Source of the DNA: Thermomonospora catenispora
GTDB lineage: Bacteria > Actinomycetota > Actinomycetes > Streptosporangiales > Streptosporangiaceae
Direction of reading: 5' to 3'
NCBI RefSeq assembly: GCF_006363815.1
Contig: NZ_RRYT01000002.1
Coordinates: 297,757 to 361,160, forward strand
Length of the DNA stretch: 63,404 bases
The first letter of the stretch is position 1. Every line of letters starts with the position of its first letter. The notes beneath the pieces are model-generated. The model was not told the DNA's origin, ran no database searches, and saw only the letters and a program-made list of their open reading frames with translations. A program made the position numbers and the translations under genes. Shown in pieces: positions 1 through 63,404 of the stretch.

Positions 1-389
1 CTCATCAGCGGCCTCCGGTACGCCCGTTCCACCACGCTGGCCTGGGCGTTCATCGCCACGTCCATGACCCCGAAGGACATGCCGAACGCCGCCACCGCCG
101 CCAGCAGCAGCCGGTAGTCCGGGGCCAGCGCCACCAGCGCCGCCGTCGCCCCCGACAGCGGCGCCGCCGCCCGGAGCACCGCCCGGCTCCCGGCGCGCGC
201 GATCACCCCGCGCAGTCCCTGCATCGCCGCCAGGGCGGCCACGCCCCAGACCAGCAGCACGGTGCCGGCGGCGCCCGGGCCGATGTCGAATTTGCCGGTC
301 AGGGCGGGCATGCGGGACACCCACACGCCGCACAGCAGGCCGCCGAGGGCGAAGGTGGAGAATGCCCCGGCTCGTGCCCGAAACAGCAC
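1..389 (-). CDS. MFS transporter, N-terminal part (runs off the window)
   Basis: This is the start of a major facilitator superfamily transporter whose C-terminal part lies beyond base 1. The visible 129 codons give hydrophobic helices and an MFS-like segment (AFGMSFGVMDVAMNAQAS) near the truncated end. I chose the GTG at 389 because AAAGGAG sits 5 nt upstream (401-395); an in-frame ATG at 404 contains that Shine-Dalgarno and is less likely. It lies downstream of the TetR gene on the same strand, a common arrangement for a repressor and the efflux pump it controls. Substrate cannot be told. Confidence 0.75.
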   Translation of the reverse strand, partial: MLFRARAGAFSTFALGGLLCGVWVSRMPALTGKFDIGPGAAGTVLLVWGVAALAAMQGLRGVIARAGSRAVLRAAAPLSGATAALVALAPDYRLLLAAVAAFGMSFGVMDVAMNAQASVVERAYRRPLM

Positions 390-844
390 TTTCACTCCTT
401 TCATCTCGGGGGTGACCCGCACGCCCCGCCCGCCATGCCGGCGGCGCTCCTTTTGGCCCGTTCCAAAGAGCGCGCTGCGGGCGGGCCGCCCGCGGAACGC
501 TTGAGAGCACCCCGTCCCTCCGGCACGGGTGCCGGGGCGTCGGGCGGGGCCGGCTTCGGGCCCCTCGGCGGCGGCTTCGGGCCGCCGCCGCTCGTCGGGC
601 GGTGGAGGGCCGGCGCCGTCTCCCGGCGCCGGTCCGGGGTGCGAACGGGGGAACGTCGCGGGGCGAGGGGCACCCTCTGGTGGTCCTGCGGTCGGTGTCG
701 TTCGGTCTCGGATCGGTTCGGCGGTCGGCCCGGCCGCGGCTCGACCGGGGTCCCGGCCCGGCCTGCACCGAGGTCCCGGGCGGGATCGGGGCCCTCACGG
801 CCGGAGGCGCGGCCCGCTCCGGCCGGGATCGATGAGCGGTCCGG
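390..844. other. Non-coding gap between tetR and the MFS gene
   Basis: No convincing gene here on either strand. The open frames are GC-bias artefacts with low-complexity Arg/Pro/Gly translations. A short hairpin, CCGGCAC-GG-GTGCCGG, lies at 520-535 and could end the tetR transcript. A 455-bp gap means tetR and the exporter are probably not one short operon. Confidence 0.5.
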
Positions 845-1495
845 TCAGGGCTCGGGGGCCTCCCGACCGGATTCGGCGGGCGGCTCCGGGCGGGGCGTCT
901 CCGCCGTGGCCGGGACGCCGCCCTCCGCAGGGTCCGCCGGCGCCCCGCCCGGAGGCGGAAGGTCCTGGGCGGGGGTCGCCATGGCCAGCAGGCGACGTTC
1001 GAGGGCCTGCCACTCCTGCTCGTCGTAGACGTCGGGGGCGTGGCTGACGACCTCCCACAGGCCCTCGGCCGCCAGGCGGACGACCATCGCGGTGATCGGG
1101 TCGGGCTCGCGGGCCGGGTCGACGCGGTGCCAGCGCGCCATCGCCTCGCGGAGCGGGGCGATCAGCTCCGGATCCGCGGCGGCCGCGGTGATGGCCGACC
1201 AGCGTCGGCGGGTCCGGCCGCCGTCGGCGCCCCCCAGCACGTGGAACGTCGCGCGCACATAGGCGCGGGTGTAGGAGCCGGGGGAGCCGTCGTCCAGCTC
1301 GGCCACGAGGGCGTCGAACTCCTCGATGACCCGCGAGACCATCGCCCTGATCAGGGCTTCCTTGGTGGGGAAGTGGTACAGCAGGCCGCCCTTGCTGACG
1401 CCGGCGCGCCGCGCGACGGCCGACAGCGTCAGCGCGGCGGTGCCGTGCTCGAACAGCACGGCCTCGGCGGCGTCGAGGAGGGCGGCGCGTTTCAC
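845..1495 (-). CDS. TetR/AcrR family transcriptional repressor
   Basis: A 216-residue TetR-type repressor. The helix-turn-helix lies at about residues 22-45 ([20 protein letters not shown]), followed by a helical ligand/dimer domain with no recognisable ligand signature and a Pro/Glu-rich tail of about 45 residues. The start is a GTG preceded by AAGGGG. A perfect 24-bp palindrome ends 9 nt upstream of the start, so autorepression is likely. The nearest same-strand target is the MFS gene; the divergent cysteine desulfurase begins 56 nt beyond the operator on the other side and may also be affected. Confidence 0.88.
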
Positions 1496-1503
1496 GGCCC
1501 CTT

Positions 1504-1527
1504 ACTGTACCGTCCGGACGGTACAGT
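1504..1527. promoter_or_regulatory. TetR operator, perfect 24-bp palindrome
   Basis: The half-site ACTGTACCGTCC is followed directly by its exact inverse, centred at 1515/1516. Its position just upstream of the tetR start fits an autoregulatory operator. It also lies in the region upstream of the divergent desulfurase gene. Confidence 0.75.
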
Positions 1528-1582
1528 GCCAACCGGACGGCCGCGCGGCCGTCCGGCCGCGGGGCGCGGCTACTGTGGACGT

Positions 1583-2752
1583 GTGGTGACCTACCTCGAC
1601 CATGCCGCGACCACCCCCATGCTGCCCGAGGCCGTCGAGGCGATGACCGCGGAGTTGGGCAGGCTCGGCAACCCCTCCTCGCTGCACGCCGTGGGCCGTC
1701 GCGCCCGCCGAGTGGTGGAGGAGTCCCGCGAGATCATCGCCGAGGCGTTCGACGCCCGTCCCAGCGAGGTGATCTTCACCGGGGGCGGCACCGAGGCCGA
1801 CAACCTGGCCGTCAAGGGCATCTACTGGGCGCGCCGAGCCGCCGATCCGGCCCGGATCCGGATTCTCGCCAGCGCCGTCGAGCATCATGCGGTGCTGGAC
1901 GCGGTGCAGTGGCTGGCCGACCACGAGGGGGCCCGCGTGGAGTGGATCCCGGTGGACGGCACCGGCCGGGTGGACCCCGCCGTGGTCAAGGAGATGATCG
2001 GTCCGCGCGGCGGCGACGACATCGCGCTGATCACCGTGATGTGGGCCAACAACGAGGTCGGCACCGTTCAGCCGATCGCCGAGCTGGCCGCCCTGGCCCG
2101 CGAGCACGACATCCCGTTCCACACCGACGCGGTCCAGGCCGCCGGGCAGCTCCCGGTCGCCTTCGCCGCCTCCGGAGTGCAGGCCCTCACCCTGTCGGGG
2201 CACAAGCTCGGCGGACCGCTCGGGGTGGGCGCGCTGCTGCTGGCCAAGGGCACCGATCCGGTCCCGGTGCTGCACGGCGGCGGCCAGGAGCGGGACGTGC
2301 GCTCCGGCACCCTCGACACCCCCGCCATCGCCGGGCTGGCCGCCGCGGTCCAGGTCGCACGCGCCCGCCGGGACGAGGAGGCCCGCCGCCTCACCGAACT
2401 GCGCGACACCCTGATCGCCCGGGTCAAGGCCGCCGTTCCCGACGCCGTGCTGAACGGCGACCCGGTGCACCGGCTGCCCGGCAACGCCCACCTGTCCTTC
2501 CCCGGCTGCGAGGGCGACGCGCTGCTGATGCTGCTGGACGCCCATGGCATCGAATGCTCCACCGGGTCGGCCTGCTCGGCGGGCGTCGCGCAGCCCAGCC
2601 ACGTGCTGCTGGCGATGGGCGCGAGCGTCGAACGCGCCCGCGGCTCGCTGCGCTTCAGCCTCGGCCACACCTCTACCGAGGCCGACGTGGACGCCCTCGC
2701 CGCGGTCATCGGCCAGGTCGTCGAACGCGCCCGGCGCGCCGGCCTCGGCTGA
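1583..2752 (+). CDS. Cysteine desulfurase (IscS/NifS family)
   Basis: A PLP enzyme of about 389 residues that removes sulfur from L-cysteine as an enzyme-bound persulfide for Fe-S clusters and thiolated tRNA. The family opening YLDHAATTP starts at residue 3. The PLP lysine is K208 in SGHKLGGP and the catalytic cysteine is C331 in [10 protein letters not shown] start it at the GTG at 1583 (a second GTG follows at 1586), because everything upstream in frame is low-complexity and crosses the TetR operator. mnmA lies downstream after one opposite-strand gene, so this enzyme probably feeds tRNA 2-thiouridine synthesis. There is no SUF or ISC cluster next to it. Confidence 0.92.
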
Positions 2753-2821
2753 CTCCTCGCGGCCAGCCTCCGGCGGGCCCCGGGGCGGAGGCGGGCCGGT
2801 CGCCGCGTCCCGCGGGCCCGG

Positions 2822-3859
2822 CTAGGGCCGGTAGGGGGCCAGCGCCCGCCAGCCCGGGTCGGGGGCCGAGGCCACCTTGGCCTTGCCCTCCGGCCAGCCG
2901 GCCGCCAGCTGGTCCAGGCGGGCCAGCACCCCGGAGTCGGGATCGGCGTACAGGTGGAACACCCGCAGCCCGTCACCGGTCTCCCGCACCGCCAGCACCG
3001 CGTCCGGCTCCAGGGCCTCCAGCTTGCGCTCGAACTCCCGCAGCGCCGAGGCGGACGGCTCCACCGGCAGCCGGTCGGGGTTGCTGTGCGCGTACGGCAC
3101 CGACACCGCCACGTGCAGGTCGCACAGCGGATGGTCCTGCCGGTGCAGCGGGAAGCGGGCCCCCAGCCGGGCCGGGTGCCCGCGCGGGGTGCGGCCCTCG
3201 CCCGACAGCCAGGTCGGCTCCCGGAACGGCTCGGACACCTGCGACACCACCGCCGGCAGCATGGTCGGCGGCAGCGAGTCCATCGGCTCCTCGGCGGCGA
3301 TGGCGACGTCGCCGACCCAGCGGGCCACGTCGTCCTCGCCCAGCGCCCAGATCAGCACGTGCTCGGCGACCTGGTCGCGGACGTCCTCGGCCACGAACAG
3401 GAAATCCGGGTGGTAGACGACGACGTGGATGCGCGCCCGCCCGTGGTCCACCCGCATGCCCAGCCGCACGTACTCCAGGTCGAACTCATGATCGCCCAGC
3501 ACCAGCCGCTGCCGCAGCATCTCCGGGTCGGGCTGACGCGCCGGGTACAGCGCCCAGCCGCCGGTGTCGGCGGGCGCGGCCCGCACCCAGCGCTCGGCCA
3601 GCCCGCGCAGCTCGGCGTCGCCGCCGCCGCTCACGGTCAGCGACGGGGCGCCGTCGTCCGGGCGTCCGATCTCCCACTGCAGGCCCTGATGGATCTTGCG
3701 CACCCGCAGCGACATCTCCTCGACCAGCTCGGTCGACAGCCCTTCGCCGAGCGCGGCCTCGATGTCCGCGCGCGTCTGGGCCCACCAGTCCCAGAACTCG
3801 GTGATCGCGGGGGCCGGGGTCGGATGCGATGTGTCGCGCGGTCGGCGGAAGAGTCCCAT
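2822..3859 (-). CDS. Hypothetical protein, 345 aa, between desulfurase and mnmA
   Basis: Not recognised. It encodes a soluble, acidic protein with no signal peptide or membrane segment, starting MGLFRRPRDTS. Aromatic and acidic motifs such as ITEFWDWWAQTRADIEAAL at the N-terminus and a C-terminal segment on outputs (AVRETGDGLRVFHLYAD) suggest a folded cytoplasmic protein. It lies opposite in direction to its neighbours, with the divergent start about 105 nt from mnmA. A DUF695-like identity is possible but I cannot support it from motifs. Confidence 0.7.
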   Translation of the reverse strand: MGLFRRPRDTSHPTPAPAITEFWDWWAQTRADIEAALGEGLSTELVEEMSLRVRKIHQGLQWEIGRPDDGAPSLTVSGGGDAELRGLAERWVRAAPADTGGWALYPARQPDPEMLRQRLVLGDHEFDLEYVRLGMRVDHGRARIHVVVYHPDFLFVAEDVRDQVAEHVLIWALGEDDVARWVGDVAIAAEEPMDSLPPTMLPAVVSQVSEPFREPTWLSGEGRTPRGHPARLGARFPLHRQDHPLCDLHVAVSVPYAHSNPDRLPVEPSASALREFERKLEALEPDAVLAVRETGDGLRVFHLYADPDSGVLARLDQLAAGWPEGKAKVASAPDPGWRALAPYRP

Positions 3860-3964
3860 AGAGGAGCAATCGTATTGCCCTTCGCGGACGCCGGTGGGGG
3901 CGAGGCGGAAGCCGCCGCCGGATCGGCGCGGGGGCGCCGCGGGGACGCGTAGCCTGGAGAGGTC

Positions 3965-5041
3965 ATGACTTTGCGCGTACTCGCCGCCATGTCGGGCGGC
4001 GTCGATTCAGCGGTGGCCGCCGCCCGCGCCGTCGAGGCGGGCCACGAGGTGACCGGCGTCCACATGGCCCTGTCCAGCAACCCCAAGTCCTACCGGACGG
4101 GGGCGCGGGGCTGTTGCACCCTGGAGGACTCCCGGGACGCCCGCCGCGCCGCCGACGTGATCGGCATCCCCTTCTACGTGTGGGATCTGGCCGAGCGGTT
4201 CGACCGTGACGTGGTGCAGGACTTCGTCAGCGAGTACGCCGCCGGCCGGACCCCCAACCCCTGCCTGCGCTGCAACGAGAAGATCAAGTTCGCCGCGCTG
4301 CTGGACAGGGCGCTGGCGCTGGGCTTCGACGCGGTCTGCACCGGCCACTACGCCCGGCTGGAGAACGGCGTGCTGCGACGCGGGGTGGACGAGGCCAAGG
4401 ACCAGTCCTACGTGCTGGCCGTGTGCACCCCCGAGCAGCTGGCGCACGCGATGTTCCCGCTGGGCGGCTCCACCAAGGCCGAGATCCGCCGCGAGGCCGA
4501 GCGGCGCGGGCTGCGGGTCGCCGACAAGCCCGACAGCCACGACATCTGCTTCATCGCCGACGGCGACACCCGCGCGTTCCTGACCGAGCGGCTCGGCCCC
4601 GCGCCCGGCCCGATCGTGGACGTCTCCGGCGAGGTCGTCGGCGAGCACCAGGGCGCCTACGCCTACACCGTCGGCCAGCGCCGCGGCCTGCGCATCGGCC
4701 GGCCCGCCCCGGACGGCAGGCCCCGCTACGTGCTGGACGTCTCCCCGGCGACCAACACCGTGACGGTGGGGCCGCGCGAGGCCCTGGACGTGCACGAGAT
4801 CGTGGGGGAGCGGCCGGTGTGGCTGTCCCCCCGCCCCGACGGCCCGCTGGAGTGCCGGGTCCAGCTGCGCGCGCACGGCGAGGTGTACGACTGCACCGTC
4901 GAGACGGACGACGACCGGTTGCGGATCCGCCTGCGCTCCCCGGCGCGAGGGGTCGCCAGGGGGCAGGCCGCCGTCCTGTACGACGGGGACCGGGTGCTGG
5001 GGTCGGCGACCATCGCGGAGACCTCGCGGGTGCAGCGGTGA
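3965..5041 (+). CDS. mnmA: tRNA-specific 2-thiouridylase MnmA
   Basis: A 358-residue enzyme that thiolates U34 of Lys, Glu and Gln tRNAs, using ATP and sulfur relayed from cysteine desulfurase. The PP-loop SGGVDSAV is at residues 10-17. The catalytic cysteine pair is C103 in [12 protein letters not shown] and C195 in HDICFI. The length is normal for the family. It lies downstream of the desulfurase gene, and two of its expected substrates, tRNA-Gln and tRNA-Glu, are encoded later in this window. Confidence 0.95.
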
Positions 5042-5066
5042 GATCACCGAAGGTACCGTCTGAGGC

Positions 5067-5891
5067 ATGGACTTCGGAGTCTCGACCTTCATCACCGACG
5101 AGGGCATCGGTCCGGCCGAGCTCGGCAGGGCGCTGGAGGAGCGCGGGTTCGCCGCGCTGTTCGTGGCCGAGCACACCCACATCCCGGTGCGCCGCGAGTC
5201 GCCCTGGCCGGGCGGCGGCGAGCTGCCGCGGGTGTACTACCGCACGTTCGACCCGTTCGTGGCGCTGACCGCGGCGGCCGTGGCCACCGAACGGCTGCAG
5301 GTCGGCACCGGCATCGCCCTGGTGATCCAGCGCGACCCGATCATCCTGGCCAAGGAGGTCGCCTCGCTGGACCGGGTGTCGAACGGCCGCGCGATCCTCG
5401 GCGTCGGGGCGGGCTGGAACCGCGAGGAGATGCGCAACCACGGCACCGATCCGCGCACCCGGATGCGGCTGATGCGCGAGCGGGTGCTGGCGGTCAAAGA
5501 GCTGTGGACCAAGGACGAGGCCTCCTTCCACGGCGAGTTCGTGAACTTCGACCCGGTGTTCAGCTGGCCCAAGCCGGTGCAGGACCCGCACCCGCCGGTG
5601 CTGGTGGGCGGCTCGGGCCCGACCACGTTCGACCGGGTGATCGACTTCGGCGACGGGTGGATGCCCATCTACGGGCGCGACACCGAGGACCTGGCCGCCA
5701 AGATCGACGAGCTGCGCCAGCGGGCGGGGCGCCGGGTGCCGGTGACGATGTTCGGCACGCCGCCCAAGCCCGAGGCGATCGACGAATGCCGGAAGGCCGG
5801 GGTGGACCGGGTGCTGTTCGGGCTGCCCACCGAGCCCGCCGACGCCACGCGGCGCAGGCTGGACGAGATGGCGGCGTTGATCGGCTCCTAG
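5067..5891 (+). CDS. LLM class F420-dependent oxidoreductase
   Basis: A 274-residue luciferase-like TIM-barrel protein. The N-terminus (ALEERGFAALFVAEHTHIP) and the segment GTGIALVIQRDPIILAKEVASLD are typical of actinobacterial F420-binding members, with GVGAGWNREEM and PPVLVGGSGP further on. Its substrate cannot be assigned. It follows mnmA by 25 nt and is probably co-transcribed with mnmA and the MetE-like gene 11 nt downstream. Confidence 0.88.
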   Translation: MDFGVSTFITDEGIGPAELGRALEERGFAALFVAEHTHIPVRRESPWPGGGELPRVYYRTFDPFVALTAAAVATERLQVGTGIALVIQRDPIILAKEVASLDRVSNGRAILGVGAGWNREEMRNHGTDPRTRMRLMRERVLAVKELWTKDEASFHGEFVNFDPVFSWPKPVQDPHPPVLVGGSGPTTFDRVIDFGDGWMPIYGRDTEDLAAKIDELRQRAGRRVPVTMFGTPPKPEAIDECRKAGVDRVLFGLPTEPADATRRRLDEMAALIGS

Positions 5892-5902
5892 GCTGAGGGG
5901 AC

Positions 5903-6925
5903 GTGGCCGAGAACACGACGTATCCATGGGAGCCGGGCGCCGCGACCGGGGTCGGCTCCTACCCGGGCCGGGATCCGGCGGAGGCGCTGCGGGTGGTCCT
6001 CGGCGAGCTGCCCGGCCTGCCGCATCTGCCGGAGCTGCCCGCCCGAGGCCCCGGGGCGGACCTGATCGGCCGCACCGCGGGACTGCTGGTGGACCTGCCG
6101 GTGGAGCTGCAGCCGTCCGGCTGGCGGCTCACCGGCCGGTCCGGCCGGGACCTGCGGCGCGCCCACGACCGCATGGCGCACGACCTGGACGTCCTGGAGG
6201 AGCTCGCGGGCTCCTGCGAGGGGCCGCTGAAGATCCAGGTCTGCGGCCCGTGGACGCTGGCCGCCGCCGTCGAGCTGCCGAACGGCGAACGGACGCTGAA
6301 GGACCCCGGCGCGGTCCGCGATCTGATCGCCTCCCTCGCCGAGGGGACGGCCCGGCACGTCGCCGAGGTGCGCCGGCGCGTGCCGAAGGCGCGGATCCTG
6401 CTGCAGCTCGACGAGCCGGGGCTGCCCGCCGTGCTGGCCGGGACGGTCCCCACGGCCAGCGGCCTGTCCCGGCTGCCCGCCGTGGAGGGGCCGGTCGCCG
6501 AGGACGGGCTGCGCCGGGTCATCGAGGCGGCCGTCGAGGAGGCCGGGGCGTGGCCGCTGGTGCACTGCTGCGCCCGCGACGTGCCGTACGCGCTGCTGCG
6601 CGCGGCGGGCGCCAAGGGCATCTCGGTCGATCTGCGCCTGGTGCCGGACCGGGACGACGACCCGATCGGAGAGGCCGTCGACGCCGGGATCGCGCTGTTC
6701 CTCGGCGTGCTGCCGGGGACGGACGCCGCGCTGCCGCCGTTGCAGACGACCGCCGGGCCGGTGCGCGAGCTGTGGCGGCGGCTGGGGTTCCCGGAGCGGC
6801 GGCTCGGCGAGCAGGTGGTGGTCACTCCGGCCTGCGGGCTGGCGGGGGCCTCTCCGGCGTATGTGCGCGCCGCCCTGGAGCGCTGCCGGGAGACGGCCCG
6901 CACCCTGCACGAGGCCCCGGAGTGA
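5903..6925 (+). CDS. MetE C-terminal-domain protein (methionine synthase-like)
   Basis: A 340-residue protein matching only the catalytic C-terminal barrel of cobalamin-independent methionine synthase; the N-terminal barrel of full MetE (about 750 residues) is absent. Candidate zinc ligands are visible: the His-Cys pair in LVHCCARD and the Cys in TPACGLAG. At the place where MetE has a glutamate ligand the sequence reads ISVDLRL, so an aspartate may serve. The start is GTG, 11 nt after the previous stop. Such short forms are often annotated methionine synthase; whether this one methylates homocysteine from a folate is not proven by sequence. Confidence 0.8.
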   Translation: MAENTTYPWEPGAATGVGSYPGRDPAEALRVVLGELPGLPHLPELPARGPGADLIGRTAGLLVDLPVELQPSGWRLTGRSGRDLRRAHDRMAHDLDVLEELAGSCEGPLKIQVCGPWTLAAAVELPNGERTLKDPGAVRDLIASLAEGTARHVAEVRRRVPKARILLQLDEPGLPAVLAGTVPTASGLSRLPAVEGPVAEDGLRRVIEAAVEEAGAWPLVHCCARDVPYALLRAAGAKGISVDLRLVPDRDDDPIGEAVDAGIALFLGVLPGTDAALPPLQTTAGPVRELWRRLGFPERRLGEQVVVTPACGLAGASPAYVRAALERCRETARTLHEAPE

Positions 6926-6950
6926 CGGGCGACGCGACGATGGGCGACGA

Positions 6951-6990
6951 CGCCGGGGCGTCCGTGCCGCGGGGCACGGACGCCCCGGCG
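6951..6990. terminator. Bidirectional hairpin, 18-bp perfect stem
   Basis: The arm CGCCGGGGCGTCCGTGCC (6951-6968) pairs perfectly with 6973-6990 around a GCGG loop. It lies between the convergent MetE-like and lipase genes. No U-tract follows on either strand. Confidence 0.75.
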
Positions 6991-7045
6991 CGGGGTCGGC
7001 GGGCGCGGTGCGCCGCCGACCCCGAGGGCGCGTCATCGGCGCGGG

Positions 7046-7714
7046 TCAGGAGCGGGTGAAGTCGGCGATCTGCCCCAGGACGATGGGGTCGACCAGGAAC
7101 CCGAGGTGGGTCTGGCAGGCGACGAAGTTGTTGGTCGCGCCGCTCAGCCGGGTGCTGGTGTAGGGGATGATGATGCCGTCGCAGGGCGAGTACCAGGTGG
7201 CGTAGCGGGTGTCGCCGGGGGTCTCGTCGCCGCTGGTGATCTGGGCGATGAACGACGAGCCCGGGTACATCTGCTGGCAGGTGGTGAAGATCAGGCAGGC
7301 GGCCGCGTAGGTGGTGCCGTGGTTGGCCCCGGCGATCGAGGCCAGCCGGCCGACGTTGGGGTGCCCGTTCAGGACCTTCAGGTAGTACAGGCTGACCAGC
7401 CCGCCCATGGAGTGGTTGACGATGTCGACCTGGGAGGCCCCGGTCCGGGCCTTGACCTGCTCGACGTAACTGGCCAGGCCGCGGGCGTTCTGCACGTTGT
7501 CGCCGTAGGAGTTGTACTCGTAGGCGAACAGCTGGTCGCTCCGGTAACCGTGGAGCCGGAACACCGACATGGCGGTCACCCAGTTGGACGCGCTGCCGGT
7601 GTAGCCGTGCACGAAGATCACGGGCCTGGTCGGCGCGGCCTGGGCCGCCGGCGTGATCGCGAATGTCGCCAGGGCCGCGATCAGGGCCGTGAGGATGCCG
7701 AACATCCGGCGCAT
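7046..7714 (-). CDS. Secreted triacylglycerol lipase (alpha/beta hydrolase)
   Basis: A 222-residue exported lipase resembling Bacillus LipA and the actinobacterial class 2 lipases. Residues 1-26 form a signal peptide (charged MRRMFG, a hydrophobic core, then ending AAQA before APTRPVIFVHGYTGS). The nucleophile motif is NHSMGG; the acid is probably the Asp in SPCDGIIIP and the base the His in QTHLGF. I chose the ATG at 7714 because GAGGAGG lies 5 nt upstream; the longer frame upstream is low-complexity. Two tandem 12-bp palindromes at 7782-7805 lie in the promoter region shared with ligA. Confidence 0.9.
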   Translation of the reverse strand: MRRMFGILTALIAALATFAITPAAQAAPTRPVIFVHGYTGSASNWVTAMSVFRLHGYRSDQLFAYEYNSYGDNVQNARGLASYVEQVKARTGASQVDIVNHSMGGLVSLYYLKVLNGHPNVGRLASIAGANHGTTYAAACLIFTTCQQMYPGSSFIAQITSGDETPGDTRYATWYSPCDGIIIPYTSTRLSGATNNFVACQTHLGFLVDPIVLGQIADFTRS

Positions 7715-7761
7715 GAGGGCCTCCTCGGAAAGACGGACGCAACGCTGTGAACGATGACTGA

Positions 7762-10107
<2,346 letters not shown>

Positions 10108-10123
10108 TCCCTCCCCGGGATCC

Positions 10124-10156
10124 GCGGTGACCCGGCCTCGATGCGCAGGTCACCGC
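10124..10156 (+). terminator. Hairpin after ligA
   Basis: GCGGTGACC (10124-10132) pairs with GGTCACCGC (10148-10156) across a 15-nt loop, just downstream of the ligA stop. No U-tract is seen. Confidence 0.5.
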
Positions 10157-10232
10157 CCCGGCCCGGGGCGCGGTGGCGTGGACGGCCGCGACGGCGGGTC
10201 CCCGCGGAGTCGCGGGAGGACGAGCGCCGGGG

Positions 10233-10304
10233 GTTACCTAACGATATGGTGTAACTACCCAACGATGATGATCGGGGCGCGAACCGGGGAAGTTACCCCA
10301 TAAC
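10233..10304. promoter_or_regulatory. GTTA/TAAC inverted repeats upstream of the GGDEF-EAL gene
   Basis: Two related short inverted repeats, GTTA-CC-TAAC (10233-10242) and GTTA-CCCCA-TAAC (10292-10304), flank a further GTAAC at 10251. This AT-richer stretch ends about 90 nt before the gene start and probably holds its promoter and an operator. The binding protein is unknown. Confidence 0.35.
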
Positions 10305-10394
10305 GCAACGTATCCAGGCGATTCCATAAGACGACCAAGGGGCGCGCTCTCCTCACCGTTCCACGTCATCCCACTCGTCCCTCTCGAGGCCGTG

Positions 10395-12455
10395 ATGAAG
10401 GACCCCCACACCACGCGGAACACCAGGCCACGGCGCGGATCCCCGCTCTGGATCTACTTCGTCGCGGTCATCGGCGTCGGGGCCGCCGCGTTCGCCGCGG
10501 CGATGCACGGCGCCACCCGGGCCGATCTCGACGCGCTGGCCGCCAACCCGGTGTTCTGGATCCTGGCCTGCTTCATCGTGTTCGGCGAACTGCGGCCGAT
10601 CGTCACGGCCGGTGCCGCCGAGCACACCGGGGCGACCGCCTCCACCACCTTCTCCTTCGCCGCGCTGCTGTACGCCGGCCTGCCGGTGGCCGTCGCGCTG
10701 CAGACACTGGCCGTGGTGGTGTGCGGGGTCTTCCGGCGGCACGCCGTCCACCGGGTCGCCTTCAACGTCGCCCAGTGCACCCTCAGCCTGACCGCCGCCG
10801 CACTGGTGCTGCGCGCGTTCGGGATCAGCGCCGCCGCCGCGCCCGACCGGCTGTGGGTGCCCGACGGGGGCGACCTGCTGCCCATCGCGCTGGCGGGAGC
10901 GGCCTATTTCATCTGCAACGACCTGTTCGTGTGCACCGCGGTGGCGCTGCACGAGCGCACCTCGCTGATCGAGACGCTCCGCTGGGACCTGGGATATCAG
11001 GTGCTGGTGCACGTGGCGCTGCTGGCGCTGGCCCCGCTGGTGGTGGTCACCATGGACCGATCGGCGGCGTTCGTCCCGCTGATCGCGCTGCCGTTCCTGG
11101 CGGTCTACCTGAACGCCTCGGTGTCGGTGCGCCGCGAGCACCAGGCCCGCCACGACGGGCTCACCGGACTGCCCAACCGCAAGCTGCTGACCCTGCGCAC
11201 CGAGGAGGCGCTGGCGGCGGCCCGCGCCGACCGGGCCGGCGAGCGACGGGTCGGGCTGTTCCTGCTGGACCTCGACCGCTTCAAGGAGGTCAACGACACC
11301 TTGGGGCACCCCACCGGGGACCGGCTGCTGCAGATCGTGGCGCACCGGCTGACGCACAGCGTGCGCCCCGGCGACCTGGTGGCCCGGCTCGGCGGGGACG
11401 AGTTCGCGGTGCTGCTGCCGTCCGTCCGCGACGAGCAGGCCGCCCGCGAGGTCGCCGCCCGGCTGCGGGTGGCGCTCGGCGAACCGGTGCGGCTGGAGGG
11501 CCTGTCGTTCGACCTGGAGGCCAGCGTCGGCATCGCCCTCTACCCCGATCACGCCCCCGACTACGGCCTGCTGGTGCAGCGCGCCGACGTGGCGATGTAC
11601 GAGGCCAAGGTCAACCGCACCGGCGTGGAGGTCTACAGCCCGGCCAAGGACCGCAACTCCCCGGTCCGCCTCACCATGCTCGGGGAGCTGGGACGCGCCG
11701 TCGACCGCGGCGAGCTGGAGCTGCACTACCAGCCCACGATGCCGCTGGCGGGCGGCCCGCCGCTGGGACTGGAGGCGCTGCTGCGCTGGCGGCATCCCGA
11801 CCGCGGACTCCTGGGGCCGGAGGCGTTCCTGCCGATCGCCGAGCAGACCTATCTGATGTGCTCGATCAGCCAGTACGCGCTGGACGCCGCGCTGACCCAG
11901 CTCGCCGCCTGGTGGCGGGAGGGACTGACCACACGGATCGCGGTGAACGTCGCGGCGCGCGACCTGCTGGATGTGTCCTTCGCCGAGACGGTCGCCGCCG
12001 CGCTGACCCGGCACGGCCTGCCGCCCGACGCCCTCCAACTGGAGATCACCGAACGCGCCCTCGCCCGCGACCCGGCCTATGCGGCCGGGACCCTGGACGG
12101 CCTGGCCCGGCTCGGGGTGCGGCTCGCCCTGGACGACTACGGCACCGGCCGGTCCGCCCTGGTGAGCCTCAAACGCCTGCCGGTGGAGGAGATCAAGATA
12201 GACTCCTCCTTCATATCCCGGCTGGCGGACAGCGCCGACGACGCCGTGATCGTCCGCTCCATCGTCGAACTGGCCCGCACCCTGGGTCTGCGCTCGGTCG
12301 CCGAAGGGGTCGAGGACGCTTCGACCGCTCAGCGGCTGCGCGACCTGGGCTGCGATGCGGCCCAGGGGCGGCTGTTCGGCCGCCCGATGGACGCGGACGC
12401 CGCCACCGACTGGCTCCGCCGCGCCATGGAACGGGCTCCGGAGCCGGCCGCATGA
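10395..12455 (+). CDS. Membrane-bound GGDEF-EAL protein (c-di-GMP turnover)
   Basis: About 686 residues. An N-terminal region of several hydrophobic helices (from PLWIYFVAVIGVGAAAFAAA onward, roughly residues 17-240) is followed by a GGDEF domain with ARLGGDEFAVL and a canonical inhibitory-site RPGD five residues upstream of GGDEF. An EAL domain follows with LEALLRWRHP, DDYGTG and AEGVED. Both catalytic signatures look intact, so it could make and/or hydrolyse cyclic di-GMP. The start is the ATG at 10395 (GTG at 10392 is adjacent), with GAGG upstream. The last 300 bp of this gene is duplicated downstream (see 12151-13578). Confidence 0.9.
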   Translation: MKDPHTTRNTRPRRGSPLWIYFVAVIGVGAAAFAAAMHGATRADLDALAANPVFWILACFIVFGELRPIVTAGAAEHTGATASTTFSFAALLYAGLPVAVALQTLAVVVCGVFRRHAVHRVAFNVAQCTLSLTAAALVLRAFGISAAAAPDRLWVPDGGDLLPIALAGAAYFICNDLFVCTAVALHERTSLIETLRWDLGYQVLVHVALLALAPLVVVTMDRSAAFVPLIALPFLAVYLNASVSVRREHQARHDGLTGLPNRKLLTLRTEEALAAARADRAGERRVGLFLLDLDRFKEVNDTLGHPTGDRLLQIVAHRLTHSVRPGDLVARLGGDEFAVLLPSVRDEQAAREVAARLRVALGEPVRLEGLSFDLEASVGIALYPDHAPDYGLLVQRADVAMYEAKVNRTGVEVYSPAKDRNSPVRLTMLGELGRAVDRGELELHYQPTMPLAGGPPLGLEALLRWRHPDRGLLGPEAFLPIAEQTYLMCSISQYALDAALTQLAAWWREGLTTRIAVNVAARDLLDVSFAETVAAALTRHGLPPDALQLEITERALARDPAYAAGTLDGLARLGVRLALDDYGTGRSALVSLKRLPVEEIKIDSSFISRLADSADDAVIVRSIVELARTLGLRSVAEGVEDASTAQRLRDLGCDAAQGRLFGRPMDADAATDWLRRAMERAPEPAA

Positions 12456-12850
12456 TCCCCCCGATCCGCGAGGAGACCGATGCCTGCTCCGCTCCGTTTC
12501 GTCATCTTCATGTTCTTCACCGGGGGAGCCCTCTTCCTCGGCCTCATCACCATGGCCAACGCCGACCTCCCGACCAATCCGCCGCAGGCCGAGGACTTCT
12601 ACGAGCAGGTGCCGATAGTGATCGGCGGCGGGTTCTGCACACTGGCCAGCGCCGTCATCGCCGCCGGCGCGCTGGCCGGCCTCCTGGACACCCGGCGGAC
12701 CGCCGCGCCCGCCGCGGCCGTTCTCCCGCCCGTGCCGCCCCAGGGCCATGTCCCCTCGCCGATGCAGCAGCAGCTTCCGCCGTCCGGCGTCCCCTACCCC
12801 GGTGCGCCGGGTCCCCAGCAGCCCGGCCAGCCCGGCCAGCCCGCCTGACC
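12151..12850 (+). repeat. Tandem segmental duplication, unit 1
   Basis: This unit holds the 3' end of the GGDEF-EAL gene and the whole first small membrane-protein gene. It aligns with unit 2 at an offset of 700 bp. For example, the block from 12236 on (CGACGACGCCGTGATCGTCC) recurs 700 bp later, and CGCCCGATGGACG at 12381 recurs at 13081. Confidence 0.8.
12480..12848 (+). CDS. Small membrane protein with Pro/Gln-rich tail, copy 1
   Basis: A 122-residue protein of unknown function. Two hydrophobic helices are visible, at about residues 5-26 (FVIFMFFTGGALFLGLITM) and 45-68 (IGGGFCTLASAVIAAGALA). A flexible tail rich in Pro, Gln and Gly follows, ending GPQQPGQPGQPA. The start has GAGGAG upstream, 25 nt after the EAL stop. 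Its near neighbour at 13177 is a paralogue with the same layout, so the pair arose by local duplication. Membrane location is inferred. Confidence 0.75.
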   Translation: MPAPLRFVIFMFFTGGALFLGLITMANADLPTNPPQAEDFYEQVPIVIGGGFCTLASAVIAAGALAGLLDTRRTAAPAAAVLPPVPPQGHVPSPMQQQLPPSGVPYPGAPGPQQPGQPGQPA

Positions 12851-13176
12851 GTCCCGGCGGGATCGTTCTCCACCGCCTGCCGGCGGGGGAGTGTCGAGAT
12901 GCACTCCCGATCATGTCCCGGCCGGCGGACGGCGCCGACGACGCCGTGATCGTCCGCTCCATCGTCGGATCGACCCGCGCCCTGGGGCCGCGTTCGGTCG
13001 CCGACGGGGCCGAGGACGCCCGATCGTCCGGCGGGAGCGCGTGAGCCGGGCAGCGACGCGGTCCAGGGGCGGCGTCCGGTCGCCCGATGGACGCCGGTAC
13101 CGTCATCGACCGGCTCCGCCGCGCCGGGGAACGGGCCCCGGAGCCGACACCTGACCCCCGATCTGCGAGGAAGCCG
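12851..13176 (+). pseudogene. Decayed duplicate of the EAL-domain C-terminus
   Basis: This stretch still reads as the end of the upstream EAL domain. SRPADGADDAVIVRSIVG parallels SRLADSADDAVIVRSIVE, and DRLRRAGERAPEP parallels DWLRRAMERAPEP. It has no start of its own, has compensating small indels, and has an in-frame stop at 13042-13044. The native EAL stop has been lost, so the remnant tail now reads in frame into the second small membrane-protein gene. Confidence 0.8.
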
Positions 13177-13578
13177 ATGTCCCATCAGCTCCGTTACTTC
13201 ATTTTCGTGCTCTTCACCGGGGGAGCCGCCCTCTTCAGCATCATCGCCCTCTCCAACATCCAGCCCGTCACCGGCCAGGAGGAGGCCCACGAGTTCTACG
13301 GGCACCTGCTGGCGGTGATCGCCTGCGGTCTCACCGCGGTGGCCTGCGCCGTCATCGCCGGCTGCGCGCTGAACGGCCTCCGGGACCCCGTGCGGTCCGC
13401 CCCGCCCTACGGCGCCCCTCCGGCCATGCCGCCCCACGCCGTCCCTCCGCCCGTGCCGCCCCAGGGGCACGTCCCGCCGATGCAGCAGCAGCAGCTGCCG
13501 CCGCCCGGCGTCCCCTACCCCGGTGCGTCGGGCCCCCAGCAGTCCGGCCAGCCCGGCCAGCCCGGCCAGCCCGCCTGA
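13177..13578 (+). CDS. Small membrane protein with Pro/Gln-rich tail, copy 2
   Basis: A 133-residue paralogue of the gene at 12480. It has the same pattern of two hydrophobic helices (about residues 6-26, YFIFVLFTGGAALFSIIAL, and 43-68) and a longer Pro/Gln tail with PPVPPQGHVPPMQQQQ, ending QPGQPGQPGQPA. GAGGAAG precedes the ATG at 13177. An upstream in-frame extension into the decayed EAL remnant exists (from 13087), but I judge the ATG with its own Shine-Dalgarno to be the real start. Function unknown. Confidence 0.75.
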   Translation: MSHQLRYFIFVLFTGGAALFSIIALSNIQPVTGQEEAHEFYGHLLAVIACGLTAVACAVIAGCALNGLRDPVRSAPPYGAPPAMPPHAVPPPVPPQGHVPPMQQQQLPPPGVPYPGASGPQQSGQPGQPGQPA

Positions 13579-13739
13579 GCGCGCCCTCTCCGACCGGGCT
13601 CATCGCGCGGGCCGGCGGGCGAGGGGGACGCGGAGCTGCGGCCGGCGGCCCGCGCTCTCCGGTAAAGGGTTCGGAGGCCGGTCACGGAGGCCCATAGGAT
13701 GGCGGACGAACCAACCGATCGCAGAAACGGCTTCCATAC

Positions 13740-14039
13740 ATGTCCGCCATCACCCGTGATGAGGTGGCTCATCTCGCCCGGCTGTCCAGGCTGGCGCTGG
13801 GCGAGGAGGAGCTCGACCACCTCGCCGCTCAGCTAGATGTGATCATCTCCGCGGTCGCGCGGGTGCAGGAGGTCGCGGCGGAGGACATCCCGCCGACCTC
13901 GCACGCGCTGCCGCTGACCAACGTGTTCCGACCGGATGAGGTGCGGCCGTCGCTCAGCCCCGAGCAGGCGCTGGCCGGGGCGCCCGCAGCCGAGGAACAG
14001 CGGTTCCGGGTGCCGCGGATCCTGGGGGAGGAGGCCTGA
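13740..14039 (+). CDS. gatC: Glutamyl-tRNA(Gln)/Asp-tRNA(Asn) amidotransferase subunit C
   Basis: A 99-residue GatC, the small subunit that clamps GatA to GatB. It has the family start [17 protein letters not shown] and the central [17 protein letters not shown]. The stop is followed directly by the gatA GTG, so the genes are co-transcribed as gatCAB. Confidence 0.93.
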
Positions 14040-14040
14040 G

Positions 14041-15552
14041 GTGAGCAGCGAGCTGACCCGCAGGACCGCCGCCGAGCTGGCGGAGCTGATCGCCTCCGGC
14101 CAGGTCTCCGCGGTGGAGGTCACCCAGGCCCACCTGGACCGGATCGCCGCGGTCGACGGGCAGGTCAAGGCGTTCCTGCACGTGGACGCCGAGACCGCGC
14201 TGGCGCAGGCGCGCGCGGTCGACGAGCGCCGCGCGGCCGGGGAGCGCCTCGGCCCGCTGGCCGGGGTGCCGGTCGCGCACAAGGACGTGTTCACCACCGC
14301 CGACATGCCCACCACCGCCGGATCGAAGATCCTGGAGGGCTGGCGGCCGCCGTACGACGCCACCGTCACCGCCCGGCTGCGCGAGGCCGGACTGGTGATC
14401 ATCGGCAAGACCAACCTGGACGAGTTCGCGATGGGCTCGTCCACCGAGAACAGCGCGTTCGGGCCCTCGCACAACCCGTGGGACCTGAGCCGCGTCCCCG
14501 GCGGCTCCTCCGGCGGATCCTCGGCCGCGGTCGCCGCCTACGAGGCGCCGCTGGCCACCGGCACCGACACCGGCGGCTCCATCCGTCAGCCCGCCGCCGT
14601 CACCGGCATCGTCGGCGCCAAGCCCACCTACGGCGGCTCCTCCCGCTACGGGCTGATCGCGTTCGCCTCCTCGCTGGACACCCCGGGCCCGTTCGGCCGC
14701 ACCGTGCTGGACGCGGCGCTGCTGCACGAGGCGTTCTCCGGCCACGACCCGCTGGACTCCACCTCCATCGACCGCCCGGTGCCGCCGGTGGTCGAGGCCG
14801 CCCGCCGCGCCGACGTGGCCGGGCTGCGCGTCGGCGTGGTCAAGGAGCTGGGCGGCGAGGGCTACCAGCCGGGCGTGCAGGCCCGCTTCAACGAGGCGGT
14901 GGAGCTGCTGGAGTCGCTGGGCGCCAAGGTCGCCGAGGTGTCCTGCCCGCACTTCACCTACGCGCTGCCGGCCTACTACCTCATCGCCCCGTCGGAGTGC
15001 TCCTCCAACCTGGCCCGCTTCGACGCGATGCGGTACGGCCTGCGGGTCGGCGACGACGGCGTCCGCAGCGCCGAGGAGGTCATGGCCCTCACCCGGGCCC
15101 AGGGCTTCGGCGCCGAGGTCAAGCGGCGCATCATGCTCGGCACGTACGCGCTCTCGTCGGGCTACTACGACGCCTACTACGGCAAGGCCCAGCAGGTCCG
15201 CACCCTGATCATCCGCGACTTCGAGGCCGCGTTCGAGCAGGTGGACGTGCTGGTGTCGCCCACCACGCCGACCACCGCGTTCCCCATCGGCGACCGCGTG
15301 GACGACCCGATGGCGATGTACCTGGCCGACCTGGCCACCATTCCCTCCAACCTGGCCGGCAACGCCGCCATCTCCGTGCCGTGCGGGCTGGCGGACGAGG
15401 ACGGCCTGCCGGTCGGCCTCCAGGTGATGGCCCCTCCGCTGGCCGACGACCGGGTCTACCGCGTCGCCGCCGCCGTGGAGAAGGCGCTGCAGGACCGCTG
15501 GGGCGGCCCGCTGCTGGCCAAGGCCCCCGAGCTCGTGGAGGTTGACCGATGA
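14041..15552 (+). CDS. gatA: Amidotransferase subunit A (amidase)
   Basis: A 503-residue amidase-signature protein that releases ammonia from glutamine for the amidation of misacylated Glu-tRNA(Gln) or Asp-tRNA(Asn). The catalytic Ser-cisSer-Lys triad is K81 (VAHKDVF), S156 (GGSSGGSS) and S180 ([11 protein letters not shown]). The start is GTG. It ends in an ATGA overlap with gatB. The tRNA-Gln encoded at 45148 is an expected client. Confidence 0.95.
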
Positions 15553-17048
15553 GCGCCGCGCTGATGCCGTACGAGGAGGCGCTGGCCAAGTACGAGCCGG
15601 TGCTGGGCGTGGAGACCCACATCGAGCTGGGCACGGCCTCCAAGATGTTCTGCGGGTGCCCGACCACGTTCGGGGCGCCGCCCAACACCCAGGTCTGCCC
15701 GGTGTGCCTGGGGCTGCCGGGCTCGCTGCCGGTCGCCAACAAGGCGGCGATCGAGGGGATCATCAAGATCGGCCTCGCGCTGAACTGCACCATCGTGGAA
15801 TGGTGCCGGTTCGCCCGGAAGAACTACTTCTATCCGGACATGCCGAAGAACTTCCAGATCTCCCAGTACGACGAGCCCCTGTGCGTCGACGGGCATCTGG
15901 ACGTGGAGGTCGACGGCGAGACCTACCGCATCGGCATCGAGCGCGTCCACATGGAGGAGGACACCGGCAAGTCCCTGCACGTCGGCGGGGCCACCGGACG
16001 CATCCACGGCGCCGACTACTCGCTGGTGGACTACAACCGGGCCGGGATCCCGCTGGTGGAGATCGTCACCAAGCCGATCACCGGCACCGGGGACAAGGCG
16101 CCGCTGGTCGCCCGCGCCTACGCCACCGAGCTGCGCGAGCTGGTGCGCGCCCTCGGCGTCTCGGACGTGCGCATGGAGGAGGGCTCCATGCGCTGCGACA
16201 TCAACGTGTCGCTGGCTCCGCGCGGCTCCGCCGAGTGGGGCACCCGCACCGAGACCAAGAACGTCAACTCGCTGCGCTCGGTGGAACGGGCCGTCCGCCA
16301 CGAGATCGAACGGCAGGCCGCGGTGCTGGAGTCCGGCGGCACGGTGGTGCAGGAGACCCGCCACTTCCACGAGGACACCGGCACCACCACCAGCGGGCGC
16401 AGCAAGGAGGAGGCGCAGGACTACCGCTACTTCCCCGAGCCGGACCTGGTGCCGATAGCGCCGTCCCGCGAATGGGTGGAGGAGCTGCGCGCGAGCCTGC
16501 CGGAGCTGCCCGCCGCCCGCCGCCGCCGGGTGCAGGCCGAATGGGGCCTGACCGACCTGGAGCTGCGGGACGTGGTCAACGCCGGGGCCCTGGACCTCAT
16601 CGAGGACACCGTCAAGGCCGGCTGCGCCCCCGCCCCCGCCCGCAAGTGGTGGATGAACGAGCTGTCGCGCCGGGCCGCCGAGCAGGGCGTGGAGCTGTCG
16701 GACCTGCCCATCACCCCCCGGCAGGTCGCCCGCATCCAGGCGCTGATCGACGAGGGCTCCCTCAACGACAAGCTGGCCCGCCAGGTCTTCGAGGGGGTCC
16801 TCGCCGGCGAGGGCGACCCCGACCAGGTGGTGGCCGCCCGCGGGCTGAAGATCGTCAGCGACGAGGGCGAACTGTCCGCCATCGTCGACCAGGTGATCGC
16901 CGACAACGCCGAGGTCGCCGAGAAGGTCCGCTCCGGCAAGGTCGCCGCCGCCGGCGCCCTGGTCGGCGCCGTCATGAAGGCCACTCGGGGACAGGCCGAC
17001 GCCGCCCGCGCCCGCGAGCTCATCCTGGAGAAGCTCGGCGCGAGCTGA
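15549..17048 (+). CDS. gatB: Amidotransferase subunit B
   Basis: A 499-residue GatB that binds the misacylated tRNA and activates it with ATP. Signatures include [10 protein letters not shown], the zinc-site cysteines in [22 protein letters not shown], and the YRYFPEPDL motif. The tail domain ends with [19 protein letters not shown]. It is the last gene of gatCAB and overlaps gatA by 4 nt. Confidence 0.95.
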
Positions 17049-17183
17049 CGAGCGGACCCGCGGGGCGCCCGCTCCGCACCCCGCGCCTCCCGCCGGCCCG
17101 CCCTCGCCCGTCCGTGGGCTCGCTGCGGGCGGACCGGCGCGGGTCGTGGGGAGGGGGCGACCCCCTTCGTGGCCCCCCTGGTG

Positions 17184-17231
17184 TGTCGAGCCGGTCCGTC
17201 CTCGCTTCGCTGCGGGCGGACCGGCTCGACA
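17184..17231. terminator. Hairpin between convergent gatB and sugar dehydrogenase
   Basis: TGTCGAGCCGGTCCG (17184-17198) pairs with 17217-17231 across an 18-nt loop. The 18-mer around the loop (TCGCTGCGGGCGGACCGG) occurs in a related form about 90 bp upstream. There is no U-tract. Confidence 0.6.
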
Positions 17232-17300
17232 TGCGCGAGCAGATGGGGCCGGTCGGGGTGTGGGCCGGGGAGCTCGCAGGGTCCGCTTCTCCGTGCGGCT

Positions 17301-18464
17301 CTAGAGGGGAACGCGCAGGATGCGGTCGTCCTGTGCGGACGGCGTGCCGCGGCCGTCGTGGTTGCTGGTGGTGATCCACAGCGACCCGTCGGGGGCGCGG
17401 ACGACGGCGCGCAGCCGGCCGTACTCGCCCTCATAGTGCGCGATCGGCCGGCCCACCCGGCCGTCCGGGGCGAGCGGGATCTGCCACAGCCGCCGCCCCC
17501 GCAGCCCGGCCGCCCACAGCGAGCCGGAGGCGTACGCCAGGCCGGACGGCGACGCCTCATCGGTGGTCCAGGTCAGCAGCGGGTCGGTGTAGCGGCCTTC
17601 GTCGTCGCCCCGTTGCACGCCCTCCACGTGCGGCCAGCCGTAGTTGCGGCCCCGCTCGATCAGGTTGATCTCGTCGAAGCGGTTCTGCCCGAACTCGGTG
17701 GCGTACAGCCGGCCTCGCTCGTCCCATGCCAGGCCCTGCACGTTGCGGTGCCCGTACGACCAGACGGGGGAGGCGAACGGATTGCCCGGGGCGGGCCCGC
17801 CGTCCGGGGTGACCCGCAGGATCTTGCCGCCCAGCGAGCCCCGGTCCTGTGCCAGCTCGGTCCGGTAGACCTCGCCGGTCGCGACGTACAGCAGCCCGTC
17901 CGGCCCGAACGCGATCCGCCCGCCGTTGTGGTTGGCGCCCTTGGGAATGCCCGTGACGATCGGCCGCGGCTCGCTCAGCGACCGCCCGTCGAACCGGAAG
18001 CGCACCACCCGGTTGTCGTCGGCGGCCGTGAAGTACAGGTACACCCGCCGGTCGCGCTCGTAGGAGGGGGACACCGCGACCCCCAGCAGGCCGCCCTCGC
18101 CGCCCGGCCGCACTCCCGGGACCTCGCCGATCGGGGTCACCCGCCCCTGCGGCGTCACCCGCAGCAGCCGGGCCGTGTCCCGTTCGGTGACCAGCGCGTC
18201 CCCGTCGGGCAGGAAGGCGATCGCCCACGGTGTCCGCAGCCCCGTCGCCAGCGTGCGCGGCCGGCCGGGAGCGGCGGCCGTGGGCCCGGCGGCGGGGGAT
18301 CCGTCCGGGGCGGTGGCCGGCAGCGGAGGCGGAGTCCGCGCGCCGCCCTCCGGGTCGGACGCGCAGCCGGCCAGCACGACGGCCGCCGCGCCGAGCGCGC
18401 CGACGGCACGGACGGCGCTCCGGACGAGACCGTCTGCGCCGATGAGCTCTGCGCCGATGAGCAT
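17301..18464 (-). CDS. PQQ-type sugar dehydrogenase lipoprotein
   Basis: A 387-residue exported protein of the glucose/sorbosone dehydrogenase (soluble GDH) family. A lipobox VVLAGC follows a hydrophobic N-terminus, so it should be anchored outside the membrane. The beta-propeller shows PWAIAFLPDG, GGEGGLLGVAVSP, HNGGRIAFGPDG and SYGHRNVQGLAW, all typical of this family. I chose the ATG at 18464; the GTG at 18488 would place the Shine-Dalgarno (GGGGAGGGGG) inside the ORF. The first codons contain a 14-bp direct repeat (CTCATCGGCGCAGA). Substrate and PQQ binding are inferred from family. Confidence 0.85.
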   Translation of the reverse strand: MLIGAELIGADGLVRSAVRAVGALGAAAVVLAGCASDPEGGARTPPPLPATAPDGSPAAGPTAAAPGRPRTLATGLRTPWAIAFLPDGDALVTERDTARLLRVTPQGRVTPIGEVPGVRPGGEGGLLGVAVSPSYERDRRVYLYFTAADDNRVVRFRFDGRSLSEPRPIVTGIPKGANHNGGRIAFGPDGLLYVATGEVYRTELAQDRGSLGGKILRVTPDGGPAPGNPFASPVWSYGHRNVQGLAWDERGRLYATEFGQNRFDEINLIERGRNYGWPHVEGVQRGDDEGRYTDPLLTWTTDEASPSGLAYASGSLWAAGLRGRRLWQIPLAPDGRVGRPIAHYEGEYGRLRAVVRAPDGSLWITTSNHDGRGTPSAQDDRILRVPL

Positions 18465-18541
18465 GGCTGGGCACCCCCTCCCCGTCACCCTGCCACACCG
18501 ATGCCGGCCCCGGTGGGCGCCGAGTCGTACGATCCGGGACT

Positions 18542-19480
18542 ATGACGACATTGTGGGTGGCCCGCCCCGAGATCGCCGAGGCGGTGGAGGACGTGGCCGG
18601 CGTGACCGTCGAGGTGTGGGCCGAGGGACCGCCGCCCGGCCCGGTGGAGGACGTGGAGTTCTATGTTCCGGCGTTGCAGCCCTCGCCGGAGCAGCTGGCG
18701 CTGATGGCGCGGATGCCGCGGCTGCGGGTGGTGCAGCTGCAGACCGCCGGGTTCGAGCACATCGAGCCGCACCTGCCCGACGGCGTCACGCTGTGCAACG
18801 CCCGGGGCGCGCACGACGCGGGCACCGCCGAATGGGCGGTCGGCGCGATCATCGCCGGGCTGCGGGAGTTCCCGGAGTTCGCCGCCGCGCAACGGGAGGG
18901 CCGGTGGACCTACCGCCAGACGGCGGCGCTCGCCGACTCCCGGGTGCTGCTGGTCGGGTACGGCTCGATCGGGCAGGCCGTGGAACGCCGCCTGAAGCCG
19001 TTCGAGGTGGAGATCACCCGGGTGGCGAGCCGGGCCCGTGAGGGCGTGCACGGGGTGGAGGAGCTGCCCGAGCTGATCGGCCGCGCCGACGCGGTGGTGC
19101 TGGTGGTTCCGGCGACCCCGCGGACGAAGGGCATGATCGACGCCGCGATGCTGGCCCGGATGAAGGACGGCGCGCTGCTGGTCAACGCCGCCCGCGGCAG
19201 CGTGGTGGACACCGACGCGCTGGTCGCCGAGACCTCCCGCGGCCGGCTGCGCGCCGCGCTGGACGTCACCGACCCTGAGCCGCTGCCGCCCGGTCACCCA
19301 CTGTGGCGGTGTCCCGGCGTGTTCATCACCCCGCACGTCGCCGGCTCCACGCCGGCCTCGGTCCGTCGCATCGCTCGACTGGTCCGTGACCAGGCCGTTC
19401 GTTACCTGGCGGGGGAGCCGCTGCACAACACGGTCGCCGGATCGCCCCGTCCGGCTCCACGGATTGGTCACGGAAGGTAA
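18542..19480 (+). CDS. D-isomer-specific 2-hydroxyacid dehydrogenase
   Basis: A 312-residue NAD-dependent oxidoreductase. The Rossmann motif is VGYGSIG. The catalytic residues are the Arg in NAARGSVVD, the Glu in DVTDPEPLP and the His in TPHVAGS. It is shorter than and distinct from the SerA encoded later in the window. The substrate is not evident. It is divergent from the sugar dehydrogenase with a 77-nt gap. Confidence 0.88.
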   Translation: MTTLWVARPEIAEAVEDVAGVTVEVWAEGPPPGPVEDVEFYVPALQPSPEQLALMARMPRLRVVQLQTAGFEHIEPHLPDGVTLCNARGAHDAGTAEWAVGAIIAGLREFPEFAAAQREGRWTYRQTAALADSRVLLVGYGSIGQAVERRLKPFEVEITRVASRAREGVHGVEELPELIGRADAVVLVVPATPRTKGMIDAAMLARMKDGALLVNAARGSVVDTDALVAETSRGRLRAALDVTDPEPLPPGHPLWRCPGVFITPHVAGSTPASVRRIARLVRDQAVRYLAGEPLHNTVAGSPRPAPRIGHGR

Positions 19481-19842
19481 AAAACCGGCCCGGATCACCG
19501 CTCGACGGGCGATGATCGGCCCATTGGAGACGAAGCTCCGGCGGGGATCGTTGAAGCCGGGTGGACGCTGAGACTCAATCGCTCCGTGACCTACGGAACG
19601 TACATTGAGCATCACAGTGACCCCGCAGCGGAACCACGGTGCAGACGACGCCGCCGGCTCGGCCGGTGACCGACGACGCCCCGGGAAGGGGCGGTCTCGT
19701 CCCGGCAGGAGAGCATCGGCCTTCCCCGAGACGGACGACGGCGCCGGAAACGATCTTGCGTACCGGTTGCGTTGATGTCGATGACGGTCGACGCCGCGGT
19801 CCCCGGGGGCCGACGGTCCGGACAGCAGAGAGCGAGCGGCGG
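19481..19842. other. Gap upstream of the second GGDEF-EAL gene
   Basis: No separate gene is supported. The frame of the next gene is open here from a GTG at 19639, but the peptide is low-complexity and would precede the membrane helices by 68 residues. An AT-richer stretch at 19575-19620 is the likely promoter area. Confidence 0.4.
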
Positions 19843-22707
19843 ATGAGCGGCGAGAGCGCCAGGCGGTTTCCGCCTCGTGTGGTGCCGATCGGCGTGGCCG
19901 CGCTCACCGTGATCGCGCTCGCCGTCGGCTCCCTGGTGGGCTGGGGCGGCGTCGTCCTGCCCGCCTGGGCGGAGAGCGTCGTCGCCCTCGCGGCGGGCGC
20001 GTCGCTGCTGACCGCGGTGGTCCCGCTGCCGCTGCGGCCCGGCCGCGGCGGCTCCGCCGGGGAGCCCGCCGAGGAGCGTCCCCGGCGTCGAGATCCCCGG
20101 CGCGACTGCTGGAGCTGGTTCGCGGTGGCCGCCGCCTGCTGGCTGGCGGGCGCCGCGACCGACCTGTTCTCACCCGGCCTGCTGGGCACCGGCAGCGGGG
20201 CGCTGTCGCTGGCGGACCTGTTCTACCTGGCCGCGATGGCCGCGTTGACCACCGGGTTCGTGGTCCCGATCCGACTGCCCAGGGACGTGGGGACCTGGAC
20301 CCGCTACCTCGCCGATACCTATGTGTGCGTGGCCGCGTTGTTCGTGTTCGGCTGGGTGGCGGAGTTCGACCGGCTGTACCACCTGTCGGGGGAGACGCCG
20401 GCCGAATTCGTGCTGGACCTGCTGTATCCGCTGGTCGGGACGATGCTGGTGTGCGGGGCGCTGCCGTTCGTGCTGGGCGCCGCCCGCGCCTACCGGGCCG
20501 GAGTGTGGATGGCCTATCTGGCGTTGGTGGCGTTCGTCGCGGCCGACATCGCCTCCATGATCGACCGGCTGCACGGCGGCGCCTCCTCCGTCGATCCGGG
20601 GGACATCCCGCGGGTGGCGGGCCTGCTGCTGCTCGGCCTGGCCCCCTGGATCCGCCCGATGCCCGCCGTGGAGCGCCCGCGCGTCCCCTCCGGGGAGGCC
20701 GACGACGCCGAGCCCGCCGCCCCCTGCGGCCGCATGATCGGCCCCGGGCTCACCCCGGCGGCGGTGGCGGCGGCGTCCGCCCTGTTCGTCGCGGGGCACT
20801 CGCTGACCGGCAGCCAGGGCTCGGAGCCGGTGGTCACGATCGTCGCCGGGTCCGCGGTGCTGGTGATGCTGGCGCGGCTGGCCGGGCTGCTCCGCGAGAA
20901 CGACGGGCTGCGGCGTGCGGTCGAGGCGGGGGAGGAGCACTTCCGGGCGCTGGCTGACAGCATCAACGACGTGGTGGTGATCTGCGACCTGACCGGCGGG
21001 ATCCAGTACGTCTCCGACCGGGCCCGCCAGGTCTACGGCCACGACCCCGACGATCTGGTGGGCCGGGGGCTGGCCGAGCTGATCCATCCCGAGGACCTGC
21101 CGCACCTGGAGGAGGTCTACGGCGAGTTCCTGGCCTCGGACCAGGCGGCGCTGCGGGTGTCCTGCCGGGTGCGCGCCGCCGACGGCACCTGGCTGCCCAC
21201 CGAGTCGACCGTCTCCCGGTACACCGGCTCGCGGGTGCTGGTGACCACCCGCGACCTGTCCGAGCAGGCGGCGCTGCGGCGTCAGGTCACCCATCTGACC
21301 TTCCACGACGGGCTGACCGGGCTGCCCAACCGGGCCTACTTCGAAGAGCGCGTCCGCGAGGTGCTCTCCCGGGAGGCCGCCGCCGACCGGGTCGCGGTGG
21401 TGTTCGCCGACCTCGACGGGTTCACCGCGGTGAACGACTCGGCGGGGCACGCCGCCGGGGACCAGGTCCTCGCCCAGGCCGCCCGCCGGCTGCGCGCCGC
21501 CGTCCAGGCCGACGACACGGTGGCCCGATGGGGCGGCGACGAGTTCGCCGTGCTGGTGGAGGACGCCGCCGAGGCCCGCGCGGCGGTGGAGCTGGCCGAG
21601 CGGCTGCTGCGGGTGCTGACCGACGAGCCGTACCGGGCGGGCCACCGCGAGGTGGTGCTGAGCGCCAGCGTGGGGCTGGCGTTCGCCGACAGCGATCGGG
21701 CCGATCAGGCCGGGCGGGAGGAGGGGGCGGCGCCGGCGGCCGATCGGCAGAGCTGGTCCGACCTGATCCGCAACGGCGATCTGGCGATGGCGCGGGCCAA
21801 GGAGCTGGGCGGCGGACGCGTGGAGGTGTTCGCCGCGCACATGCACGCCGATGTGGTGCGGCGGCTGGAGCTGGGCGCCGAGCTGCAGCGGGCGCTCAGC
21901 GAGGAGCAGTTCACCGTCGAGTTCCAGCCGGTGGTGGAGCTGGCCACCTCCCGGGTGACCGGGGTGGAGGCGCTGGTGCGCTGGTGGCGCGGCAGCGAGT
22001 CGGTGCCGCCGCAGGAGTTCATCCGGCCCGCCGAGGAGTCCGGGCTGATGGTCCAGCTGGGCGAGTGGGTGCTGCGGGAGTCCTGCCGACAGGTGGCCCG
22101 GTGGCGCGCCGAGTCCTGGGACGTGGGGCTGTCGGTGAACTTCACCGCCCGGCAGATCGCCGCGCCGCGGTTCGTGGAGTCGGTGGCGGCGGCCCTGGAG
22201 GAGACCGGTCTGCCGCCCAGCGCGCTCACCCTGGAGGTCCGGGAGGAGGTGCTGGTCGAGGACGCCGGGCAGAACGTGCGGCGGCTGACCGCGCTGCGCG
22301 ATCTGGGGGTGCGGCTGGCCATCGACGACTTCGGCACCGGCTACGCCTCGCTGGCCTATCTGGGGCAGCTCCCGGTGGACGTGATCAAGATCGACCCGTC
22401 GTTCGTGGCGGGGCTGGGCCGGGACGACACGCTCACCCTGCTCACCCGGACCATCGTGCGGCTGGGCAGTGATCTCGGTCTCACCGTGGTGGCCGAGGGC
22501 ATCGAGCGTCCCGAGCAGCTGGAGCTGCTGCGCGAGATGGAGTGCCCGCGCGGGCAGGGGTTCCTGGTGGCCCGGCCGATGGCGGCGGGGCCGGCGGAGG
22601 CGCTGCTGCGCACCAATCTCACCGACCGGGGCGGTTCCGCCGACGCCGAGCGGGGGCCCGGCGGTCCCGGTCTGCCGCTGCACGGACCGGCCCTGTCGCC
22701 GGGCTGA
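19843..22707 (+). CDS. Membrane PAS-GGDEF-EAL protein
   Basis: About 954 residues, the second c-di-GMP protein in the window. Roughly ten hydrophobic helices occupy the first 340 residues. A PAS domain follows (FRALADSINDVVVICDLTGG), then a GGDEF domain with ARWGGDEFAVL and an EAL domain with VEALVRWW, DDFGTGYAS and AEGIERPEQ. At the inhibitory-site position the sequence is QADD rather than RxxD, so product inhibition may be lost. I start it at the ATG at 19843, just before the first helix; a GTG at 19639 is possible. It may sense a signal through its membrane or PAS domain. Confidence 0.88.
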   Translation: MSGESARRFPPRVVPIGVAALTVIALAVGSLVGWGGVVLPAWAESVVALAAGASLLTAVVPLPLRPGRGGSAGEPAEERPRRRDPRRDCWSWFAVAAACWLAGAATDLFSPGLLGTGSGALSLADLFYLAAMAALTTGFVVPIRLPRDVGTWTRYLADTYVCVAALFVFGWVAEFDRLYHLSGETPAEFVLDLLYPLVGTMLVCGALPFVLGAARAYRAGVWMAYLALVAFVAADIASMIDRLHGGASSVDPGDIPRVAGLLLLGLAPWIRPMPAVERPRVPSGEADDAEPAAPCGRMIGPGLTPAAVAAASALFVAGHSLTGSQGSEPVVTIVAGSAVLVMLARLAGLLRENDGLRRAVEAGEEHFRALADSINDVVVICDLTGGIQYVSDRARQVYGHDPDDLVGRGLAELIHPEDLPHLEEVYGEFLASDQAALRVSCRVRAADGTWLPTESTVSRYTGSRVLVTTRDLSEQAALRRQVTHLTFHDGLTGLPNRAYFEERVREVLSREAAADRVAVVFADLDGFTAVNDSAGHAAGDQVLAQAARRLRAAVQADDTVARWGGDEFAVLVEDAAEARAAVELAERLLRVLTDEPYRAGHREVVLSASVGLAFADSDRADQAGREEGAAPAADRQSWSDLIRNGDLAMARAKELGGGRVEVFAAHMHADVVRRLELGAELQRALSEEQFTVEFQPVVELATSRVTGVEALVRWWRGSESVPPQEFIRPAEESGLMVQLGEWVLRESCRQVARWRAESWDVGLSVNFTARQIAAPRFVESVAAALEETGLPPSALTLEVREEVLVEDAGQNVRRLTALRDLGVRLAIDDFGTGYASLAYLGQLPVDVIKIDPSFVAGLGRDDTLTLLTRTIVRLGSDLGLTVVAEGIERPEQLELLREMECPRGQGFLVARPMAAGPAEALLRTNLTDRGGSADAERGPGGPGLPLHGPALSPG

Positions 22708-22743
22708 GTCCGTCTCGGATGGTGAGATGATTTATCCACGGAT

Positions 22744-22773
22744 TTGACGCCGGTCGGGGGAGTCGGCGATTGT
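22744..22773 (+). promoter_or_regulatory. Promoter of the ilvBNC leader
   Basis: TTGACG (22744-22749) and GATTGT (22768-22773) are spaced by 18 nt. Transcription would start about 7 nt later, exactly at the GTG of the leader peptide, giving a leaderless leader peptide. No Shine-Dalgarno lies at normal distance from that GTG, which fits. Confidence 0.55.
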
Positions 22774-22779
22774 GTACCC

Positions 22780-22830
22780 GTGCAGAGCATCTTCTCGATC
22801 CTCGTAGTACTTGGTCGGCGCGCAGGCTGA
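22780..22830 (+). CDS. ilvBNC leader peptide
   Basis: A 16-codon ORF, MQSIFSILVVLGRRAG, with two Ile, two Leu and two Val codons and a G-x-R-x-G ending. Ribosome stalling on these codons when branched-chain aminoacyl-tRNAs are scarce would favour antitermination. It overlaps the first hairpin (22818-22852) and precedes the terminator at 22854-22890. Attenuators of this kind upstream of ilvB are established in actinobacteria. Confidence 0.8.
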   Translation: MQSIFSILVVLGRRAG

Positions 22831-22852
22831 CCAAGTCGCTTCGCCTGCGCGC
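22818..22852 (+). promoter_or_regulatory. Leader hairpin (pause/alternative structure) of ilvBNC
   Basis: GCGCGCAGGC (22818-22827) pairs with GCCTGCGCGC (22843-22852) across 15 nt. The left arm lies in the last codons of the leader peptide, so a ribosome stalled upstream or finishing translation would affect it differently. Confidence 0.6.
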
Positions 22853-22853
22853 T

Positions 22854-22890
22854 CCCCTCGATTCGCCATATCCGGCGCGAGGGGTTTTTT
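22854..22890 (+). terminator. Attenuator terminator of ilvBNC
   Basis: CCCCTCG (22854-22860) pairs with CGAGGGG (22878-22884), with an inner CGCC/GGCG stem, followed by six T residues (22885-22890). It is a true intrinsic terminator 37 nt before the ilvB start. Confidence 0.85.
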
Positions 22891-22926
22891 GTTGGCCAGG
22901 ATCACTCTCCCATCCAAGGAAAAGGC

Positions 22927-24672
22927 ATGACCACCGAACGAATGACGGGAGCTCAGGCGCTGGTCCGCGCACTGGAGAACGTCGGGGTCGACACCGTGTT
23001 CGGCATCCCCGGGGGAGCGATCCTCCCGGCCTACGACCCCCTGTTCGACTCCAAGCAGGTGCGGCACATCCTGGTCCGCCACGAGCAGGGCGCCGGGCAC
23101 GCCGCTCAGGGATACGCCATGGTCACCGGCAAGGTCGGGGTCTGCATGGCCACCAGCGGCCCGGGGGCCACCAACCTCGTCACCCCGATCTCCGACGCCT
23201 ACATGGACTCGGTGCCGATCGTGGCCATCACCGGCCAGGTCTCCAGCTCGGCCATCGGGACCGACGCGTTCCAGGAGGCCGACATCGTCGGCATCACCAT
23301 GCCGATCACCAAGCACAACTTCCTGGTCACCGATGCCCGGGACATCGCCCGCACCATCGCCGAGGCGTTCCACATCGCCTCCACCGGCCGTCCCGGTCCG
23401 GTCCTGGTCGACATCTCCAAGGACGCTCTGCAGGACACCGTCGAGTTCGCCTGGCCCGAGTCGCTGCGGCTGCCCGGCTACCGGCCGGTGACCCGCCCGC
23501 ACTCCAAGCAGATCCGTGAGGCGGCCCGGCTGCTGGTGGAGGCCGAGCGCCCGGTGCTGTACGTGGGCGGCGGCGTGATCAAGGCGGGCGCGGCGGCCGA
23601 GCTGAAGGTGCTGGCCGAGCTGACCGGCGCGCCGGTGGTCACCACGCTGATGGCCAAGGGCGCGCTGCCCGACAGCCACCCCCTGCACATGGGGATGCCC
23701 GGCATGCACGGCACCGTCGGCGCGGTCGGCGCCCTGCAGCGCTCGGACCTGTTGGTGGCCCTCGGCGCCCGCTTCGACGACCGGGTCACCGGCAAGCTGG
23801 ACAGCTTCGCCCCCGACGCCAAGGTCGTGCACGCCGACATCGACCCGGCCGAGATCTCCAAGAACCGGCACGCCGACGTCCCGATCGTCGGCGACGTCCG
23901 CGAGGTCATCGCCGACCTGATCGTGGCGGTGCAGGCCGAGCACGAGGCCGGCCGCCGCGGCGACTACAGCGCCTGGTGGAAGCAGCTGAACGCCTGGCGG
24001 GAGACCTACCCCCTGGGGTACGACCACCCCGAGGACGGTTCGCTGGCCCCCCAGTACGTGATCGAGCAGATCGGCAAGATGGTCGGCCCGGACGCCTACT
24101 ACGTGGCGGGCGTGGGCCAGCACCAGATGTGGGCGGCCCAGTTCATCAAGTACGAGCGGCCCGGGGCGTTCCTCAACTCCGGCGGCGCGGGGACCATGGG
24201 CTATGCGATCCCGGCGGCGATGGGCGCCAAGGTCGCCAAGCCCGACGCCCAGGTGTGGGCGATCGACGGCGACGGCTGCTTCCAGATGACCAACCAGGAG
24301 CTGGCCACCTGCGTCGTCGAGGGCATCCCGATCAAGGTCGCCGTGATCAACAACGGCAACCTGGGCATGGTCCGGCAGTGGCAGACGCTCTTCTACAACG
24401 AGCGCTATTCCAACACCGACCTCCACTCCAAGCGGATCCCGGACTTCGTCAAGCTGGCCGAGGCCTACGGGTGCGTCGGGCTGCGCTGCGAGCGGCCCGA
24501 GGACGTCGAGGGCACCATCGCCAAGGCGATGGAGATCAACGACACCCCGGTGGTCATCGACTTCGTGGTCCACAAGGACGCCATGGTGTGGCCCATGGTC
24601 GCCGCCGGGACCAGCAACGACGACATCAAGATCGCGCGCGACATGGCGCCCGACTGGGAGAACGGGGACTGA
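22927..24672 (+). CDS. ilvB: Acetolactate synthase large subunit
   Basis: A 581-residue ThDP/FAD enzyme making acetolactate or acetohydroxybutyrate, the first common step of Val, Leu and Ile synthesis. The ThDP-activating glutamate is E53 ([15 protein letters not shown]). The Mg/ThDP motif begins [12 protein letters not shown] and ends [13 protein letters not shown] lies upstream of the ATG. It heads ilvBNC and is controlled by the attenuator directly upstream. Confidence 0.96.
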
Positions 24673-24675
24673 CCC

Positions 24676-25200
24676 ATGAGCCGTCACACGCTCTCGGTGC
24701 TGGTGGAGAACAAGCCGGGCATCCTGGCCCGGGTCGCGGCGCTGTTCTCCCGGCGCGGGTTCAACATCGACTCGCTGGCGGTGGGCACCACCGAGCATCC
24801 GGAGATCTCCCGGATGACCATCGTGGTGAACGTCGAGGACCTGCCGCTGGAACAGGTCACCAAGCAGCTCAACAAGCTGGTCAACGTGCTGAAGATCGTG
24901 GAGCTGGATCCGGCCTCCTCGGTGCAGCGCGAACTGATCCTGGTTAAGGTGCGGGCCGACGCCGAGACCCGGTCGCAGGTGCTGGAGACCGTCCAGCTGT
25001 TCCGCGCCAAGGTGGTCGACGTGGCCCCGGAGGCGGTCACCATCGAGGCCACCGGCAACCGTGACAAGCTCGAAGCGCTCATCCGCGTGCTGGAGCCGTT
25101 CGGCATCAAGGAGTTGGTCCAGTCGGGGATGGTGGCCATCGGCCGCGGCGCCCGCTCCATCACCGATCGCTCCCTGCGAGCCCTGGACCGCAGCGCCTGA
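24676..25200 (+). CDS. ilvN: Acetolactate synthase regulatory subunit
   Basis: A 174-residue regulatory subunit. An N-terminal ACT domain (HTLSVLVENKPGILARVAAL, with SRRGFNIDSLAVG) binds valine for feedback control. The conserved C-terminal domain includes VRADAETRSQVLETVQLFRA. It lies 3 nt after ilvB, a tight spacing that keeps the two subunits in step. Confidence 0.95.
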   Translation: MSRHTLSVLVENKPGILARVAALFSRRGFNIDSLAVGTTEHPEISRMTIVVNVEDLPLEQVTKQLNKLVNVLKIVELDPASSVQRELILVKVRADAETRSQVLETVQLFRAKVVDVAPEAVTIEATGNRDKLEALIRVLEPFGIKELVQSGMVAIGRGARSITDRSLRALDRSA

Positions 25201-25226
25201 GCGCGCCTTCATCCATAGAGAGGTAG

Positions 25227-26225
<999 letters not shown>

Positions 26226-26293
26226 CGCCCCGGGCCCCGTGAGGGGCGCCCGGCGCCCGCCGGGCGGGGCGGGCGGACGCGGTCCGCCGCCGG

Positions 26294-26330
26294 GACGGCC
26301 CGCCGCGACATCGTGTCGCGGCGGGCCGTC
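26294..26330 (+). terminator. Terminator hairpin after ilvC, 17-bp perfect stem
   Basis: GACGGCCCGCCGCGACA (26294-26310) pairs perfectly with 26314-26330 around a TCG loop. No U-tract follows. It ends the ilvBNC operon before the PadR promoter. Confidence 0.75.
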
Positions 26331-26374
26331 GTCGTCTCCGGGGCGTCGGACGACGCCCGGATGCATACTCGGTA

Positions 26375-26409
26375 TTGCCTTGGGCATACGCAGTATGCAT
26401 ACTGCGTAT
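26375..26409 (+). promoter_or_regulatory. PadR operator-promoter, leaderless
   Basis: A perfect 24-bp palindrome (26386-26409, half-site ATACGCAGTATG) ends at the base before the padR ATG. A candidate -35, TTGCCT (26375-26380), and a -10, CATACT (26398-26403, inside the palindrome), are 17 nt apart and would start transcription at the ATG. The operator therefore covers the -10 and the transcript is probably leaderless and autorepressed. Confidence 0.7.
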
Positions 26410-27018
26410 ATGTCCATACGTCACGGCATCCTGGCGCTGCTGTCCCAGGGACCTCGCTACGGCTATCAGCTCCGCGCGGAGTTCGAGGCGTCCACCGGCG
26501 CCACCTGGCCGCTCAACATCGGCCAGGTCTACTCCACCCTGGCGCGGCTGGAACGCGACGGCCTCGTCGCCAAGGCCGACGCCGACGCCGAGGGACGGTT
26601 CGTCTACCGCATCACCCCCGACGGCGAGGAGGAGGTACGCCGCTGGTTCGCCACTCCCATCGCCCCCGCCGACCGGCCGCGCGACGAACTGGCCATCAAG
26701 CTGGCCATGGCCGTCACCACCCCGGGCGTCGACGTCCGCGCCGTGGTGCAGACCCAGCGCACCGCCACGCTGCGCGCCCTGCGCGACCTGACCCGCCTCA
26801 AGGCCGACGCCCCGCCGCTGCCGGCGGACGCCGCCGACGCCTCCTGGCGGCTGGTGCTGGAGTCCATGATCTTCCAGGCCGAGGCCGAGGTCCGCTGGCT
26901 GGACCACTGCGAGGCCTTCATGACCCGCCTCGCCCTCGAGCGCCGCCCCGCCGCGGCCCAGACCGGCCCCGAGGCCGAGGCCGCCCGCCCCGACGAGCGT
27001 CCGGAGGTCCGCCGGTGA
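26410..27018 (+). CDS. PadR family transcriptional regulator
   Basis: A 202-residue regulator. The winged-helix N-terminal domain (ILALLSQGPRYGYQLRAEF, then NIGQVYSTLARLERDGLV) is typical of PadR, with a C-terminal helical dimer domain. It starts at the ATG directly following the palindrome. Its stop overlaps the GTG of the ABC ATPase gene, so it represses its own operon with an ABC exporter, a common PadR arrangement for drug or stress-responsive transporters. The inducer is unknown. Confidence 0.9.
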   Translation: MSIRHGILALLSQGPRYGYQLRAEFEASTGATWPLNIGQVYSTLARLERDGLVAKADADAEGRFVYRITPDGEEEVRRWFATPIAPADRPRDELAIKLAMAVTTPGVDVRAVVQTQRTATLRALRDLTRLKADAPPLPADAADASWRLVLESMIFQAEAEVRWLDHCEAFMTRLALERRPAAAQTGPEAEAARPDERPEVRR

Positions 27019-27731
27019 ACGTGCTCGTCATGCGCGAGGTGTCGCGCGATCACGGGACCGGCCCCAACGTCGTGCACGCGCTGCGCGGCGTCAGCCTGCA
27101 CGTGGCGCCCGGCGAGTTCGTCGCCGTGATGGGCCCCTCGGGATCCGGCAAGTCCACCCTGCTCACCCTGGCCGGCGGGCTCGACACCCCCACCGCCGGA
27201 CAGGTCCTGGTCGAGGGCACCGACCTCGGCTCCCTGGGCACGGCGGCGCGGGCGGCGCTGCGGCGGCGCAGCATCGGCTACGTCTTCCAGGACTACAACC
27301 TCATCCCCACCCTGACCGCGGCGGAGAACGTCATGCTGCCCCGCGAGCTGGACGGGGTGCGCACCCGCCGCGCCCGCCGCGAGGCGCTGGACGCGCTGGC
27401 CGAGGTCGGCATCGGCGAGCTGGCCGACCGGTTCCCCGAGGAGATGTCCGGCGGCCAGCAGCAGCGCGTCGCCATCGCCCGCGCCCTGGTCGGCGAACGA
27501 CGCCTGGTCCTGGCCGACGAGCCCACCGGCGCGCTGGACAGCCGCTCCGGCGAGGAGATCATGCGGCTGCTGCGGGCCCGCTGCGACGCCGGCGCCGCCT
27601 GCCTGATGGTCACCCACGAGTCCCGGCACGCCGCCTGGGCCGACCGGGTGGTGTTCCTGCGCGACGGCGTGATCGTCGACTCCACCGGCGCCCCGACCGG
27701 CCCCGAGAGCCTGCTGGAGGACGTCCGATGA
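27015..27731 (+). CDS. ABC transporter ATP-binding protein (MacB/LolD type)
   Basis: A 238-residue ATPase. Walker A is GPSGSGKST, the Q-loop is in FQDYNLIPTLTAAENV, the signature is MSGGQQQRVAIARAL and Walker B is LVLADEPTGALD. The FQDYNLIP and EPTGALD variants match the MacB/LolD/FtsE branch that pairs with FtsX-type permeases. It overlaps padR (GTGA) and the permease (ATGA) by 4 nt each. Confidence 0.92.
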   Translation: MNVLVMREVSRDHGTGPNVVHALRGVSLHVAPGEFVAVMGPSGSGKSTLLTLAGGLDTPTAGQVLVEGTDLGSLGTAARAALRRRSIGYVFQDYNLIPTLTAAENVMLPRELDGVRTRRARREALDALAEVGIGELADRFPEEMSGGQQQRVAIARALVGERRLVLADEPTGALDSRSGEEIMRLLRARCDAGAACLMVTHESRHAAWADRVVFLRDGVIVDSTGAPTGPESLLEDVR

Positions 27732-30337
27732 GTCTCGGCGGCCATCGGGCGGCGCTGCGCATCGCCTGGCGGGACGCGTGGCGCGCCAAGGGGCGCAGCG
27801 CCCTGGTGCTGTGCATGATCGGGCTTCCGGTGCTGGCCATCGTGATGCTGGCGGTGCTCGACAGCACCCGCGAGTGGAGCGCCGTGGAGCGGCTGCCGCA
27901 CGAGCTCGGCCGCGCCGAGGCGCGGGTGCAGTTCGCCGGCGGCCCCATCCGCCAGGACGTCCTGGGCGAGTCCTGGATCCGCGCGGGCGACACCACCGAG
28001 CCCGTGGACGCCTCGCAGGTGGCACGGCTCGTCACCGCCCGGTTCGGCCCGTCCGCCCGCGTCGTGCCGTACGTCACCGGCGACACGCAGGTGCGCACCC
28101 CCCGCGGATACGCCCAGGTCGAGGTGCGGGAGCTGGATCTGCGCGACCGGATCACCACGGGCATCCTCACCGTCACCGCGGGGCGGCCGCCCGCCTCCGC
28201 CGACGAGGTCGCGATCTCCCCGGCGCTGCGCGACCGCGGCTATCGCATCGGCGACACGATCATCCTCACCCGCGACGACACTCCCAAACGGATCGTCGGC
28301 CACGTCGTCGACCCCGACGGCGCCGCGTCCGCCTCGTTCGTGCAGACCCTGCCGGGCAGCGGGCTCATCGCCCCGCAGCACCAGGGGCACGCCTGGCTGC
28401 TGTCCACCGGACGGCCGGTCACCTGGTCCGACGTCGAGCACTTCAACCGGTCCGGACTGGTGGTCGCCTCCGCCGAGCTGATCCGCAACCCGCCCGCCGG
28501 CGTCGGCGTGCCGAACGGTTCCGGACGCCCCCCCGCCGAGAAGGCGGTCCTCGCCCTGACGATCACGATGATCGTGCTTGAGGTCGTGCTGCTGGCCGGA
28601 CCCGCTTTCGCGGTGGGCATCCGCCGGCAGCGCCGGCAGCTGGCGCTGGTCATGGCCGCCGGCGGACAGCCCCGCCATCTGCGCGCCATCGTGCTGGCGG
28701 GCGGTGCGGCGGCCGGCGCCGTCGCCGCGCTGCTGGGCGCCTCGGCGGGACTGGGCCTGGCCGCCGTGGCGGTGCCGATCATCGACCGCCACACCGACGC
28801 CCCCATGGGACCGTTCGAGGTGCCGTGGCCGCTGGTGGCCGTGCCGATGGCGTTGGGCGCGTTGAGCGGGCTGCTGGCCGCCTACGTGCCCGCCGCACAG
28901 GCGGCGCGCATGGACGTGGTCGCCGCGCTGGCCGGGCGGCGCGAGCGGGTCCGTGCCCGGCGTGGCTGGCCGATCGCCGGGGCGGTCTGCATCGCCGGGG
29001 GAGCGGCGCTGTGCCTGGTCGGACCGCGGCTGTTGGCGGAGTACGGCATCGTGTTCGGCACGGCGGCGATCGTCGTGGGCGGCGTGCTGGTGTGTCCGCT
29101 GGCGGTGGGCGTCGCCGCGCGCCCCGCCCGATCGCTGCCGTTGCCGCTGCGGCTGGCCGTTCGCGACAACGCCCGCAACCGGGGGCGCGCCGCCCCCGCC
29201 GTCGCCGCGATCATGGCCGCGGTCGCCGGCATCACCGCGCTGGCCATCGGGGGCTCCAGCGAATTCGCCTGGCGGCGCGCCAACTATCAGCCTGAGCTCC
29301 CGATGGGCGCGGCCTATGTCTCCCTCACCGCCGAGCACGCCGACCGGGTCCGCCGGGCGATCGAGCAGGAGCTGCCCGGCGTCCCGATCCACGCCCTGCA
29401 CCACATCGGCCCGTTCGGCGACTGCGACACCGGCTGCCGCTGGCTGAACACCGGAGTCGATCCGCAGCTCGGCCCCTTCGGGACGCTGGTCGCCGAGCCC
29501 GACGCGGTCCGCATGCTGCTGGGCCGGGAGGACCCGCAGGCGGTCCGGACGCTGCGCGAGGGCGGCGTGGTGCTGCCCGAGGGCAGGACCGCCCCCGGCG
29601 GCCGGCTGCGTGCGCAGATCATGGAGCAGCGGCCGCCGGATGCGAACGGCACGGTCCCCCAGCGGGTGCTGCGCACCGTCGACCTGCCGGTCGCCACGGT
29701 CGCCGAACGGCTGCCCGGGGAGTTCCCCGCGCTGGTGTCGCCCCGCACCGCGCGGGAGCTGGGCCTGCCGACCGCGTTGACGTACTACGCCATCGACCGG
29801 GCCGACCACCGGGTGACGCCCGCCGAGCAGGAGCGCGTCAACGAGCGCATCGCCGGGGCGCTGCCGGAGGACGTCCGGCTCGAGCTGTACGTCGAGCGCG
29901 GGTTCACCGGGTCGTTCGCGACGCCGCTGGTGCTGCTCGCGCTGGCCGGCGGGGTCATGGTGGTCGGCGGATCGCTGATCGTCACCGGGCTGGCCGTCGC
30001 CGACGCCCGGCCCGACCTGGCCACCCTCGCCGCGGTCGGCGCCCGGCCGCGCACCCGGCGGCTGCTGACGATGGGGCAGGCCGCGTGCACCGCGCTGCTG
30101 GGCTGCTGGCTGGGCATCGCCGCCGGCCTGGCCCCCGGGATCTCGGCGGCCCGCGTGCTCACCCGGGTCCCCGGGACGCCGATCGAGCACGACCCGCCGC
30201 CCGGCGGCGTGCAGCCGATCGTGGACATCCCCTGGTCGCTGCTGGCCGCCGTCGGCCTGCTCGTCCCCGTGCTGGCGGCGCTCGCGGCGGGCCTGTTCAC
30301 CAGGTCCCGTCTGCCGGTCGTCCGGCGGATCGCCTGA
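27728..30337 (+). CDS. ABC transporter permease, double FtsX type
   Basis: An 869-residue permease partner of the ATPase before it. A first membrane helix near residues 20-40 is followed by an extracytoplasmic domain. A block of helices around residues 275-400 resembles an FtsX domain (VLEVVLLAGPAFAVGIRRQR). A second extracellular domain and a second FtsX block end the protein (residues about 735-865). This doubled architecture is common in actinobacterial MacB-like exporters. The cargo is unknown. Confidence 0.88.
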   Translation: MSLGGHRAALRIAWRDAWRAKGRSALVLCMIGLPVLAIVMLAVLDSTREWSAVERLPHELGRAEARVQFAGGPIRQDVLGESWIRAGDTTEPVDASQVARLVTARFGPSARVVPYVTGDTQVRTPRGYAQVEVRELDLRDRITTGILTVTAGRPPASADEVAISPALRDRGYRIGDTIILTRDDTPKRIVGHVVDPDGAASASFVQTLPGSGLIAPQHQGHAWLLSTGRPVTWSDVEHFNRSGLVVASAELIRNPPAGVGVPNGSGRPPAEKAVLALTITMIVLEVVLLAGPAFAVGIRRQRRQLALVMAAGGQPRHLRAIVLAGGAAAGAVAALLGASAGLGLAAVAVPIIDRHTDAPMGPFEVPWPLVAVPMALGALSGLLAAYVPAAQAARMDVVAALAGRRERVRARRGWPIAGAVCIAGGAALCLVGPRLLAEYGIVFGTAAIVVGGVLVCPLAVGVAARPARSLPLPLRLAVRDNARNRGRAAPAVAAIMAAVAGITALAIGGSSEFAWRRANYQPELPMGAAYVSLTAEHADRVRRAIEQELPGVPIHALHHIGPFGDCDTGCRWLNTGVDPQLGPFGTLVAEPDAVRMLLGREDPQAVRTLREGGVVLPEGRTAPGGRLRAQIMEQRPPDANGTVPQRVLRTVDLPVATVAERLPGEFPALVSPRTARELGLPTALTYYAIDRADHRVTPAEQERVNERIAGALPEDVRLELYVERGFTGSFATPLVLLALAGGVMVVGGSLIVTGLAVADARPDLATLAAVGARPRTRRLLTMGQAACTALLGCWLGIAAGLAPGISAARVLTRVPGTPIEHDPPPGGVQPIVDIPWSLLAAVGLLVPVLAALAAGLFTRSRLPVVRRIA

Positions 30338-30708
30338 GCCGCCGCGTCCGGAGCGGTCGGACGGGGTGCGGGGCCCGGCGGGCCCCGCACCCCCGGGTTT
30401 ACGTCCGCCGACGCGTGTCTTGTCCGGGCCGTTGGCGTTCGCTGGTCTCTCGACCACCCACCCCGGCGCCGATGCCAATATCATCACCAGTACCCGGTGG
30501 AACCGGGGAGGACGGTCATGGCCCCCGGTTCGGAGTCGTCGATCACACGCACATCCCGCGCATCGGGCGAACGGAGAAGCGGCGCGGGTTCGGGGTCATG
30601 GCTCCCAGACGAGCAGGAGGCCGCATTGCGCGCGTTGCCCGCACAGGGGTCGGCGAGATCGCTGAGCGGCGGGGAGCCGTGCCGTCGCGCCGGCGCGGGA
30701 GAGCGCGG

Positions 30709-32154
30709 GTGAGCACCGCGCGCCTGCGGGAGGCGCTGCGGCGGCATCGGGTGTTCCTGCCGCTGCTGCTGGTCGCGGCGGGGCTCCGGGCGACCGCCAT
30801 GCTCGGCTACCGCTGGGTGATGTGGTTCCCCGACTCCTACGACTACATGGCGTCGGCGGTCGCGCTGGAGCCGGGGCTGATCCGACCCAGCGGTTACCCG
30901 CTGCTGCTGCGGCTGCTGGAGCCGCTGCACAGCCTCGCGCTGATCGCGGTGCTGCAGCACCTGATGGGGCTGGGCATCGCCGTCCTGATCTACGGGGCGC
31001 TGCGCCGCAGATTCGGCGCGCCCGGCTGGGCCGCCTCGCTCGCGGCGGCGCCGGTGCTGTTCGACGCGTTCCAGATCCAGCTGGAACACATGGTCCTGTC
31101 GGACACCCTGTTCGTGTTCCTGGTCACGGCTGCGGCGGTGGTGCTGCTGGGCGAGCACACGCCCCGCAACGCCGCGCTGGCGGGCGGGCTGCTGGGACTG
31201 GCCGCGCTCACCCGCACGGTCGGGATGCCGTTGCTGGTGATCGGCGTGGGCTTCCTGCTGGTGCGGCGGGCCGGGTGGCGGCCGGTGGCGGCGCTGGTGG
31301 GCGCCTGCGCGCTGCCGATCGCGTGCTACCTGCAGTGGTACCACTCCCACCACGGCCGCTGGGAGATGACCCGCAGCTCGGGGATCTTCCTCTACAGCCG
31401 GGTGATGGCGTTCGCCGACTGCGAGAAGATGCAGCCGCCCCCCGAGGAGGCGGCCCTGTGCGTGGCCGCCGCCCCGTCCGAGCGCAAGGCGGCCGGCTCC
31501 TACGTGTGGGGCCAGTTCGCCCCGGTGCGGCGCATCCCCGGCGGCGCGTTCAACGTCGAGCAGAACCGGGTGGCCGGGTCGTTCGCCAAACGCGCCATGC
31601 TGACCCAGCCCGGCGACTACGCCCGGACGATCGCGGTCGACATCGCGCGGACCTTCCAGTGGGGGCACCCGGTCTATCCGGAGGAGTTCACCTACGGCCA
31701 CTACCTGTTCCGCGGCCAGGACGAGGTGGCGCGCCCCGACGAGCATCACATCCCCATCCTGCAGGCCTATGACCCGGGCCGGGTCACCACCGCCGTGGTC
31801 GAGCCCTACGCCGGGTTCCTGCAGGTCTACCAGCGGCACGTCTACCTGCGCGGCACCGTGCTCGGGGCGATCCTGGCCGCCGGGCTGGCCTGGGCGTGGA
31901 TCGGGCGGCGGCGCGGCGCCGGGGCGGCGCTGCTGCCGTGGACCCTGTCGGCGGTGCTGATCGTCGTCCCGCCGGTGACCGCGCAGTTCGACTACCGGTA
32001 CGCGCTGGCCGCGGTGCCGCTGGCCTGCCTGGCCGCCGGCATCGCGTTCTGCCGCGGCGGGCGCCGCGCCCCCCAGGAGGTCCGCCCGCCCGCCGATCCC
32101 GCGCCGGCCCGCGAGGATGCGCTCGCCGAGCCGCCGGTCGTCGCCGTGCCCTGA
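30709..32154 (+). CDS. Multi-pass membrane glycosyltransferase-like protein
   Basis: A 481-residue protein with about nine or ten hydrophobic helices. The first loop carries WFPDSYDYM, an acidic motif where GT-C enzymes of the ArnT/PMT type place their catalytic aspartates. A Pro-rich cytoplasmic tail ends it. The GTG at 30709 has GGGAGAG 5 nt upstream; a longer reading from the ATG at 30598 would add an Arg-rich non-membrane segment and is less likely. It could transfer sugar from a polyprenyl-phosphate carrier. Donor and acceptor are unknown. Confidence 0.75.
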   Translation: MSTARLREALRRHRVFLPLLLVAAGLRATAMLGYRWVMWFPDSYDYMASAVALEPGLIRPSGYPLLLRLLEPLHSLALIAVLQHLMGLGIAVLIYGALRRRFGAPGWAASLAAAPVLFDAFQIQLEHMVLSDTLFVFLVTAAAVVLLGEHTPRNAALAGGLLGLAALTRTVGMPLLVIGVGFLLVRRAGWRPVAALVGACALPIACYLQWYHSHHGRWEMTRSSGIFLYSRVMAFADCEKMQPPPEEAALCVAAAPSERKAAGSYVWGQFAPVRRIPGGAFNVEQNRVAGSFAKRAMLTQPGDYARTIAVDIARTFQWGHPVYPEEFTYGHYLFRGQDEVARPDEHHIPILQAYDPGRVTTAVVEPYAGFLQVYQRHVYLRGTVLGAILAAGLAWAWIGRRRGAGAALLPWTLSAVLIVVPPVTAQFDYRYALAAVPLACLAAGIAFCRGGRRAPQEVRPPADPAPAREDALAEPPVVAVP

Positions 32155-32503
32155 TCGGCCGCGGCCGTCATACGCTCGGGTGTGAGCGGGCCCGTCCGGC
32201 GCCGTGCCCGGCCGGTCCGCCTCCGCCCGCCCCGCTCGGGCCGGCGTGCCCTCCGGGCGCGGGATGCACGCCGTCTTCGCCGTCCCTCGTCCTCACCGGC
32301 GCCGCCGGGCGCCGCGGGCGGCGCGACGGCCGCGTTCCGCGGCTCGCTGATCGGGGCATTCGGCGCGTTAGGGGACGTGTGGACGGGGGTGTCAGGCTTC
32401 GCCCGCGGCGGGGGCTAGACTCACCGTACGGGGGCGAGGCACACGAGGGGGTGGGCTCGCTGACCTTCTCAGCCGACAATCCGCATCCGTAAGGACTTTC
32501 GTT
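32155..32503. other. Gap upstream of serA
   Basis: No gene is supported. The small open frames are Arg/Pro/Gly-rich artefacts. A TAGACT at about 32415 may be a -10 element, but no good -35 lies at the proper distance. Confidence 0.35.
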
Positions 32504-34093
32504 TTGAGCAAGCCTGTCGTCCTCGTAGCCGAAGAACTGTCACCGGCCGGCCTGGAGCTGCTGGCCTCCGACTTCGACGTCCGCCACGTCGACGGAGCGG
32601 ACCGGGAGGCGCTGCTGCCCGCCGTCGCCGACGTGGACGCGCTGATCGTGCGCAGCGCCACCAAGGTCAACGCCGAGGTGTTCGAGCACGCCAAGAGGCT
32701 GCGCGTGGTCGCCCGCGCCGGGGTCGGCCTGGACAACGTGGACGTGGAGGCGGCGACCAAGGCCGGCGTCATGGTCGTCAACGCCCCGACGTCCAACATC
32801 GTCACCGCCGCCGAGCACGCCATCGCGCTGCTGCTGGCCACCGCTCGGAACGTTCCGCAGGCCCACGCCGCCCTCAAGCAGGGCGAGTGGAAGCGCTCCA
32901 AGTACACCGGCGTCGAGCTGCAGGGCAAGACGGTCGGCGTGCTGGGCCTGGGACGCATCGGCGTGCTGGTGGCGCAGCGGCTGGCCGCGTTCGACATGCA
33001 GATCATCGCCTACGACCCGTACGTGCAGGCGGCCCGGGCCGCGCAGCTGGGCGTGCGGCTGGTCACCCTGGACGAGCTGCTGCGCGAGAGCGACTTCATC
33101 ACCGTCCACCTGCCCAAGACGCCGGAGACCATCGGGCTGATCGGCGACCGGGAGCTGCACAAGGTCAAGCCGTCGGTGCGGATCGTCAACGCGGCCCGCG
33201 GCGGGATCGTCGACGAGAACGCCCTGGACCTGGCGCTCAAGGAGGGCCGGGTGGCCGGCGCCGGGCTGGACGTGTTCGCCAGCGAGCCGTGCACCGACAG
33301 CCCGCTGTTCCACCACGACAACGTGGTGGTCACCCCGCACCTGGGCGCCAGCACCCACGAGGCCCAGGAGAAGGCCGGCACCCAGGTGGCCCGCTCGGTC
33401 AAGCTGGCGCTGGCCGGCGAGTTCGTGCCGGACGCGGTCAACGTGCAGGGCGGGGCGGTGGCCGAGGACGTCAAGCCCGGGCTGCCGCTGGCCGAGAAGC
33501 TGGGACGCATCTTCACCGCGCTGGCCGGCGGGGTGCCGGTCCGGCTGGAGGTCGTGGTCCGCGGCGAGATCACCGCGCACGACGTCAAGGTGCTGGAGCT
33601 GGCCGCGCTCAAGGGCGTGTTCCTGGACGTGGTCGAGGACGCCGTCACCTTCGTCAACGCCCCGCTGCTGGCCCGGGACCGCGGCGTCGAGGTCACCCTC
33701 ACCACCAGTGAGGAGAGCCCCGACTGGCGGAACGTCGTCCAGGTCAAGGGCACCATGGCGGACGGCTCGGTGATCTCGGTCTCCGGCACGCTCACCGGCC
33801 CCAAGCACATTGAGCGGATCGTCGAGATCAACGGCTACGAGATGGAGCTGCTGCCCGCCGAGCACATGGCGTTCTTCTCCTACACCGACCGGCCGGGCAT
33901 CGTCGGGGTGGTGGGCAGGCTGCTGGGCGACGCCCAGATCAACATCGCCAGCATGCAGGTGGGCCGCAGCGCCAAGGGCGGCAAGGCCCTGATCGCGCTC
34001 ACCGTCGACTCCGCCATCAGCCCCGACCTCCTCGAGGCCATCCGCACCGAGATCGGCGCCGACATGGGCCGCCGGGTCGACCTGGACGGGTGA
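32504..34093 (+). CDS. serA: D-3-phosphoglycerate dehydrogenase
   Basis: A 529-residue long-form enzyme starting serine synthesis. The NAD-binding motif is GLGRIG. Catalytic residues are the Arg in NAARGGIVDE, the Glu in DVFASEPCT and the His in TPHLGAST. An intervening domain precedes the C-terminal ACT domain (DRPGIVGVVGRLLGDAQINI) that binds serine. The start is TTG (32504) with AAGGA upstream, so initiation may be weak. Confidence 0.95.
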   Translation: MSKPVVLVAEELSPAGLELLASDFDVRHVDGADREALLPAVADVDALIVRSATKVNAEVFEHAKRLRVVARAGVGLDNVDVEAATKAGVMVVNAPTSNIVTAAEHAIALLLATARNVPQAHAALKQGEWKRSKYTGVELQGKTVGVLGLGRIGVLVAQRLAAFDMQIIAYDPYVQAARAAQLGVRLVTLDELLRESDFITVHLPKTPETIGLIGDRELHKVKPSVRIVNAARGGIVDENALDLALKEGRVAGAGLDVFASEPCTDSPLFHHDNVVVTPHLGASTHEAQEKAGTQVARSVKLALAGEFVPDAVNVQGGAVAEDVKPGLPLAEKLGRIFTALAGGVPVRLEVVVRGEITAHDVKVLELAALKGVFLDVVEDAVTFVNAPLLARDRGVEVTLTTSEESPDWRNVVQVKGTMADGSVISVSGTLTGPKHIERIVEINGYEMELLPAEHMAFFSYTDRPGIVGVVGRLLGDAQINIASMQVGRSAKGGKALIALTVDSAISPDLLEAIRTEIGADMGRRVDLDG

Positions 34094-34135
34094 CGGCCCC
34101 CAGGCGTCCCGCGGCGCGCCCGATCACGTGACCCC

Positions 34136-34172
34136 ACGGCGCCCCAGGCCCGTATCGGGCCTGGGGCGCCGT
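34136..34172 (+). terminator. Terminator after serA, 17-bp perfect stem
   Basis: ACGGCGCCCCAGGCCCG (34136-34152) pairs with 34156-34172 around a TAT loop. It ends in GTGTCG, without a U-tract. Confidence 0.75.
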
Positions 34173-34634
34173 GTCGTCGGCCCGCGGGGCCGGCGCCCGA
34201 GGCGCGGTCGTCCCCGGGGTCGTGGCGGCGGTGCGTCCGCGTCCCGGTGGGCGACGCCTCCTCCCGAGCGGTGTCCGCGTCCATGCCCGCGGTCGGGCCT
34301 TTCGGCGTGCGGACTCGGCGTGCAGGCGACCTCCCTCCGCGCCGCGTCCCTCCGCGCCGCTGTCCGCATGGTGTGCGCCGCGGCGTCGCCCGCCGGCGGC
34401 GGCAGCGGGCTCCGGCGGGGCGGTTCACGATGATATGTCTCAAAATATGAGACAGCATGCCATGTGGTGGGACAAAGGGAATTACGGGCAGGTAACATCG
34501 CAGGTGAGAACAATCAGGCGGCGCTGCGTGGAGATCCTGCGAGGCCGCCGCAGCCGCCCTGTCCGACACCCCCGGATCGGGAACGTCGGCGGAGGGCGGC
34601 CGCGTGCCGGAAGCGGTCGATCAAGGAGTTTCGG
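34173..34634. other. Non-coding region between the serA terminator and a small gene
   Basis: GC-rich with no convincing gene up to about 34430, then an AT-richer segment with an inverted repeat (34436-34454) that probably belongs to the promoter of the small gene at 34635. Confidence 0.4.
34436..34454. promoter_or_regulatory. TGTCTCA-N5-TGAGACA inverted repeat
   Basis: A perfect 7-bp inverted repeat with an AAATA centre, in an AT-rich island of a GC-rich region. Related TGAGA half-sites occur at 34819-34850 before leuB. This looks like an operator; IclR-type regulators of leucine genes in actinobacteria (LtbR/NdgR type) bind TCTCA/TGAGA-like sequences, but that link is inference. Confidence 0.5.
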
Positions 34635-34745
34635 ATGGACAACACGCATGCCTCGCAGTCGCCGGAGGACGTTCGCCGGGAGGCCGCCAAGGCCCTGCAG
34701 GACGCCCTGGACCGTCGCGACAACGGGGGTCGTACGCCCCGCTGA
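34635..34745 (+). CDS. Small hydrophilic protein, 36 aa
   Basis: Unrecognised short ORF, starting MDNTHASQSPEDVRREAAKA and continuing LQDALDRRDNGG to the end. AAGGAG lies 6 nt before the ATG, which is the main support for it being real. The middle is highly charged and likely a single amphipathic helix. It lies between serA and leuB, but nothing ties it to amino acid synthesis beyond position. Confidence 0.55.
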   Translation: MDNTHASQSPEDVRREAAKALQDALDRRDNGGRTPR

Positions 34746-34818
34746 CGGGCCCGCAGGGCGCTGCCGCCGGCCGACGGCGGCGGCGTCCTGTCGTTCCGGG
34801 CCGAGATTGGTCCGGAAT

Positions 34819-34850
34819 ATGAGATCCATGACCAATCAATGAGATCGATG
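34819..34850. promoter_or_regulatory. ATGAGATC direct repeats at the leuB promoter
   Basis: ATGAGATCCATG (34819-34830) and ATGAGATCGATG (34839-34850) are 20 bp apart, on the same helical face. A -10-like TAGGGT (34854-34859) follows, placing the transcript start at or near the leuB ATG. The repeats could bind a leucine-responsive regulator. Confidence 0.45.
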
Positions 34851-34865
34851 CATTAGGGTACGGCC

Positions 34866-35927
34866 ATGGCTTCCAGCAGCACCCGTACGATCCGACTGGC
34901 CGTCATCCCCGGAGACGGGATCGGGCCCGAGGTCGTCGCCGAGGGTCTCAAGGTCCTCGACGCCGTCGCCGACGCCCACGGGCTGTCCTTCGACCGGACC
35001 GACTACGACCTGGGCGCGGCGCGCTGGCACCGCACCGGGGAGACCCTGCCGGACTCGGTGCTGGAGGAGCTGCGCGGCCAGGACGCGATCCTGCTGGGCG
35101 CGGTCGGCGACCCGTCGGTGCCGAGCGGAGTGCTGGAGCGCGGGCTGCTGCTGCGCCTGCGGTTCGAGCTGGACCACTACGTCAACCTGCGCCCGGTGAA
35201 GCTGTTCCCGGGGGTGAGGACCCCGCTGGCCGATGTCGCCCCCGACGACGTCGACATGGTCGTGGTGCGCGAGGGCACCGAGGGGCCCTACACCGGGGTC
35301 GGCGGCGTGCTGCGCAAGGGCACCCCGCACGAGGTCGCCACCCAGGAGAGCGTCAACACCGCGTTCGGCGTCGAGCGGGTGATCCGCCACGCCTTCGAGC
35401 GGGCCGCCGCCCGCCCCCGCAAGAAGCTCACCCTGATCCACAAGGACAACGTCCTCACCTACGCCGGCGACCTGTACCAGCGCGTCCTCAAGCGGGTCGG
35501 CGAGGAGTACCCGCAGGTCACGACGGACTACTGCCACGTCGACGCGGCCACCATGTTCTTCGTGACCGACCCGGGGCGGTTCGACGTGATCGTCACCGAC
35601 AACCTGTTCGGCGACATCATCACCGACATCGGCGCCGCCATCGCGGGCGGGATCGGGCTGGCCGCCTCCGGCAACGTCAACCCCGACCGCACCGCCCCGT
35701 CGATGTTCGAGCCGGTGCACGGCAGCGCTCCCGACATCGCCGGGCAGGCCAAGGCCGACCCGACCGCCACCGTGCTGTCGGTGGCCATGCTGCTGGACCA
35801 CGTCGGGGCCCCCGAGGCCGCCCGACGGGTCGAGCAGGCCGTCGCGGCGGACCTGGCCGAGCGCGGCACCGCCGTCCGCGCCACCCACGAGATCGGCGAC
35901 GCCATCGCCAAGCGAGTAGCCGGCTAG
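34866..35927 (+). CDS. leuB: 3-isopropylmalate dehydrogenase
   Basis: A 353-residue NAD-dependent decarboxylating dehydrogenase of leucine synthesis. The N-terminus is [18 protein letters not shown]; the substrate loop includes [26 protein letters not shown] and [14 protein letters not shown] carry the conserved catalytic residues, and [12 protein letters not shown] the metal site. No Shine-Dalgarno is seen, consistent with a leaderless transcript. leuA and leuCD are not in this window. Confidence 0.95.
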
Positions 35928-35960
35928 CGGCACGCCTGCGCCGGCCGACGGCGAGACTCT

Positions 35961-35987
35961 CCGGGCGTGCCCCACGGGCGCGCCCGG
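35961..35987 (+). terminator. Hairpin after leuB
   Basis: CCGGGCGTGC (35961-35970) pairs with GCGCGCCCGG (35978-35987), with one G-T pair, followed by TTT. Confidence 0.55.
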
Positions 35988-36091
35988 TTTCGTGTGCGCC
36001 CGTGATCTCAGGAGAGCCGGACGAAGTATCACAATAGGGAGTGCCGGCACGGCAACGGGGCCGCCGGTCGCTCCGGGAGAGGACCTAGATC

Positions 36092-37195
36092 ATGAGCAGC
36101 ACCCTCGACTTCAGCATCGAGCTTTCCCAGCACCGCACTCCGGACGAGGAGCGCGAGCGCATCCTGGCCGATCCCGGATGGGGCCAGCACTTCACCGATC
36201 ACATGATCACCATTCGCTATTCGGCGGACCGCGGCTGGCACGACGCCCGCCTGGAGCCGTACGGGCCGATCTCGCTGGACCCGGCCACCCAGGTGTTCCA
36301 CTACGCCCAGGAGATCTTCGAGGGCACCAAGGCGTACGCGCAGCCGGACGGGTCGGTGGTCACCTTCCGGCCGGAGGCCAACGCCGCCCGGTTCAACCGC
36401 TCGGCGCGCCGTATGGCGATGCCCGAGCTGCCCGAGGACGTGTTCATCCGGGCGCTGGAGCTGCTGGTCAGCACCGACCGGGACTGGGTGCCGCGGACCG
36501 AGGGCTACAGCCTCTACCTGCGTCCGTTCATGATCGCCACCTCGCGGACGCTGGGCGTGCAGCGGCCCTCGCAGGAGTATCTGTTCATCGTGATCGCCTC
36601 CCCGTCCGGGCTGTACTACTCGCGGGGGATCAAGCCGGTCACGGTGTGGGCCTCCCCGGAGTACACCCGCGCCGCCCCCGGCGGCACCGGCGAGGCCAAG
36701 TGCGGCGGCAACTACGCCGCCTCCTTCCTGGCCCAGGCCGAGGCCGTGGAGAACGGCTGCGACCAGGTGGTGTGGCTGGACGCCACCGAGCACCGCTGGG
36801 TCGAGGAGGTCGGGTCGATGAACCTGATGTTCGTCTACGGCTCCGGCTCCGACGCCCGGCTGCTCACCCCGGCGCTCACCGGCACCCTGCTGCCCGGCGT
36901 GACCCGTGACTCGCTGCTCAAGCTGGCCCCCGACCTGGGCATCCCGGTCGAAGAGGGGCGGATCAGCATCGACCAGTGGGAGGCCGACTGCGCCTCCGGC
37001 GCGATCACCGAGGTGTTCGGCTGCGGCACCGCGGCCATCATCAGCCCGGTCGGCGGGGTCAAGACCCCCGACCGGGAGTGGCGGATCGGCGACGGCGAGC
37101 CCGGCCCGATCTCGATGCGGCTGCGCGAGGAGCTGATCGGTATCCAGTACGGCACCCGTCCCGACCCGTACGGCTGGGTCCACAAGATCATCTGA
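36092..37195 (+). CDS. ilvE: Branched-chain amino acid aminotransferase
   Basis: A 367-residue class IV PLP aminotransferase for the last step of Val, Leu and Ile synthesis. The PLP lysine is K203 in GEAKCGGNYAASFL. FEGTKAYAQPDG and EVGSMNLMFVYG are typical of the actinobacterial type II BCATs. A GGGAGAGGA sequence lies upstream of the ATG. It has its own likely transcript after the leuB hairpin. Confidence 0.95.
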   Translation: MSSTLDFSIELSQHRTPDEERERILADPGWGQHFTDHMITIRYSADRGWHDARLEPYGPISLDPATQVFHYAQEIFEGTKAYAQPDGSVVTFRPEANAARFNRSARRMAMPELPEDVFIRALELLVSTDRDWVPRTEGYSLYLRPFMIATSRTLGVQRPSQEYLFIVIASPSGLYYSRGIKPVTVWASPEYTRAAPGGTGEAKCGGNYAASFLAQAEAVENGCDQVVWLDATEHRWVEEVGSMNLMFVYGSGSDARLLTPALTGTLLPGVTRDSLLKLAPDLGIPVEEGRISIDQWEADCASGAITEVFGCGTAAIISPVGGVKTPDREWRIGDGEPGPISMRLREELIGIQYGTRPDPYGWVHKII

Positions 37196-37420
37196 TTGGT
37201 CATCTGATTGCGTCGTCCGCGGCGGGCCGGGGCGTGGACGGGCCTCGGCCCCCGCTCGCCGTATTCCGTCCTTTGCGGCTTCCGTCGGGTCTTTCCGTGA
37301 CTTTGCCGGGTGTTCCGTTCTTTTTCGGCGATCTTCGGTGTTTCCCGGGTCTCCTTCGGCAGGTTTCGCGGTCGCCGAACAGGGCCGACGCCGGTGCTCC
37401 GTCTCGGAACGTGAGACCGA

Positions 37421-37449
37421 TGTGACGCCCCTGTGATCGCTGTGATAAA
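37421..37449 (+). promoter_or_regulatory. Candidate promoter of the cimA leader
   Basis: TGTGAC (37421-37426) and GATAAA (37444-37449) are 17 nt apart, with transcription expected shortly before the leader ATG at 37462. The -10 is close to consensus and the -35 is weaker. Confidence 0.5.
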
Positions 37450-37461
37450 CAGGTTGTCACT

Positions 37462-37503
37462 ATGCGCCACGGCCTGATCATTATTGGCTGGCGCGTCGGC
37501 TAA
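37462..37503 (+). CDS. cimA leader peptide with three consecutive Ile codons
   Basis: A 13-codon ORF, MRHGLIIIGWRVG, starting from an ATG. Three adjacent Ile codons (ATC ATT ATT) are the obvious control site; Leu and Trp also occur once. The ending G-W-R-V-G parallels G-R-R-A-G of the ilvBNC leader. The stop lies one codon after the left arm of a hairpin (37491-37500 with 37513-37522), and a U-tracted terminator follows. I infer isoleucine-sensing attenuation of citramalate synthase. Confidence 0.75.
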   Translation: MRHGLIIIGWRVG

Positions 37504-37522
37504 CGGGACACCGCCGGCGCGC
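37491..37522 (+). promoter_or_regulatory. Leader hairpin upstream of the cimA terminator
   Basis: GCGCGTCGGC (37491-37500) pairs with GCCGGCGCGC (37513-37522), with one G-T pair, and includes the last codons of the leader peptide. It abuts the terminator stem and is placed to act as the pause/regulatory hairpin. Confidence 0.6.
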
Positions 37523-37557
37523 AGACCTCTCACGTCCGTGAGGGGTCTTTTGCTTTT
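37523..37557 (+). terminator. Attenuator terminator of cimA
   Basis: AGACCTCTCAC (37523-37533) pairs with GTGAGGGGTCT (37538-37548), one G-T pair, with a GTCC loop, then TTTTGCTTTT. It ends about 43 nt before the cimA ATG. Confidence 0.8.
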
Positions 37558-37599
37558 CCGGGCACCGGACGCGCGCGGGCATCCGCGAAAGGGAACCTG

Positions 37600-39186
37600 A
37601 TGCAAGGCGACGGCTTCCACGTGTACGACACCACGCTGCGAGACGGCTCGCAGCAGGAAGGGCTCAACCTCTCCGTGCCCGACAAGCTCGCCATCGCACG
37701 CCACCTCGACGACCTGGGCGTCGGGTTCATCGAGGGCGGCTGGCCGGGCGCCAATCCCAAGGACACCGAGTTCTTCAGACGGGCTCGAACAGAGCTGGAC
37801 CTGAAGCACGCGCAGCTCGCCGCGTTCGGCGCGACCCGCCGGCCGGGGACGAAGGCCGCCGACGACCCCCTGGTGGCCGCTCTGCGCGACTCGGGCGCGC
37901 CGGTGGTGACCCTCGTCGCCAAGAGCCACGACCGGCATGTCGAGCTGGCCCTCCGCACGACCCTGGAGGAGAACCTCGCGATGATCCGCGACACGGTCTC
38001 CCACCTGCGCGCGGAGGGCCGGCGCGTCTTCGTGGACGCCGAGCACTTCTTCGACGGCTTCCGGGCCAACCGGGCGTACGCGCTGGAGGTGGTGCTCACC
38101 GCCGCCGAGGCCGGCGCGGACGTGATCGCATTGTGCGACACCAACGGCGGGATGCTGCCCGACGAGCTGGCCGAGGTGGTGCACGAGGTCGTCGGGACCG
38201 GCGCCCGCGTGGGCATCCACTGCCACGACGACTCCGGCTGCGCGGTCGCCAACACGCTCGCCGCCGTCAAGGCCGGGGCCACCCATGTGCAGGGCTGCGC
38301 CAACGGGTACGGCGAGCGCAGCGGGAACGCCAACCTGTTCACCGTGATCGGCAACCTGCAGCTCAAGCGGGGCATGCGGCTGGTGTCCGACGAGCAGCTG
38401 GCCGAGATGACCCGGATCGCGCACGCGATCTCCGAGGTCACCAACGTGGCGCCCAGCCCGCAGCAGCCGTACGTGGGGGTGTCGGCGTTCGCGCACAAGG
38501 CCGGGCTGCACGCCTCGGCCGTCAAGGTCGACCCCGACCTGTACCAGCACATCGACCCGGCGAAGGTCGGCAACGACATGCGGATGCTGGTCTCCAGCAT
38601 GGCCGGGCGGGCCTCCGTGGAGCTCAAGGGCCGCGAGCTGGGCTACGACCTGTCGGGGGAGCGGGCCCGCAAGGTCGTCGAGCGGGTCAAGGAGCTGGAG
38701 GCCGAGGGCTACACCTTCGAGGCCGCCGACGCCTCCTTCGAGCTGCTGCTGAAAGAGGAGTTGAACGGCGAGCGCACCCGGCACTTCGACGTGGAGTCCT
38801 GGCGGGTGATCGTGGAGCGCCGCCCCGACGGCGAGGTGGTCAGCGAGGCCACCGTGAAGCTGCACGCCAAGGGCGAGCGGATCGTGTGCACCGGCGAGGG
38901 CAACGGACCGGTGAACGCCCTGGACCGGGCGCTGCGCACCGCGCTGGAACGGCTGTTCCCCGAGCTGGCCCGGATGCAGCTGACCGACTACAAGGTCCGC
39001 ATCCTGGACCTGGGGCGGCGCGGCACCGGAGCGGTGACGAGGGTGCTGCAGGAGACCAGCGACGGGGAGACCTCCTGGAGCACGGTCGGCGTGGACCAGA
39101 ACGTCATCGCGGCCTCCTGGCAGGCCATGGAGGACGCGGTGACCTATGGGCTGCTCCGCGCCGGGTACGAGCCGAACGCCGGGTGA
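37600..39186 (+). CDS. cimA: (R)-citramalate synthase
   Basis: A 528-residue HMGL-type enzyme condensing pyruvate and acetyl-CoA into citramalate, a threonine-independent route to 2-oxobutyrate and isoleucine. The barrel begins YDTTLRDGSQQEGLNL; the metal-site motif is GIHCHDDSG; GYGERSGNANL follows. A LeuA-type dimer/allosteric domain is at about residues 385-520. The length and the DGSQQEG opening fit CimA rather than 2-isopropylmalate synthase. The attenuator with Ile codons upstream supports a role in isoleucine supply. Confidence 0.9.
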   Translation: MQGDGFHVYDTTLRDGSQQEGLNLSVPDKLAIARHLDDLGVGFIEGGWPGANPKDTEFFRRARTELDLKHAQLAAFGATRRPGTKAADDPLVAALRDSGAPVVTLVAKSHDRHVELALRTTLEENLAMIRDTVSHLRAEGRRVFVDAEHFFDGFRANRAYALEVVLTAAEAGADVIALCDTNGGMLPDELAEVVHEVVGTGARVGIHCHDDSGCAVANTLAAVKAGATHVQGCANGYGERSGNANLFTVIGNLQLKRGMRLVSDEQLAEMTRIAHAISEVTNVAPSPQQPYVGVSAFAHKAGLHASAVKVDPDLYQHIDPAKVGNDMRMLVSSMAGRASVELKGRELGYDLSGERARKVVERVKELEAEGYTFEAADASFELLLKEELNGERTRHFDVESWRVIVERRPDGEVVSEATVKLHAKGERIVCTGEGNGPVNALDRALRTALERLFPELARMQLTDYKVRILDLGRRGTGAVTRVLQETSDGETSWSTVGVDQNVIAASWQAMEDAVTYGLLRAGYEPNAG

Positions 39187-39219
39187 GACCGCCCCCCGCC
39201 GCGGGGAAGGGACGACGGC

Positions 39220-39507
39220 ATGAGCCGACAGGTCAGCGACGATCCCCGCGCGTCGCGGTACGAGATCACCGTGGACGGCGACAAGGCCGGTTTCATCGAC
39301 TACCGGAAGGGCCGCCGGGGGACGCTGGTGTTCACCCACACCGAGGTGGACCCCGAGTACGAGGGCCAGGGCGTCGCCGGCGCCCTGGCCCGGGGCGCCC
39401 TGGACGACGTGCGCGCGCGGGGCCTGAAGGTGGTCCCGCTGTGCCCGTTCGTCCAGCGCTACATCGACCGGCACCCGGAGTATCGGGACCTGGTCGTGCA
39501 GCGCTGA
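39220..39507 (+). CDS. Small GNAT-like N-acetyltransferase
   Basis: A 95-residue protein of the short Gcn5-related family (NATD1/YjdJ type). The segment FTHTEVDPEYEGQGVAGALA matches the acetyl-CoA pyrophosphate-binding loop (Q/R-x-x-G-x-G/A pattern), and PLCPFVQRYIDRHPEYRDLV the conserved C-terminus. It lies 33 nt after cimA and could be cotranscribed. The acceptor is unknown. Confidence 0.85.
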   Translation: MSRQVSDDPRASRYEITVDGDKAGFIDYRKGRRGTLVFTHTEVDPEYEGQGVAGALARGALDDVRARGLKVVPLCPFVQRYIDRHPEYRDLVVQR

Positions 39508-39508
39508 C

Positions 39509-39697
39509 TCAGCCCTCGGCGTTCTTGGGCCTGGGGTCGGCGCTCTGCACGACCTCGAACGTCCACAGCTCCGAGGCGCTCGCCGCCGGGCCGCCGCGGC
39601 CGTGCCCGTGGCCCTCGCCGTCCTGGGCGGCGTGGGAGTGTCCGCGCTGGAAGTCCTGGCTCTGCAGCCACCGCTGGAAGTCCTCTTCGGATCTCCA
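39509..39697 (-). pseudogene. ABM-family monooxygenase gene, 3' fragment
   Basis: Reads WRSEEDFQRWLQSQDF from codon 57 of the original gene, then a His/Gly-rich stretch and the final beta-strand SELWTFEVVQSADP to the stop at 39509. It lacks a start: upstream in frame lies insert DNA with a stop. The fragment continues, in frame, the 5' fragment at 42507-42677, and the two together make a 118-residue antibiotic-biosynthesis-monooxygenase-like protein. It should not be expressed in the present arrangement. Confidence 0.9.
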
Positions 39698-39707
39698 GAG
39701 CAGTGAG
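39685..39707. other. Left junction (att-like) of the insert
   Basis: Host sequence CTTCGGATCT, then core CCA (39695-39697), then insert GAGCAGTGAG. The host side belongs to codons 57-61 of the split gene. Confidence 0.7.
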
Positions 39708-39752
39708 GCTAGATGAAGCTAGCCGAGCTGCGAGGCGGAGGAGGGCTTCGCA

Positions 39753-39881
39753 GTGGGGCAACCGGCAACTCAGACGGAGATAGACGCTTGGGTGAAGAAG
39801 TGGTCGGCTCACATCCCCGAACGTGACGCCGAGTGGGTAGCGGAGCTGGAGAGGATCGTTCGGCTACCTGAGGACGACTGA
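39753..39881 (+). CDS. Small protein of the insert, 42 aa
   Basis: Not recognised. It reads MGQPATQTEIDAWVKKW and ends ELERIVRLPEDD, a charged, Trp-containing helical peptide without membrane segment. GGAGGAGGG lies about 7 nt before the GTG start and a strong GC hairpin follows the stop, so it looks like a complete small transcription unit. It begins 56 bp inside the left end of the insert, where integrase-linked small genes such as excisionases often lie, but it has no visible DNA-binding motif. Confidence 0.6.
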   Translation: MGQPATQTEIDAWVKKWSAHIPERDAEWVAELERIVRLPEDD

Positions 39882-39893
39882 CCACCAAGGCAA

Positions 39894-39915
39894 GGCCCCC
39901 GCTCCGGCGGGGGCC
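39894..39915 (+). terminator. Hairpin after the 42-aa gene
   Basis: GGCCCCCGC (39894-39902) pairs with GCGGGGGCC (39907-39915). A run of T residues occurs further on at about 39932-39938. Confidence 0.65.
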
Positions 39916-39979
39916 TCGGTGTCTCCGGGGACTTTTTTCTTTCGTCGGCCTGGGTGTCGTCTCCAAGCCCGAGCATGCT

Positions 39980-40012
39980 GGAGGCCCCCACCGGGGGGCG
40001 ATGGGGGCCTCC
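39980..40012 (-). terminator. Hairpin after the insert minus-strand unit
   Basis: GGAGGCCCCCA (39980-39990) pairs with TGGGGGCCTCC (40002-40012) across 11 nt, 29 nt beyond the stop of the small membrane-protein gene. Confidence 0.55.
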
Positions 40013-40041
40013 TCGGCGTACCCCTGACAGGCGCCTAGTAC

Positions 40042-40317
40042 CTAGTAGCGGAAGCGGGAGGCGGGTCCTCTGTCCACCCGGTTCCGACTCAACCCACCTC
40101 CCACTGGGGCCCCTCGACCAGGCGCGTACCCTTGGTGACCACCTCCCTTCTGCGCGCGGTGTCTCGCCGGTCTCCGGCGCCGGGGAGTCCCCTCCTTAGC
40201 TCTCCGGCGTATCCATCGGAAGGCCAGCGGGCCTAGATAGGCGAAGAGCGCTCCCCAAGCGGCACCGACCACTAGGGAGGCAAGAGTCACGGCAAGCAGA
40301 TCAGACTGGTAACCCAT
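40042..40317 (-). CDS. Small membrane protein of the insert, 91 aa
   Basis: Unknown function. One or two hydrophobic helices (residues about 4-30, SDLLAVTLASLVVGAAWGAL) are followed by a strongly basic tail of about 55 residues (RRRRPARHRAQKGG). The start ATG overlaps the HATPase stop (TGATG), so the two are translationally coupled. The pairing with an anti-sigma-like kinase suggests a membrane partner for it; this is inference. Confidence 0.65.
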   Translation of the reverse strand: MGYQSDLLAVTLASLVVGAAWGALFAYLGPLAFRWIRRRAKEGTPRRRRPARHRAQKGGGHQGYAPGRGAPVGGGLSRNRVDRGPASRFRY

Positions 40318-40772
40318 CACAGCACCGTCCAGACCGTCTTTCCGCCCTCCGGCCTGGTCTCGTAGCCCATATCCCGGGCAATTTGGGACACAATCATGAG
40401 CCCACGGCCCGATTCCGCCATCGGGATGGCCTTCCGCACCCACGGGATGGCCGGAGAGCGGTCTGTGACCTCGATTCGGAGCCTTTGCTCGCCTGGACCC
40501 GCCGTTTCAGAGGTCACCCGGAAGATGACCATCTCGTTTGGGAAGTAGATCGACTGTTCCCTCACGGCGTTGGTGACCAGTTCAGAGGTCACGAGGACGG
40601 CCTCGTAGGCCAGATCCCCCATCCCCAGCCGTCGAGCCCGGTCTTCGGCGTAGGTGCGGGCTCTACCGACCTCCGAGGGGTCGGTGGTCAGGAACAGATA
40701 TTCGTTGTTCACGCCGGTGGGGTCGGGATCGAGTCTTACGGCGGTGTCTGTGCAGGCTACTGGCTGATTCAT
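40317..40772 (-). CDS. RsbW-like ATP-binding regulatory protein
   Basis: A 151-residue protein with a histidine-kinase-like ATPase fold. The N-box is LVTSELVTNAVREQS, G1 is EVTDRSPAI and G2 is SGRGLMIVSQIA. Proteins of this short type act as anti-sigma or anti-sigma-antagonist kinases and occur beside XRE/DUF397 pairs in the whiJ and abaA loci of Streptomyces. The ATG at 40772 has GGAG 7 nt upstream. Divergent from the XRE gene across an operator-rich gap. Confidence 0.85.
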   Translation of the reverse strand: MNQPVACTDTAVRLDPDPTGVNNEYLFLTTDPSEVGRARTYAEDRARRLGMGDLAYEAVLVTSELVTNAVREQSIYFPNEMVIFRVTSETAGPGEQRLRIEVTDRSPAIPWVRKAIPMAESGRGLMIVSQIARDMGYETRPEGGKTVWTVL

Positions 40773-40787
40773 CGGCGGCTCCAGATC

Positions 40788-40799
40788 GGGTCTAGACCC
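40788..40799. promoter_or_regulatory. GGGTCTAGACCC palindrome before the HATPase gene
   Basis: A perfect 12-bp palindrome 16-27 nt upstream of the HATPase start, close to where its Shine-Dalgarno or transcript start would be. It may be an operator. Confidence 0.4.
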
Positions 40800-40827
40800 A
40801 TCTTGAACAGAAATGCACACTGGGTAT

Positions 40828-40934
40828 CGACAACCTCACTCCTGCGACGGAGCAGGGTCGGCAACCGGGACCTTGGTTGCCGCATAGGGGTCAGTGGTTG
40901 TCGGAGGTTGCGGAGCCGGCTTCGGAGGTTGCGG
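40828..40934. promoter_or_regulatory. Array of GGTTG-type boxes between divergent promoters
   Basis: Two inverted pairs are nested: CGACAACC (40828-40835) with GGTTGTCG (40896-40903), and CGGCAACC (40859-40866) with GGTTGCCG (40875-40882). Two GGTTGCGG copies follow at 40906-40913 and 40927-40934, the last touching the XRE start. This is a strong candidate operator for the XRE protein. Confidence 0.6.
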
Positions 40935-41722
40935 TGGTGGATCGGCCGAGATCCAAGAACTTGCAAGTCTTCGGCGACCAAGTGCGGGCATTTCGGCTGA
41001 ATGCCGGCTGGTCACAGGACCAGCTAGGTAACAAAATCCACGTATCCGGCACCTACATAGGGAAGGTCGAGAGGGGAGAGGTACGGTGCCAGCGCAAGCT
41101 GGCCCAGGCGCTCGACGCCGCCTTCGAACTTCCCAACGCCCTGACCCAGCTCTGGGACAACCTGAACCTGGCCTCCGCCTTCCCTGACTGGTTCGACTGG
41201 TACAGGGTGGAGTCCGGGGCCCGTAAGCTCCGCACCTACCAGTGCTTGGTGGTCTATGGCCTGTTGCAGACGGAGGACTACGCCAGGGCACTGCTCGGTG
41301 GGGACGAGGAGGCGGTGTCCGCACGCATGGAGCGTCAGAAGATCCTCACCAGGGAAGACCCTCCACCTCCTCAGGTAGAGGTGCTTCTCACCGAAGGTGT
41401 GCTCTACAACCCGGTGGGTGGGAAGGAGGTCATGCGCGGCCAGCTTGAGCGGCTGCTGGCCGCCATGGCAGACGGGGTTCGGATCAGGGTCGTGCCGGGA
41501 ATGACCCCACCCGAGGGCAGTGTGGGTGCGTTTGTGATCGCCCAGATGCCCAACCGGAGCGAGTTGGCCTACGTCGAGACCGCCCTTCGAGGGCTGAGTC
41601 TCAGCGAAGCTGAGGACGTAGACACCTTGATCACGGCCTATGATGCGATCGGAGCGCACGCCCTGCCCGTATCGATGACGAGGGATCTCGTCGTCAAGGT
41701 TCTGGAGGAGAGATGGACCTGA
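40934..41722 (+). CDS. XRE-family regulator with DUF5753 domain (WhiJ-like)
   Basis: A 262-residue protein. The helix-turn-helix lies at about residues 15-65 (FRLNAGWSQDQLGNKIHVSG, then IGKVERGEVRCQRKLAQALD). A DUF5753 domain fills the rest (YQCLVVYGLLQTEDYARALL, IRVVPGMTPPEGSVGAFVI). This is the WhiJ class, which controls differentiation or stress loci in Streptomyces together with DUF397 partners. GGAGG lies 5 nt before the GTG at 40934 (8 nt before the alternative GTG at 40937). It overlaps the DUF397 gene by 10 nt. Confidence 0.9.
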   Translation: MVDRPRSKNLQVFGDQVRAFRLNAGWSQDQLGNKIHVSGTYIGKVERGEVRCQRKLAQALDAAFELPNALTQLWDNLNLASAFPDWFDWYRVESGARKLRTYQCLVVYGLLQTEDYARALLGGDEEAVSARMERQKILTREDPPPPQVEVLLTEGVLYNPVGGKEVMRGQLERLLAAMADGVRIRVVPGMTPPEGSVGAFVIAQMPNRSELAYVETALRGLSLSEAEDVDTLITAYDAIGAHALPVSMTRDLVVKVLEERWT

Positions 41723-41904
41723 AGAGCGCCGTCTGGCGCAAGTCCAGCCACAGTGGTGGCAACGGTGGCGACTGCGTGGAGCTGGCCGACCTCACCCCTG
41801 AGGTCGGCATCCGTGACAGCAAGAACCCCGAGGCTGGTCACCTGACGGTGTCCCGCCAGGCTCTGGCCGGCCTCATCGGCCGGATCAAGGCCGACCAGGT
41901 CTGA
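41713..41904 (+). CDS. DUF397 protein (BldB-like)
   Basis: A 63-residue DUF397 protein. The conserved pattern is WRKSSHSGGNGGDCVELADL, then IRDSKNPEAGHLTVSRQALAGL near the end. DUF397 proteins are typically encoded directly after a WhiJ-type XRE gene, as here with a 10-nt overlap, and are thought to modulate it. A perfect hairpin with a T-rich tail follows. Confidence 0.92.
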   Translation: MDLKSAVWRKSSHSGGNGGDCVELADLTPEVGIRDSKNPEAGHLTVSRQALAGLIGRIKADQV

Positions 41905-41919
41905 CCGGCAACCTCCTGA

Positions 41920-41942
41920 GCCCTCCGGCCCAGCCGGAGGGC
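41920..41942 (+). terminator. Terminator after DUF397
   Basis: GCCCTCCGGC (41920-41929) pairs with GCCGGAGGGC (41933-41942) around CCA, followed by TTCTCTCTTG. Confidence 0.75.
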
Positions 41943-42004
41943 TTCTCTCTTGCCCGTGTACGAATGTACGGGAATGTTGAAAGTTCAACTCGATCTTGAA
42001 GAAG

Positions 42005-42034
42005 TTGAAACTTATATCTTTACGCTGGTGTTAT
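42005..42034 (+). promoter_or_regulatory. Promoter candidate of the 129-aa gene
   Basis: TTGAAA (42005-42010) and TGTTAT (42029-42034) are 18 nt apart in an AT-rich stretch. GTTGAA repeats precede it (including GTTGAA-AG-TTCAAC near 41977). Transcription would start a few bases before the GTG at 42045. Confidence 0.5.
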
Positions 42035-42044
42035 CCTGTTTCAG

Positions 42045-42434
42045 GTGTTACGCCCGTTTTCAGGCCGCACCATTGTGGCTATGGTTGGACCAGCTCACCC
42101 CCTTGATCCGGTTAGCGACCGGATAACGTACTACGCGAGTGACTACGGCTACCGTCTGGAGGGGCAGGCGTACGAGGACGGCTGGATCTTCCAGATGAAG
42201 CTTCCCCTCGGGCAGCCTCTCACCCCGGAAGGGATGCCCGACGACGTCACCCGGCTCATCCAGCAACTGAGCAGGGGCGTCTTCTACCACTGCGAGATCA
42301 CCAGGGGGACCTTCTACATAGCTCTATGGGTCCCCGGCCGGGTCTACAAGAAGTACATCGAGGGGGTAATGCCAGAGCCTGTGCGTCCAACCGGGCCGAT
42401 CCAGATCGTGCCGCCCCTGTCCTCGGAACCCTGA
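42045..42434 (+). CDS. Hypothetical protein of the insert, 129 aa
   Basis: Unrecognised. A soluble protein with a high content of aromatic residues (ITYYASDYGYRLEGQAYEDG, then WVPGRVYKKYIEGVMPEP). The middle reads as mixed helix/strand with no catalytic motif that I can name. The start is uncertain: GTG at 42045, or GTG 42075/ATG 42081 in the same frame. It ends before a strong hairpin at the right end of the insert and is presumably cargo. Confidence 0.65.
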   Translation: MLRPFSGRTIVAMVGPAHPLDPVSDRITYYASDYGYRLEGQAYEDGWIFQMKLPLGQPLTPEGMPDDVTRLIQQLSRGVFYHCEITRGTFYIALWVPGRVYKKYIEGVMPEPVRPTGPIQIVPPLSSEP

Positions 42435-42440
42435 CTCCTC

Positions 42441-42475
42441 AGAGCCCTCGAGACCACCCCTCTCTCGGGGGCTCT
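42441..42475. terminator. Hairpin near the right end of the insert
   Basis: AGAGCCCTCGAGA (42441-42453) pairs with TCTCGGGGGCTCT (42463-42475), one G-T pair, across 9 nt. It follows the 129-aa gene. Confidence 0.7.
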
Positions 42476-42496
42476 CCCCTGAGTAGTTGGTCCAAC

Positions 42497-42519
42497 CATC
42501 AGGCTGCCATCGGGTGTAC
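42497..42519. other. Right junction (att-like) of the insert
   Basis: Insert ATCAGGCTG, then core CCA (42507-42509), then host TCGGGTGTAC. The host side encodes codons 53-57 (VYTRW) of the split gene on the minus strand. Confidence 0.7.
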
Positions 42520-42677
42520 ACAAGGTAGCGGTCCGTGCCCTCCACGGGACGCAGCAGCTCGAAGTGCTCGAACCCTTCCGCGGACTCCACCAGGCCCGCC
42601 CGTCCGGCGAACCGGCGTTCCAGCTCGGCCCGCATCTCCTCGCTGACGGTCAGGACGTTGAACTTGACCACCGACAC
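42507..42677 (-). pseudogene. ABM-family monooxygenase gene, 5' fragment
   Basis: Starts at a GTG with AAGGGGGAG about 6 nt upstream and reads SVVKFNVLTVSEEMRAELE, then GFEHFELLRPVEG and YLVYTRW, the normal first half of a ferredoxin-like ABM domain. After codon 57 (W) the frame enters insert DNA and runs to a stop at 42324, giving a 117-residue chimera whose second half has no ABM character. The true C-terminal half is at 39509-39697. The fragment may still be transcribed antisense to the 129-aa gene. Confidence 0.9.
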
Positions 42678-42829
42678 GTGCGCTCCCCCTTCCGTGCGGT
42701 CAGCTCGACCTTACTCACGCTCTTTCCGGATGATCGTCCCCGAACCTCCCCGGCGTCACCATCGTCGGACTCAATAGATCCGGGCCGTGAGAATCCCCCG
42801 TGTTCGGGGCCGTGGGAAGGTGAGGACCG

Positions 42830-44020
42830 TTGAGCACCGACGAGACGGGACATGTCCCGCCCGACCACCAGCAGACCGCTGAATTCCGCGTCAGGAACGA
42901 CGGGCCGACCGGCTCGGACGCCGGAGAGGCCGAGGTCACGATGACCGATCCGCCCTCCGACGAGGAGGAGGCCTCCCGCACCCGCGCCGACTCGGCGGAG
43001 GAGACCGTGGCGGACGCGCCGGCGGAGCGGGTCGAGGACCCGGCGCCCCAGGACGCCCCCGCCAAGGCGGGTCCGTGGACCGAGCAGTTCGGTTCCGAGG
43101 AGGCCCGCCGCGAGGAGGAAGAGGAGGCGACCGCGCCGCATCCGAGCCTGGCCAAGAACACGCCGCCCGCCGCGAGCGTGGTCGTCCAGGCGGCTCAACG
43201 GCCGGAGGAGTCCTCCGCCGCGTCCTCCTCGGCGTCCCCGCCGGCCGCGCAGCCCGCGTCTCCGCCGCCTTCGCCCGGCGGTGCGACCCCGCCCGGCGGC
43301 GTGCCGTCCGCCCCGCCCGTCGCGCCGGCCGCGTCCGCGCATCCGGCTCCGCCGTCCCCGCCGGGAGGGCCCGCGACGCCGGGGAACGCCCGGTCGGGCC
43401 GCCCGCCCAAGGCGCTGCTGCTGACGGCGGGCGCGGTGGCGCTGGTCCTCGTCGTGGCGGTCGTGCTGGGCCTGGCCGCGCGGCCCGGCGGCGACGACGG
43501 GACCGCCGCCCCCCGGCCCACGAACGGCACCGCCTCGGCCGCGCCGCCTGATGAGTCCGCCGCGCCCGATCCCGGCACGCCGCCCGGCGCCGATCCGGCG
43601 CCCACCGAGGCCCCGACGGCCGAGGCCCCCGAGCCCGGCGCCCCGCCGTCCCAGGACGCTCCGCCGTCCCAGGCCGCCCCGCCACGGGCCCCGATCGGGC
43701 CGGTGATGACCGGTGACGGCCTGACCTACCGGCTCGTCCAGCAGGATCCCGGCTACTTCGAGGGCCTGATCGTCATCACCAACCGGGGGAGCGCCCCGAT
43801 CACGAACTGGTCCCTCACGTTCCAGGTCCCCGGGGCGAACGTGAAGAACATCTGGGGCGGCCGGCTGGTGCGCGGCGGGGCGGACGTGGAGATCCGCAAC
43901 CTCGACGGCGCGCCCGCCCTGCAGCCCGGGGCCACCTGGGAGGTGCGGTTCGGCGCCGAGGGGACCCCGACCCAGCCGCGGTACTGCCTGTTCAACGGCC
44001 GCTCCTGCGGATTCCGGTGA
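42830..44020 (+). CDS. Membrane-anchored protein with C-terminal CBM2-like domain
   Basis: A 396-residue protein. About 190 acidic, Pro-rich, disordered residues precede a single membrane helix (LLLTAGAVALVLVVAVVLGL, about 195-216). A Pro/Ala-rich linker of about 60 residues leads to a C-terminal domain resembling a carbohydrate-binding module 2 (TNRGSAPITNWSLTFQVPG, then IWGGRLVRGG and the final LFNGRSCGF). The domain would be outside the cell. No catalytic domain is present, so it may bind polysaccharide or cell wall. The TTG start has GAGGA upstream. Confidence 0.8.
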   Translation: MSTDETGHVPPDHQQTAEFRVRNDGPTGSDAGEAEVTMTDPPSDEEEASRTRADSAEETVADAPAERVEDPAPQDAPAKAGPWTEQFGSEEARREEEEEATAPHPSLAKNTPPAASVVVQAAQRPEESSAASSSASPPAAQPASPPPSPGGATPPGGVPSAPPVAPAASAHPAPPSPPGGPATPGNARSGRPPKALLLTAGAVALVLVVAVVLGLAARPGGDDGTAAPRPTNGTASAAPPDESAAPDPGTPPGADPAPTEAPTAEAPEPGAPPSQDAPPSQAAPPRAPIGPVMTGDGLTYRLVQQDPGYFEGLIVITNRGSAPITNWSLTFQVPGANVKNIWGGRLVRGGADVEIRNLDGAPALQPGATWEVRFGAEGTPTQPRYCLFNGRSCGFR

Positions 44021-44136
44021 CGGAGGGGCCGAGGAGGGGCGGGGCGCGGGCCGTGGACGCCGCGCGGGACGTCGACGGGCGCCTGATTAGGCTTCCAACC
44101 GTTGATGTCCGCTACGGAAACTCACGGGACTGAAGG

Positions 44137-44901
44137 TTGCGTATCGCAAGGTTCTCCACCGGAGACGAGATGTCCTTCGGGGTGGTCGAGGGCGATTCCG
44201 TCGCCGCCATCGCCGCGCATCCGTTCGGGGAGCTGCGGCTGACCGGCGCGCGGTTCGCCCTCGAGGACGTCCGGCTGCTGGCGCCGATTCTGCCCAGCAA
44301 GGTGGTGGCGATCGGAAAGAACTACGCCGAGCACGCCCGCGAGATGGGCGGCGAACCGCCCGCCGAGCCGGTGATCTTCTCCAAGCCGTCCACGTCCGTG
44401 ATCGGCCCGGGGGAGGCCGTGGCCTATCCGAGCAAGATCACCCAGCGGGTGGATTACGAGGGCGAGCTGGCGGTGGTGATCGGCCGGATGTGCCGGGAGG
44501 TGCCCGCCTCCCGGGCTCGGGACGTGATCCTCGGCTACACCTGCGCCAACGACGTCACGGCCCGGGACCTGCAGCAGCGCGACGGGCAGTGGACGCGGGC
44601 CAAGGGCTTCGACACCTTCTGCCCGCTGGGGCCGTGGATCGAGACCGAGACCGACCCCGCCGACCTGGCCATCACCACCACGGTGAACGGCGAGGTCCGC
44701 CAGTCGGCGCGCACGTCGGAGCTGATCCACTCCGTCCCGGCGTTGATCGAGTACGTCAGCCAGGTGATGACCCTGCTGCCCGGCGATGTGATCTTGACCG
44801 GCACCCCGGCCGGAGTGGGTCCGTTGAAGGTCGGCGACGAGGTCTCGGTGACCGTGGAGTCGATCGGCACGCTGACCAACCGCGTGGCGGAGCGGGACTG
44901 A
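44137..44901 (+). CDS. Fumarylacetoacetate hydrolase family protein
   Basis: A 254-residue enzyme of the FAH/HpaG superfamily that cleaves or hydrates 2-oxo acids. Conserved motifs are AIGKNYAEHAREMGGEPP, the metal ligand glutamates in DYEGELAVVIG and TCANDVTARDLQ. ILTGTPAGVGPL marks the C-terminus. The start is TTG; no usual spacing Shine-Dalgarno is visible. Such genes often lie before gltX in actinobacteria; here the tRNAs follow instead. The precise substrate is unknown. Confidence 0.88.
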   Translation: MRIARFSTGDEMSFGVVEGDSVAAIAAHPFGELRLTGARFALEDVRLLAPILPSKVVAIGKNYAEHAREMGGEPPAEPVIFSKPSTSVIGPGEAVAYPSKITQRVDYEGELAVVIGRMCREVPASRARDVILGYTCANDVTARDLQQRDGQWTRAKGFDTFCPLGPWIETETDPADLAITTTVNGEVRQSARTSELIHSVPALIEYVSQVMTLLPGDVILTGTPAGVGPLKVGDEVSVTVESIGTLTNRVAERD

Positions 44902-45076
44902 GGTCCCGGCTCCGCTCCTCGGCCGTTCGGCCGACCCGGTGGCGCTCCGGCCGCTCCCGGGAGGCCGTCGGCCGGGCTCGCGCATCCCGAGAGGCCGTAT
45001 TCGCCGGTCGAACGGGATGCCGACCGCATGGGGGCGCCGGCCCGGTGAGGGAGCCCGGAGGGGGCGGGTAATCGTT

Positions 45077-45106
45077 TTGGTAGCCGCACCCGAAGTCCGG
45101 TAAGCT
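45077..45106 (+). promoter_or_regulatory. tRNA-Gln promoter candidate
   Basis: TTGGTA (45077-45082) and TAAGCT (45101-45106) are 18 nt apart, about 40 nt before the tRNA. The tRNA-Glu gene has the same -10 sequence. Confidence 0.5.
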
Positions 45107-45147
45107 TCTCAGCCGTGAGCGGGGCTCAACGAGCCCGGCGCCCACAC

Positions 45148-45219
45148 TGGGGTATGGTGTAATCGGCAGCACGACTGATTCTGGTTCAGTTAGTCTAGGT
45201 TCGAGTCCTGGTACCCCAG
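45148..45219 (+). tRNA. tRNA-Gln (CTG anticodon)
   Basis: A 72-nt cloverleaf. The acceptor TGGGGTA pairs with TACCCCA, with discriminator G at 45219. The anticodon arm is ACTGA-TTCTGGT-TCAGT, giving anticodon CTG, and the T-arm contains GGTTCGAGTCC. No CCA is encoded. Charging through GatCAB (this window) and thiolation by MnmA are expected in actinobacteria. Confidence 0.97.
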
Positions 45220-45289
45220 CTCCGGGTCGGCCCGGTGAGCGGCTCACCGGACCACCTTCTCCGCCCGAGAAACGTCTCGCGAGAGGCGA

Positions 45290-45319
45290 TTCGAGGAAAG
45301 AGAAAAGATCCGATAAGCT
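45290..45319 (+). promoter_or_regulatory. tRNA-Glu promoter candidate
   Basis: TTCGAG (45290-45295) and TAAGCT (45314-45319), spaced 18 nt, lie 45 nt before the tRNA. Confidence 0.45.
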
Positions 45320-45363
45320 GGCCGAGGCCAGAGCGGGAAACCGCAAAGGCCGATACCAGGTAG

Positions 45364-45436
45364 GCCCCCGTCGTCTAGTGGCCTAGGACGCCGCCCTCTC
45401 AAGGCGGTAACGGCGGTTCGAATCCGCTCGGGGGTA
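45364..45436 (+). tRNA. tRNA-Glu (CTC anticodon)
   Basis: A 73-nt cloverleaf. The acceptor GCCCCCG pairs with CGGGGGT (first pair G-T), discriminator A at 45436. The anticodon arm is CCGCC-CTCTCAA-GGCGG with anticodon CTC; the T-arm has GGTTCGAATCC. It follows tRNA-Gln by about 145 nt and has its own promoter. Confidence 0.97.
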
Positions 45437-45443
45437 CGACAGA

Positions 45444-45478
45444 AACCGCGGGTCGGGACAGGGTCCCGACCCGCGGTT
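45444..45478 (+). terminator. tRNA-Glu terminator, 16-bp perfect stem
   Basis: AACCGCGGGTCGGGAC (45444-45459) pairs perfectly with 45463-45478 around AGG, then CGTTTT. Confidence 0.85.
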
Positions 45479-45773
45479 CGTTTTCCGCGGCTGCTCGCGT
45501 CCGCCTGCGCTCATCGGCGGCCACGAGCCCCGTCCGACCTCGCACGAGCCGGGCCTTGCATGGCCACGGCGTCGTCCGGTCCGGCCGGCCCGACGCCGTT
45601 CCGCCCGGCGGGGCCGGTCGCGGCCGGCGCCGTGCGGAGGGCTCTCGCCGCGGGACGAACGTGGGACGGACCGGGATGGAGAGGCCGGTGCCGCCCGAGC
45701 CGACGGGACGGGAGGGCGGGCACCGGCCGGTGCGGAGCGATCGGGCGCCGCGCCCGGCGGCGCCCGACGGGGC
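45479..45773. other. Gap between the tRNA terminator and the CoA-transferase genes
   Basis: No gene is supported. It holds the 3' flank of the minus-strand CoA-transferase operon. Open frames are low-complexity artefacts. Confidence 0.4.
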
Positions 45774-46436
45774 TCACGAGGCGGCGGGACGCCGGGAGAG
45801 CGACTCCGAGAGGGTGAGCTCGGCGCCCGTGCGGGCGACGACCTCCTCGGGGTCGACACCGGGGGCGGTCTCCACCAGCACCAGGCCCTCGGAGGCGACG
45901 TCGAGGACGGCCAGGTCGGTGATGATGCGGTCGACGCAGGCGCGTCCGGTGAGGGGAAGGGTGCACTCCTCGACGATCTTGGGAGAGCCGTCCTTGGCGG
46001 TGTGGGTGGTCAGCACGATCACCCGGCGGGCGCCGTGCACCAGGTCCATCGCCCCGCCCATGCCCTTGATCATGGCCCCGGGGATGACCCAGTTGGCCAG
46101 GTCGCCGCGGGCGGAGACCTGCATGGCGCCCAGGATCGCGGTGTCGATGTGACCGCCGCGGATCATCCCGAACGACAGCGCCGAGTCGAAGAAGGACGCT
46201 CCCGGCAGCACGGTGACGGTCTCCTTGCCCGCGTTGATCAGGTCGGGGTCGACCTCCTCCTCGCGCGGATACGGGCCCACCCCCAGGATCCCGTTCTCCG
46301 AGTGCAGCATGACGTGCACGCCGGGCGGGATGTGGCCGGGCACCAACGTGGGCAGGCCGATGCCCAGATTCACATATGAGCCGTCGGTCAGTTCGGCGGC
46401 GGCGCGGGCCGCCATCTCCTCGCGCGTCCAGGCCAT
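45774..46436 (-). CDS. 3-oxoacid CoA-transferase subunit B
   Basis: A 220-residue beta subunit of a family I CoA-transferase, such as succinyl-CoA:3-oxoacid or 3-oxoadipate CoA-transferase. The catalytic glutamate is in [11 protein letters not shown]. Other family motifs are [18 protein letters not shown] and [17 protein letters not shown]. It overlaps subunit A by one base (TGATG). The IclR gene beyond subunit A suggests catabolic control; whether the substrate is an acetoacetate-type acid or oxoadipate cannot be told. Confidence 0.9.
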
Positions 46437-47185
46437 CAGGTGCGCACCGTCCTCTTCTCGATCCCCTTGGCCGCCGCCTGCTCGGGGGTCAGCGGCACCA
46501 CCCGCTGGACGAACACGCCCGGAAGGTGGACCTCGTCGGGGTCGAGGGCGTCCACCAGCTCCTCGACCTCGGCGACGGTGATCCGGCCGGCCATCGCGGC
46601 CAGCGGGTTGAAGTTCCGGGCCGCCTTGTTGAACACCAGGTTCCCGTACCGGTCCCCGCGCCGGGCCCGGACCAGCGCGAAGTCGGTGACGATGCCGCGT
46701 TCCAGCACGTACTCGACGCCGTCGAACTCGCGGACCTCCTTGGGCGGGGAGGCCACCGCGACGCCGCCGTCGGGCGCGTACCGCCACGGCAGGCCGCCCT
46801 CGGCCACGGCCGTTCCGACTCCGGCCGGCGTGTAGAAGGCCGGGATGCCGCAGCCGCCCGCGCGCAGCCGCTCGGCGAGCGTGCCCTGCGGGATCAGCTC
46901 GACCTCCACCTCCCCGGCCAGGTACTTGCGGGCGAAGGTCTTGTTCTCGCCGATGTAGGAGCCGGTCACCCGGGCGATCCGGCCCGCGGCCAGCAGGACG
47001 CCCAGCCCGCCGCCGTCCACGCCGCAGTTGTTCGACACCACGTGCAATCCGGTGGGCCCGGCCTCCAGCAGCGCCTCGATCAGCACGTTCGGCACGCCGC
47101 TGAGGCCGAAGCCGCCGACGGCCAGCGACGCTCCGTCCGGGACATCCGCGACGGCCGCCGCCGCGCTGGCCACCACCTTGTCCAT
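46436..47185 (-). CDS. 3-oxoacid CoA-transferase subunit A
   Basis: A 249-residue alpha subunit. It has the glycine-rich CoA-binding loop [17 protein letters not shown], then [15 protein letters not shown] and FYTPAGVGT, and [18 protein letters not shown] near the end. I chose the ATG at 47185 ([12 protein letters not shown]) because the longer upstream reading is not family-like. An inverted repeat 31-44 nt upstream could be its operator. Confidence 0.9.
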
Positions 47186-47215
47186 GTCCCCACCCTCACG
47201 GATCTGTTCGCATAG

Positions 47216-47229
47216 TGAACTTTCGTTCA
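47216..47229. promoter_or_regulatory. TGAAC-TTTC-GTTCA inverted repeat
   Basis: Perfect 5-bp arms, 31-44 nt upstream of the CoA-transferase A start. Its TGAAC/GTTCA form and position fit an IclR-type operator, and the IclR gene is divergently encoded nearby. Inference only. Confidence 0.4.
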
Positions 47230-47488
47230 TAAATTCGCGGAGCAGTTTGCGTCGTGGATTCGGCGATGTCAACAGCGCCGGAGCGCCCTGGGACGGCCCT
47301 GTCGGCCGGTGCGGCCGCCTCGGTCCGCGCCGGCCGGACCGGACGGAGCGGCCTGCGTCGAACGCGCCGGCGCGCGCCGGCCCACGCGATCGCATCGGCC
47401 GGCGTCGGTCCGTGCGGTCCGTGCCGGCCCGCCGCCGCGTGGGATCGCCGTCCGCTCCGGCGCGGGATCGGGCATCGGGAGGCCGGCG

Positions 47489-47528
47489 CGTGTCTGCACG
47501 TGTCCGCGCGTGTCCGCGCGTGTCCGCC
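47489..47528 (+). repeat. 10-bp tandem repeat, four units
   Basis: CGTGTCTGCA, two exact CGTGTCCGCG units, then CGTGTCCGCC. A short tandem array in non-coding DNA. Confidence 0.7.
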
Positions 47529-47916
47529 GTCGCTCGCCGTGCCCGTCTCTCCTCCGTCGCGCTCCCCTCCGCCGAGGGCGGGCGGCGATCGGTCCGCGGC
47601 CGGGGGCGGGCGTGCATCGGGGAACGGCGGGAGGCGCCGGAGCGGTCGGGACCGGCGAGGCGAGGGGCGGGAGGGCTCCGGGGGAGGGGGTCGGAGCGGC
47701 CGGAGAGGGCGTCAGGGCAGCGGCGAGCGGTCGGCGGCATGCCGGACCGCCGACCCTGCGCATGGCAGAAAACGTTCTAGTCGCCTTTCAGGAATCTGCC
47801 CGGACATCTCGTCCATACCCACGAAAAGTGGCTATGAATCAGGGGTTTTCGGATCGTGTCGGCGTTGTTACATTGCCCAGCAGACAAGAATTCATTTCAG
47901 TCGTCTGGGAGGTGCG

Positions 47917-48813
47917 ATGACCGGGCGAGCAGTGCGGCCGGCCGCGCCAGCGCGGCCCGAACCGCCCCCCTCGATGGTGGAGCGGATGACCCTGATCCTG
48001 GACGCGTTCGCAGGACGCTCGGCCCGACTCACCCTGGAGGACGTGGCCCGGCACACCGGGCTGCCCCGCTCGACCGCGCACCGCATACTCGACCAGTTGG
48101 TCAAGCAGCGCTGGTTGGACCACAACGCCCACGGCTACGGGCTCGGGCGGCGGGCGCTGGGCCTCGGCGGCGGAGACGGCGGGCAGAGCCGGATCCGCGA
48201 GGTGGCCGCGCCGCTGCTGCACGAACTGCAGATCACCACCGGGCTGGTGGCGCACCTGGCGGTGCTGGACGGGGCGGAGATCTACTACCTGGACAAGGTC
48301 GGCGGCCGGCTGGCCTCCTCGGTGCCCTCCCGGGTCGGCGGCCGGGCCCCGGCGCACTCCACCGCACTGGGCAAGGCGATCCTGGCCTGGCTGGAGCCCG
48401 AGCGGGTCGACGCGCTGTTCGGCCCCGGGCTGTGCCGGCTGACCAACCGCACCATCGGCGACCTGAACACCCTGCACCAGGAGCTGCACCGGATCCGGCG
48501 GCGGCGCGGGCTGGCCTTCGAGCGCGGGGAGTCCCATCCCGGCATCGCCTGTGTGGCGGCGGCGATCCGCGGCGAGGAGGGCCCGGTCGCCGGCATCTCC
48601 CTGGTCGGCGACATCCGCACCCCGCTGGAGAACGTCGCCCCGCTGGTGGCCGCCGCCGCCCGGGAGGCGTCCCTGAGCCTCTTCCCCGGCTCCGGCCCCT
48701 CGGCCCGCCGCGCCCGGGGCCGTCGCCCCTGCCCGCCGCCGCAGCCGGAGGACACCTGGTCGCCCGAGGCCATGAACCGTCTGCTGGCCCTCGACGCCCG
48801 CGACTGGCTGTGA
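47917..48813 (+). CDS. IclR family transcriptional regulator
   Basis: A 298-residue regulator. The winged helix is at about residues 25-85 (DAFAGRSARLTLEDVARHTG, then RSTAHRILDQLVKQRWL). The IclR effector domain follows (PSRVGGRAPAHSTALGKAIL, then RGLAFERGESHPGIACVAAA). A Pro/Arg-rich extension ends it. GGGAGG lies just before the ATG at 47917. It stands between the CoA-transferase genes and the steroid cluster and may control either. Confidence 0.92.
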   Translation: MTGRAVRPAAPARPEPPPSMVERMTLILDAFAGRSARLTLEDVARHTGLPRSTAHRILDQLVKQRWLDHNAHGYGLGRRALGLGGGDGGQSRIREVAAPLLHELQITTGLVAHLAVLDGAEIYYLDKVGGRLASSVPSRVGGRAPAHSTALGKAILAWLEPERVDALFGPGLCRLTNRTIGDLNTLHQELHRIRRRRGLAFERGESHPGIACVAAAIRGEEGPVAGISLVGDIRTPLENVAPLVAAAAREASLSLFPGSGPSARRARGRRPCPPPQPEDTWSPEAMNRLLALDARDWL

Positions 48814-48971
48814 CGGCCGCGGACCGCGGCCCGCCCGCACGACCGCCCCGGCCATCGCGCGGGTCCGGGAGGAGGGGAGGCGTCCCGGGCCCGCGCGGGC
48901 GGGAACGCCGCCGAGGCGAGCCGAACGGCGCGAAGGACGCCGGACCGCGCGCCGACCGCCCGGGACCGGCG

Positions 48972-49529
48972 TCAGCCCCATCGGTCGGCCCTGGCCCAGG
49001 GGTCGGGGGCGACGGAGGCGCCGGACCCGTCGATGCCGAAACGGCTGCGGAAGAAGATCATCGGGCGGCGCTCGGGGGCGACGCGCTCGACCGCCAGCAC
49101 ATGCCCGACCACCACGTCGTGATCCCCGGCCGGATGCACGGCGTGCACGTCGGCGTGCACCCGGGCCAGCACCCCGGGCAGCGACGGGGTGCCCCACGGG
49201 GAGACCTCCCATACCAGGCCCTCGAACCGGCGGCCCTGCGCGGACCCGAACCGCTCGCACACCTCCTGCTGCTCCTCGGCCAGCACGTTCACGCAGAACC
49301 GCCCGGCCCGCCGGATCCGCGGCCAGGAGCGCCCCCGACGACCGGCGCAGAACAGCACCAGCGGCGGCTCCAGCGACACCGACGCGAACGCCTGACAGGC
49401 GAAGCCCACCGGCTCCCGCCCGTCCAGCCCGGTCACCACCGTCACCCCGGTGGCGAACAACCCCATGGTCCGGCGGAACTCCAGCGAGTCGGGGCCGGGG
49501 CCGGTGGAGGGCGCTGGCTCGGCTGACAT
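48972..49529 (-). CDS. Flavin reductase (HsaB-like)
   Basis: A 185-residue protein of the flavin reductase-like domain family. Motifs are LFATGVTVVTGLDGREPVGF, CQAFASVSLEPPLVLFCAG and FCVNVLAEEQQEVCERFG. Members supply reduced flavin to two-component monooxygenases such as HsaA. The divergent operon includes an HsaA-like oxygenase, so HsaB is the likely identity. GAGAGGTGA precedes the ATG. A divergent promoter region with two CGGGA/TCCCG repeats separates it from hsaD. Confidence 0.85.
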   Translation of the reverse strand: MSAEPAPSTGPGPDSLEFRRTMGLFATGVTVVTGLDGREPVGFACQAFASVSLEPPLVLFCAGRRGRSWPRIRRAGRFCVNVLAEEQQEVCERFGSAQGRRFEGLVWEVSPWGTPSLPGVLARVHADVHAVHPAGDHDVVVGHVLAVERVAPERRPMIFFRSRFGIDGSGASVAPDPWARADRWG

Positions 49530-49597
49530 GGGTCACCTCTCGGGCTGGCCTGGCACGGCCCCTCGACCGTAGGGCGTGTCCGCACGGCGCCGGTAAG

Positions 49598-49673
49598 CGG
49601 GATCCCGTTGAGCGGAAGAGGCCGCTTTCGGTCCCTCATCGGCGCCCGCCGCGGCGCGTCCCGCTGATCGGGA
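49598..49673. promoter_or_regulatory. CGGGA/TCCCG inverted repeats in the hsaB-hsaD gap
   Basis: CGGGATCCCG (49598-49607) and TCCCG-CTGAT-CGGGA (49659-49673) share half-sites and lie between the divergent steroid genes. They could be binding sites for one regulator controlling both directions. No KstR-type consensus was seen. Confidence 0.4.
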
Positions 49674-49743
49674 TGCGCCGGGCGGCCTCGATGAGGCGCT
49701 GATTACGGTCCCGGCAACGCCATTGCCGACGGACCGAGGGACG

Positions 49744-50613
49744 ATGACCACCGAGCTGACCCACGCGTCGACGTTGCGCGAACTCGTCACCGATCAGGGC
49801 GTGCTGCGCTACCGCGAGGCCGGTGACGGCCCTCCGCTGCTGCTGTTGCACGGGTCGGGCCCCGGCGTCACCGGCTGGCGGAACTTCCGCGGCAACCTGC
49901 CGGCGCTCGCCGAGCACTTCCGCTGCCTGGTGCTGGAGTTCCCCGGCTTCGGGGTGAGCGACCCCACCGACCGGCATCCGATGGTCGCCGCGGGGGACGC
50001 GGTGAGCAGGTTCCTGGACGGGCTGGGCCTGCACCGGGTGGACGTGATCGGCAACTCGATGGGCGGGATCGTCGGCGTCCAGTGGGCGCTGGCGCACCCG
50101 GACCGGGTGCGGCGGCTGGTCACCGTCGGCGGCATCGGCCCCAACCTCCTCAGCCCCACGCCCGCCGAAGGCGTCAACCTGCTGACGGAGTTCGTCGAGG
50201 ACCCCACCCGCGAGCGGCTGGCCCGGTGGCTGCGCTCCATGGTCTGCGACCCGGCGCTGGTGACCGAGGAGATGATCGAGGAGCGCTGGCGGCAGGCCAC
50301 CGACCCCGCCGTCCTCGCCGCCTCCCGCCGCATGTACGGCCGGGAGGCCGTCGCGGCCCGCGCCGCCCGGGCGGCCGCCTCCCGCACCCCGCCGTACTGG
50401 GCGATGCTGCACACGCTCAAGGCCCGCACCCTCATCACCTGGGGCCGTGACGACCGGGTCAGCCCCGTCGACATGGCGCTGCTGCCGATGCGGACCATCC
50501 CCGACGTGGAGGTCCACATCTTCCCCAACTGCGGGCACTGGGTGATGATCGAGCAGAAGGAGGCCTGGGAGCGCACCGTCCTGGCCTTCCTGACCCGCAA
50601 GGACGCCTCATGA
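49744..50613 (+). CDS. hsaD: Meta-cleavage product hydrolase (HsaD-like)
   Basis: A 289-residue alpha/beta hydrolase for C-C bond hydrolysis of meta-cleavage products, in steroid catabolism of the DSHA type. The oxyanion-hole segment is LLLLHGSGPGVTGWRNF. The nucleophile is S105 (GNSMGG), the acid D236/D237 (WGRDDRVSP) and the base H265 (NCGHWVM). GAGGGA lies before the ATG. It overlaps the kstD-like gene by 4 nt (ATGA). Confidence 0.88.
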   Translation: MTTELTHASTLRELVTDQGVLRYREAGDGPPLLLLHGSGPGVTGWRNFRGNLPALAEHFRCLVLEFPGFGVSDPTDRHPMVAAGDAVSRFLDGLGLHRVDVIGNSMGGIVGVQWALAHPDRVRRLVTVGGIGPNLLSPTPAEGVNLLTEFVEDPTRERLARWLRSMVCDPALVTEEMIEERWRQATDPAVLAASRRMYGREAVAARAARAAASRTPPYWAMLHTLKARTLITWGRDDRVSPVDMALLPMRTIPDVEVHIFPNCGHWVMIEQKEAWERTVLAFLTRKDAS

Positions 50614-52274
50614 GCGCGGCCGGGTGGGACGCCGAGTACGACCTGGTGGTCGTCGGCAGCGGCGGCGGCGGGATGACGGCCGCGCTGACCGCCCACGAGC
50701 TGGGCCTCGAGCCGCTCATCGTGGAGAAGGGCAGGAAGTACGGCGGCAGCACCGGCCTCTCCGGCGGGGGCATCTGGATCCCCGGCAACCCGGTGCTGCG
50801 CAGGCGCGGCCTCCACGACTCCCGCGAGTCCGTCCGCCGTTACCTCGAACGGCTCACCGCGGGACGGGTCCCGCCGGAGCGGCTGGAGGCGTTCATCGAC
50901 AACGGCCCCGCCGCGATGGAGCTGCTCTGCAGGAGCAAGTGGATGAAGTTCTCCTGGACCAAGGGCTACTCCGACTACCACCCCGAGCTGGAGGGCGGCA
51001 GCCCGCTGGGCAGGTCCATCGAGCCCAAGCCGTTCGACACCCGCAGGCTGGGCGAGGACGAGAAGTACCAGCGGGCCAACAGCATGAAGGGGCCGCTGGG
51101 GCTGTGGGTGACCGCCAAGGACTACCACGACCTGGCGATGGCCAAGCGGACCTGGCGGGGCCGCCGCGCCGTGCTGGTCGCCGCCTGGCGCGTGGCCTCC
51201 AACCTGATCCGCCGTCGCCACATGGCCGCCGGAGGACGGGCCCTGGTGGCGCGGATGCGGATGGCGCTCAAGGACGCCGGCGTCCCGCTGTGGCTGCAGA
51301 CCCCGATGACCGACCTGGTCACCGACGAGGACGGCGCCGTGATCGGGATCGTCGCGGAACGCGAGGGCGCCGCCGTGCGGATCAGGGCGCGGCACGGGGT
51401 GCTGCTGGCGACCGGCGGCTTCGACCACAACCCCCGGATGCGCGCCGAATACCTGCCCGAGGGCGGCCGGGCCGACTTCGGCATGGGAGCGCGGGAGAAC
51501 ACCGGCGACGGCATCCTCGCGGGGATGAGGCTCGGCGCGGCCGTCGATCTGATGGACGACGCCTGGTGGATGCCCGCCGTCCGGCACCCGTCCGGGGCGC
51601 CGATCCCGCTGGTGTCCGAACGCGCCATCCCCCGCCAGGTGATCGTGAACGCCGAGGGCCGCCGGTTCACCAACGAGGCCGCCCCCTATGTCAACTTCGT
51701 CCACGACCAGCTCGCCGGCGGGCATGTGCCGTGCTGGATGGTGATGGACGCCAAGGCCCGCGCCCGCTACCCGTTCGCGCAGATCCTGCCGGGGGCGCCG
51801 ATCCCGCGGGCGTTCTATGAGGCGGGCGTCGCGTTCCGGGCCGCGACCCTCGCCGAGCTGGCCGAGGAGATCGGCGTCCCCGCGGGCGCCCTCGTCGAGA
51901 CCGTCGAGAGGTTCAACGGACACGCCCGCGACGGCGCCGACCCCGACTACGGCCGGGGCGAGAGCGCCTATGACCGCTACTACGGCGACCCCAGGCTCAA
52001 GAACCCCAACCTCGACGTCATCGACACCGCCCCCTTCTACGCGTTCCGGATCGAGGTCGGCGACCTGGGCACCAAGGGCGGGCTGGTGTGCGACGAGCAC
52101 AGCCGGGTGCTGCGCGAGGACGGTTCGGTGATCGAGGGCCTGTACGCCACCGGCAACACCTCGGCGTCGGTGATGGGCAACGAGTACGCCGGGCCGGGCG
52201 CGACCATCGGCCCGTCGATCGTGTTCGGCTACATCGCCGCCAAGCATGCGGCGTCGCGGGCGGGACGGATCTGA
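50610..52274 (+). CDS. 3-ketosteroid delta-1-dehydrogenase (KstD-like flavoprotein)
   Basis: A 554-residue FAD-dependent oxidoreductase. The dinucleotide-binding motif is VVVGSGGGGMTAAL. GGSTGLSGGGIWIPGNPV and the C-terminal NEYAGPGATIGPSIVFGYIA match KstD and close relatives that desaturate ring A of 3-ketosteroids. It sits between hsaD and kshB in the operon. It could also be a related ketosteroid dehydrogenase with another regiochemistry. Confidence 0.85.
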   Translation: MSAAGWDAEYDLVVVGSGGGGMTAALTAHELGLEPLIVEKGRKYGGSTGLSGGGIWIPGNPVLRRRGLHDSRESVRRYLERLTAGRVPPERLEAFIDNGPAAMELLCRSKWMKFSWTKGYSDYHPELEGGSPLGRSIEPKPFDTRRLGEDEKYQRANSMKGPLGLWVTAKDYHDLAMAKRTWRGRRAVLVAAWRVASNLIRRRHMAAGGRALVARMRMALKDAGVPLWLQTPMTDLVTDEDGAVIGIVAEREGAAVRIRARHGVLLATGGFDHNPRMRAEYLPEGGRADFGMGARENTGDGILAGMRLGAAVDLMDDAWWMPAVRHPSGAPIPLVSERAIPRQVIVNAEGRRFTNEAAPYVNFVHDQLAGGHVPCWMVMDAKARARYPFAQILPGAPIPRAFYEAGVAFRAATLAELAEEIGVPAGALVETVERFNGHARDGADPDYGRGESAYDRYYGDPRLKNPNLDVIDTAPFYAFRIEVGDLGTKGGLVCDEHSRVLREDGSVIEGLYATGNTSASVMGNEYAGPGATIGPSIVFGYIAAKHAASRAGRI

Positions 52275-52284
52275 CGGTGCTGCC

Positions 52285-53310
52285 ATGACGGTGCTGACGG
52301 TGCGGGTCGCCGAGGTGGTGCGGGAGACCGCCGAGGCCCACACCCTCGTGCTGGAGCCCGCCGAGGAGGACCGGGACCGCTTCGCCTACCGGCCCGGCCA
52401 GTTCCTCACCATCCGGGTGCCCACCGAGGCCGGCCCCGTGGCGCGCTGCTACTCGCTGTGCAGCTCGCCGGTGTGCGACGACCTGCTCAAGGTGACCGTC
52501 AAGCGGGTCGCCGGGGGCCTGGGGTCCAACTGGATCTGCGACAACGTCACCGCGGGCGACGTGCTGGAGGTGCTGCGGCCCTCCGGCACCTTCACCCCCG
52601 CCTCGCTGGACGAGGACCTGCTGCTCGTGGCGGCGGGCAGCGGCATCACCCCGGTGATGTCGATCCTCAAGTCCTGCCTGGCCGCCGGGCGCGGCTCGGT
52701 GGCCCTGATCTACGCCAACCGCGACGAACGTTCGGTGATCTTCGCAGGCGAGCTGCGCGCCCTGGCCCGGCGGCACGGGGAGCGGCTGACCGTCGTGCAC
52801 TGGCTGGAGTCCCTGCAGGGCCTGCCCACGGCCGCCGCGCTGCGCGCGCTGGCCCGCCCCTACCGGGGGAGGGAGGCGTTCGTGTGCGGGCCGGAGGCGT
52901 TCATGGAGCTGACGATCTCGGCGCTCACCGGGCTCGGCGTGCCCGCCGAGCGCGTCCATGTGGAGCGGTTCTTCTCGCTGTCGGGCGACCCGTTCGCCGA
53001 ACCGGAGCCCGAGGAGGACGCCGCCTCCGGCGCCGACGCGACCGTCGAGGTGGAGATCGACGGCCGGACCCGCACCGTCGCCTGGCCGCGCTCGGCGCGG
53101 CTGCTGGACGTGCTGCTGCGCGCCGGGATCGACGCCCCGTACTCCTGCCGCGAGGGCTCCTGCGCCGCCTGCGCCTGCGTGCTGCTGGAGGGCGAGGTCG
53201 CCATGGACGCCAACACCGTGCTGGATCGCCGGGACCTCGACGACGGGCTCATCCTCGCCTGCCAGGCCAGGCCGCTCAGCGATCGCCTCAAGGTCAGCTA
53301 CGACGGCTGA
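52285..53310 (+). CDS. kshB: Ferredoxin-type reductase (KshB-like)
   Basis: A 341-residue iron-sulfur flavoprotein. The FAD domain has ARCYSLCSSP; the NAD domain has AAGSGITPVMSILK and FVCGPEAFM. A C-terminal plant-type 2Fe-2S domain carries SCREGSCAACAC and LACQA. It resembles KshB, the reductase of 3-ketosteroid 9-alpha-hydroxylase; phenylacetyl-CoA or other oxygenase reductases share the layout. The oxygenase partner kshA is not in this window. Confidence 0.85.
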   Translation: MTVLTVRVAEVVRETAEAHTLVLEPAEEDRDRFAYRPGQFLTIRVPTEAGPVARCYSLCSSPVCDDLLKVTVKRVAGGLGSNWICDNVTAGDVLEVLRPSGTFTPASLDEDLLLVAAGSGITPVMSILKSCLAAGRGSVALIYANRDERSVIFAGELRALARRHGERLTVVHWLESLQGLPTAAALRALARPYRGREAFVCGPEAFMELTISALTGLGVPAERVHVERFFSLSGDPFAEPEPEEDAASGADATVEVEIDGRTRTVAWPRSARLLDVLLRAGIDAPYSCREGSCAACACVLLEGEVAMDANTVLDRRDLDDGLILACQARPLSDRLKVSYDG

Positions 53311-53335
53311 CCGCGACACCAGGGGAGTTCAGGCC

Positions 53336-54520
53336 ATGCGCAACCGCGTGCTCGATGCGATCATGGAACGCGCCGAGGAGATCCGCGAGCTGGGGCCGGT
53401 CGGCGAGCGGCTCGGCAGACTGGACGAGAGGTCCGTGCGGGCGCTTCGGGAGGCCGGGGCGATCCGCTTGCTCCAGCCGGCCGAGTACGGCGGCCTGGAG
53501 GCGCACCCCCGCGAGTTCGCCGAGACGGTGATGGCGATCGCCGCGCTGGACGGATCGACCGGATGGATCGCCGGGATCGTCGGCGTGCACCCCTGGGAGA
53601 TGGCGATGGCCGACCCGCGGGTGCAGGAGGAGATCTGGGGCGAGGACCCCGACACCTGGATCGCCTCCCCGTACGCGCCGATGGGCATCGCCCGCCCGGT
53701 CGACGGCGGATACGTCTTCAACGGGCGATGGCAGTTCTCCTCCGGCACCGACCACTGCGACTGGATCTTCCTCGGCGGGATGCTGGGGGACGCCGAGGGG
53801 AGGGCGGTGCGGCCGCCGCAGGCCCTGCACCTGATCCTGCCGCGCTCGGACTACGAGATCGTGGAGGGCTCCTGGGACGTCGCCGGATTGTGCGGCACCG
53901 GCTCCAAGGACATCATCGTCCGCGACGCGTTCGTGCCCTCCCACCGGGTCATCCCGTTCGCCAAGGTCCTCGACGGCACCGCGCCGCGCGAGGCGGGGCT
54001 GACCAACCCCACCTACCTGGTCCCGTTCTCTACGGTGTTCCCGCTGGGCATCACCGCCGCCGTCATCGGCATCACCGAGGGGGCGCTGGCCTGCCACCTG
54101 GCCTACCAGCGCGACCGCGTCCAGATCACCGGCACCCGGATCAAGGACGACCCCTACGTGCTGTACGCGATCGGCGAGGCCGCCGCCGAGATCTCCGCCT
54201 CCCGCACCGCGCTGATCGACAACGCCTGTCGCATGTACGACAAGGCCGCCGCGGGCAAGGAGATCACCTTCGCCGAACGCGCCGCCGGCCGCCGCGTCCA
54301 GGTCCGCGCCGCCTGGCGGGCCGTCCAGGCGATGAACGAGGTCGTGCTCCGGTCCGGGGGCAACGCCATGCGCCGGGACAACCCCATCCAGCGTTTCTGG
54401 CGCGACGCCCACGTGGGCCTGGCCCACGCCATCCACGTCCCCGGCTCGGTCTACCACGCCTCCGCCCTGACCGACCTGGGCCTCGAACCCCCGCCCGGCC
54501 CCATGCGCTCGATGATCTGA
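53336..54520 (+). CDS. hsaA: Flavin-dependent monooxygenase (HsaA-like)
   Basis: A 394-residue acyl-CoA dehydrogenase-fold oxygenase that uses reduced flavin supplied by a reductase. Motifs include LQPAEYGGLEAHPREFAE, FNGRWQFSSGTDHCDWIFLG and GLCGTGSKDIIV. It fits HsaA, which hydroxylates the phenolic secosteroid 3-HSA. GGGGAG lies upstream of the ATG. It is the last gene of hsaD-kstD-kshB-hsaA. The extradiol dioxygenase HsaC that should act between HsaA and HsaD is missing here. Confidence 0.88.
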   Translation: MRNRVLDAIMERAEEIRELGPVGERLGRLDERSVRALREAGAIRLLQPAEYGGLEAHPREFAETVMAIAALDGSTGWIAGIVGVHPWEMAMADPRVQEEIWGEDPDTWIASPYAPMGIARPVDGGYVFNGRWQFSSGTDHCDWIFLGGMLGDAEGRAVRPPQALHLILPRSDYEIVEGSWDVAGLCGTGSKDIIVRDAFVPSHRVIPFAKVLDGTAPREAGLTNPTYLVPFSTVFPLGITAAVIGITEGALACHLAYQRDRVQITGTRIKDDPYVLYAIGEAAAEISASRTALIDNACRMYDKAAAGKEITFAERAAGRRVQVRAAWRAVQAMNEVVLRSGGNAMRRDNPIQRFWRDAHVGLAHAIHVPGSVYHASALTDLGLEPPPGPMRSMI

Positions 54521-54528
54521 GCCGTCTC

Positions 54529-55059
54529 TCAACCGCCCGCTCCGCGGTCCGGCGCGGTCGGCCGTCCGGAGCGGCTCCACCCTTCGGAGGCGGTCACCGT
54601 GCGGGCGCGCGGATCCACCGGCTCGACGGGGCGGTCCTCATAGGGGGTGGAGAGCACCACGTGGGAGTTCATCTCCCCGTGCGCGCCGAGCCGCTCGAGC
54701 AGTCCCTCCAGGTGCGCCATCGAGGCCGCCCGCACCTTGAGCATCGTGCACCACCCGCCGCTCAGCTTGTGCACCTCGACGACCTCGGGCAGGTCCTCGG
54801 CGGCCGTGGTCTTGAGCAGGCAGCGGCCGAGCGCGCAGCGCATCTGCACGAAGGCCGTCAGCGGCTGCCCGACGCGGGCCGGGTCGATGCGCGCCCGGTA
54901 GCCCAGGATCACCCCGGACTCCTCCAGCCGGCGCACGCGTTCGGCGACGGCGGGCGGGGAGAGGTTGACGCGGCGGGCGAGCGCGTTGAACGAGAGCCGC
55001 CCGTCGCGTTGGAGCTCGTCGATGATGCGCCAGTCGATCCGATCGAGCGGTCTTTCCAT
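54529..55059 (-). CDS. Lrp/AsnC family transcriptional regulator
   Basis: A 176-residue regulator. The N-terminal HTH is IDWRIIDELQRDGRLSFNAL, then NLSPPAVAERVRRLEESGV. A RAM/ligand domain follows with VVEVHKLSGGWCTMLKVRA. The C-terminal 30 residues are an unrelated Arg/Gly-rich tail. Its start is only 106 nt from the divergent MFS gene, suggesting it controls that transporter. It converges on hsaA with 8 nt between stops. Confidence 0.9.
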   Translation of the reverse strand: MERPLDRIDWRIIDELQRDGRLSFNALARRVNLSPPAVAERVRRLEESGVILGYRARIDPARVGQPLTAFVQMRCALGRCLLKTTAAEDLPEVVEVHKLSGGWCTMLKVRAASMAHLEGLLERLGAHGEMNSHVVLSTPYEDRPVEPVDPRARTVTASEGWSRSGRPTAPDRGAGG

Positions 55060-55165
55060 TCCCCAAGCCCTCCCGGCGTGATCCTTTGCGATGGGCAGGC
55101 GCGACGGGCGAACTTCCGTTCTTTGCCCATTCAATGTCGCATATGACGCTTTTACCGTTCAGGGC

Positions 55166-56377
55166 ATGGTCACCGATGCCCGGCCGGCCCGGAAGGGAAC
55201 GCGCAGGACACCGATGGCGGCGCTGTGCTCGGGCGTCGCCCTGATGAACGCGGTGATGGCGATGGCGGGCGCCGCGAGCACGCTCGTGGTGGGGGATCGG
55301 CTCGGGACCGGCTGGGGCGGCGTGCCGGTCACCGCCGGCGTCGTCGGGACGGGCGCGGGCGCGCTCGTCCTGACCCGGCTGATGCGGCGGGCGGGCCGGC
55401 GGGCCGCCCTGATCGCCGGCTATGTCGCGGCGTCGGTCGGGGCCTGCCTGACGGTCGCCGGGGTCCTGGGGGCCGGCGTGGCCGTCCTGATCGCCGGGAT
55501 GCCGCTGCTGGGGATCGGCAACGCGGGGGCGCAGCTGTCGCGCTACGCCGCCGCCGACCTGTATCCGCCGCGACGGCGGGGGTTCGCGATCGGGCTGGTG
55601 GTGTGGTCGGCCACCGTCGGGGCCGTCGGCGGCCCGCTGCTGCTCGATCCGGCCGACGACGCGGCCGCCGGAGCGGGCCTTCCGGCGCTCGCCGGGCCCT
55701 TCCTGCTGACGCTGCCGGCCTGCGCCGCCGCCGCGCTCGTCTCCGTCGGGGCGCCCGCCCGGACGGGAGGGGACGCCGCGCCGCCCGGGCCGCGGCGCGC
55801 CCTGGTGCGCGCCCCGGCCGTCCGGTCCGCGCTGGTCGTCATGGGGACGGCGCAGGTCGTGATGGTCGGGGTCATGACGGCCACGCCGCTGGAGATGCAC
55901 CGGCACGGCGACCACCTGGGGACGGTCGGGATCGTGCTGTCGGCGCACACGCTGGGCATGTACGCGCTGTCCCCGGTGACGGGCCGGCTGTTCGACCGCT
56001 TCGGGCCCCGGCCGGTGGCCCTGCTCGGCCTGCTCGGCCTGGTGCTCTCCTCCGGGCTGGCCGCCGTCGCCCCGGCGCGCGCGGCGGCCCTCTTCCTCCT
56101 CGGCTACGCCTGGAACCTGTGCTTCGTCGCCGGCAGCGGCCGGCTCGCCCGGGACCTGCCCGAGTCCGAGCGGTCCCGCGCCGAGGGCGCCGTCGACGCC
56201 GCGGTCTGGATCTCCGGGGCCGCCGCGAGCCTGCTCTCCACCGTGATCATGTCCGCGGGCGGCTACGGAGCCCTCGCCGCGACGGCCTGCGTCCTCGCCG
56301 GGGGGACCGCGCTCACCCGGCTCCGCCCGGGCCACGACGCGCCGACGGCCGCCGGTCCCGGGACGGCGCCCGGGTGA
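55166..56377 (+). CDS. MFS transporter
   Basis: A 403-residue protein with about twelve hydrophobic helices. The first helix pair includes ALCSGVALMNAVMAMAGAAS; a cytoplasmic RRAGRR-type loop lies in the first half and LFDRFGPRPVALLGLLGL in the second. I chose the ATG at 55166 because the upstream in-frame extension is not membrane-like. It is divergent from the Lrp/AsnC gene, so amino acid or analogue export is possible but unproven. Confidence 0.85.
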   Translation: MVTDARPARKGTRRTPMAALCSGVALMNAVMAMAGAASTLVVGDRLGTGWGGVPVTAGVVGTGAGALVLTRLMRRAGRRAALIAGYVAASVGACLTVAGVLGAGVAVLIAGMPLLGIGNAGAQLSRYAAADLYPPRRRGFAIGLVVWSATVGAVGGPLLLDPADDAAAGAGLPALAGPFLLTLPACAAAALVSVGAPARTGGDAAPPGPRRALVRAPAVRSALVVMGTAQVVMVGVMTATPLEMHRHGDHLGTVGIVLSAHTLGMYALSPVTGRLFDRFGPRPVALLGLLGLVLSSGLAAVAPARAAALFLLGYAWNLCFVAGSGRLARDLPESERSRAEGAVDAAVWISGAAASLLSTVIMSAGGYGALAATACVLAGGTALTRLRPGHDAPTAAGPGTAPG

Positions 56378-56452
56378 GACGGCCGGGCCGGGCGCGCCCC
56401 GGCCGGTCGTGCCCTCCTCGCGCCCCTTCCCCGCAGCGGACGGGTGGCTTCC

Positions 56453-56884
56453 TCACAGCAGACGGGTGGCGGTGCGGCCGGCGACGTCGACCTGCACCTC
56501 GTCGAAGCGCCCGGGGTGCTCGGCCAGCCAGACGCGGTCGGCCAGCACGAGAGGGTCGACCGGCTGGACGTGCGCGGTGCGCCACGGCCGACGGCGCAGG
56601 AAGGCCACGCGCATCGGCTTCGCCGGGAGCACCCCGTAGGCCACCGTGATCGCGTCGCCGGGCGGGTGGAGGCGCCGGACGCGGTGGGCGCCGAGCACGA
56701 GCTGACCGCGGGCCGCCTGCGGCAGCAGGGTGTGGGTGAACGGAGCTCCGCCGCCGGGGTCCACCACCAGGCGGAAGGGGGGCCCGCCGTCGCGGCGGAG
56801 GCGGGCGGACCACCCCGAGAGCGGTAAGACCAGCCGGTCCGCACGGTCACGGTCGGCGCCGCCCGAGGCGTGCGGCGCCGTCAT
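56453..56884 (-). CDS. Hypothetical protein coupled to a DksA-like gene, 143 aa
   Basis: Unrecognised soluble protein. It reads LVLPLSGWSARLRRDGG near the start, then VWLAEHPGRFDEVQVDVAG close to the end; mostly beta-strand-like with no catalytic signature. Its ATG overlaps the stop of the zinc-finger protein upstream (ATGA), so they are coupled. Function not assigned. Confidence 0.65.
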   Translation of the reverse strand: MTAPHASGGADRDRADRLVLPLSGWSARLRRDGGPPFRLVVDPGGGAPFTHTLLPQAARGQLVLGAHRVRRLHPPGDAITVAYGVLPAKPMRVAFLRRRPWRTAHVQPVDPLVLADRVWLAEHPGRFDEVQVDVAGRTATRLL

Positions 56885-57216
56885 CCGGCGGCCTCCGGCG
56901 CGCATCGCGGGCAGCGTCGGGTCAGCGGACGCAGCTTCAGCCGGGCGAAGGCGATAGGGGCGCCGCAGTCCTGACAGCGGCCGTAGTCTCCGGTCGCCAT
57001 GCGCTCCAGGGCCTCGTGCAGCTCGGCGGCGTCCGCCTCGGCGAGGGTGATCTCGGCGTACAGGGCGGTGCGCTCGCCGTCGGACCCGGTGTGGTCGCGC
57101 AGCTCGGCCAGCAGCCGGTCCAGCTCCAGGCTGCGCCACAGCAGCCGGCTCTGCAGCTGCTCGCGCAGCGCCTGGAGCTGGACGCTGGAGAGGTGACCGG
57201 GGGCGTCGAGCGGCAT
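56881..57216 (-). CDS. TraR/DksA-type zinc-finger protein, first copy
   Basis: A 111-residue protein. A helical N-terminal part (LQALREQLQSRLLWRSLELD) precedes a C-terminal four-cysteine zinc finger (CQDCGAPIAFARLKLRPLTR, then RCPRC). This is the DksA/TraR fold that enters the RNA polymerase secondary channel. AAGGAGGT lies upstream of the ATG, so expression should be high. A second, similar gene starts 92 nt upstream. Confidence 0.88.
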   Translation of the reverse strand: MPLDAPGHLSSVQLQALREQLQSRLLWRSLELDRLLAELRDHTGSDGERTALYAEITLAEADAAELHEALERMATGDYGRCQDCGAPIAFARLKLRPLTRRCPRCAPEAAG

Positions 57217-57307
57217 GGAGGACCTCCTTCGCCGGTCGGGGTCTGGGGGACGCGGCCGACGCCCGCCCGATCGCGGATGCGGGCCGGTCGCCGGCCGGGA
57301 CGCCGCA

Positions 57308-57646
57308 TCACCGCCGCCGCTGCTGGCAGCGCACGCAGAAACGGGCGTACGGCAGGATCTCCAGCCGGCCCTCGGGGATCGGCTCATTGCAGCCCTCGCA
57401 GATCCCGTAGGTGCCGGCGTCCAACCGGGCCAGGGCGGCCTCGACCTCTTCCAGGGTCTTGCGCAACGTGTCGAACCGCGTCAGCGCCGCCTCGTCGGAG
57501 CGCAGGTCGCCCCGGCTCTCCAGGACGGCCAGCTCCGCCGTCCGGGCATGGCGCTCCTGCTCCAGCCGTTCGCGGGCCAGTCGGGCGCCTGTGCCGCCCG
57601 GCCTGCGATCGTCGGCCGTACCGCGAGTGGCGTCGTTCACGGTCAT
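57308..57646 (-). CDS. TraR/DksA-type zinc-finger protein, second copy
   Basis: A 112-residue paralogue. A long helical region (ERLEQERHARTAELAVLESR) precedes the zinc finger CEGCNEPIPEGRLEILPYAR with FCVRC. GLEILPYARFCVRCQ is close to the family consensus. It starts downstream of an intrinsic terminator (57689-57718), so readthrough may be regulated. Whether the copy binds RNA polymerase cannot be shown from sequence alone. Confidence 0.88.
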   Translation of the reverse strand: MTVNDATRGTADDRRPGGTGARLARERLEQERHARTAELAVLESRGDLRSDEAALTRFDTLRKTLEEVEAALARLDAGTYGICEGCNEPIPEGRLEILPYARFCVRCQQRRR

Positions 57647-57663
57647 CGCAGAGACTCCCTTCG

Positions 57664-57680
57664 GGCACCGCCTCGGTGCC
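57664..57680 (-). promoter_or_regulatory. Second hairpin in the zinc-finger gene leader
   Basis: GGCACCG and CGGTGCC form a perfect 7-bp stem around a 3-nt loop, 18 nt upstream of the start codon. Confidence 0.4.
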
Positions 57681-57688
57681 GGGTAATC

Positions 57689-57718
57689 GAAAAGCCCCCC
57701 ACGTCGTCGTGGAGGGCT
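57689..57718 (-). terminator. Leader terminator upstream of the second zinc-finger gene
   Basis: On the minus strand AGCCCTCCACG pairs with CGTGGGGGGCT (one mismatch) around ACGA, then TTTTC. It is an intrinsic terminator located about 43 nt before the ATG at 57646, so it either ends an upstream RNA or attenuates this gene. Confidence 0.6.
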
Positions 57719-57915
57719 GCGCCGCCGGCGTCCGACCGCGGACGCGGACGGGGACCGGACGCCGACGGCGCGACTGGGTTCCGGCTTCTCCGTCCACCAT
57801 GAGCGGAGGACGCGGCGACCGCCATCGGGGACGACACTCATTTCCTCGGTGAGCGGGCATGTATCCCCCGGGCCGGATGTTCCCGGCGGCTCGGGGACGG
57901 CGGCACGATGGACAT

Positions 57916-58953
57916 ATGAGGGCGCCTACCGCGGATGAAGCGCCCGCAGCCCGGCCGGGTGAGGCCGGAGATGACGGGAGACTGCGTTCGGTGCGGCTGT
58001 TTTGGCGGGTGTTCTGGCTGAACGCGCTGGTCGGCGCGGTCGCCACCGTGCTGTTGATGATCGGCCCCTGGACGGTGTCGGCCCCCATCCGGCTGATCGA
58101 GGCGGTGGTGCTGCTGGCCGGCCTGGCGGTGCTGCTCACGTTGAACGCGGCCCTGCTGCGCTGGGGCCTGGCGCCGCTGGAACGCCTCACCCGGATGATG
58201 ACCACCGTCGACCTGCTGCGCCCCGGGCAGCGGCTGCCCGTCACCGGCAGCGGCGAGGTCGCGGCGCTGATCGACACCTTCAACCAGATGCTGGCGCGGC
58301 TGGAGGCCGAACGCGGGGCCAGCAGCGCCCGCGCCCTCTACGCCCAGGAGGAGGAGCGCCGCCGCATCGCCCGGGAACTGCACGATGAGATCGGCCAGAG
58401 CCTGACCGCCGTGCTGCTGGAGCTCAAGCGGCTCACCGACCGGGTCCCCGAGCCGTTGCGGGAGGATCTCGCCTACGCTCAGGAGACCACGCGCAACAGC
58501 CTGGAGGAGGTGCGCCGCATCGCCCACCGGCTGCGTCCCGACGTGCTGGAGGACCTGGGACTGGTCAGCGCGTTGACCGCGCTGACCTCGCAGTTCGCCG
58601 CCCACACGTCCCTGCGCATCCACCGCAGCCTCTCCTCCGGCCTGCCGCAGCTGAGCCCGCACGTGGAACTGGCGCTGTACCGGGTCGCCCAGGAGGCCCT
58701 GACCAACACCGCCCGCCACGCCGACGCCACCGCCGCCGAGCTGAGCCTGACCCCCGTCGACGGCGGGGTGCTGCTTCGCGTCGACGACGACGGCAAGGGC
58801 ATCGAGGGGCGGCCCGAGGGCACCGGCATCCAGGGCATGCGCGAACGCGCCCTGCTGGTCGGCGGAGAGCTCACCATCGGCCCCGGCCCCCGGGGCGGCA
58901 CCCGCGTCTCCCTGTTCGTGCCCACCAGCTCTGCCGGCGAGGAAAAGACATGA
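57916..58953 (+). CDS. NarL-type sensor histidine kinase
   Basis: A 345-residue sensor. Two membrane helices flank a very short loop (about residues 30-80), followed by a HAMP-like segment. The phosphorylated His is H156 in ARELHDEIGQSL; the ATPase domain has ALYRVAQEALTNTARHADA, DDDGKGI and GTGIQGMRERA. No extracellular sensor domain is present, so it may sense through the membrane. No Shine-Dalgarno is seen at the ATG. It overlaps the response regulator by 4 nt. Confidence 0.9.
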   Translation: MRAPTADEAPAARPGEAGDDGRLRSVRLFWRVFWLNALVGAVATVLLMIGPWTVSAPIRLIEAVVLLAGLAVLLTLNAALLRWGLAPLERLTRMMTTVDLLRPGQRLPVTGSGEVAALIDTFNQMLARLEAERGASSARALYAQEEERRRIARELHDEIGQSLTAVLLELKRLTDRVPEPLREDLAYAQETTRNSLEEVRRIAHRLRPDVLEDLGLVSALTALTSQFAAHTSLRIHRSLSSGLPQLSPHVELALYRVAQEALTNTARHADATAAELSLTPVDGGVLLRVDDDGKGIEGRPEGTGIQGMRERALLVGGELTIGPGPRGGTRVSLFVPTSSAGEEKT

Positions 58954-59606
58954 CAGCCATCCGCAAGACCCGCATCCTGCTGGCCGACGACCATGCGCTG
59001 GTGCGCCGGGGCGTCCGGCTCATCCTGGACGGCGAACCCGATCTGCAGGTGGTCGCCGAGGCCGGAGACGGGGCCGAGGCGATCGAGCTGCTCCAGGAGG
59101 TGGAGGCCGACCTGGCCATCCTGGACGTGGCCATGCCCAGGATGACCGGCCTGCAGGCGGCCCGTGAACTGTCCCGGCGCCACCCGGACCTGCGGCTGCT
59201 CATCCTCACCATGCACGACAACGAGCAGTACCTCTTCGAGGCGCTCAAGGCGGGCGCGGCGGGGTACGTGCTCAAGTCGCTGGCCGACCGCGACCTGGTG
59301 CAGGCGTGCCGGGCGGCGATGCGCGGCGAGCCGTTCCTGTACCCCGGCGCGGTCACCACCCTGATCCGCAGCTATCTCGACCAGGCCCGCCAGGGCGGCC
59401 CGCTCGACACCCCGCTGACCCACCGCGAGGAGGAGATCCTCAAGCTCGTCGCCGAGGGCCACTCCTCCAAGGAGATCGCCGACACCCTCGTCATCAGCGT
59501 CAAGACCGTCGAACGCCACCGCGCCAACATCCTGGCCAAGCTCGGGCTCAAGGACCGCCTGGAGCTGACCCGCTACGCCATCCGCACCGGCCTGATCGAG
59601 CCCTGA
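58950..59606 (+). CDS. NarL/FixJ-type response regulator
   Basis: A 218-residue regulator. The receiver has the phosphoacceptor D59 in AILDVAMPRMTG and a conserved Lys in YVLKSLAD. The LuxR-type HTH at the C-terminus is LTHREEEILKLVAEGHSSKE, then TVERHRANILAKLGLKDR. It is partner to the kinase before it; its targets are unknown but may include neighbouring debranching-enzyme or zinc-finger genes. Confidence 0.92.
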   Translation: MTAIRKTRILLADDHALVRRGVRLILDGEPDLQVVAEAGDGAEAIELLQEVEADLAILDVAMPRMTGLQAARELSRRHPDLRLLILTMHDNEQYLFEALKAGAAGYVLKSLADRDLVQACRAAMRGEPFLYPGAVTTLIRSYLDQARQGGPLDTPLTHREEEILKLVAEGHSSKEIADTLVISVKTVERHRANILAKLGLKDRLELTRYAIRTGLIEP

Positions 59607-59770
59607 CCCCGCCGCCGGCCGTCCCCACGCCGCGCCGCCCGGCCGGCCGAGCCTCCCGCCCCGGCCCGATGATCGCGGGACCGGAGGCGCCCTTGGCGCG
59701 GGCAGGTATATCTGTGTGCCGGGACCGGTCCGTCATCACGAGAACGCAGGCGACGAGGTGAACGAGACCG

Positions 59771-61927
59771 ATGGCGAACGGCTGGGTGCAGGCGTCCGAA
59801 CCGATGACGCTGGGGGCGGGTGCGGTGACCCTCGTGGAGGGGGCCTCCTTCTGCGTGTGCGCGCCGTCCGGGGACATCGCGCCGGGCGGGGCGCATGGGG
59901 TGTTCTTCGCCGACACCCGGGTGCTGTCCCGGTGGGAGCTGCGGATCGACGAGGAGGCGGTCGAACCGCTGACGGTCGTCCCCAAGGAGCCGTTCCGGGC
60001 GCTGTTCGTGGGCCGGGCGCGGCCCCGGCCGGGACGGGCCGACAGCACCCTGCTGGTGCAGCGGGACCGGTACGTGGGGGTCGGCCTGCGCGAGGACGTC
60101 ACCTTGGAGAACCTCAGCGGTGAGCCGGTCGGCTGCCGGGTGGAGCTGGCGGTCGACTCCGACTTCGCCGACCTGTTCGAGGTGAAGGCCGACCATGTGC
60201 GACGGCGCGCCCGGGTGGAGCAGGAGGCCGTCGCCGGAGAGCTGCGGATCACCGGGCGCTTCCCCGACGGGCACACCCGCGGCGTACGCCTCACCTCCGA
60301 CCAGGAGATGATCGCGGGGGCGGGGAGGCTGGCCTTCCGGGTGGTGGTGCCGCCGCGGGAGACCTGGCGGGTCACCCTGCAACTGCATCCCAGCGTGGAC
60401 GGGCACGAGCCGCCCCCTCGCTACCCCACCCACCGACCGGTGGAGCAGGCCGTCCCGGTGCGGCGGCTGCGGGACTGGGAGCGCGAGTCGCCCGAGGTCG
60501 AGTGCGACGATCCGGCGCTGGAGCGGGCGCTGCGGCGCAGCCGGCTGGACCTGGGGGCGCTGCGGCTGTTCGACCCGGACGCGCCGGAGGGGCCGAGCGC
60601 GGTCGCCGCGGGGGCGCCGTGGTTCATGACGCTGTTCGGGCGGGACTCGCTGATCACCTCGTACATGTCGCTGCCGCTGGACCACGGGCTGGCGGTCGGC
60701 ACCCTGCGGGCGCTGGCCAGGCGGCAGGGGACCAAGAGCGACCCGCTCACCGAGGAGGAGCCCGGCAAGATCATGCACGAGCTGCGGTCGGGCACCGACA
60801 CCGCCGGGATGCTCGGCGGATCGCAGGCGTACTACGGGACGGTGGACGCCACGCCGCTGTTCGTGATGCTGCTGGGCGAGCTGTACCGGTGGGGGCTGCA
60901 CCGCGACGAGGTGGACCGGCTGCTGCCGCACGCCGACCGGGCGCTGGAGTGGATCGAGGAGTACGGCGACGCGGACGGGGACCTGTTCGTGGAGTATCGC
61001 CGCAAGACCGACCGGGGCCTGGTCAACCAGGGCTGGAAGGACTCCTTCGACGGGATCAACTTCGCCGACGGGCGGATCGCCGAGCCGCCGATCGCGCTGG
61101 CCGAGGTGCAGGGGTATGTGTACGCCGCGTACGTGGCGCGCGCCCACATCGCCCGGGAGCGCGGGGACGCCGAAGTGTTCGGGCACTACCGCGACAAGGC
61201 GCTGCGGCTGCGCAAGGCGTTCAACGAGACGTTCTGGCTGGAGGACCGCGGATACTTCGCCGTGGGACTGGACCGCGACAAGCGGCCCATCGACGCCCTG
61301 GCCTCCAACATGGGCCACTGCCTGTGGACGGGCATCGTCGACCCCGCCAAGGCGCGCAGCGTGGCCGACCGGCTGATGTCGCCGCAGATGTTCAGCGGGT
61401 GGGGCGTGCGGACCCTGGCCTGCGACATGGGAGCCTACAACCCGATGAGCTACCACAACGGGTCGGTGTGGCCGCACGACTGCGCGCTGATCGCCACCGG
61501 GTTGATGCGGTACGGGTTCGTGGCGGAGGCACACCGGCTGGTGCGGGGGCTGCTGGACGCCGCGACCGCGTTCGGAGGACGGCTGCCGGAGCTGTTCTGC
61601 GGCTTCGACCGCTCCCGCTATGAGGCTCCGGTGCCGTACCCGACCTCCTGCTCGCCGCAGGCGTGGGCGGCGGCCGCGCCGGTGCAGCTGCTGCGCGTCC
61701 TGCTGCGGCTGGATCCGGCGATCCCGCAGGGGCGGGTGTGGTGCGCGCCCGCCCTGCCGGAGTCGATCACCGAGCTGACGGTGCGCGGGCTGCCGCTGGC
61801 GGGGGGCCGGGTGACGGTGACCCGCGACGGGGTGACCGGCCTGCCGGACGGGGTGGAGCTCATCGCCCGGCCCCGCGATCCGCTGGCGGCGCTGGAGGGG
61901 CGGCCGGAAACGGCCACCCGAGGTTAG
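59771..61927 (+). CDS. Glycogen-debranching/amylo-alpha-1,6-glucosidase-type protein
   Basis: A 718-residue protein. An N-terminal beta-rich debranching domain (GAHGVFFADTRVLSRWELRI) leads to an (alpha/alpha)6 barrel of the GDE/GH15-like kind (LFGRDSLITSYMSLPLDHGL, NQGWKDSFDGINFADGRIA, ACDMGAYNPMSYHNGSVWPH). Acidic residues in KDSFDG are candidate catalytic acids. It lies before a GT4 gene, a common neighbouring pair in actinobacteria; a role in glycogen or glucan turnover is inferred. Confidence 0.85.
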   Translation: MANGWVQASEPMTLGAGAVTLVEGASFCVCAPSGDIAPGGAHGVFFADTRVLSRWELRIDEEAVEPLTVVPKEPFRALFVGRARPRPGRADSTLLVQRDRYVGVGLREDVTLENLSGEPVGCRVELAVDSDFADLFEVKADHVRRRARVEQEAVAGELRITGRFPDGHTRGVRLTSDQEMIAGAGRLAFRVVVPPRETWRVTLQLHPSVDGHEPPPRYPTHRPVEQAVPVRRLRDWERESPEVECDDPALERALRRSRLDLGALRLFDPDAPEGPSAVAAGAPWFMTLFGRDSLITSYMSLPLDHGLAVGTLRALARRQGTKSDPLTEEEPGKIMHELRSGTDTAGMLGGSQAYYGTVDATPLFVMLLGELYRWGLHRDEVDRLLPHADRALEWIEEYGDADGDLFVEYRRKTDRGLVNQGWKDSFDGINFADGRIAEPPIALAEVQGYVYAAYVARAHIARERGDAEVFGHYRDKALRLRKAFNETFWLEDRGYFAVGLDRDKRPIDALASNMGHCLWTGIVDPAKARSVADRLMSPQMFSGWGVRTLACDMGAYNPMSYHNGSVWPHDCALIATGLMRYGFVAEAHRLVRGLLDAATAFGGRLPELFCGFDRSRYEAPVPYPTSCSPQAWAAAAPVQLLRVLLRLDPAIPQGRVWCAPALPESITELTVRGLPLAGGRVTVTRDGVTGLPDGVELIARPRDPLAALEGRPETATRG

Positions 61928-61948
61928 GCATCGTTCACTCAAGCCGGA

Positions 61949-61978
61949 TTGCGAAGAAATCTTCAATCTGAGTTATAA
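61949..61978 (+). promoter_or_regulatory. GT4 gene promoter candidate
   Basis: TTGCGA (61949-61954) and TTATAA (61973-61978) are 18 nt apart in an AT-rich block, about 148 nt before the GT4 start. The small repeat GAAGA-AA-TCTTC (61953-61964) overlaps it. Confidence 0.5.
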
Positions 61979-62125
61979 CTTTTTCGGGGTCGATCCCCCG
62001 CGGTCTTCTTCGACGAGCTGAGCGAGCCCACCGGGACGGCACGGGCTCCGCCCCGGCCGCGCATCGCCCGAGGCGAGGAGGGTTCGCCGGCCGCTTGTCG
62101 CACCCAGGAAAGGAGGCCTCCGCCC

Positions 62126-63223
62126 ATGAGCAGCCTCGGTGCCGTTCCGCTGCGGGTCGCACTGGTCGCTCCGCCGTGGTTCGACGTTCCGCCGCGCGCC
62201 TACGGCGGGATCGAGGCGATGGTCGCCGACCTGGCGACCGCACTGGACCGACGCGGGCACGAGGTGGTGCTGATCGGCGCCGGCCGGAACGGCACCCCCG
62301 CCCGATTCCTCCCGACCTACGCCGAGGCTCCCTCCCCCCGCCTCGGGGAGCCCGTCCCCGAGGTCGTGCACGCCGCCGCGGCCACCCGTCTCCTGGACGA
62401 GCTGGACGTGCACATCGTCCACGACCACTCGCTGGCCGGCCCTCTGACCGCCCGCGGCCGCGCCGTCCCGACCGTCGCGACCGTGCACGGTCCGGTGACC
62501 GGGGACCTGGCCCGCTACTACGCCGAACTGGGCGACGCCGTGGGCCTGGTCGCCCTCTCCGACGCCCAGCGCCGCGCCGCCCCCGGCCTCAACTGGGTCG
62601 GCACGGTGCCCAACGCCGTCGACGTGGACACCTTCCCGTTCCGCGCCGACAAGGAGGACTTCGTCCTGTTCATCGGCCGGTTCAACCCCGACAAGGGCGC
62701 GCACCTGGCGATCGACGCGGCACGCGCCGCCGGCCGCCGCATCGTGCTGGCGGGCAAGCTCAACGAACGGCCCGAGCGCGACTACTTCGCCGCCGAGATC
62801 GAGCCCCGCCTCGGCCCCGACGTGGAGTACGTGGGCGAGGCGGACGGCGCCCTCAAGCGCGACCTGTTCTCCCGCGCCCGCTGCCTGCTCTTCCCGATCC
62901 AGTGGGAGGAGCCGTTCGGCATGGTGATGATCGAGGCCATGGCGTGCGGCACCCCGGTGGTCGCCCTGGGCCGCGGCGCCGTCCCCGAGGTCGTCGTCGA
63001 CGGCCGCACCGGCTACATCCTGGACGACCCGGCCGACCTCCCCGAGGCCGTCGACCGGGTCGACCGGATCCGGCCCGCCGACTGCCGCGAGCACGTGGCG
63101 GCCAACTTCGACGTCTCCGTCATGGGGCGCCGGTACGAGCAGGTCTACCTGTCCCTGCTCGGTCTTCCCGCCGGCCGGCCGCCGTTCACGACCGTGCCCG
63201 ACGGCCTGGCCCTGGCCGGCTGA
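62126..63223 (+). CDS. Glycosyltransferase family 4 protein
   Basis: A 365-residue GT-B enzyme. The N-terminal domain has PPRAYGGIEAMVADLATAL and the C-terminal domain FVLFIGRFNPDKGAHLAIDA. The donor-binding E-x7-E motif is EEPFGMVMIEAM. AAGGAGG lies upstream of the ATG. Donor and acceptor are not evident; the upstream debranching-type enzyme suggests glucan metabolism. Confidence 0.9.
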   Translation: MSSLGAVPLRVALVAPPWFDVPPRAYGGIEAMVADLATALDRRGHEVVLIGAGRNGTPARFLPTYAEAPSPRLGEPVPEVVHAAAATRLLDELDVHIVHDHSLAGPLTARGRAVPTVATVHGPVTGDLARYYAELGDAVGLVALSDAQRRAAPGLNWVGTVPNAVDVDTFPFRADKEDFVLFIGRFNPDKGAHLAIDAARAAGRRIVLAGKLNERPERDYFAAEIEPRLGPDVEYVGEADGALKRDLFSRARCLLFPIQWEEPFGMVMIEAMACGTPVVALGRGAVPEVVVDGRTGYILDDPADLPEAVDRVDRIRPADCREHVAANFDVSVMGRRYEQVYLSLLGLPAGRPPFTTVPDGLALAG

Positions 63224-63240
63224 CCGCGAGCCGGTCCGAC

Positions 63241-63275
63241 CGGCCCCGGCCGCATCGTCCGGGCGGCCGGGGCCG
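63241..63275 (+). terminator. Terminator after the GT4 gene, 13-bp stem
   Basis: CGGCCCCGGCCGC (63241-63253) pairs perfectly with 63263-63275 across 9 nt. No U-tract follows. No gene is seen from here to the window end. Confidence 0.65.
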
Positions 63276-63404
63276 CGCGGGCACGCGCCGGCGGCGCCGA
63301 GCGGGTGAAGGGGATGCCGCACGTTCGAACGTCGCCGGGCCGTCACGCCTCCGCGGCGTCTCGGGCGGGCGGCCCCGGCGTGCGTCGGGGGCGCCGCCGC
63401 GGCC

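Follow-up and report, generated by a model that had tools for sequence, protein, structure and literature searches.

The interrupted ABM gene

The window considered here is a 63,404-bp stretch of DNA from the actinomycete Thermomonospora catenispora. On its minus strand, an ABM-domain gene is interrupted after codon 57 by a unit of 2,812 bp, which consists of 2,809 bp of insert and one copy of the codon TGG. The gene parts, their junctions and the insert are positioned as follows:

42507..42677, minus strand: 5' part of the ABM gene, codons 1-57 including the TGG core, with a GTG start and ending in VYTRW (Pfam ABM profile positions 3-57 of 78, E 2.7e-11)
39509..39697, minus strand: 3' part of the ABM gene, from the TGG core, stop included (Pfam ABM profile positions 57-76 of 78, E 0.0056)
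42507..42509, minus strand (CCA on the plus strand): TGG copy where the 5' part meets the insert, from the junction comparison
39695..39697, minus strand (CCA on the plus strand): TGG copy where the 3' part meets the insert, from the junction comparison
39698..42506, no strand: insert without its core copy, 2,809 bp, delimited by the junction comparison, its G+C content and the contiguity of the flanks in the same-genus genome G001

The two halves meet at position 57 of the Pfam ABM profile and are contiguous on it; the 3' part taken alone (39697-39512, starting with W) scores 17.3 bits, under the Pfam cut-off of 23.1. Joined by taking out the 2,812-bp unit, the halves form a frame of 118 codons with no inner stop. 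The identity between the two junctions is exactly TGG and extends by no further base. The in-frame split at a common TGG codon and the restored 118-codon frame, both described in an earlier note on this DNA, are thus confirmed by profile contiguity and by the junction comparison. At present, the 5' part reads through in frame into the insert (60 codons), and the 3' part lies inside a 69-codon stop-to-stop frame for which no ORF of at least 50 codons with an ATG, GTG or TTG start is listed. The insertion has probably led to loss of the ABM enzyme, since a search of the genome at E 0.001 yielded no second intact close homologue of the gene.

The ABM gene is uninterrupted in all four other same-genus genomes compared, a comparison with such relatives having been proposed in the earlier note. 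The joined protein is 77-90% identical to their homologues over residues 1/2-115 (4/4 genomes). No relatives with two separate genes were found and full-length homologues exist; the opposite of either had been set beforehand as an outcome speaking against a split. A comparison of the flanks over a longer stretch was made with one same-genus genome, G001, in which both flanks of the window align to meeting positions with an overlap of 8 (L070 7418-7425). Such an overlap would be expected from the doubled TGG together with a chance extension. Because the flanks meet in G001, the insertion was clean and no target base was lost.

In the family survey, an ABM match at 1e-8 was obtained in 243 of 297 genomes and none in 54, and codon 57 is spanned in every match among the matches listed. 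The window's own two halves fall under this cut and are hence absent from the matches. Of 92 weaker-match genomes chosen by eye, 80 were re-inspected, with 12 left out, and codon 57 lies within the best match of every one (80/80). No second insertion at codon 57 was found among the matches listed or in the 80 re-inspected genomes, and within that same set the window's genome is the only one seen with the ABM gene split there. A cluster of AT-ending codons around codon 57 was dropped from consideration (Fisher P 0.002 for the stretch, scan P 0.07).

Composition and gene content of the insert

The G+C content of the insert is 63.1%, against at least 68.4% in 1,099 overlapping stretches of the same size outside it. 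The following features were placed within the insert:

40877..41722, plus strand: WhiJ-like XRE/DUF5753 regulator (PF13560 and PF19054 above cut-off), with a putative start; relatives align with it from about residue 26 onwards
41713..41904, plus strand: BldB-like DUF397 protein (PF04149, E 1.2e-19)
40317..40820, minus strand: AbaA-like HATPase (HATPase_c_2) protein (PF13581, E 4.2e-10), divergent from the regulator, with a putative start
42045..42434, plus strand: orphan ORF of 117-129 codons, starting at 42045 or 42081
40042..40317, minus strand: possible small ORF that overlaps the HATPase gene at its end, called from sequence only and matching no family
39753..39881, plus strand: possible 42-codon ORF just within the insert end, from the stop-to-stop list, matching no family
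39908..39930, plus strand: terminator-like hairpin with a T run, downstream of the possible 42-codon ORF

PF13560, PF19054, PF04149 and PF13581 all score above their own cut-offs, so that an XRE regulator, its DUF397 partner and a HATPase neighbour are present. Scanning of the insert ORFs, and of some of the listed six-frame fragments, against Pfam, PHROGs, NCBIfam and PADLOC brought up no recognisable integrase, transposase or relaxase. The lower G+C, the compact regulatory cargo and the absence of a recognised recombinase gene all agree with what the earlier note had described. A group I or group II intron was considered and rejected: four Rfam matches at E up to 5 were all under their gathering scores and none was to an intron model, and the presence of insert genes on both strands also contradicts such a reading.

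The ORFs near the insert ends match no family. The ORF at 39753-39881 has a protein-like composition and no convincing relatives. Terminator-like sites in the region number 3, against 1.4 (sd 1.4) in shuffles. The 117-codon ORF is bracketed by inverted 15-mers at 42081-42095 and 42485-42499 that agree in 14 of 15 positions; an equally good pair arose in 71 of 300 shuffles, and the pair was rejected as a signal. An AlphaFold2 model of this ORF built without an alignment reached a pLDDT of 50 and a pTM of 0.45, and was set aside with no fold search made from it.

A search of 297 family genomes with the 117-codon ORF returned the ORF itself and one match (G171), which was judged spurious because it falls within repeats in an overlapping set of ORFs. 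The search of 394 class genomes returned the ORF itself only, and no relative was found in the phages, genome contigs and viral contigs searched. By its left end (left 129 bases), the insert has no second copy in the same genome. The earlier note had suggested looking for the same block at other loci or for a larger version with a serine integrase; neither these nor a related block were found among the phages, plasmids, viral contigs and genomes searched. Matches of the insert DNA to plasmids occurred in 2 of 72,556 records, with coverages of 4% and 2%.

Relatives of the regulator set

Among the matches listed, the nearest relatives reach no more than 54% identity across the length of the regulator, with 56% in one partial match of 167 residues; up to 8 candidates were scored per genome. 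The genome-contig scan gave seven loci, the best at 53%. Distant relatives with 27-31% identity are found in 14 of 50,697 phage records, 13 of these being Streptomyces phages, and no relative was found in the viral contigs. In the window's own genome the regulator has 17 matches at 1e-10, itself counted. DUF397 genes adjoin the regulator at the 13 relative loci examined, and a HATPase gene was matched in 7 of these 13 (tblastn, 0.01). The sets of the relatives lie at varied chromosomal places. The one neighbour gene scanned at these loci, in L110, encodes a protein of the HTH_38/MarR type. Near another regulator relative, in L074 (G002), ORFs at about 3766-4170 and 5295-5573 consist of repeated 'PSPRARGA' and 'PACAGS' motifs, which we take to resemble a CRISPR array read as protein.

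The insert resembles the WhiJ-BldB-AbaA (XRE-DUF397-HATPase) sets in that XRE/DUF5753, DUF397 and divergent HATPase genes stand side by side. It differs from them in being lodged within an insert that splits a gene and has orphan ORFs towards its ends, and in the distance of its regulator from the listed relatives given above. The same neighbourhood arrangement is reported for the whiJ, bldB and abaA paralogues of Streptomyces in passages of PMC10294661. XRE-DUF397 pairs are proposed as toxin-antitoxin systems, and one pair regulates antibiotic production, according to parts of PMC6262351 and PMC10364602. The cargo is likely to be the working part of the insert today: by analogy with Streptomyces, the divergent gene for the AbaA-like ATPase would be under the control of the WhiJ-like DNA-binding protein and the BldB-like DUF397 protein as its partner.

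Insert ends and candidate recombinases

Among simulated random insertions, 6.5% share at least three bases at the ends, so that the TGG core could be due to chance. An attP-like symmetry of the arms amounts to 12 of 27 positions at the better of two centres inside TGG; its P is about 0.08 on the element background and 0.19 on the window background, which is not significant. The inverted matches at the insert ends (10 of 25, P 0.11) are not significant either.

The genome, with a completeness of 99.98%, contains one detected serine recombinase. PF00239 and PF07508 have one match each, both on contig C109 and none in the insert. On contig C109 (G000), roughly the middle 8.6 kb of L008 constitutes an element situated inside an ABC-transporter ATPase gene, with 4-bp identity at the element ends. 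Besides this serine recombinase (PF00239, PF07508, zinc ribbon), the element carries the gene for a phage capsid (PF05065, 2.5e-58). The parts of the split gene match the ABC_tran profile at 1-25 (under cut-off) and 29-137, and the gene shows a weak DrrA-type resemblance, under cut-off. Since this serine-recombinase element lies inside a gene, such events do occur in the lineage. Compared with the arms of the insert, its attP arms agree in at best 10 of 24 positions, where shuffled sequence averages 10.6 (P 0.81); for its attB arms the figure is 13 of 24, with a mean of 11.0 under the null (P 0.13). The earlier note had proposed a search for a serine integrase elsewhere in the genome; one is indeed present, in another element, and it was rejected as a factor acting in trans on the insert because its att arms are unlike.

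PF00589 (tyrosine integrase) has 10 matches in the genome, 9 of them above cut-off, and none is tied to the ABM locus. The end repeats of tyrosine-recombinase IMEs are generally 8-60 bp long, as stated in a part of PMC5704250. A tyrosine-recombinase IME, and with it a tyrosine integrase as the agent, was rejected because the 3 bp shared by the insert ends are shorter than these usual repeats. Background on serine integrases is provided by sections of PMC10083194 and PMC12924846, whose main texts do not contain the word monooxygenase. In the literature searched, no paper was found linking a serine integrase, attB and the name of this target gene.

Origin of the insert

With middling confidence, the insert is regarded as an integrase-less remnant of a small site-specifically integrated element whose integrase gene has since been lost. 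The entry of such an element into the ABM gene would have taken place at the TGG core through site-specific recombination, for which an event of the large-serine-recombinase type appears the best fit; the integrase gene presumably disappeared later, and the block may now be immobile. The contiguous ABM halves, the uninterrupted gene in 4/4 relatives, the flanks that meet in G001, the 3-bp core and the low G+C support a remnant, as do the WhiJ/BldB/AbaA-type domains of the cargo and the presence of the C109 serine-recombinase element in the same genome. Against it stand the lack of an integrase or a recognisable trace of one, the frequency with which such a core arises by chance, the weak arm symmetry, the absence of recurrence among the matches listed and the 80 re-inspected genomes, and the absence of a related block in the collections searched.

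The insert is similar to the gene-splitting elements of large serine recombinases in its mid-gene position and the very short (3-bp) identity of its ends. Unlike them, it encodes no serine recombinase, its arm symmetry is not significant and no recurrence at the site was seen. A serine-integrase origin fits the short core and the mid-gene target, on thin evidence. The decayed serine-integrase element postulated in the earlier note stands insofar as a once-intact gene was precisely split by a low-G+C, recombinase-free block; a serine integrase is its candidate agent, a proposal weakened by the core and symmetry values above, by the absence of an integrase-bearing larger version or second copy in what was searched and by the location of the one serine recombinase detected in another element. 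Being an island within a gene without recognised integration or transfer genes, the insert is also comparable to a CIME or to a decayed ICE, IME or prophage remnant (CIMEs are defined in a passage of PMC5704250). It may keep attL and attR like a CIME, with TGG at both ends as putative sites (symmetry P about 0.08 / 0.19). It departs from a CIME in that no related complete element was found in the collections searched and no adjacent active element was seen.

The main alternative, a possible but rather doubtful one, is that non-homologous end joining built a DNA fragment with the regulator module into the ABM gene at a double-strand break, TGG being a coincidence or a short microhomology. The frequency of three or more shared bases in simulated insertions is compatible with this, as are the lack of a recognised recombinase in the insert, the non-significant inverted ends, the single occurrence at this site among the matches listed and the 80 re-inspected genomes, and the varied chromosomal places of the relatives' regulator sets. 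However, end joining often loses bases, and the comparison with G001 reveals no missing base at the target.

It is unlikely that the insert is a live satellite with functional attL and attR, moved by the integrase of a phage or integrative element in trans, so that the ABM gene is repaired on excision. The clean core, the compact size, the regulator cargo and the ABM frame that is open once the flanks are joined could be expected of such a satellite, and CIMEs, which have lost integration genes and kept attL and attR, are known from the part of PMC5704250 that concerns them. The sole serine recombinase detected, however, belongs to the C109 element with its unlike att arms, and the collections searched yielded no copy of the block. 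For mobilisation in trans and restoration of the gene on excision, as suggested in the earlier note, no positive support was obtained. Hardly to be expected is a minimal 2.8-kb satellite, made up of a WhiJ/BldB/AbaA-type developmental regulator set and a few orphan genes between two att ends, that would borrow an integrase from another element and turn the host enzyme gene off or restore it in step with development.

A non-autonomous transposon with a 3-bp target duplication (TGG) and a transposase acting in trans is very improbable: TGG does stand at both junctions and the ends do share 10 of 25 inverted matches, but this inverted similarity is not significant and the left 129 bases occur once in the genome. 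An assembly artefact joining unrelated stretches is barely credible, for although the draft genome has 109 contigs, the halves lie 2.8 kb apart on one 361-kb contig, on the same strand and in the right order.

Biological meaning

The foreign-looking insert is a tidy but fairly ordinary case, and the developmental regulator set in it is a common one. If it is the remnant of an integrated element, it adds one more actinomycete developmental regulator set lodged in a gene, and its position points to a possible attachment site in a gene that is widely conserved. A block mobilised in trans would instead be a satellite of very small size, coupling a developmental regulator to a gene switch that can be reversed.
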